Assembly (NCBI GenBank): GCA_014859085.1
Contig: JACUUY010000011.1
Location: 1-33,390 of the forward strand
DNA length: 33,390 bases
Direction of reading: 5' to 3'
Source of the DNA: Caldifarciminota bacterium
Lineage (GTDB): Bacteria > Hydrothermota > Tepidihabitantia > SM23-42
The translations under genes were made by a program, and so were the position numbers. Below the pieces are notes generated by a model. It did not search any database. It was not told the origin of the DNA and saw nothing but the letters and a program-made list of their open reading frames with translations. Shown one piece after another: positions 1-33,390 of this stretch. Position 1 is the stretch's first letter. Each line of letters opens with the position of its first letter.

Positions 1-5
1 ACATA

Positions 6-33
6 TTGACTTCGCCGCTTTTTTTCATAGAAT
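6..33 (+). promoter_or_regulatory. sigma70-like promoter TTGACT-N16-TAGAAT, apparently giving a leaderless mRNA for the NAD(P)HX repair gene
   Basis: TTGACT at 6-11, TAGAAT at 28-33, 16-bp spacer; ATG at 40, 6 nt after the -10; no Shine-Dalgarno. Confidence 0.6.
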
Positions 34-39
34 CTTTGT

Positions 40-1593
40 ATGCGGGTGGTCACGACCAAGGAAATGAAGGCGATCGATACCTGGGCAATGCGCAAACTGT
101 CCATTCCGGGCCTCGTCCTCATGGAGAATGCCGGCCGCGGCTGCGTTGACGTGCTTGAGCACTACTTCGAGCTGGAGGGACAGAGGGTCCTCGTGATCTG
201 CGGCAAAGGCAACAACGGCGGCGATGGCTTTGTCGTTGCGCGCCATCTCCAAAACCGTCGCGCCCTCGTGCAAGCGGTATTGCTGGGCCGGGCCCGTGAA
301 CTCACAGGTGATGCGCTCAGGAATTTCCATCTCGCTGGACAGGCGGGACTGCCGATCAAGGACATCACCCGGTTCAGTGCTCTCCAGGACATCTGCCGGT
401 CTTTTCACCCCGGTATTATCGTCGATGCGATCTTCGGCACCGGTTTCAAAGGTGTACCCGGGAATATCTACTGCCGTGCGTTCGAACTGATGAATGATGC
501 CGATGCCTTCATTTTGTCGATCGACATTCCATCAGGGATAAATGGCGATGACGGTCAATTCCAGAAGACCTGCGTGGTGGCCGATGCCACGGCCACAATG
601 TGCCTGCCCAAACGGGGCAACCTGCTCTCTCCCGGCCGCGACTGCGGCGGCGATCTGCATACGGTCGACATCGGCATACCGTACTCGCTGGTCAGCGACG
701 GCTCGCTGCAAGTCACGGAGTATGGAGATGTCCTCTCCTGGATGCCCTATCGCCGGGCCGACGGTAACAAGGGAACGTTCGGACAGGTCCTGATAATTGC
801 CGGCGCGCGCGGGTTCTCGGGCGCCGCGGTAATGGCCGCCCATGCCGCACTCAGGATGGGTGCGGGGCTGGTCCGCCTTGCTGTGCCGCGCGGTATCATC
901 GATGCGGTGGAGGCGAACCTGCTCGAGGCCGTGAAGATACCCCTGGACCAGACCGCCGATGAAACCATCAGTCCCAAAGCGATCGCCACACTACGCCCGA
1001 TTCTCAAGACGAGCGATGTGATCGTCATCGGCCCGGGGCTCACGACGCATCCGGAAACGGCCGAGTTCTTACGCGAACTCCTTCCCCGGATCGCCGTGCC
1101 GTGTATCATCGACGCCGACGCCATCAACATCGTTGCCCAGGATCCAACTATCCTCAAAAAGATCAGAGCGCCGCTCATGATGACGCCGCACCCCGGTGAA
1201 CTGTCCAGACTCATGCGTACTGCACCGGCGACCATCAATGAACAAAGAATCGAGATAGCGATCGAACAGGCACGGAAGCATAAGTGCGTGGTGGTGCTCA
1301 AGGGTGCGCCCACGGTCGCCTCCGACCAGCACGGCCAGGCGTATCTGAACCCGACCGGAAATTCCGGACTGGCGACTGCCGGTTCGGGCGATGTACTGGT
1401 CGGCATGATCAGCGGTCTCGTGGCACAGCAGCAATCGTTGCTGCACGCTGGCGCGGCCGGCGTGTTCCTGCACGGACTGTGCGCCGACCTCCTGATGGAT
1501 GACAGCAATGAATATTCCGTGACCGCAACCGACCTGATCGGCCAGATCCCACGGTCCATCAATTATCTTCTGAGGAGAGAATTCACGCAATAG
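40..1593 (+). CDS. nnr: bifunctional ADP-dependent NAD(P)H-hydrate dehydratase / NAD(P)H-hydrate epimerase
   Basis: 517 aa ORF; YjeF_N-like part (MENAGRG, GKGNNGGDGFVVARHL, DAIFGTG) and carbohydrate-kinase-like part (MTPHPGELSRL, VVLKGAPTV, GNSGLATAGSGDVLVGMI). Confidence 0.95.
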   Translation: MRVVTTKEMKAIDTWAMRKLSIPGLVLMENAGRGCVDVLEHYFELEGQRVLVICGKGNNGGDGFVVARHLQNRRALVQAVLLGRARELTGDALRNFHLAGQAGLPIKDITRFSALQDICRSFHPGIIVDAIFGTGFKGVPGNIYCRAFELMNDADAFILSIDIPSGINGDDGQFQKTCVVADATATMCLPKRGNLLSPGRDCGGDLHTVDIGIPYSLVSDGSLQVTEYGDVLSWMPYRRADGNKGTFGQVLIIAGARGFSGAAVMAAHAALRMGAGLVRLAVPRGIIDAVEANLLEAVKIPLDQTADETISPKAIATLRPILKTSDVIVIGPGLTTHPETAEFLRELLPRIAVPCIIDADAINIVAQDPTILKKIRAPLMMTPHPGELSRLMRTAPATINEQRIEIAIEQARKHKCVVVLKGAPTVASDQHGQAYLNPTGNSGLATAGSGDVLVGMISGLVAQQQSLLHAGAAGVFLHGLCADLLMDDSNEYSVTATDLIGQIPRSINYLLRREFTQ

Positions 1594-1599
1594 AATGTA

Positions 1600-3066
1600 A
1601 TGGGTGTTCTTATCTTTTTTTTCCTGCTGCAAGTTAATGTCTTTCCACAAAACGCCGCCCTGGACCGGTACACGGTGATACCGCCCCTCGGGCACGTGAA
1701 ATCGATCGCCGCATCCAATATGCAAGTCTTTGCGCTGAGCGACGACTACCTGCTGTTCATTGACAAGCATGATTTCAGACTGAATAACGCACTGTATTTC
1801 GACTGTGCGCCCCAGTTGGTCGGCTATGACCACTACACCAGTGACCTCTGGATCCTGTGCCGCGAGAAGATCCTCCGCTTCAGGACGATGACCTTCAACC
1901 TGCAGGAATTCCCGCTTCATTTCCCGGCCGAAAGATTCGCCATCGATGCCGGAGAACTCTACCTTGAAGACGCCCGGAACGGCGACAAGTTCGCCCTGGA
2001 CAAGGTGACCGGTATGATATCCAGGATCAGCGCATTCCCCGTCAATATCTACTGGCATAGGAAGACGATCGAAGGCGACATCACAAAACATCCGTTCTTA
2101 AATCCGTATTACTTCGTCGATGATGTCCATTTCTCGCAGACGCCCTTCGTACAATACCCGATAACTGCGGTCTATGATGACGGCATGCATCTGTTCGTCG
2201 GCACTGATCAGTATGGCGTTTTGAAGTACAACAAGATATCCTGGCAGAACGAGCGCATCGTCAATGGCCCGCTCGACCTGAACATAAGCAGAAACAGGAT
2301 GATCGAAGGCAAGATAGCCTTTGTGTCGAGATCCGGTCTTTCCTATTTCGATCCTGAGACCGGGGACTGGACGTACCAGCGTTTCAGGAGCCCGCTGATC
2401 GATCTCGTCACCTTCAACGGTGCTGTCCATGTCGCGCGGCAGAACAGCGTGCTGGTCACCGAGGGCACGCTGGAATCACCCAGGGGATCGTTCGACGAGA
2501 ACATTCTGTCGATCAGCAGCGACGACGAGAACATCTACGTGGGAACGCGGTCCGGAGCATTCAGCATCGCCGGCGGCACCGACAGCCCGGCGCCCTTCGG
2601 CCCTGACCGGCATGCAGTTCATATCATTTACCCGGCGCGTCATGTGGTCTATGTGGGCGGTGAGATGGGGATGTACGGATACGACCGGGAGGCAAAAACC
2701 TGGTCCACGTTACTCCCTTTCGGCGTAAAAGATATCGTCGAGCTGGCTGACGACATTTACGCGCTCGGAACGAACAACCAACTTATACGCTATCCCGGCG
2801 CGGACCGTGATACGGATACGGTACGGCCGGATACGAATTGGTCTCTCCTGCCCTATTTCAACATCTATGATATAGACACCGATGGCACCGTGTTGTATTG
2901 TGCTACTTACTCGGGCATGTATTACTACGAGCCGGTGGGCGGTTCCTACCATATTATCTATAATCTCCCGCGCATGAACTTCAAGCAGGTATTCGTGGCT
3001 GGCGGAATGCTCCTTGCGAAATCCACTGATCTCGTCTTCTCCCTGCCCCTCGAATACCGCGACTGA
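1600..3066 (+). CDS. hypothetical secreted protein, probable beta-propeller-like repeats
   Basis: 488 aa ORF 7 nt after nnr; hydrophobic N-terminus; recurring DDxxIYVGTxxG-like blades (LFVGTDQYGVLKY, NIYVGTRSGAFSI, VVYVGGEMGMYGY). Confidence 0.7.
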   Translation: MGVLIFFFLLQVNVFPQNAALDRYTVIPPLGHVKSIAASNMQVFALSDDYLLFIDKHDFRLNNALYFDCAPQLVGYDHYTSDLWILCREKILRFRTMTFNLQEFPLHFPAERFAIDAGELYLEDARNGDKFALDKVTGMISRISAFPVNIYWHRKTIEGDITKHPFLNPYYFVDDVHFSQTPFVQYPITAVYDDGMHLFVGTDQYGVLKYNKISWQNERIVNGPLDLNISRNRMIEGKIAFVSRSGLSYFDPETGDWTYQRFRSPLIDLVTFNGAVHVARQNSVLVTEGTLESPRGSFDENILSISSDDENIYVGTRSGAFSIAGGTDSPAPFGPDRHAVHIIYPARHVVYVGGEMGMYGYDREAKTWSTLLPFGVKDIVELADDIYALGTNNQLIRYPGADRDTDTVRPDTNWSLLPYFNIYDIDTDGTVLYCATYSGMYYYEPVGGSYHIIYNLPRMNFKQVFVAGGMLLAKSTDLVFSLPLEYRD

Positions 3067-3111
3067 AATAACCGTCACCACGATCGCAATGACTGCTAAA
3101 GCGGATCACCG

Positions 3112-3828
3112 ATGAGCGAGAAGCACGCGTCCTTTATCGACCACCTGGAGGAATTGCGGAGAAGAATACTGTGGTCGATCGCCGCCGTCGCAGTGTGCAC
3201 GGCGGCCGGCTTCTTCTTCGCAAAGAATTTTCTGAACACGATAATCGAGAGAGCGTCGCTGGGAACCACATACTTCTTTGCTCCCACCGAAGCTTTCACG
3301 GCCCAGATAAAAGCGGCAGTATTCCTTGGCGTCGTGGTATCCTTTCCTTACCTCCTGTATCAGAGCTGGGCATTCATCGGTCCCGGATTGACCAGGGACG
3401 AGCGGCGCGTTTCCCTGAGCTATATGAGCTCCGGTATCCTGCTGTTTGCCCTGGGCATTTTCTTCGGGTATTACATACTGATCCCGTACGGCCTCAAATT
3501 CCTGCTCTCATTCGGCAGTGAGACGATCCAGCCCATGATAAATATCGGCAAGTACATGAACTTCTTCCTCTGGTGCCTGCTGGGCAGCGGCCTGCTGTTT
3601 CAATTGCCGCTCGTGCTTTTTTTCCTGATGCGCCTGGGTGTGGTGGATGTCGATACGATCTCCAGGCACCGGCCAGAGGCCATCGTTGCGGTCCTGATCC
3701 TCTGTGCCGTGATCACGCCGACCGGTGACTTCTTCACGCTCCTCCTCCTCTCCATACCCCTCCTGCTGCTTTTTGAGTTGAGCATTCTGGTTGCCCGGTT
3801 CACCGGGAAGCGCCGCCATAGACAATAG
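3112..3828 (+). CDS. tatC: Sec-independent protein translocase TatC
   Basis: 238 aa; FIDHLEELRRRILWS N-terminus, FAPTEAFTAQIKAAVFLGVVVSFPYLLYQSWAFIGPGLTRDERR, multiple TM segments. Confidence 0.95.
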   Translation: MSEKHASFIDHLEELRRRILWSIAAVAVCTAAGFFFAKNFLNTIIERASLGTTYFFAPTEAFTAQIKAAVFLGVVVSFPYLLYQSWAFIGPGLTRDERRVSLSYMSSGILLFALGIFFGYYILIPYGLKFLLSFGSETIQPMINIGKYMNFFLWCLLGSGLLFQLPLVLFFLMRLGVVDVDTISRHRPEAIVAVLILCAVITPTGDFFTLLLLSIPLLLLFELSILVARFTGKRRHRQ

Positions 3829-3844
3829 TCCCTGCAGAAGGGAC
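3828..3844 (+). terminator. small hairpin after tatC, possible terminator
   Basis: GTCCC-tgcagaa-GGGAC immediately after the tatC stop; no clear U-tract. Confidence 0.25.
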
Positions 3845-3851
3845 CTCACCC

Positions 3852-3879
3852 TTGACTTCTGCGTATTTTTTGGTACAAT
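3852..3879 (+). promoter_or_regulatory. promoter TTGACT-N16-TACAAT for tRNA-Ala
   Basis: TTGACT 3852-3857, TACAAT 3874-3879, 16-bp spacer, about 26 nt before the tRNA. Confidence 0.6.
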
Positions 3880-3905
3880 CCCCTCTATAGAGAGAACTGA
3901 TAGCC

Positions 3906-3978
3906 GGGGCCGTAGTTCAGCTGGGAGAGCGCTTGACTGGCAGTCAAGAGGTCACGGGTTCGAATCCCGTCGGCTCCA
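3906..3978 (+). tRNA. tRNA-Ala (anticodon GGC)
   Basis: Cloverleaf GGGGCCG..GTTCAGCTGGGAGAGC..CTTGA-CTGGCAG-TCAAG..GGTTCGAATCC..CGGCTCC-A; G3:U70 identity pair; CCA not encoded. Confidence 0.95.
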
Positions 3979-3996
3979 TTTCACGAATCGGAGGTT

Positions 3997-5211
3997 ATGA
4001 TGAAAAGAATGTTCACCGGAATGTGTCTCTTGACACTGCTCGCCGTGAGTTTGTCCGTATGGTGCGCACCAGCGCAAACCGTCAAAGATCCGGTAGCCGA
4101 AAAAACAACTGAGGAGCGGCAAAGAGAAGCCGAGCAAAACTATTCCATCGGCTTTGAGTACTATAAGCAAGGTAACTACGACGAAGCGATCAACTATTTC
4201 CAGAAGGCGATCGAAGCGATGCCGACGTATTACGCCGCCTACATTGCTCTTGCCAGAGCGTACCGCACCAGGAATGATATCATTGCGGCAGAAGCCGAGT
4301 ACAACAAAGCAAAGGAGATCGATCCGAAAGACCCGCGCGCCTATGAAGGGCTCGCTGCGTTGTATACGGAATTGCGGAAATACGGCGAGGCAACGGCCGA
4401 ATATGAAAGAGGGTTGAAGAACGACCCGAAAAACATCAATCTTCTTAATGGATTGGGCTACGTCTATTCGAAGATGGGCAACTATAACCGGGCGCTCGAG
4501 TACTACAACATGAGTCTGCAAAACGAACCCGAGAATCTGACGACGATGTTCGCCGTTGCTGACATATACATAGAAAAAGGGGAGCCCAGGAACGCGATCG
4601 ACTATCTCGAGGCGATAATAGAAAAAAGGCCCGCCATCGTCGAGGTTCGCGAGAAACTCGCCCAGACCTATTTTGATCTGAAGAACTATGATCCGGCCGC
4701 CCGGATGTATTCCGACCTGATAAAGGAACAGCCGGACAATTACCGCTATCACATGATGCTGGGCCAGGTCTATGCAAAACAGAAGAAATACCAGAATGCC
4801 GAGCAGGAACTCAATACCGCGCGGCGCCTGGCACCGAACAACGCGGCACCGGTCTACCAGCTTGTCGATCTCAACATCGAACGCGGACGCTACAGCGCCG
4901 CCGAAGACCTTGCTAATGAGGCGTTGAAGCTCGAACCCAATAATCTCTACGCCTACCTGTTGCTGGGCGATATCTACGTGCGCCGGGGCAATGATGGGCG
5001 CAGCAGCTGGACGCAGAACAAGAGTGCCGGCAACTGCCCGACCCTGAACGCGGCGATCAGCCACTTCAATACTGCGATTACCCATTACAACCGGGCAAAA
5101 GGGGATGGACAGCTGGCGCAGTATGCGAACAATGAGATACGACGCTGCAATACGTGGCTGGAAGAATTGCAGGAAGATAAGTGGTTCTACTGCAAAGGAG
5201 GATCACAATGA
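3997..5211 (+). CDS. TPR-repeat protein, probably exported
   Basis: 404 aa; signal-like N-terminus MKRMFTGMCLLTLLAVSLSVWCAPAQ; at least six TPR units (e.g. YYKQGNYDEAINYFQKAIEAMPTYYAAY). Confidence 0.9.
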   Translation: MMKRMFTGMCLLTLLAVSLSVWCAPAQTVKDPVAEKTTEERQREAEQNYSIGFEYYKQGNYDEAINYFQKAIEAMPTYYAAYIALARAYRTRNDIIAAEAEYNKAKEIDPKDPRAYEGLAALYTELRKYGEATAEYERGLKNDPKNINLLNGLGYVYSKMGNYNRALEYYNMSLQNEPENLTTMFAVADIYIEKGEPRNAIDYLEAIIEKRPAIVEVREKLAQTYFDLKNYDPAARMYSDLIKEQPDNYRYHMMLGQVYAKQKKYQNAEQELNTARRLAPNNAAPVYQLVDLNIERGRYSAAEDLANEALKLEPNNLYAYLLLGDIYVRRGNDGRSSWTQNKSAGNCPTLNAAISHFNTAITHYNRAKGDGQLAQYANNEIRRCNTWLEELQEDKWFYCKGGSQ

Positions 5212-5570
5212 GCAGGGGAATATCTGGCTTTGGAGTCATAATCCTGATCATCATACTTCTGGTCGTTGGCTATGCCGGATACCAGATCGCCGGCGTTCAC
5301 TTCAAATACGGCTCCCTCAACGAGAAAGTCGAAACCACGGTACGCATTGGGCCGCTGCAGAACGACGACATGATCCGGGAAGAATTGAGCAAAGTCGCGG
5401 GCGAAATGAAGATCGTCCTGACACCCGAGAACATATGGATAGATCGCTCGATTCCCGATTCATTCCGCATCTACATCGAATACACCGATTCGTCGAACAT
5501 CTTCGGCGTTTTCACTTACAACCGCAAATTCGTCGTCGACCAAGCGGCGCCGATCCAGATAAACTACTGA
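5208..5570 (+). CDS. hypothetical small membrane-anchored protein
   Basis: ATG at 5208 after AAGGAGG; single N-terminal TM (GVIILIIILLVVGYAGYQIAG); overlaps the TPR stop. Confidence 0.7.
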   Translation: MSRGISGFGVIILIIILLVVGYAGYQIAGVHFKYGSLNEKVETTVRIGPLQNDDMIREELSKVAGEMKIVLTPENIWIDRSIPDSFRIYIEYTDSSNIFGVFTYNRKFVVDQAAPIQINY

Positions 5571-6076
5571 TGCTGCAACTACCGGTCCTGCTGCTGAACC
5601 AGAATTACGAACCGCTGACCATCCTGAAACTCAAAAGAGCGATCACGCTGCTGATCCTGGGTAAAGTGGATATGGTTGAGAATCATGACAACCGGGTCAT
5701 GCATGCTATCAGCGTAACTTACCGGGCGCCGTCGGTGATCCGTTTGCGATACTACGTGTGTATCAAACGCAAGGAGATCTCGCTCACCAAGAAGAACGTG
5801 ATAAAACGGGACAATCACCAGTGTCAGTATTGCGGTAAGAGAACCGGCCAGATGACCGCCGACCACGTCCTTCCCAAAGCACTCGGCGGCGATGAATCGT
5901 GGGAGAACCTTGTCTGCGCCTGCCGAGAATGCAACAACAAGAAAGGAAACCAGAGTCTGAAACACACCAGCATGCATCTTCTCAAGAACCCGAAGCGACC
6001 TAGTTATTTCACATTTGCCCTCAAGGAACTGGGCAGCCCGAATATCAAGTGGCGTCCTTTTCTTTTTCAGCACTGA
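5570..6076 (+). CDS. HNH endonuclease family protein
   Basis: ATG in TGATG overlap with the previous stop; CQYCG...MTADHVLPKALGGDESWENLVCACRECNNKKGN HNH/zinc-finger signature. Confidence 0.9.
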   Translation: MLQLPVLLLNQNYEPLTILKLKRAITLLILGKVDMVENHDNRVMHAISVTYRAPSVIRLRYYVCIKRKEISLTKKNVIKRDNHQCQYCGKRTGQMTADHVLPKALGGDESWENLVCACRECNNKKGNQSLKHTSMHLLKNPKRPSYFTFALKELGSPNIKWRPFLFQH

Positions 6077-6094
6077 TCGGTATGTCCTGCTGGA

Positions 6095-7384
6095 TTGCTC
6101 TGTAACATTCTGTTTGTCGTAGTATTACTCGCAAACCAATGGTCTGCCGTTCAGACCGCGGGCAACATTTTTTTCTCATCGCCATACTTGCTCAACAGCA
6201 CCACCCGCGTCAGGAACCAGCGCGAAGCTGAAAACCTGATATCAAGGATCCTTGATAGGTACAATGACGCCGGATTCCCCTTCTGCCGCGTGACACCCGA
6301 GATGATCATCCGTGAAGACGGACCGCCGGCCTTGCACCTGGCCATCGACGAAGGTCCGAGAATAACCATCGATGACCTCCTCATCAAGAACAGCCGCCGC
6401 ACCGACCAGGGCGCGGCAAGACGCCTGGCGAATTTCAAGCGGGGTCTCTATTTTTCAAGAAAGAACACGGAGCTGGCCAAGCGAAGATTGATGGGTACCG
6501 GAGCGTTCGAAGGCATTACCGATAAGATTCTCGATCGTGATGGCCGGTACTATGTCATGTTCCTGCTCCGCGAGAAGGACAGCGACTTTCTCACTCTGTC
6601 CGGCTCGTTCAGCGGCACGGATCTCAGCTTCGGAGCGGCCTTGTCCTCATGCAACATTCTCGGCACGCTGCGCCAGTTGGATTTTGACTACGAATACCAG
6701 CGGCTATTCTCCTTCAAGTTCCGCGAACCCGTACTCATAGCACCGGCGCAGATCGACGCCGAATTCTCCATCCTGACGTATGACAGCGCACGCCTAACCA
6801 AAGGCCACGTGAGATTCGCAGCGCCGGTCGGCGCACACTTCAAAATATCTCTGTTATCGGGCATCGAACTGACCAACTACTATGTGAGTGACACAGCGAG
6901 CCGCCACGGTTCCAGCAATCTCCTTGGTGTTGGACTGGAATATGATCTCAAGGGGTCTGAGTGGGCGACCGTGCAGGTACTCCATTTCGACCATCTTTTC
7001 CGGGAAGCGGATCGCTCGCGCTTCACATACGACGGCGAGTTCGCGATGATGAAAGTAGTCCTGCAGGCACACTATCGCCGCGTGGCGACGTCCAGTTATG
7101 AATTCTTCGACTACGTGCGTATTGGAGGAGCCAGGAGCCTGCGCGGCTACCTGGAAGACGAATTCACGGCGACACGGGCATTGTGGCTGAATATTGAATA
7201 CCACCGCCTGTTCATCTTCCCGATGGTGGATATTGCCCGCATCGACCGTGAAATCGTATTTTCCTACGGCTTTGGCATGAAAGCGAAGTCGCGCATTGCT
7301 GATGCATCACTGATCATTGCCTGGCCCGGATCCGGAAAGTGGCTCGACGGTAAGATCCACCTGACATTTGCCAGGGCCATCTGA
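6095..7384 (+). CDS. outer-membrane protein, BamA/Omp85 (surface antigen)-like
   Basis: 429 aa, TTG start; POTRA-like N-terminal part; beta-strand-rich C-terminus with GGARSLRGYLEDEFTATRALWLNIEYH. Confidence 0.75.
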   Translation: MLCNILFVVVLLANQWSAVQTAGNIFFSSPYLLNSTTRVRNQREAENLISRILDRYNDAGFPFCRVTPEMIIREDGPPALHLAIDEGPRITIDDLLIKNSRRTDQGAARRLANFKRGLYFSRKNTELAKRRLMGTGAFEGITDKILDRDGRYYVMFLLREKDSDFLTLSGSFSGTDLSFGAALSSCNILGTLRQLDFDYEYQRLFSFKFREPVLIAPAQIDAEFSILTYDSARLTKGHVRFAAPVGAHFKISLLSGIELTNYYVSDTASRHGSSNLLGVGLEYDLKGSEWATVQVLHFDHLFREADRSRFTYDGEFAMMKVVLQAHYRRVATSSYEFFDYVRIGGARSLRGYLEDEFTATRALWLNIEYHRLFIFPMVDIARIDREIVFSYGFGMKAKSRIADASLIIAWPGSGKWLDGKIHLTFARAI

Positions 7385-7456
7385 TCCGTCACTGATGAAC
7401 GGCCGCGATGCTACGCGTGCACGCACACCGGCCATTGAACCGGCGCAATGAAGGCC

Positions 7457-7484
7457 TTGCATTGTATGCCCCGGTCACTATAAT
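7457..7484 (+). promoter_or_regulatory. promoter TTGCAT-N16-TATAAT
   Basis: TTGCAT 7457-7462, TATAAT 7479-7484, followed by AAGGAGG and ATG at 7514. Confidence 0.6.
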
Positions 7485-7513
7485 ATTTCGCGGGAACGAT
7501 TAAGGAGGAAGAC

Positions 7514-8869
7514 ATGCTGTTATTTATCATATTCGCATTCACCCTGCCGGTTGATTCACCAATCATGGATTACATCGATTATCTGCAGCTTCGCGGACTC
7601 ATGGATACGCCTTCGATCCGGCCCTACGATACAGACTGGGTTCTTCACCAGATCGACCGCCTGATCATCAATGAGACCCAGCTGAACGCGACGGACCGAA
7701 GAGTAATTTCCGGTCTTGCCTCCCTGACGGCAAAAGGGGATGATTTCACTTACCTGCTCCACCTGATGGGGATATATGAACGCGAACCTCTTTTCTGTTG
7801 CGGCGCACTCGATGAACGATTCGGCGGAACGCTGCTGCCGCACGTCAAATTTTCGCACGCAATGAGGATCAGACGCGCCAATGTCCTTGATACGCTCGGG
7901 CCCAAGCCCTGGAACAATTTCCAGACCTATCTCAATGAAGGCCTGGTGCGGCTGCAATGGGACAAGGTCCGGTTCGACCTGGGACGCCGGAACATCTCCT
8001 GGGGACCGGGCGCAACGCATAGCTTGCTGCTCTCATCAGACCCGAGCGGATACGACGGCTTTCTGCTGACAATAACGGGCAAGTATTTCGAATTCCACAG
8101 CATGTTTTCAGCCCTCGATGCGGCGCGCGCAAAATTCCTTTCGCTGCATCGCCTTGGTCTGGACCTGAAAGGATTCCTCAATATCGGGTTCTCAGAAGCC
8201 CTCGTTTCGGCTGATTCGCTGGAACCGTCGTACCTGAATCCTTTCTTCCCGTTCTACCTTGCCCAGTGGAGCAGTGGACGCGACGACAACGTGATGTGGT
8301 CATTGGACGCGCAGATGCGTCTGCTCAATTCAATATTCTACGGCGAGTTGTTGATCGACGATTACATGTACGAAGATGATCCGTACCCCAACAAACTGGC
8401 ATACCAGGTTGGACTGAGATCGCTCATCTGCCGGGGATTGGTCGTACACATCAATTATACCTTCGTTGACAAGTGGGTCTACACGCAACGCAAGGAACAG
8501 AATATCTATGCGCGCCGCGAACGATGTCTTGGTTATCCGCTGGGCAATGATGCCGACGAACTGAGCCTCAAGGTCAACTACATCAACGCATCCGGGTTAT
8601 TCCCGCACCTTGCGCTGCGTTATCTCCGCAAGGGCGAAGGCACGATCTACGTTCCTTTTGAGGAAGAAGGCGGACCGATAAACCCGCCGTTCCCGTCCGG
8701 CGTCGTCGACGAGACGCTGGAACTGAAGGTCGGCGCCGGATATCTCTTCCGGCGTAATTTCCATCTGCGCTTTGACATCGGCCGGCAGTGGCGCTCCAAC
8801 GTCGATCACGTCGCCGGCGCCGATGCTGACAACTGGCTCGTTGATCTTATGTTGTCGGTGATCCTGTAG
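7514..8869 (+). CDS. outer-membrane beta-barrel protein, possibly capsule-assembly Wzi-like
   Basis: 451 aa; signal-like N-terminus; RFDLGRRNISWGPGATHSLLLSSDPSGYDGF and DNVMWSLDAQMRLLNSIFYGELLIDDY segments resemble Wzi-like porins. Confidence 0.5.
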   Translation: MLLFIIFAFTLPVDSPIMDYIDYLQLRGLMDTPSIRPYDTDWVLHQIDRLIINETQLNATDRRVISGLASLTAKGDDFTYLLHLMGIYEREPLFCCGALDERFGGTLLPHVKFSHAMRIRRANVLDTLGPKPWNNFQTYLNEGLVRLQWDKVRFDLGRRNISWGPGATHSLLLSSDPSGYDGFLLTITGKYFEFHSMFSALDAARAKFLSLHRLGLDLKGFLNIGFSEALVSADSLEPSYLNPFFPFYLAQWSSGRDDNVMWSLDAQMRLLNSIFYGELLIDDYMYEDDPYPNKLAYQVGLRSLICRGLVVHINYTFVDKWVYTQRKEQNIYARRERCLGYPLGNDADELSLKVNYINASGLFPHLALRYLRKGEGTIYVPFEEEGGPINPPFPSGVVDETLELKVGAGYLFRRNFHLRFDIGRQWRSNVDHVAGADADNWLVDLMLSVIL

Positions 8870-8894
8870 TACTGGAGAAACGGGACGCAGGACC

Positions 8895-10355
8895 TCAATG
8901 ACGGAAATGACGCATGTGCGTGAACACCATGGCGATATCGTGTTCATTGCAGGCGTCGATCACCTCCTGGTCGCGTTTTGATCCGCCCGGCTGAACGACC
9001 GCGGTCACGCCGCCCTTGGCGGCGGTATCGATGCCATCCCGGAAGGGAAAGAATGCATCCGAGGCCAGGACGATGCCCGCACTGCGGTCAACCGAGTGTC
9101 GCAGCGCGATCTCAACCGCTCCCACCCTCGACGTCTGACCGGCTCCGATGCCGACCGTCCGGCCTTCTATTGCGAAAACGATCGCGTTGGACTTTGCCCA
9201 TTTCACCACTTTCCAGGCGAATTTCAAAGCATTCGTTTCGTACCCGCTGGGTTCCCTTTTCGTCACGACCTGCCAATCGGCCAGATCGGCACGGTCCTGT
9301 TCCTGGACGAGGATACCGCCGAAGACCGGCCGGTAAACAACCGGCTTGATCAATTCCGGATCCACTTCAACGATGCGCAGCCCCTTCTTCATCCGTAGCC
9401 TCTCCAGCGCCTTTTCATCATAAGCCGGCGCGATGACAACCTCGAAGAAATGCCCGGCAATAAGCTCGGCCGTGTCCAGCTCCACCCTCTGGTTGAGACC
9501 CACGATACCCCCGAAGGCCGACACCGAATCTGCCAGGTATGCGCGCTCGAATGCCTCGGCTTGCGTTTCACCGAGCGCTACGCCGCACGGCGTCTGGTGT
9601 TTCACGATCACGCAGGCAACCTCATCCTTGAATTCATGCGCCGCACCATAGGCAACATCCGCATCGAGAATATTGTTGTATGAGATCTCCTTGCCGCCAT
9701 GGATCCTGAAGCGGTCCTGATGCACCCGGTTCAGATAGAACGCTGCCTTCTGATGCGGATTCTCGCCGTAGCGCATAGCAATGAATTTTTCGGCGGCGGC
9801 GGCGAAGTACTGCCGTTTTTCGAAATCGGGCGAAAAGTATTCGGCGATGACCGTATCGTACCACGCGATGTAATCCAATGCCCTTCGTGCCAATTCCAGC
9901 CGGAAGTTCTCATCCGCGGTTCCCTGCTCGAGGGTTTTAACGACATCCGAGTATTGTCCTGGGTCGAAGACCACACCCACCTTCTTGTAGTTCTTGGCCG
10001 CGGCCCGGATCAAAGTCACTCCTCCGATATCGATGTATTCGATCATGTCTTCCAGGATCCTGTCCTGCTGTGCGAAGAAGGGGTATAGATTGCAGATAAC
10101 GAGGCCGATCTCGCCGGTCTCGAGGATCTCCTTCGCGATCCGCTGGCTCAATGTCTTGACCCGCTCGCTTTCCGAACCGCCCGTATAGTCGGATATCTTG
10201 ACCGCGTTTATGCCATAATCAGCCAGCAATTTCTGGGTGCCTCCGGTCGCGATGATCTCATAACCCAGGTCTTTCAGCGCCCGCGCGAGGTCAACTACTC
10301 CCTCCTTGTTTGCGACCGAAATAAGCGCTTTCTTGCTGTTATTGTCCATTTTCAC
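8895..10355 (-). CDS. purH: bifunctional AICAR formyltransferase / IMP cyclohydrolase
   Basis: 486 aa; [105 protein letters not shown]. Confidence 0.97.
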
Positions 10356-11545
10356 GCTCCGTATTTTTTGAGTTTAAGGGCATTGGCAAGAAGCAATGGC
10401 ATGATATCCAGCGATCTGATGATCCCCAGGTTACCTTGCGCGCAATGCCGTTCCGTGAAACGCTTCTTTTCAGGGAAAATGTATTTCGAGTGCAGCAGCA
10501 TGGGATTGGGGTGCCACGAATGTGATTGCAGCACAGTAGGTGTCGAATGATCAGCCGTCAGGCAGAGTACATCGGGTTTGAGATTCATGATCACCGGAAG
10601 GTGTTTGTCAAACTCCTCAATGCATCGGATCTTCTCCGGCTGGTTGCCGTCCTCACCGGCCTCATCGGTTCCCTTTATGTGGACGAAGAAGAAATTGTAG
10701 TTAATGTAACTCTCCTTCAGCGTCTTCATCTCATCCGCGATCGTCTCGCCGGTCTTCAGCACATCCATGCCGACCAGAGCAGCGAGTCCACGGTACATTG
10801 GGTACGTGGCAATTGCTGCGGCGCTCAATCCGTAGCGCTGGGCCATCGGCTGAAGATTGGGATTTCTGGCATAACCCCGGAGGAGAATATAGTTGGATTC
10901 CTTCTCATCACTCAACACCTCGGCCGATCTCCTTATGAATGCATTGACGATCTCGGCCGATCTCTTGGCCTGATCGTCTCTGGCCTGAGCGAAGACGGGT
11001 TTCTGATTCTCCTTCTGCGGATCAGCATCGGTGAGATTTACGGATAACCCCGCGTTCTCGAACAGGACCACGAACCGGTGATCTTTGGCCGGCCTTATGA
11101 CCACCGGCACCTGTTCGATCGTCTTGATCGCCGCCTGAAGCTTCTTGCACAACCGCGTGCATTCCTTCGTTGATATCCTGCCGGCACGTCGATCGACAAC
11201 GATTCCATCCCGGACCGTGGCGAAATTCGCACGGACCGCAAGATCGTTCTCCTTGACCTCCAGGCCAATACCCAGGGCTTCGAGGACTCCCCGGCCGATC
11301 TGGTTATCGAGCGGATCGTACCCGAAAAGCGCGAGGTGGGACGGCCCGCTACCCGGAGTTATTCCAGAAGATATCGGAACCGTCAGCGCGAATGCACTTT
11401 TCTTGGCAAGTCGATCGAGATTTGGGGTCCGCGCGATCTCGAGTGCGGTTTTCTCGGGTGCCGGCAGATCACCCAATCCGTCCATGACAACCAGAATGAT
11501 CCTCTTCTCATTCTTGTTCAGAATATCCTGCAGGATTTCAGCCAT
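10352..11545 (-). CDS. apgM: 2,3-bisphosphoglycerate-independent phosphoglycerate mutase, archaeal type
   Basis: ATG at 11545 behind [58 protein letters not shown]; overlaps purH start. Confidence 0.93.
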
Positions 11546-11566
11546 AGCCTCCCCTTGTAACTCCAG

Positions 11567-11594
11567 ATAATACCACAATTTCCCGCTCAGTCAA
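11567..11594 (-). promoter_or_regulatory. promoter TTGACT-N16-TATTAT for apgM-purH
   Basis: Minus strand: TTGACT 11594-11589, TATTAT 11572-11567, 16-bp spacer. Confidence 0.6.
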
Positions 11595-11641
11595 GCAGGA
11601 TACGCGAACGTCTCGCCGGTTGCAATCGGCAGGAACCGGGG

Positions 11642-14533
11642 TTAACGCAATATCGTAAGTTTCTTCATCGTGCTTTCGTTTTCTGTTTCGAGCCGGCAGA
11701 AGTAGACGCCGCTTGCGACCTTGCGGCCATGGTCATCCAGGCCCGGCCAGATGATGGAGTACGCGCCGGGTTCCTGGACCGCATCGACCAGGGTCGAGAC
11801 GGACTGACCAACGACATTGTAGATGCGCAGGCGCACGTTGGACGCGGCCCCGAGCTGATAACGGAGCACGGTCTCATTTTTGAACGGATTGGGCACGTTC
11901 GGCTGCAGGAGAACACCGGATACCGCTCCGGTACTCTTCGGCGTCTCGGCAATACCGACCTCGCCAAAATCACTCATCACCTGCTGGGCGGCCAGACGCG
12001 CATCGTCCTGGTCCATGAAATAGAGCGGAAAACCGAAAAAGACGGCCTTGTGACCGCTGCCCAGATAACGCACCGCACACGACGCGCCCTGGTACGGACT
12101 CGCGCTGTTGCGCATGTCCATCGTGTAGATGACCTCACCCCCACTGACCGGGGTCAAGGCCTCGATATAACGCAGGACCCCGTTCCAGGTTGAATAAGGC
12201 ACTTTCGAGGTATCGACCTCCAAACGCGGATAACCGGCTAACCCGTCGGCCGCCTGGAACGAATCGGTCGCCGCCGTGATCGCAACATTGCTGAGGTGGA
12301 AATAGTCATACAGGAAACTGCCGGTGCTGAAAGTGAAAGGATAAGCCAACTGCCCCTGGAGGTTGGCGGTCGGCCGCCAGCCGACAAACCAGAGATTGCC
12401 GCCCAGACCGAGATAGGTCTGAAGATCAGCGACATGACCCGCGGCAAAGTTCTCGAGGTAGTCGTCGGCAAACCAGACGATTGATGAATATGGAACGAAG
12501 TCAGCCAGGACCGGCGCGTGATGGCTGCTGTCATACTCAAAGGCCGCGGCGAGATAATTGGTCAGGATATACGCATAGAACGCATCCTGCAGACTGTCCG
12601 GCGGGTTCGTGGCGTTGCGCGTCTCATCGACGACCAGGACTCCCTGGTCCAGGGTGATCGGCCGGCCATAGGCCTCAGCGCTGTAGACACTCCCATGACC
12701 CGCATCATCAAACGCCCGCAGCGTATAGTAGTAACGGTTCGCGCCGGAAAGCCCGTTGTCCGTATACGTCGTGTCGGTCAAGAGCGCCGTATTGAGACTG
12801 TCATAGACCGGATCGTCATTGAGCCGGCGGTACAGACGGTAACCGGCCAGATCGAGCTCTGCGTTGGGATGCCAGTCGATCCTCACTCCGGATGCAATCG
12901 GCGTGGCGACGACGCCGGAAGGCGCAAGCGGCACCAGGCGCGGCGTGCATGCCACCTCGTAGGAAGCATAGCTCGGGTGGCCCGCCGCATCGATCGCCCG
13001 CACGATAATGTAGTATGTCGAATCGGTCATCAAGCCGGTCAAGGTGTCGACATTGGCCGCGATACCAGCCACGAAATGACTATCGCTGTATGCTTCGCTT
13101 AAGCGCCCCCAGCAGACGCGGTAGCCAGCCACGTCGCTCTCCGGGCTGGACTGCCAGCTTATGTGCAGCGTCGTACCTTCGCCGATATCGATGACGGCCA
13201 CGTCTCGAACCGGACCCGGGTATAGACCAAGCACGGCCAGCGTCGCAACCCCGGTTTTTACGATGTCGGTGTAGAGAGCGGGTGACATTGTAGACAAAAG
13301 GTCGGTCGTGTCGTGGTAGTAGGGATTGAAAAAACTTCCGGCACGCTCAGCGCCGCCCACCGCCGGAAAGCCGTGGATCGCGAACGGGTACCAGTCTGAA
13401 CCGCCACTCGATATGACACGGTAAATGGCCAGGGATGGGACATACGTTTGCCCGATGGTGTGGAACAGATCCGACAGCCAGAGCGATGCCGATGCGTGAC
13501 GTTGGATTATGCAATCGAGATTTGCATCGTCCATGTAGCCGATCATGTCGAAATTCAGCACGCCGCCGATGTCAAGGCCGAGACTGTCGGCACGCTCGGC
13601 GTAGTGATAGCTGCCGAAAAGACCGAGCTCCTCAGCGCCCCACGTTATGAATTGCATGGTCGGTTCCCACGAATAATTGCTGAATATGCGGGCGGCTTCC
13701 AGCGCGGCCACGGCGCCCGAAGCGTTGTCGTCGGCGCCCGGTGCGTTATACCGGGCAAGTGCCGTGTCCCACCAGACGATCGCGTCGTGGTGACCGCAGA
13801 TGATCATGATTTTGGACGGGTCCATCGTGCCGTCCAGGGTTGCGATCACGTTGCGCTCGTAACCCGTGCCCGGCCAATTCGTTGCCATGTAGAAACTATC
13901 GAAGACCGCGGCCATGCCCCAACTGTTGAATTTCTGTCTGAGCCACGCTGAAGCGGCAAAGGAACTATCGGTAAGCGCGAGCCGGGTCTTGAAATCCTGG
14001 AGTCGCTGGATATACGAGGTGATCGAATCCGTGTTCACCTGGTCCACGACGCTCTGAATGAATGGATCCCACTCAACTGTCTGCACGACCATCTTGCTCA
14101 TGACTTGTTGCCAGAACCTTAAAGGCAATGATCTTCGCTTCAATGGCTGGAATTGCAGGGGCAAGCGGCGCAAGTCCGGGATCTTCTCATCTCCAGCCCG
14201 GATAAGAACAATCTCACCGCGGCGCCAGAGGATGTCACCGGGTATCTGTGATTCCAGATCAACCGGGAACTCACTGAAGAAATACTGACCGGTCCAGGGC
14301 GTTTCATCGATCACCCGGACAGTAAAACCAAGAGCGGCGACGCGTTCCATCTCAGCCGGGCCGACCTCAGCGATCGCCGCGTTGTCGATGAATTCGTACG
14401 TCGGAATGGAAGCGGCAAGCCACTTCGCTATCTCGGCATTATCGCGCAGTTCAACCGTAACGAGCACCGACGGCCCATGGCCGAAACCGAATAAGATGGA
14501 ACAACAAACACCGACACTCAACAATGTTTTCAC
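11642..14533 (-). CDS. secreted M28-family metallopeptidase with FnIII-like repeats and C-terminal FlgD/T9SS-like sorting domain
   Basis: 963 aa, GTG start; ICGHHDAIVW...PGADDNASGAVAALEAARI...TWGAEELGLFGSYHYA; two FnIII-like stretches; C-terminal NPFKNETVLRYQL...SGVYFCRLETENESTMKKLTILR. Confidence 0.9.
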   Translation of the reverse strand: MKTLLSVGVCCSILFGFGHGPSVLVTVELRDNAEIAKWLAASIPTYEFIDNAAIAEVGPAEMERVAALGFTVRVIDETPWTGQYFFSEFPVDLESQIPGDILWRRGEIVLIRAGDEKIPDLRRLPLQFQPLKRRSLPLRFWQQVMSKMVVQTVEWDPFIQSVVDQVNTDSITSYIQRLQDFKTRLALTDSSFAASAWLRQKFNSWGMAAVFDSFYMATNWPGTGYERNVIATLDGTMDPSKIMIICGHHDAIVWWDTALARYNAPGADDNASGAVAALEAARIFSNYSWEPTMQFITWGAEELGLFGSYHYAERADSLGLDIGGVLNFDMIGYMDDANLDCIIQRHASASLWLSDLFHTIGQTYVPSLAIYRVISSGGSDWYPFAIHGFPAVGGAERAGSFFNPYYHDTTDLLSTMSPALYTDIVKTGVATLAVLGLYPGPVRDVAVIDIGEGTTLHISWQSSPESDVAGYRVCWGRLSEAYSDSHFVAGIAANVDTLTGLMTDSTYYIIVRAIDAAGHPSYASYEVACTPRLVPLAPSGVVATPIASGVRIDWHPNAELDLAGYRLYRRLNDDPVYDSLNTALLTDTTYTDNGLSGANRYYYTLRAFDDAGHGSVYSAEAYGRPITLDQGVLVVDETRNATNPPDSLQDAFYAYILTNYLAAAFEYDSSHHAPVLADFVPYSSIVWFADDYLENFAAGHVADLQTYLGLGGNLWFVGWRPTANLQGQLAYPFTFSTGSFLYDYFHLSNVAITAATDSFQAADGLAGYPRLEVDTSKVPYSTWNGVLRYIEALTPVSGGEVIYTMDMRNSASPYQGASCAVRYLGSGHKAVFFGFPLYFMDQDDARLAAQQVMSDFGEVGIAETPKSTGAVSGVLLQPNVPNPFKNETVLRYQLGAASNVRLRIYNVVGQSVSTLVDAVQEPGAYSIIWPGLDDHGRKVASGVYFCRLETENESTMKKLTILR

Positions 14534-14669
14534 TAATACCCCCTTATGTCCTTATCATTATTTTCCTTGGCAGAATTCGAATAGCACGTATTTGCTCAAC
14601 CGGAAGTCGTTGAATGATATGGATTCGCGGCCTGAAGTCAACAGCCGGAGCCGCGGAAGGATTTGCATG

Positions 14670-15557
14670 TTACGATCTGCTCTGCGGTGATTGATCGAAT
14701 ATCTCGGCGGCGTGATAGGAGGAACGGACCAGGGGTCCGCTGACCACGTATCTGATGCCGATGGTCTGCCCGGCTTTTCTCAAGCGGGCGAATTCATCGG
14801 GCGTGTAATACCTCTGGACCGGAACATGCTTTCTCGTGGGCTGCAGGTATTGGCCGATCGTGACGATATCGACACCGGCATGCTTCAGATCGTGCAAAGC
14901 GGTCAGGATCTCTTGCTCTTGTTCACCCAGCCCGACCATCAGGCCGCTCTTGGTAATCGACTTCGGATTCAATTCCTTGCACTTCCTGAGCACGTCCAGC
15001 GAAACGGCGTAGCCGCAGCGCCGGTCCCGCACATACGGCGTGAGCCGCGCTACGGTCTCCAGATTGTGGCCTATTACATAGGGCCGGGCATCGATTATCC
15101 ACAGCAGACAGCCGGCATCCGCCCTGAAATCGGGAATGAGCGCCTCGACGTTCGTCGACGGGTTACTCTGATTGATGCGGTCTATCGTCTGTGCATAGTG
15201 GCGGCTGCCATAGTCAACAAGATCGTCCCGGTCCACCGAAGTGATAACAACATATCTCAAGGCCAGCGCACGGACGACTTCGGCAACATGGCCGGGTTCG
15301 TCGCGGTCGACCACACCTCGCGGGTTGCCGGTCGCCACCGCACAGAACCGGCACGCGCGCGTGCAGACCTTGCCCAGGATCATGATCGCAGCGCTCTTCT
15401 TAGCCCAGCATTCGCCGATATTCGGACAGCGCGCTTCCTTGCATACCGTGGAAAGATTATGGTCTTCGAGGATCTTGTAGATCGACTTGTAGCCATCGCC
15501 CGAGGGAATCTTGATCCGGAGCCAGTCCGGTTTTTTTAGATAATCTCTTCTAAACAT
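14670..15557 (-). CDS. lipA: lipoyl synthase
   Basis: 295 aa; ARCPNIGECW and CTRACRFCAV (radical SAM CxxxCxxC), LKHAGVDIVTIGQYLQPTRKHVPVQRYYTPDEF. Confidence 0.97.
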   Translation of the reverse strand: MFRRDYLKKPDWLRIKIPSGDGYKSIYKILEDHNLSTVCKEARCPNIGECWAKKSAAIMILGKVCTRACRFCAVATGNPRGVVDRDEPGHVAEVVRALALRYVVITSVDRDDLVDYGSRHYAQTIDRINQSNPSTNVEALIPDFRADAGCLLWIIDARPYVIGHNLETVARLTPYVRDRRCGYAVSLDVLRKCKELNPKSITKSGLMVGLGEQEQEILTALHDLKHAGVDIVTIGQYLQPTRKHVPVQRYYTPDEFARLRKAGQTIGIRYVVSGPLVRSSYHAAEIFDQSPQSRS

Positions 15558-16249
15558 GTGCGCTTCGTCTCCGCGTCGAAAATAACGCCGAAATTATTGA
15601 TAACCCTCTGCTTCACGTCATCTAACGCAATTTCCCTGCCCGATATCTGATGCATCGACGTCATCTGGACATTCTTGAGACCACACGGGACGATCAGATC
15701 GAAATACCCGAGATCGGTATTGACATTCAGGGCAAAACCATGGAAGCTGACCCATCTCTTTACCGCGATACCGATCGAGCAGATCTTGCACTCACCGGTC
15801 CACACGCCGACCATTTTTTCCTTCCGGTATGCTGCAATATGGAAGTCAGCGAGCGTCGCGATGATCGCCTCCTCGATCTTGTTGATGAAGGGCTTGATAC
15901 CGGCGAGTCCGTCTCTCACGTTGAATACCGGATAACCGACCAGCTGACCAGGGCCATGGTATGTTGCGTCGCCGCCGCGTTCGATATCGTAGAACGCAAC
16001 ACCTCTTCCCTTCAGGGAATCGACCGGAAAGAGCAAGCTGCTGTCATGCCCGCTCCGGCCCATGGTGACGACCGGGTTGTGTTCGACCAGGATCAGCGTA
16101 TTCGGGATCTGCGCCGCCACCCTCTTCTCATAGATGACCTTCTGCAGATCCCAGGCTTCCTTATAATCCCGGTGGCCCAAATCCAACACCTGCACGGAGC
16201 GCTCCTTATCCCGCCTATCCTGCTGGATCGGACAATTACTCTTTATCAA
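15536..16249 (-). CDS. lipB: lipoyl(octanoyl) transferase
   Basis: 237 aa, TTG start; VTMGRSG, RGGDATYHGPGQLVGYPV, KICSIGIAVKRWVSFHGFALNVNTDLGYFDLIVPCGL. Confidence 0.95.
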   Translation of the reverse strand: MIKSNCPIQQDRRDKERSVQVLDLGHRDYKEAWDLQKVIYEKRVAAQIPNTLILVEHNPVVTMGRSGHDSSLLFPVDSLKGRGVAFYDIERGGDATYHGPGQLVGYPVFNVRDGLAGIKPFINKIEEAIIATLADFHIAAYRKEKMVGVWTGECKICSIGIAVKRWVSFHGFALNVNTDLGYFDLIVPCGLKNVQMTSMHQISGREIALDDVKQRVINNFGVIFDAETKRTCLEEII

Positions 16250-16493
16250 CGGTGGCGCTTACCGGAATGGGTTTGACCGGCGGCCGGTATGTCGGCTGGA
16301 CAACTTTCTCGATCGGGATACCGAGTTCCCTCGATATTATCTTGGCGATGTGCCGGCGGCATCCTTTGCCCTGGCACAGACCCATAGTGGCGCGGAGGAT
16401 CCTCTTCAACTCATCCATCGTGCGGTATCCTTCATGGATCTTCCGGACTATCTCTTCCTCGGTGATATCTTCGCAGCGACAGATAATTTTCAT
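16236..16493 (-). CDS. BFD-like [2Fe-2S]-binding protein
   Basis: 85 aa; IICRCEDITEEEIVRKI...LKRILRATMGLCQGKGCRRHIAKII (CxC...CxxxxC pattern). Confidence 0.88.
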   Translation of the reverse strand: MKIICRCEDITEEEIVRKIHEGYRTMDELKRILRATMGLCQGKGCRRHIAKIISRELGIPIEKVVQPTYRPPVKPIPVSATVDKE

Positions 16494-16498
16494 GGCCT

Positions 16499-16526
16499 AT
16501 TCTATCCGAAAATTCACTGGAGTCAA
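16499..16526 (-). promoter_or_regulatory. promoter TTGACT-N16-TAGAAT for the BFD-like gene, apparently leaderless
   Basis: Minus strand: TTGACT 16526-16521, TAGAAT 16504-16499, start ATG at 16493 (5 nt after the -10). Confidence 0.6.
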
Positions 16527-16547
16527 GCCGGTCAAAACCGTCTCCGT

Positions 16548-16583
16548 ACTCTGGCATTCTGGTAATTACCAGAATGCCAGAGT
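16548..16583. repeat. perfect 36-bp palindrome
   Basis: ACTCTGGCATTCTGGTAATTACCAGAATGCCAGAGT is identical to its reverse complement. Confidence 0.98.
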
Positions 16584-16690
16584 GAATGGCGATCATCGAT
16601 ACCTAGCCAAGAAAGAATACTTTTGCTTAACTGCCTTAAGTACGAACAGAAAGCACTCTCGCACAGAAGAATCGTACGATATCGTAATTA

Positions 16691-16718
16691 TTGACGCCGC
16701 AGGTTTTTTGTGTATCAT
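16691..16718 (+). promoter_or_regulatory. promoter TTGACG-N16-TATCAT for the ferredoxin-like gene, apparently leaderless
   Basis: TTGACG 16691-16696, TATCAT 16713-16718, ATG at 16727 (8 nt later). Confidence 0.55.
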
Positions 16719-16726
16719 ATGACATC

Positions 16727-17173
16727 ATGAATACCGAAGTACCCGCGGCATGCCGAAAGGCCGGGCCGTACGTGGTTATCGAGTGTCCGGAGAAAATACC
16801 CTGCGATCCGTGTGTTGATGCATGCCCGAACCAGGCGATATCGATGTGTGGTTCAATAATCGAACTGCCCGAGATCGACTACGAGAAATGCACCGGTTGT
16901 CTCGTATGTATTCCAAGGTGCCCGGGCCTGGCGATATTCGTCGTCGATGAAACGCCCGAAGACCACTCGATCGTCTACATACCCTATGAATTCCTGCCCC
17001 GGCCCAAGAAGGGCGACCGGGCAATCGGACTGGACCGCGAAGGACGTGAAACGTGTGAAGTCGAAGTCACAAAGGTCATCGATGCCAGGAAATTCGACCG
17101 GTGCGCGATCGTCGGTTTCTCGGTCCCCAAGGACCTGGCTCAGGAGATCAGGGCGATCAAGGTCGGCGAGTGA
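16727..17173 (+). CDS. 4Fe-4S ferredoxin-like protein
   Basis: 148 aa from MNTEVPAACRK; CDPCVDACPNQAI and CTGCLVCIPRCPG cluster-binding motifs. Confidence 0.88.
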   Translation: MNTEVPAACRKAGPYVVIECPEKIPCDPCVDACPNQAISMCGSIIELPEIDYEKCTGCLVCIPRCPGLAIFVVDETPEDHSIVYIPYEFLPRPKKGDRAIGLDREGRETCEVEVTKVIDARKFDRCAIVGFSVPKDLAQEIRAIKVGE

Positions 17174-17214
17174 CTTTCTATGTTGGAATACGATCCAAAC
17201 AATGAGGTGAAAAA

Positions 17215-18819
17215 ATGATGAAAAAAATCTATGCTTTGTTACTGCTCGTGTTGGCGACGGCATCTGCCGGCGAGCATCTTGTCCGCATTGACCTGACCGA
17301 AGTAAGGCTTGCGCCGCTCGCGCAGCGCGGTCTCCGCGTCCTTGCCGAACTCGAAAACTGTGCGATCGTCCTGCTCGATGATGCCGAGTTTGAAAAGATA
17401 TCTTCGCTCGATCATCAGATACTGGCCAGCGCACCGCAAGAAGGCGATTATTACCTGGCACGGCCCATGACCGGCACGGCCGACCTTACCCTTTTCAGCA
17501 ACATCCTGACCCGTGACGTTGAGGATTATCTGATCAAAGTACACCAGGGCATGCTGGAACAGGTCCTCAACCAGAAGGTCATGGTCAAACGCCTTTCTTT
17601 CACGCCGATGGTCCTTTCCAGCGCGGCCGATCTTCCGGTCTTCCCGCGCGTGTCCTACAACGAGACGGTTGCCGAGATCCTGACCCTCGTTGACGCGGAC
17701 AGCATATTGGCAAAAGTCCAGCGACTGCAGGATTTCGTCACCCGGTTATCGATCCACGATTCATGCCTGGCCGCGGCATACCACATCCACGACCGGTTCA
17801 CGGCCCTGGGTCTGGACTCGGTCTTCTTCCAGTATCACACGACCGGCCATGCACCCAATGTCATTGCGATCAAACGCGGCACGCTATATCCGGATTCGAT
17901 ATATGCCGTGATCTGCGGCCACTTCGATTCGTATGCCTTCTATTCGCCTAATTTCGCACCCGGCGCCGATGACAACGCAAGCGGCACTTCGGCCGTGCTC
18001 GAAGCAGCGCGCGTGATGCGTGACTATGACTTTGAATATTCGATCCGCTACATTGCGTTCTCCGGCGAGGAGTACGGCATGTACGGCAGCGGCTACTATG
18101 CGCAGCATGCACGCGCCCAGGGTGACAGCATTCTCGGCGTCATCAACGGCGACATGCTCGCATACGTCGACATAGCACCGGAGTCGCTCGAGGTCATTGC
18201 CAAACCAAGCAATCCGCCCTGCGAACCCTTTGCCGATTTCTTCATTGCCGCAGCCGATACTTATACTGCTCTCCTGACCCACAAGCAGCTGTCCTACACG
18301 ATGGTCTATTCAGACCACGCGCCCTTCTGGGACCAGGGTTATCTGGCGCTGTGCAACATCGAGGACTGGACCAATTATGGTACGAACAATCCATTCATTC
18401 ATTCAACCGGCGATTCGATCGGCGCGGGATTCAATAACCTTGCATTCTGTACTGAATGCACGAAAGCGGAGATTGCGGCCCTGGCATTGCTGGCGGTTCC
18501 GGTTGGTACCGGCATTGCAGAAGCGCCGGCCGACCGGCCGGGGAATGTCGTCATATGCGTAAGGCCGAGCGTGAGCAAGGGGCTTTTCGCGATCTCGCTC
18601 GCAAGCGGATCCATGGATCTCGTTGGTCTGAGGATCCATGACGTGACCGGCCGCTTAGTGAAGAATATCGCCCTGCCGTCATCTGAGACCAGCCGTCTCC
18701 TGTCGGTCACTTGGGACGGCACGGATAACGCGGGACAGCAACTGGCCGCAGGCATATACTTTGTTGCGGTCGATAATGGCGCCGCAACACAAACCGAAAA
18801 GCTCGTTTTGATCCGCTAA
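17215..18819 (+). CDS. secreted M28-family metallopeptidase with C-terminal FlgD/T9SS-like sorting domain
   Basis: 534 aa; signal peptide; CGHFDSYAF...APGADDNASGTSAVLEAARVM...FSGEEYGMYGSGYYA; C-terminal WDGTDNAGQQLAAGIYFVAVDNGAATQTEKLVLIR. Confidence 0.9.
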   Translation: MMKKIYALLLLVLATASAGEHLVRIDLTEVRLAPLAQRGLRVLAELENCAIVLLDDAEFEKISSLDHQILASAPQEGDYYLARPMTGTADLTLFSNILTRDVEDYLIKVHQGMLEQVLNQKVMVKRLSFTPMVLSSAADLPVFPRVSYNETVAEILTLVDADSILAKVQRLQDFVTRLSIHDSCLAAAYHIHDRFTALGLDSVFFQYHTTGHAPNVIAIKRGTLYPDSIYAVICGHFDSYAFYSPNFAPGADDNASGTSAVLEAARVMRDYDFEYSIRYIAFSGEEYGMYGSGYYAQHARAQGDSILGVINGDMLAYVDIAPESLEVIAKPSNPPCEPFADFFIAAADTYTALLTHKQLSYTMVYSDHAPFWDQGYLALCNIEDWTNYGTNNPFIHSTGDSIGAGFNNLAFCTECTKAEIAALALLAVPVGTGIAEAPADRPGNVVICVRPSVSKGLFAISLASGSMDLVGLRIHDVTGRLVKNIALPSSETSRLLSVTWDGTDNAGQQLAAGIYFVAVDNGAATQTEKLVLIR

Positions 18820-18825
18820 AGAGAA

Positions 18826-18850
18826 CGCGGTATCGCCGATCGCTACCGCG
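18826..18850. terminator. hairpin between convergent genes, possible bidirectional terminator
   Basis: CGCGGTA-tcgccgatcgc-TACCGCG; lies at the M28 / trmO convergent junction. Confidence 0.35.
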
Positions 18851-19340
18851 CAAATCTGCGGTCGGCTTTTGTTGACGTAACGTGGTGTGCCCTTTTCTTG
18901 AGCCAGCCGATCCTGTACATTGCTTTTTTCCTATGATCGAACTCAGGAACATAGGGCTTGATATCCAGCAGCGGCGTGCCATCTATGATATCCAGATCCT
19001 GAATGTGCAGGATATTCCTCTTCCGGCGGATGAGGCGCACGACCGACATGCCGATCGGATTGGGCCGGCTTGGCGCCCGGGTCGCGAACACACCGCGCAG
19101 TTTGTCGTCCATGAAAGGTCTCACCTGCAAAGAAGATTTTGTAGACAGATGGAAGTGATAGACCAATATGATATGTGAAAATCGTACGAGGTCCTTCAGT
19201 CCCCGGGCATGCGCCGGGAAGACCTCGACCGTTCCCCTGATGCCCTTGCCGGCGGCCGGCTGGATCGGCGTTCCCTCGGCGACCTTGAAGGGCGAGCGTA
19301 TTACGCCGATGGGCGTGTAACTAATACGATTGGCGGTCAT
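18843..19340 (-). CDS. trmO: tRNA (N6-threonylcarbamoyladenosine(37)-N6)-methyltransferase TrmO / TsaA-like
   Basis: 165 aa; YTPIGVIRSPF, GLKDLVRFSHIILVYHFH, GVFATRAPSRPNPIGMSVVRLI, LDIIDGTPLLDIKPYVPEFD. Confidence 0.92.
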   Translation of the reverse strand: MTANRISYTPIGVIRSPFKVAEGTPIQPAAGKGIRGTVEVFPAHARGLKDLVRFSHIILVYHFHLSTKSSLQVRPFMDDKLRGVFATRAPSRPNPIGMSVVRLIRRKRNILHIQDLDIIDGTPLLDIKPYVPEFDHRKKAMYRIGWLKKRAHHVTSTKADRRFAR

Positions 19341-19345
19341 TGAGA

Positions 19346-19373
19346 AGTATAGTCAGTCACGACCGCCGGTCAA
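19346..19373 (-). promoter_or_regulatory. promoter TTGACC-N16-TATACT for trmO, apparently leaderless
   Basis: Minus strand: TTGACC 19373-19368, TATACT 19351-19346, ATG at 19340 (5 nt later). Confidence 0.6.
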
Positions 19374-19446
19374 CCGGCATCATACACTTCACGGTGCACC
19401 GTGGTGTGTGGGATCAAGGCCCTACCACCCCGCGTAGACGTGGTTC

Positions 19447-19474
19447 TTGATAAAGAATTCAAAATGTGTAACAT
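19447..19474 (+). promoter_or_regulatory. possible promoter TTGATA-N16-TAACAT for the ABC importer operon
   Basis: TTGATA 19447-19452, TAACAT 19469-19474, 16-bp spacer. Confidence 0.4.
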
Positions 19475-19476
19475 AA

Positions 19477-20826
<1,350 letters not shown>

Positions 20827-20836
20827 TCTCGCCGCC

Positions 20837-21715
20837 ATGAAATCCACGTTCCGCGAGCTGAGGGAATCCTGCAATTTTCTGCTGCCGCTCATTATTTTCA
20901 TTCTGGTCTTCATCATTCTGCCTGTTCTGGGGACGGTCGTCACCAGCATGTTTCAGGATGTCACTTTCCTGGAGAGAGAATTCTTGTTTCTCGAAAATTA
21001 TCGAAGGATCTTCAGCGACCCTGCATTCGGGCAATCGTTCAGGTTCACTTTTCTTTTTGTTGCGGTATCTGTTCCGCTGGAGATTTGCCTGGGGCTTATG
21101 TTTGCCCTGCTACTCAACGAACAACTGCCGTTCAGGGGCGCCCTGCGTGCTTTTGTCCTCATACCGTGGGCAATTCCGGCGGCAATCTCAGGGCGTATAT
21201 GGGAGCTCATCTACAACTACCATTATGGTCTGGCAAACTTTCTGTTTGTGAAACTGGGCATTTCTGCAGAACCAATAAACTGGTTGGGGTCTGGATTGGG
21301 AGCGTTCTTTTCGCTCGTGGTCTCAGATGTGTGGAAGACATCTCCATTCGTGGCGATCATCCTTCTTGCGGGCCTGCAGGCGATCCCACGGGAACTATAT
21401 GAGCAAGGTCAGGTTGATGGTGCGAACTTACTCCAACGATTCTACAGGATCACCCTGCCCCTGCTCAAACCCGTGCTCGTTGTCGCCTTGCTTTTCAGGA
21501 CGATCGACGCCTTGAGAATTTTCGATCTCATATATGTCCTTACCCACGGCGGGCCAGGCGGGGCGACAAACTCCCTCTCCCTTTACGCCTATAGATATTA
21601 TCTGGGCGGCGATTTTGGCTATGGCTCCGCAGTGTCAACCATTCTTTTCATCGTCGCTTTCAGTTTGTCCGTTCTCTACGTGAAGTTGAGCCGTTTTAGC
21701 TCGGTGGTAAAATGA
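20837..21715 (+). CDS. ABC transporter permease, MalF-like
   Basis: 292 aa; TM segments; EAA-loop EQGQVDGANLLQRFYRITLPLLKPVL. Confidence 0.92.
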   Translation: MKSTFRELRESCNFLLPLIIFILVFIILPVLGTVVTSMFQDVTFLEREFLFLENYRRIFSDPAFGQSFRFTFLFVAVSVPLEICLGLMFALLLNEQLPFRGALRAFVLIPWAIPAAISGRIWELIYNYHYGLANFLFVKLGISAEPINWLGSGLGAFFSLVVSDVWKTSPFVAIILLAGLQAIPRELYEQGQVDGANLLQRFYRITLPLLKPVLVVALLFRTIDALRIFDLIYVLTHGGPGGATNSLSLYAYRYYLGGDFGYGSAVSTILFIVAFSLSVLYVKLSRFSSVVK

Positions 21716-22539
21716 CTGAGAGAAAAACACGAATCGTCCTCATTCTGCTGGGCTCGATTTTCATGGCAACCTTCTGCCTGACGCCGTTCGCGTACATGTT
21801 CATCACCAGTTTCAGTGAGAGCTCCGATTTTCTATCGTCACAAGATTTCCATTTTTCCTTGGATAACTACCGTTCGGTACTGACGGTCAGGTCTCTTCAT
21901 TTTCTTGACTATCTGCGCAACAGCCTGATCGTGTCAGGGATAAGCGCGTTTCTCTGCGTTCTCATTGCAGGCCTGGCCGCTTATGCAATCACGCGCCTGG
22001 CTTTACCCGGCAAGGTATTCATTATGTTCTTTGTGCTTGCGGTTTCCATGTTCCCCCAGGTCAGCATGGTCGGCTATCTCTTCAAATTCATGGCCGGAAT
22101 AGGTTGGACGGACACTTATCGTTCCTTGATATTCCCATATATCGCCTGGATCCTGCCCCTGTCGCTCTGGATACTTGTGAGTTACTTTGCCCAGATACCG
22201 CGAGACCTCGATAAAGCAGCGCTGATCGATGGTGCGACACATTTGCAGATATTAAGAAAGATAATCCTCCCCATTGCCTTGCCGGGATTCCTATCCTGCT
22301 TTCTGCTGGCATTCATATTCGCATTCAACGAGTTTATTTTCGCTTTGGTGCTCACAACCACCCACCATGCGCGGACCATACCTGTAGGCATCGCGCTCTT
22401 CCAGGGTCTGCACGGAGAAACCCCCTGGGGGAACATCATGGCCGCGGCAACTATCACCACGATCCCCGTGGTCATATTGACCGTTATTTTCCAGCGCCAC
22501 ATCATACAAGGCCTAACCCGAGGTGCAGTGAAGAGTTGA
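21712..22539 (+). CDS. ABC transporter permease, MalG-like
   Basis: 275 aa; ATGA overlap; EAA-loop DKAALIDGATHLQILRKIILPIALPGFLSCFLLAFIFAFNEFIFAL. Confidence 0.93.
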   Translation: MTERKTRIVLILLGSIFMATFCLTPFAYMFITSFSESSDFLSSQDFHFSLDNYRSVLTVRSLHFLDYLRNSLIVSGISAFLCVLIAGLAAYAITRLALPGKVFIMFFVLAVSMFPQVSMVGYLFKFMAGIGWTDTYRSLIFPYIAWILPLSLWILVSYFAQIPRDLDKAALIDGATHLQILRKIILPIALPGFLSCFLLAFIFAFNEFIFALVLTTTHHARTIPVGIALFQGLHGETPWGNIMAAATITTIPVVILTVIFQRHIIQGLTRGAVKS

Positions 22540-22598
22540 TATTCAGAACGGTCGATCTGACCCGAGTCAGCCAAAGACGGCGCACAGACTTGTTGTCG

Positions 22599-22626
22599 TT
22601 GACAGCACTGAGCGTTTCACTATAAT
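22599..22626 (+). promoter_or_regulatory. consensus promoter TTGACA-N16-TATAAT for the antiporter
   Basis: TTGACA 22599-22604, TATAAT 22621-22626, 16-bp spacer. Confidence 0.75.
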
Positions 22627-22652
22627 AGAAGCAGGTTTTAGAAGGAAGAGGG

Positions 22653-22707
22653 TGACTGCCGAAAGGGCGCAGATATGCGTACTGCGCCTTTAACGATATC
22701 AGAGTCA
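22653..22707 (+). ncRNA. candidate structured 5' leader of the antiporter gene
   Basis: AAAGG(g)CGCAG...CTGCGCCTTT hairpin (22662-22691, one bulge) enclosed by TGACT (22653-22657) / AGTCA (22703-22707). Confidence 0.3.
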
Positions 22708-22737
22708 GTTGTGTGGTTCAACGATTCGAGGTGCTGA

Positions 22738-24192
22738 GTGTTACTGATAATCGGACTAATCCTGTTATTCCTCGTTATTATCGCCACGATCTCAAGTCGG
22801 TTCAACGTTCCGTTGATCATCCTTGCCCTGGCGATCGGTATCATATTCGGGAGCGATGTTACCGGCATCATATATTTCGATGATGCAGTTCTGGCCCAGC
22901 AACTGGCGAATATCGCCCTCATATTCATTCTATTCGCGGCGGGTTTTGGCACCAAGAATTATCATTTCAAGCAGGTAATAAGACCGACCACACTCCTCGC
23001 CACCGTGGGCGTTCTGCTTACAGCCAATATCGCGGCCATGCTTTTCTGCCTGCTGACCGGGTGGACATTTCTGAAATCTCTCTTGCTGTGCGCGATCGTG
23101 TCCTCGACCGATGCCGCGGCCGTCTTCTCCATCCTGCGCACGCGTTCAATAAACAGAAATATTGCGTCGATCACGGAGATCGAATCGGCCACAAATGATC
23201 CCATGGCGATAATCTCCACAACCTTCATCCTTCAGTTGATCATAGGCGCCGAAACCAGAACCTACATCCCAGCCCTTATGTTCATCTGGCACTTGCTGGG
23301 CGGAGCAGGAATCGGTATATTGGTCGGCATAATAGGGTCGGCCATTTTCAACAGAATCAAGAATATCGATGTTGGCTATTTCTATGTATGTCTGATCGGC
23401 CTTATATTGCTGAGCTTTGGGCTGGCAGATTTCTGCGAAGCGAGCGGTATGTTATCAGCATTTTTCGCCGGCTATATCATGGGCAATAAGAAATTGCCAT
23501 TCAAGAACGGGATATCATCATTCACCGAAACCCAGTCTTTTATCGCCAACGTCGGACTGTTCATCTTGTTGGGGCTTTTGGTTTTTCCCAGGCATTTCTC
23601 CGCGATCTGGCTATTTGGGATCGCGATCTTTCTGTTGGTGACATTCGTCGGCCGACCACTCGCGGTCTTCCTGTGCACTCTATTCGCCAAAATAACCTTC
23701 AAAGAAAAAGTATTCTTGAGCTGGAGCGGGATCAGGGGGGCAGTGCCGATAGTGCTTGCCACATATCCCGCAGCCGCCGGCATCGATCCTGAACATGAGA
23801 TCTTCAACATAGTGTTTTTTGCGGTGACCCTGTCTATCTTAGTCCAGGGTACGACCATTGGCAAACTTGCCGATCTTCTGAAGTTGAGTGCAAGACGGCC
23901 GAGCAAACCGAAACAGACCATGGAATTGGTGACGATACACGAAACAAACTATGAGCTGATCGATATATTCATCGATGACGAAATGTATCAAGGCGAAAGC
24001 AGAATATCGGATATGACCCTGCCGGCCGGAACGACGATCACGATGGTCAATCGCGACAATCAGATCATTGCTCCGTCAGGCTCAACGCTCGTTCTCCCGG
24101 GGGACACCCTATCGGTACTGGTCGACAAGGATGAGGTCGAAGAGGTGACGGTCGCCATACTACGAATGTTCTCTAACAGAAATGACTCATAA
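22738..24192 (+). CDS. cation:proton antiporter (CPA family, NhaP/KefB-like) with C-terminal TrkA-C-like domain
   Basis: 484 aa, GTG start; SSTDAAAVFSILRTRSIN, ESATNDPMAI, SWSGIRGAVPIVLATYPA; C-terminal ITMVNRDNQIIAPSGSTLVLPGDTLSVLVD. Confidence 0.92.
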   Translation: MLLIIGLILLFLVIIATISSRFNVPLIILALAIGIIFGSDVTGIIYFDDAVLAQQLANIALIFILFAAGFGTKNYHFKQVIRPTTLLATVGVLLTANIAAMLFCLLTGWTFLKSLLLCAIVSSTDAAAVFSILRTRSINRNIASITEIESATNDPMAIISTTFILQLIIGAETRTYIPALMFIWHLLGGAGIGILVGIIGSAIFNRIKNIDVGYFYVCLIGLILLSFGLADFCEASGMLSAFFAGYIMGNKKLPFKNGISSFTETQSFIANVGLFILLGLLVFPRHFSAIWLFGIAIFLLVTFVGRPLAVFLCTLFAKITFKEKVFLSWSGIRGAVPIVLATYPAAAGIDPEHEIFNIVFFAVTLSILVQGTTIGKLADLLKLSARRPSKPKQTMELVTIHETNYELIDIFIDDEMYQGESRISDMTLPAGTTITMVNRDNQIIAPSGSTLVLPGDTLSVLVDKDEVEEVTVAILRMFSNRNDS

Positions 24193-24301
24193 CGAAGACA
24201 GGCCGGGAATCACAACGCATGCCTTTGTTTAGTCGGCCACCTACAGAAATGCTGACGAACCGGCAAGATATTCTGAATCCTCAAAGACAAGGAGGCGCAA
24301 A

Positions 24302-24760
24302 ATGAAATATCTGTTGTTCAGCTTTTGGTTCATTATTGTCCATGCGGTCTCTTACGTGATCGCAGGAATGTTGGCCCTGAAGATCAGCGGTGATCTGTAC
24401 CGCGGGGAGAATCGATTGCTGGATTTCACCAGAGACATGTCGGATGAGGATGAAAGCAGGCATGTCCAGAAATATTTCATTCCAGCTCAATTGCTACGAG
24501 GTCTGCTCATGTCGATCGTGTTCTATCCGGTTCTGGGTTTGCTGGGCGGGTTGCCTCTTGGCCTCAGATTTGCGTTTTTGTTCGGCCTGATGTTCATCTT
24601 CACGGATTTTGCGAGCGCCGTTCCTTTCCCGGATAACATCGAAGGTTTCGTGTACATGAGACGCCGCTATCTGAAAAAGGACTCGTTCTGGAAACTCTAT
24701 TTTGAAACGGCAATTTACAGCCTGCTGTTCGCCCTTCTGGCCAGCAAGTTCCTCTTCTGA
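24302..24760 (+). CDS. hypothetical integral membrane protein
   Basis: 152 aa; four hydrophobic segments; ATG behind AAGGAGG. Confidence 0.75.
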   Translation: MKYLLFSFWFIIVHAVSYVIAGMLALKISGDLYRGENRLLDFTRDMSDEDESRHVQKYFIPAQLLRGLLMSIVFYPVLGLLGGLPLGLRFAFLFGLMFIFTDFASAVPFPDNIEGFVYMRRRYLKKDSFWKLYFETAIYSLLFALLASKFLF

Positions 24761-24837
24761 AGAGATTTCACAACGCAGAAACTGGATCGGAAAACTATGA
24801 ATGAGTTCGTATATAACGTGGTTACCGTGGAGTGAAT

Positions 24838-25671
24838 ATGGACATTGCCAAAGCCCTCTCTTTCATCGACGAACATGGATCGAACCTTGAGAAGGCAAGA
24901 ATGAAATGGATTGTCTACCAAGCACAGCCGGAGCCGGCTGTCATCCGACCGTTTGTTCAACTTCAGAACGAAGATGGTGGGTACCCTTGTGCCATGACAA
25001 AGGGCAATCTGAGCAGTATTGATAATACGCTCGTTGCGCTCTGGTGGCTGGACGAAATCGGCATGAAAGAATCAAGTGCGGCTGACAAAGCGTTCGGATA
25101 CCTCCTGGCTGTCCAGAAGAACGATGGCGGTTGGGATGAAGCGCCGTCCATTGCGCAACACGAACTGCCACCGTGGATCATTCCGGGCGACCTCAGAACC
25201 AAGCTCTACCTGTCTTCGTATTCCGCATACTTTCTGGCCGCAAGGGGTTATGTGAACCGTCCGGCATTCCACAAGGCACTGGATTTCCTGCTCAAGCACC
25301 AAGACAGAACAGGCAAGTTCTATGGCTACCTCCACAACACATGGATTGCCACGAGCGTCTTTGCCATGGCCGGAGACCCGTACGCCGGAGTCGTGAAGCG
25401 AGGCTTAGGCTTCCTGATGGACCGGCCGCTTTCCGAGTGGGCCGATTCACAGATCGCCTGGGCACTTGACTGCCTGGCCAGTGCAGGACTACCCAAGGAA
25501 CACGCGTTTGTTGAGCGATCTCTGGCCGAACTGATCAGAAGACAGCAAGCCGATGGCACCTGGATCTCTGAAGACGGGGCAGAGCATGATGTGGGAGCCA
25601 CAATTGCCGCAGTGAAGGCGCTCAAGCACTACGGCTTTCAGGTAGGGTTAGCCCTCGAATTTCGAAAGTAG
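24838..25671 (+). CDS. prenyltransferase/squalene-oxidase-repeat (alpha/alpha toroid) protein
   Basis: QNEDGGYPCA, QKNDGGWDEAPS, KHQDRTGKFYGY, RQQADGTWISEDG repeats; ATG at 24838 has a better-placed GGAG than GTG 24832. Confidence 0.8.
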   Translation: MDIAKALSFIDEHGSNLEKARMKWIVYQAQPEPAVIRPFVQLQNEDGGYPCAMTKGNLSSIDNTLVALWWLDEIGMKESSAADKAFGYLLAVQKNDGGWDEAPSIAQHELPPWIIPGDLRTKLYLSSYSAYFLAARGYVNRPAFHKALDFLLKHQDRTGKFYGYLHNTWIATSVFAMAGDPYAGVVKRGLGFLMDRPLSEWADSQIAWALDCLASAGLPKEHAFVERSLAELIRRQQADGTWISEDGAEHDVGATIAAVKALKHYGFQVGLALEFRK

Positions 25672-25720
25672 CCGGCGGCAAGCCGTACGGCCGGACGATC
25701 TCACGCAAGGTTCAAGTCCC

Positions 25721-25748
25721 TTGACAGGTTCGCAAACGTGAATATAAT
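25721..25748 (+). promoter_or_regulatory. consensus promoter TTGACA-N16-TATAAT for the AbiE operon
   Basis: TTGACA 25721-25726, TATAAT 25743-25748; makes GTG 25738 unusable as a start. Confidence 0.75.
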
Positions 25749-25765
25749 TGTTTCTGATAATAACA

Positions 25766-25779
25766 AAATAATATTATTT
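25766..25779. promoter_or_regulatory. 14-bp perfect palindrome, candidate AbiEi operator
   Basis: AAATAATATTATTT between the -10 box and the abiEi-like start codon. Confidence 0.4.
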
Positions 25780-25785
25780 ACGGAA

Positions 25786-26412
25786 ATGAAATATATTGAC
25801 TTTAAAAACCGGAGCAGGGACTTTCCCGTATTTTCCTCGCAGCAACTCAGGGCGTTCGGAGGGAACACGCAGGTCATGAGAAATCAATTGACCGGCTGGT
25901 GCAAGAAAGGATTGGTCATCAAGCTCAAAAGGGGCACGTATGTCCTGAACGATGCCGACCGCCGGATAACGCCTTCCCGGCTGTTCCTCGCCAATGAGCT
26001 CTACCAACCATCGTACGTCAGCACCGAATATGCCCTGCATTACCACGACCTCATCCCTGAGCGGGTTGCGGACCTTACTTCAGTGTCACCGAGGAAATCG
26101 GCAACCTTTAGAAATCATTTCGGCCGGTTCATCTACCAGCAAGTCAAAACGAGTATTTTCACGGGTTACCGCATGCTCAAAGACGAAAACGGCCTCAATA
26201 TCCTGGTCGCCGAACCAGAAAAAGGACTGCTCGATTTCCTCTACTTGAATCTTTCGCGGTTTACGGACCTTGCAGAGGTCATCGAATCCCTGCGGCTCCA
26301 GCACATCGAAACATTGAGAAAAAACAAACTCATCGCGTATGCCCGGCTGTTCGGCCACGATAAACTGTTGCGCTTCGCCAACGAATTGGTTTCGTATATG
26401 AAAAAGAGGTGA
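25786..26412 (+). CDS. AbiEi-like antitoxin / transcriptional regulator (type IV TA)
   Basis: Winged-helix N-terminus (MRNQLTGWCKKGLVIKLKRGTYVLND), LFLANELYQPSYVSTEYALHYHDLIPE, followed by an AbiEii-type nucleotidyltransferase. Confidence 0.85.
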   Translation: MKYIDFKNRSRDFPVFSSQQLRAFGGNTQVMRNQLTGWCKKGLVIKLKRGTYVLNDADRRITPSRLFLANELYQPSYVSTEYALHYHDLIPERVADLTSVSPRKSATFRNHFGRFIYQQVKTSIFTGYRMLKDENGLNILVAEPEKGLLDFLYLNLSRFTDLAEVIESLRLQHIETLRKNKLIAYARLFGHDKLLRFANELVSYMKKR

Positions 26413-27212
26413 TCATGGAAGACATCATCCGCAATTTACTGTCGAAGGAAAGAACCGCAGAGGAGAAGATCAACCGTCTTCGTGAATTCCTGCAGATCTT
26501 GATACTCCGTGAGATCTATGAAAGGAAGTATTTCCAGCACCTCAGTTTTGTCGGCGGGACTGCCTTGCGGTTCTTGTACGGCCTGCGGCGTTTTTCAGAA
26601 GACCTCGACTTCTCCGTCTTCAGTCGTCCTGGCTACGATTTTGACAAACTCGCGACCGACCTGCGGCGCGGTATGGGATACCATGGATTCGATGTCGACG
26701 TGAAGACGGATGATCTGAAAACCGTGCAAAACATCGACCTCAAGTTCATAAACCTGCTCGTTACGTATGGCTTATCGCGCATCAAATCGCAAAAACTCTA
26801 CATTCGTATGGAAATTGACACGAACCCGCCAAGGGGCTGGAAAACTGAAGTTTCGGCAATCAACCGGACTTTCATTTTTACAGTGACGCATTTTGATTTG
26901 AACTCTCTTTTTGCCCTCAAGGTCCATGCTTGTTTCTACAGAAAATACACGAAGGGACGCGATTTTTATGATCTGATCTGGTACTTGGGCAAGAAGATCC
27001 TTCCTAACTTTCCTCTGTTGAACAGCGCAGTGAAGCAAACCGAAGGAAAAGATCCGCGTATTACGCCGGCCAATTTTCGTGCTTTCCTGGCCGAAAAACT
27101 AACTGGAACCGATTTTGCCAGGGCGCGCAAAGATGTCGAACGTTTTCTTGAAGATAAGAGCGAACTGAAGTTATTCGACCGACAAACGATTCTCAGCATG
27201 CTCGAGCCATAA
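26409..27212 (+). CDS. AbiEii/DUF1814-type nucleotidyltransferase toxin
   Basis: FVGGTALRFLYGLRRFSEDLDFSVF nucleotidyltransferase signature; LFALKVHACFYRKYTKGRDFYDLIWYL; overlaps the antitoxin stop. Confidence 0.9.
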   Translation: MIMEDIIRNLLSKERTAEEKINRLREFLQILILREIYERKYFQHLSFVGGTALRFLYGLRRFSEDLDFSVFSRPGYDFDKLATDLRRGMGYHGFDVDVKTDDLKTVQNIDLKFINLLVTYGLSRIKSQKLYIRMEIDTNPPRGWKTEVSAINRTFIFTVTHFDLNSLFALKVHACFYRKYTKGRDFYDLIWYLGKKILPNFPLLNSAVKQTEGKDPRITPANFRAFLAEKLTGTDFARARKDVERFLEDKSELKLFDRQTILSMLEP

Positions 27213-27246
27213 TTACTGGCGTCCTGGGGTCAACAGATCTTGAGAC

Positions 27247-27274
27247 TTGACATAACCAGGCATTCGACTATAAT
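27247..27274 (+). promoter_or_regulatory. consensus promoter TTGACA-N16-TATAAT of the DUF134 gene cluster
   Basis: TTGACA 27247-27252, TATAAT 27269-27274. Confidence 0.75.
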
Positions 27275-27292
27275 GAACCTATGTTCATTATA
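27269..27292. promoter_or_regulatory. inverted repeat overlapping the -10 box, candidate operator
   Basis: TATAATGAAC-ctat-GTTCATTATA, perfect 10-bp arms. Confidence 0.6.
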
Positions 27293-27311
27293 AGTATAAG
27301 GAGCATCGACT

Positions 27312-27812
27312 GTGCCGCGGCCCAAGGGTAAACGCCTCGTGCATTCAATGCCGTGCTGTTGCCATTTTACACCGGCCGATATTCAAACCGCAAAATCAGA
27401 CCGGATCATCCTCAATCTGGACGAATTCGAGGCGCTCCGGCTTTCCGATATTGAGACCCTGTACCAGGTGCAGGCAGCAGAGAAAATGGAAGTCTCGCGC
27501 CCGACCTTTACCCGGCTGCTTGAATCCGCGCACCGAAAGGTCGCTCAGGCGATCGTGCACGGCAAAGAGCTGAAGATCGAGGGCGGCAATGTTAAGTCAG
27601 TCAAGTTGCAGAGATTCATATGTAATGGCTGCAACCGAACCTGGGCAGTTGTCCACAAAAAAGGAGCTACCATGGAGTGTCCGGTCTGTCATGGCAAGTG
27701 TCTCTGTTCTCAACACAATACCGATCACAGTAAACACCACGAACAGCATCAAGCAAAATGCACTTGCCGTAACAATGGTAAGATTAATAAGAACAATAAA
27801 GGAAAGGAGTGA
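27312..27812 (+). CDS. DUF134-type DNA-binding protein with Cys/His-rich C-terminal tail
   Basis: GTG start; PRPKGKRLVHSMP...LNLDEFEALRLSDIETLYQVQAAEKMEVSRPTFTRLLESAHRKVAQAI; tail CNGCNRTW...CPVCHGKCLCSQHNTDHSKHHEQHQAKCTC. Confidence 0.88.
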   Translation: MPRPKGKRLVHSMPCCCHFTPADIQTAKSDRIILNLDEFEALRLSDIETLYQVQAAEKMEVSRPTFTRLLESAHRKVAQAIVHGKELKIEGGNVKSVKLQRFICNGCNRTWAVVHKKGATMECPVCHGKCLCSQHNTDHSKHHEQHQAKCTCRNNGKINKNNKGKE

Positions 27813-27814
27813 AT

Positions 27815-28063
27815 ATGTGTTGTCATGATCAGGAACATGATCATTATCAGAGCCACGGGTGTTGTTGCCACCCGCCCGTTTTTCATGGACACACGCATCA
27901 TTCGCCGCTTCACAAAACGGGTCACTCACACGATGAGTGCTGCGGCGAGCAGCCAGAAACCGGCACAGACTTCAACGCCGAACTTGAAATGCTTAAGATG
28001 AGGAAGGCGCAAATCGAAAAATGGATTGAGGAATTGGAGGAACGATTGAAGGGAAGCGAATGA
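27815..28063 (+). CDS. small Cys/His-rich protein with C-terminal coiled coil (DUF5320-like)
   Basis: MCCHDQEHDHYQSHGCCCHPPVFHGHTHHSPLHKTGHSHDECC then ELEMLKMRKAQIEKWIEELEERLK; GGAG 5 nt upstream. Confidence 0.7.
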   Translation: MCCHDQEHDHYQSHGCCCHPPVFHGHTHHSPLHKTGHSHDECCGEQPETGTDFNAELEMLKMRKAQIEKWIEELEERLKGSE

Positions 28064-28096
28064 TTCAAAGATGAGAGACCATCCCTGTTCAATCCC

Positions 28097-28399
28097 ATGA
28101 AGATATTTGATCTTAGATCAATGACGGTCCATCCCCATGTCGAACGAGAGAAGAACGCCTTCTATCAAATTCCGGGACTCAAGGCGAGAATCATTGAACT
28201 GCCAGCCGGCGGCGAAATGCCGACCTGTGAAATGGTTTCATATGTGGTGTTCTACGTGATTGAAGGATCGGCTGAAATCACGGTAAATAATGAAAAAGCA
28301 TTACTTGCCGAAGGCCAATGCCTCATTACCGAACCAGCCACCCTCGCGATGAGAACTGAAAAAGGTGTAAAGATAATGGGCATACAGGTGAATAAATAA
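28097..28399 (+). CDS. small cupin-domain protein
   Basis: 100 aa; VVFYVIEGSAEITVNNEKALLAEGQCLITEPATLAMRTEKGVKIMGIQV. Confidence 0.8.
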   Translation: MKIFDLRSMTVHPHVEREKNAFYQIPGLKARIIELPAGGEMPTCEMVSYVVFYVIEGSAEITVNNEKALLAEGQCLITEPATLAMRTEKGVKIMGIQVNK

Positions 28400-29331
28400 T
28401 GCTCCCAAATAACGGCCCCGTTATTCAGGCATCAAACCTGACAAAATACTACGGAAAGATCCTGGCGGTTGATCATATGGACTTCGCGGTCAAGAAAGCT
28501 GAGGTTTTTGGATTCCTCGGTCCGAATGGCGCCGGAAAGACCACCACGATCCGTATGCTCACGGGCATACTGAAACCCGACCACGGTAGCGTAACGATCG
28601 CCGGAATAGACTTCGCAAGAAAGCAGCTGCGGGCGAAGATGCTCATGGGCGTCATCCCGGAAACGGGAAACGTATATGCTGATCTGACCGCCGAGCAGAA
28701 CCTGCATCTCGCCGGCAAGTACTACGGATTACCGAAAAATGATCTTGTCATAAGAAGCAATGAGATCCTTTCGCAATTCGGAATCGAAGATAGGGCAGAC
28801 CACCTGGTTCGCACATTCTCCAAAGGTTTGAAGCAGCGTATCAACATTGGCTGTGCGATAATCCATGATCCATCCATACTTTTCCTGGACGAACCGACTG
28901 AAGGTTTGGATGTTCTGAGCCGAAGACTCATCATTGAAACGATACACCGTATGAATGAGAACGGCACGACGGTCTTTCTGACCACTCACAACATTGAAGA
29001 GGCAAACCGATTGTGCCAGCGCATTGCCATAATAAATAAGGGCAAGATTGTGGCGATAGACCGGCCCGAGGTGCTGAGAAGCACATTCGATAAAACTCGG
29101 TCCATTGAAGTGGCGTTCGATAGAAGAACCGATAAAGAACTTCTGTATTGTGATTCAATACTGAAAATAGATCTCCACGGCGATAAATGGCGGCTGTACA
29201 CCAATGATCCGGACACAACCGTTAAACATGTTGCCGCGCTGGCCGAAAAGCATGATTTGAAGATAATCGCTCTGACGATCTGCGGACCAAGCCTTGAAGA
29301 TGCTTTTATAAGACTGACCGGAGGCAAATAA
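28399..29331 (+). CDS. ABC-2-type transporter ATP-binding protein
   Basis: TAATG overlap; Walker A GPNGAGKTTT, signature FSKGLKQR, Walker B ILFLDEPTEGLD. Confidence 0.95.
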   Translation: MLPNNGPVIQASNLTKYYGKILAVDHMDFAVKKAEVFGFLGPNGAGKTTTIRMLTGILKPDHGSVTIAGIDFARKQLRAKMLMGVIPETGNVYADLTAEQNLHLAGKYYGLPKNDLVIRSNEILSQFGIEDRADHLVRTFSKGLKQRINIGCAIIHDPSILFLDEPTEGLDVLSRRLIIETIHRMNENGTTVFLTTHNIEEANRLCQRIAIINKGKIVAIDRPEVLRSTFDKTRSIEVAFDRRTDKELLYCDSILKIDLHGDKWRLYTNDPDTTVKHVAALAEKHDLKIIALTICGPSLEDAFIRLTGGK

Positions 29332-30077
29332 TAGATTTTTCTATTCTAATTCGCGGCGTCATTGTCACCACTGAAAAGAATATCAGAATATACTACAAGA
29401 AAGCGCCGGTCATCATCTTTGGCATTCTGTTTCCGATTTTCATGTTCCTGGCTTTTTACCTCGGCCGGGCCATCGATCTCTCGATTTTCTTCCCGGGCTT
29501 TCTGGCCATGGCCCTGTTCTTCACGGCGTCATCGGTCGGACCCCTGATCACGCCCTGGGAAAAACAGGCCGGAACCTACGAACGATTGCTGTCTTTCCCC
29601 GTCACGATCAGCACGATAATCATGGGTGACATGGCGGCGGGTGCGATTTTCGGTTTAGTAATTTCGTCCGTTGTTCTGATCGCCGGCATCATTTTTCTGG
29701 AGCTCATAATCAGCAACTTGATCTTGCTGATCTTAGCCATGTTCCTCGGCACCCTGTGCTTTGCGTCGTTCGGCGTTCTCCTTGCGGCACCGTCATCCCG
29801 GGCACCTTCCAATGTGATGATGCTCTCATCCCTGATACGGTTTCCACTGATATTTGTCAGTGGAATATTTATCCCTCTTGAGAAACTGCAGGGCGCCGGC
29901 AGAATTTTGTCATATATTTCACCCCTGACCTACCTTGTGGACCTCTTTCATACGGCACTGAGCGGAAATTCAATAATGCATGTTTCCCTTAACTGCCTGG
30001 TCCTTATTGCTTTCACGGCCTTTTTCCTCTTTTTGGCCGGTCTGTTCCATAAGCGAAACATAGCAAAGGGAATGTAA
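29331..30077 (+). CDS. ABC-2-type transporter permease, probable non-canonical ATA start
   Basis: Listed ORF starts at ATG 29442, but the same frame is open upstream (DFSILIRGVIVTTEKNIRIYYKKAPVIIFGILFPIF); GGAGG at 29320-29324 lies 6 nt before ATA 29331. Confidence 0.7.
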   Translation: MDFSILIRGVIVTTEKNIRIYYKKAPVIIFGILFPIFMFLAFYLGRAIDLSIFFPGFLAMALFFTASSVGPLITPWEKQAGTYERLLSFPVTISTIIMGDMAAGAIFGLVISSVVLIAGIIFLELIISNLILLILAMFLGTLCFASFGVLLAAPSSRAPSNVMMLSSLIRFPLIFVSGIFIPLEKLQGAGRILSYISPLTYLVDLFHTALSGNSIMHVSLNCLVLIAFTAFFLFLAGLFHKRNIAKGM

Positions 30078-30111
30078 GACGTGCAGTATTGACAAACGAC
30101 TTCCCACTGTC

Positions 30112-30139
30112 TTGACAAAAATCAAATAACAGAGATAAT
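30112..30139 (+). promoter_or_regulatory. possible promoter TTGACA-N16-GATAAT, no clear downstream gene
   Basis: TTGACA 30112-30117, GATAAT 30134-30139. Confidence 0.4.
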
Positions 30140-30302
30140 GTATGCGGAGCAACGGTATCATGGAGTATTCGGGCACAAATAGATTTTCGAAAGTATAACA
30201 CTGGGGTTTTCGCATAGCAAAAAAACTTTGGAGAGAATTTTGGAAATCGTCGAAGGCGAAAAAGTCCATATTTATCCTGTTCTGAACGTCCGACTATATG
30301 CT

Positions 30303-30341
30303 GTCATTGCGATCCCGAGCCATTCAAGGGAGAGGCAATCC
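30303..30341. repeat. REP-like dispersed repeat, degenerate copy
   Basis: GTCATTGCGA...GAGGCAATCC, matching the ends of the TCATTGCGAG...GAAGCAATCTC element. Confidence 0.5.
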
Positions 30342-30350
30342 AGCGCTCCT

Positions 30351-30379
30351 GTCATTACGAGCGTAGCGAAGCAATCTCA
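30351..30379. repeat. REP-like dispersed repeat
   Basis: GTCATTACGAGCGTAGCGAAGCAATCTCA, same family as the copy just upstream. Confidence 0.6.
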
Positions 30380-30563
30380 AGCGTTCTAATGTGGCTATAA
30401 AACAAAGAAGGATGAGGGAAATTATCGAAATCCACGCCCTGAACACCTTTTACGAACAAGTCATCTTCTCACTGCGGGAAAGGGATGCTGATGGATTATG
30501 GAAAGTACAATCATCGGGAGGAATAGTTCGGAGTTGGCTTCCACGTAATTGCAGAGGAGTCTT

Positions 30564-31157
30564 ATGAGTAATAGCGGTAGTTATCCTCGTCCCGATGCAT
30601 TGTATCATAACATATCGCGAGATGCTATCGATCTGGCAAAAGTGGAGTCTGATGGATTCAAGCGTAGACAACTTATTGCTACTAGCCTTGTATTTTCGGC
30701 ACTCTGTCTAGAGGTCTTCATTAACCAGGAATATGCATCGCATCCGAAAATACAAGGAATCTTGGAGGACAACGATCACATGCCTATGGAAACAAAATGG
30801 ATTATATTACCACTACTCTTGGGTTCTTCTGAGACGTTTGATAGGAGCACCCACCCCTTTCAAACCTTCAAAGAAATCCTAAGAACTAGAAATCTCCGTT
30901 TAGTGCACTTCAAACCGAAGAGGGAAATTCATCGTACTGACAAAAGACACAAACAAAAATATTGGAGTGACCTTGTCAACAATATTAAGTTAGCGGAAAA
31001 ATACTGGCAATGTATAGGCGACATGATAAATGAACTGAATCGGTTGACGTGTGGCAGAACAGACATCCCGAATTTCCTTCAGGGGTCCAAATATATATCA
31101 ACCGTTCGGAAAGAAATCAAGCTTAAGTGGAATATAGAACAGAAAAGATCGGGGTGA
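30564..31157 (+). CDS. hypothetical protein, possible HEPN-like domain
   Basis: ATG behind AGGAG; helical LVFSALCLEVFINQEY and later RNLRLVHF (R-x5-H). Confidence 0.6.
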   Translation: MSNSGSYPRPDALYHNISRDAIDLAKVESDGFKRRQLIATSLVFSALCLEVFINQEYASHPKIQGILEDNDHMPMETKWIILPLLLGSSETFDRSTHPFQTFKEILRTRNLRLVHFKPKREIHRTDKRHKQKYWSDLVNNIKLAEKYWQCIGDMINELNRLTCGRTDIPNFLQGSKYISTVRKEIKLKWNIEQKRSG

Positions 31158-31638
31158 AGCCCGTGTGTGGCGTGAAGATTCGGAGTCGGAACCTTATTTT
31201 GCCAATTATTCAGAGGATTTAGACATTCTTCTCAGGACTGAAATGACCGCACCGGCAACTACACCGGAGGAGGGTTTCCCTGTATTTCATGCACCTCGCC
31301 AAAATTCACGTATGGATTCAATCTACATCTAAAAGTACGAGAAAAGCGGAGCACGCGGCCGGCGGGACATTTAAACAGATCCACAAACGTGGAATCAATT
31401 GTTACTTAACAATAGCAAAAGAACATGATTGACGGGTATGAAACGGAACAAAGCTGGGGTTTCGAAATCTCGCAATATTGGAAGAAAATTTCGATGCGAT
31501 GCAGTGCCCAACTGCGCAACAATCTGAGGTTAATTTATGTCTAGCTGAACGGACAAAATCGATTTTCAATCCCCATGATCTGATCCAGCCACATCACGGC
31601 ACGCAATTGTCAATTCCCAGCGCCAGCATCTGTATTTC

Positions 31639-31666
31639 TTGACAGCACACCAGGACTAGGTATAAT
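31639..31666 (+). promoter_or_regulatory. consensus promoter TTGACA-N16-TATAAT upstream of the methyltransferase locus
   Basis: TTGACA 31639-31644, TATAAT 31661-31666, next ATG at 31674. Confidence 0.7.
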
Positions 31667-31673
31667 AAAATAA

Positions 31674-31853
31674 ATGCATACCGGCTTTCAGCGCACGATG
31701 ATGAAAACCTATAAAGAGCATGCAATTAGGCAATCCTCGTCACCGCCTCGTCGTACGAGTGTTGCCAATGGAATCAAGACCTTTGCTAAACCAAAATGGC
31801 ATCATAACATCTTTCTGCATTTGCCGGCACAGGTTTCTAAATACCAACAATAG
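31674..31853 (+). CDS. possible small ORF, leaderless position
   Basis: 59-codon ATG ORF starting 7 nt after a consensus -10; no recognisable domain. Confidence 0.25.
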   Translation: MHTGFQRTMMKTYKEHAIRQSSSPPRRTSVANGIKTFAKPKWHHNIFLHLPAQVSKYQQ

Positions 31854-31863
31854 GAAGTCAGCG

Positions 31864-32051
31864 ATGAAAGAGATAATCGAAGTCATGGCGCGGGAGTCAC
31901 GGGGCGGTGTGCCGCTAGCGCACATATCGCCGAGTTTGCAGCCTGCCCCAAGGGTCACACCATGGTCGAGTCACACTTGATTGGTCGATTGAGAAAGAAG
32001 AGAGAAAGAACCAGCATGCCATCGGCGAATTCAATTAAGAGGTTGTGTTGA
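31864..32051 (+). pseudogene. apparently frameshifted small gene upstream of the methyltransferase
   Basis: MKEIIEVMARESRGGVPLA in one frame, AHIAEFAACPKGHTMVESHLIGRLRKKRERTSMPSANSIKRLC in another, ending 1 nt before the methyltransferase ATG. Confidence 0.4.
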
Positions 32052-32052
32052 T

Positions 32053-33273
32053 ATGCTGGAAGCAAACAAAAGAGCGGCGATAAGACTCGGCATAGATACG
32101 AAGCTTATTGAAGAAAGGATCGATACGCAGAAGAATATCGAAATTTTGGAAAACGATTTAACCTTCATAAGTGTAAGGGAATTTGAAAGAACAAAACATG
32201 TCCATCGGTTGCATCCATACCTTGGGAAATTCATACCTCAATTAGTAGAAGTATTCCTGAGAAAATATTTCAAGAAAGGAGATACAATTCTCGACCCATT
32301 TTCAGGGTCTGGCACCACACTTGTGGAAGCAAATGTGTTGGGTATGAATGCTATCGGGATCGAACTGTCACCGTTCAACGTTCTAATTCAGAAGGTAAAA
32401 ACCAACAAATACGATCTAACAGAAGTGGAACGTGATGTAACCGATGCATTACGGCGATTGAAACTCTTCAGTTCAGAGTTACAGAACAAAAGTAGAGATC
32501 TTTTCGAAGACAACATCGCAAGGCTGAGAATGGACAGCGACTATCTCAACAAATGGTTCTCAGAAAGGGCTCTACAAGAGATCTTGTTTTACAGAAGCAT
32601 AATTAGGGATTACTGCAATCAGGATGTCTTAAAGATAATTCTCTCAAGGTCAGCTCGGTCAGCAAGACTTATCCCTCATTATGACTTAGCTCGGCCTAAG
32701 AAACCAGTACGAGAAACCTACTGGTGCATAAAACACAAACGGCACTGTGAGCCAATCAACGAAGCCCTGAAGTTCATCAACCGTTATAGCTTGGATACAA
32801 TAGCAAGGCTGAAGGAATTTGATTATATGAGAACAAATGCACTCATTAACATTGTCCAAGGAGATGCTAGAATTGCTAAATTGCCCGGGGATTTGAGAAT
32901 ACATGGCATATTCACATCACCTCCTTATGTCGGTCTTATTGATTACCACGAACAACATAGGTATGCTTATGAGTTATTTGATTTTCCAAGACGGGACGAA
33001 TTGGAAATAGGCCCTGCCGCAAAAGGACAAAACGGAAATGCAAAAATCGAGTATGTTAACGGCATAGCAGATGTCTTTAGAAATGTCTCCAAATTCCTTG
33101 TTGAAGGCGCCGTGATCTTGATTGTTGCAAACGACAAATTCAACCTGTATCCTCAAATAGGAAAGAAATGTGGATTTGAATTAATAGATGTTTTTCATAG
33201 GCCAGTTCTTATGCGAACCGAAAGAGATGAAAACAAGTATTTTGAATCGATATTTCACTTCAAGAAGGTATAA
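32053..33273 (+). CDS. site-specific DNA methyltransferase (N4-cytosine/N6-adenine type)
   Basis: HPYLGKFIP (motif X-like), ILDPFSGSGTTLVEA (motif I), GIFTSPPYVGLIDY (motif IV). Confidence 0.92.
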   Translation: MLEANKRAAIRLGIDTKLIEERIDTQKNIEILENDLTFISVREFERTKHVHRLHPYLGKFIPQLVEVFLRKYFKKGDTILDPFSGSGTTLVEANVLGMNAIGIELSPFNVLIQKVKTNKYDLTEVERDVTDALRRLKLFSSELQNKSRDLFEDNIARLRMDSDYLNKWFSERALQEILFYRSIIRDYCNQDVLKIILSRSARSARLIPHYDLARPKKPVRETYWCIKHKRHCEPINEALKFINRYSLDTIARLKEFDYMRTNALINIVQGDARIAKLPGDLRIHGIFTSPPYVGLIDYHEQHRYAYELFDFPRRDELEIGPAAKGQNGNAKIEYVNGIADVFRNVSKFLVEGAVILIVANDKFNLYPQIGKKCGFELIDVFHRPVLMRTERDENKYFESIFHFKKV

Positions 33274-33276
33274 GAT

Positions 33277-33390
33277 ATGGACAGTTTGTTTGAGAAAATG
33301 AAAAGAGCACTAAGACATTTGCAGGTATTTCATGATGTCTTTAAGACCGAAGAAAATTTCGCAGCCAACGAAAGAAATGATTACAAGATC
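33277..33390 (+). CDS. 5' end of an ORF truncated by the window, possible restriction partner of the methyltransferase
   Basis: MDSLFEKMKRALRHLQVFHDVFKTEENFAANERNDYKI..., open to the window end, 3 nt after the methyltransferase stop. Confidence 0.5.
   Translation, partial: MDSLFEKMKRALRHLQVFHDVFKTEENFAANERNDYKI

Follow-up and report, generated by a model that had tools for sequence, protein, structure and literature searches.

Operators of the SmtB/ArsR type, as described for SmtB, ZiaR and AzuR, are 12-2-12 inverted repeats located at or overlapping the -35 element (PMC8790569). In other regulator families, regulators and their motifs diverge in parallel, as is reported for IclR (PMC8222616) and LacI (PMC4052901). 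Here, we present a 36-bp perfect palindrome that, judged from sequence comparisons, probably acts as the operator of an ArsR-type regulator family. It shares with the SmtB/ArsR systems a palindromic site at or overlapping the -35 (here at the regulator's own gene) and a winged-helix regulator of about 100 aa that is dimeric by family. The inner 26 bp form a perfect 12-2-12 repeat, which suggests that the motif functions in the manner of an ArsR-type operator, and probably is one, lengthened at both ends. Unlike the known operators, however, the sites described here are 32-40 bp long without a spacer, carry an outer block in addition, 8 bp from the inner one, bracket the regulator gene on both sides and also occur as dispersed copies in convergent gaps. 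The regulator falls below the NCBIfam metalloregulator cut-off, and the copy that we started from is not on a promoter. As is reported for the IclR and LacI families, paralogs combine a common binding framework with diverging bases, but the present family is of ArsR type, belongs to an uncultured lineage and has unusually long perfect palindromes.

The window, i.e., the whole stretch of 33,390 bases that was analysed, contains ACTCTGGCATTCTGGTAATTACCAGAATGCCAGAGT at 16548-16583, which is exactly self-complementary (36 bp, 18-bp arms, spacer 0). No other perfect palindrome of the window approaches this length, the runner-up having 10-bp arms, and about 5e-7 gapless palindromes with 18-bp arms are expected by chance in 33,390 bases of this composition. 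A first-pass annotation had described a perfect, spacerless 36-bp palindrome between divergent genes, 22 bp from the -35 of a BFD-like and 107 bp from that of a ferredoxin-like gene. This description holds: the flanking Fer2_BFD (minus strand) and Fer4 ferredoxin (plus strand) genes diverge, and the palindrome edge lies 21-22 bp upstream of the TTGACT of the bfd promoter and 107 bp from the TTGACG of the ferredoxin promoter (Table 1). Both transcripts look leaderless because only a few bases separate the -10 boxes from the start codons. The location of the bfd promoter directly before the start codon is conserved across the whole order.

Table 1. Palindrome, neighbouring genes and promoters in window coordinates
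Feature	Position	Strand	Basis or remark
LipA-like lipoyl synthase (radical SAM), as we presume	14670..15557	-	
LipB-like octanoyltransferase, as we presume, downstream of bfd	15536..16249	-	start codon uncertain
BFD-like [2Fe-2S] protein, 85 aa	16236..16493	-	Fer2_BFD (PF04324)
Sigma-70-like promoter TTGACT-N16-TAGAAT of bfd-lipB-lipA	16499..16526	-	
36-bp perfect palindrome, predicted clade-A ArsR operator motif	16548..16583	.	sequence, copies, covariance model
Perfect 12-2-12 core GGCATTCTGGTA-AT-TACCAGAATGCC	16553-16578		inner 26 bp of longer palindrome
Palindrome core TTCTGGTAATTACCAGAA	16557-16574		
Sigma-70-like promoter TTGACG-N16-TATCAT of ferredoxin gene	16691..16718	+	
4Fe-4S ferredoxin-like protein, 148 aa	16727..17173	+	Fer4

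The candidate regulator is encoded elsewhere in the source genome (G000). On contig C155 (41474-41779), the gene of a 102-aa ArsR/SmtB-family regulator has one copy of the palindrome on each side. On the upstream side, the copy directly adjoins the -35 of TTGACA-N16-TATAAT, a perfect and leaderless promoter with the start codon a few bases after the TATAAT. On the downstream side, the copy shares bases with the stop codon and precedes a nitroreductase gene. The protein scores above the cut-off of the Pfam HTH_5 model (PF01022; 35.8 bits, cut-off 22), and among solved structures SmtB is its best match, with CzrA also close. It remains below the cut-off of the NCBIfam metalloregulator ArsR/SmtB model (NF033788; 45.2 bits, cut-off 55), and metal sensing is therefore not to be assumed. 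No CxC near alpha3 was seen in the translated ArsR sequences, and nearly all members keep a single Cys in RxCRxLGNP.

The bracketing is conserved. All 16 intact orthologs of this regulator (clade A) have at least one bracketing copy and 13 of the 16 have both, weaker copies counted; the upstream copy is reduced to half in G018 and is not clear in G010 and G012. Among sites of this palindrome type (type A), 27/99 have an ArsR-family gene no more than 110 bp away, as compared to 0.05 expected, and the adjoining ArsR genes belong to clade A only, at 58-99% identity. The upstream site is centred 49-62 bp before the query-aligned start and the downstream site about 19 bp past the end. With an intact upstream site, the offset between the palindrome edge and the start of TTGACA-N16-TATAAT is -2 to +5 bp; the -35 is weaker in G022. 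The unit of palindrome and arsR is kept despite changed neighbours, which are rnf and nitroreductase in most of family f1 and other genes in G021/G022 and in G023/G026 (family f2). In four genomes of the order (G003, G009, G019, G025) the covariance model finds 0 sites, and the clade-A regulator is absent there too. Individual loci depart from the common arrangement. In G010 (L084), the clade-A frame continues through the downstream palindrome, which thus encodes the C-terminus of a 113-aa protein. In G020 (C349; L136 1663-4350), an extra gene between rnf and arsR, absent at that place in most relatives, has near-identical palindromes on both sides, as if these were junction marks of an insertion.

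At the level of sequence, the decisive test of the operator reading comes from ArsR paralogs of other clades, which have different palindromes of 32-40 bp at the same place. Perfect palindromes that contain the -35 are found at paralogs in G017 C86 (TCATTTTCACATTTTGTCAATTGACAAAATGTGAAAATGA, 40 bp) and G008 C87 (ATTTTATCATTTTGTCAATTGACAAAATGATAAAAT, 36 bp), TTACGACAATTGTCGTAA-type sites occur at paralogs in G001 and G019, and both sides of the gene are occupied in G000 C14 (imperfect), G001 C53 and G019 C20. Upstream of 35/49 ArsR genes, 12 or more of 16 arm bases are paired, vs 33/480 other genes, many of which themselves adjoin a site. A scan for the second palindrome type returned 75 sites, 26 of them beside clade-B ArsR genes (0.04 expected) and none beside clade-A genes. 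The types have a framework in common, T.....A.T..G.YAA|TTR.C..A.T.....A, and the distances between operators and between proteins are correlated (Mantel r=0.39, 0/2000 permutations). Shared framework and co-divergence are what would be expected of a regulator family with one binding mode and diverging specificity. The palindrome of the C14 paralog gave its two bracketing copies, one weak match in G010 and nothing else; not every paralog therefore has dispersed sites.

Because the bracketing of arsR is kept, paralogs have palindromes of their own and operators diverge with their proteins, the palindrome is very probably a cognate ArsR operator. A high-affinity dimer operator, one of the options raised in the first-pass annotation, is thus the one favoured, the likely regulator being the ArsR/SmtB-type protein whose gene is bracketed by two copies. 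The winged-helix regulator from C155 would bind the window palindrome in trans, as one dimer or as two dimers on the two identical half-sites. Since the palindrome abuts the -35 of the perfect leaderless arsR promoter, binding there would most likely shut off arsR transcription (autorepression). The window copy might in addition modulate bfd-lipB-lipA and possibly the divergent ferredoxin gene; lying upstream of the bfd -35 and not on it, it would be an upstream, looping, activating or silent site.

Copies were counted by pattern searches and covariance-model searches, and genes around sites were called by a simple script that gives approximate start codons. The source genome, that of a WOR-3-type bacterium (2.57 Mb, 252 contigs), has seven copies: the one in the window, two on C155 (375 bp apart), one each on C107 and C128, and two on C161 that sit inside a locally duplicated stretch. 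The covariance model recovers the identical set, and most copies have unique flanks. Relatives of the same order add about 90 further copies, 1-8 per genome, and the exact matches in a public genome set bear the label candidate division WOR-3. In a set of 38 additional genomes from the class but outside the order, strong covariance-model matches were confined to G027. The first-pass annotation had held that many unrelated copies would favour a dispersed repeat and that absence from close relatives would argue against function; the copies are few (7 in the genome) and the motif is present in close relatives. Viral origin was rejected, as the 26-mer core had no exact match in IMG/VR viral contigs. 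The C161 duplication (L024 4329-4959 and 6794-7322) involves several hundred bp with the palindrome at the end, repeated on either side of a beta-helix-type gene; a 300-bp part of it is 99% identical.

Control of bfd-lipB-lipA or of the ferredoxin gene by the window copy is, on present comparisons, possible rather than probable. The palindrome is found upstream of 4/23 bfd orthologs (G000, G001, G006, G011), 21-75 bp from a TTGACT-N16-TAGAAT-like promoter, and near the ferredoxin start in three genomes (G000, G005, G006). A specific Fe-S regulon is unsupported because few bfd and ferredoxin orthologs have the site and its spacing varies; the tie to Fe-S genes that the initial annotation implied is accordingly weak. 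A promoter-wide regulon was rejected as well. The 59 dispersed copies lie in 36 co-directional, 14 convergent and 9 divergent gaps, a mix that equals the background of all intergenic gaps (about 64/17/19%) and shows no enrichment in promoter regions. Several copies have the stop codon of a convergent gene about 10-55 bp away. Recurrent neighbours are nitroreductase, rnf, msrAB, secA, an arsenite-methyltransferase cluster, a selD-like gene with a ferredoxin-thioredoxin reductase subunit, a LigT-type phosphoesterase and an Rsm22-like gene, which is suggestive of a redox or thiol theme.

Ungapped alignment of 63 distinct sites gives roughly AnTCYGKYATTCYGGTAATTACCRGAATRMCRGAnT, in which the core TTCYGGTAATTACCRGAA is almost invariant and the outer arms vary yet remain complementary. 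Each half-site consists of two similar blocks, inner and outer, 8 bp apart (CTGGCATT CTGGTAAT). Arms match within a site more often than after shuffling within genomes (columns 5-8, 281 observed vs 235.9 +/- 7.0 shuffled). A plain homodimer operator has no need of matching beyond the arm pool of a genome; correction of imperfect palindromes through hairpins is a possible explanation.

Like the observations that follow, this excess of arm matching counts against the operator reading. Dispersed copies are not enriched at promoters (14/59 convergent vs 16-17% of gaps), and the motif is at bfd in 4/23 orthologs only. Palindromes occur in some genomes in which the clade-A regulator was not detected (G005, G008, G013, G014, G015, G017, G024) and in one, G001, that has it only as a pseudogene. 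The sites flanking ArsR genes are altered (CTCG) in G021/G022, whereas the dispersed sites are unaltered. Assembly gaps at palindromes may explain some of the regulator-less genomes, but not single-contig G005; regulator loss is another possible explanation. For palindromes in convergent gaps or without a regulator, an architectural role is possible. The G001 pseudogene (C21:35212-35443; L141 around 3712-3943) is a broken clade-A arsR beside which the palindrome remains, and the copies elsewhere in that genome are perfect palindromes.

It is distinctly unlikely that the palindrome is a dispersed repeat of the REP/MITE kind, neutral in intergenic gaps, with the bracketing of arsR as an old insertion pair. 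Like the REP or palindromic units of enterobacteria and pseudomonads, which go with RAYT transposases, the copies are short, intergenic and dispersed. The seven copies in unrelated contexts, the background-like orientation mix, the co-variation of arms within single sites and the five near-identical copies in G017, where the clade-A regulator was not detected, all fit such an origin. So does G027, from another order of the class, with nine or more near-identical copies, most of them inside a dispersed repeat of 210-270 bp. However, REP units are imperfect and number dozens to hundreds, as compared to a perfect palindrome with seven copies in 2.57 Mb here and 1-8 per genome, and the palindrome is tied to a regulator gene. 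Y1_Tnp genes were found in 26/27 genomes, and none of the ten best-scoring Y1/RAYT transposase loci has a palindrome within 1.5 kb. Unique flanks around most copies in the source genome also speak against a repeat, which moreover leaves unexplained why other ArsR clades have other palindromes at the same position. The suggestion of a small mobile or REP-type unit in the first-pass annotation thus agrees with the dispersal, with convergent gaps being occupied no less often than divergent ones and with the G027 repeat, but not with the small number of copies. The G027 repeat itself (L243-L250; roughly 82-97% identity between copies) may be a MITE-like element with a variant of the palindrome.

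An RNA stem-loop is very improbable as the function, be it a hairpin in 3' or 5' UTRs that stabilises mRNA or a bidirectional terminator serving transcripts from either side. The predicted fold as RNA (-28 kcal/mol, z = -8.4), the co-varying arms and the copies close to convergent stop codons would suit it, but conservation peaks at the central bases, which would form the loop. Transcripts from the two leaderless divergent promoters would not include the window copy, which is located upstream of both. An intrinsic terminator was rejected, as 16200-17300 contains 0 terminator-like sites (GC stem plus T-tract), in line with the original view that a terminator was unlikely. A known RNA was likewise rejected: no Rfam family exceeded its gathering score, and the sub-threshold matches were to eukaryotic miRNA and U7 families, as perfect hairpins can attract. 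There is equally little chance that the palindrome is a chromosome-organisation site, a nucleoid or segregation mark bound by an ArsR-like or other protein and not a promoter switch, since the few dispersed copies per genome, the lack of promoter preference and the copies in convergent gaps are offset by the tight link of the palindrome to the regulator's own promoter and by the lack of obvious clustering, judged by eye only, along single-contig G002, G005, G007 and G010.

With a cognate ArsR operator as the preferred reading, what appeared as an isolated curiosity becomes a regulator-operator family in an uncultured phylum. The 27 genomes encode about 60 ArsR-like proteins, and for 46 of the 49 examined a private palindrome can be read on one or both sides. 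They constitute a natural data set on how ArsR-type proteins read DNA, in which recognition helices such as SVKTxS, SVPTxS and SVQTxS can be set against matched operators. In genomes that have received little study, some of the 'dispersed palindromic repeats' may likewise be sites for transcription factors. A more far-reaching proposal, which we consider unlikely, is that the WOR-3 ArsR family consists of self-contained cassettes (palindrome, promoter, leaderless regulator, palindrome) with private 32-40-bp operators, and that solitary palindromes are genome-wide docking sites for proteins that would be partly chromosome-organising or mobile-cassette factors.

Two further features of the window lie apart from the palindrome. 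At 27269-27292, a perfect inverted repeat with 10-bp arms, TATAATGAAC-CTAT-GTTCATTATA, precedes the start of a DUF134-like gene (27312) by about 20 bp and looks like another operator. Two adjacent genes at 25738-27212 encode an antitoxin-like protein followed by a nucleotidyltransferase, presumably a pair resembling the AbiEi/AbiEii-type toxin-antitoxin systems.
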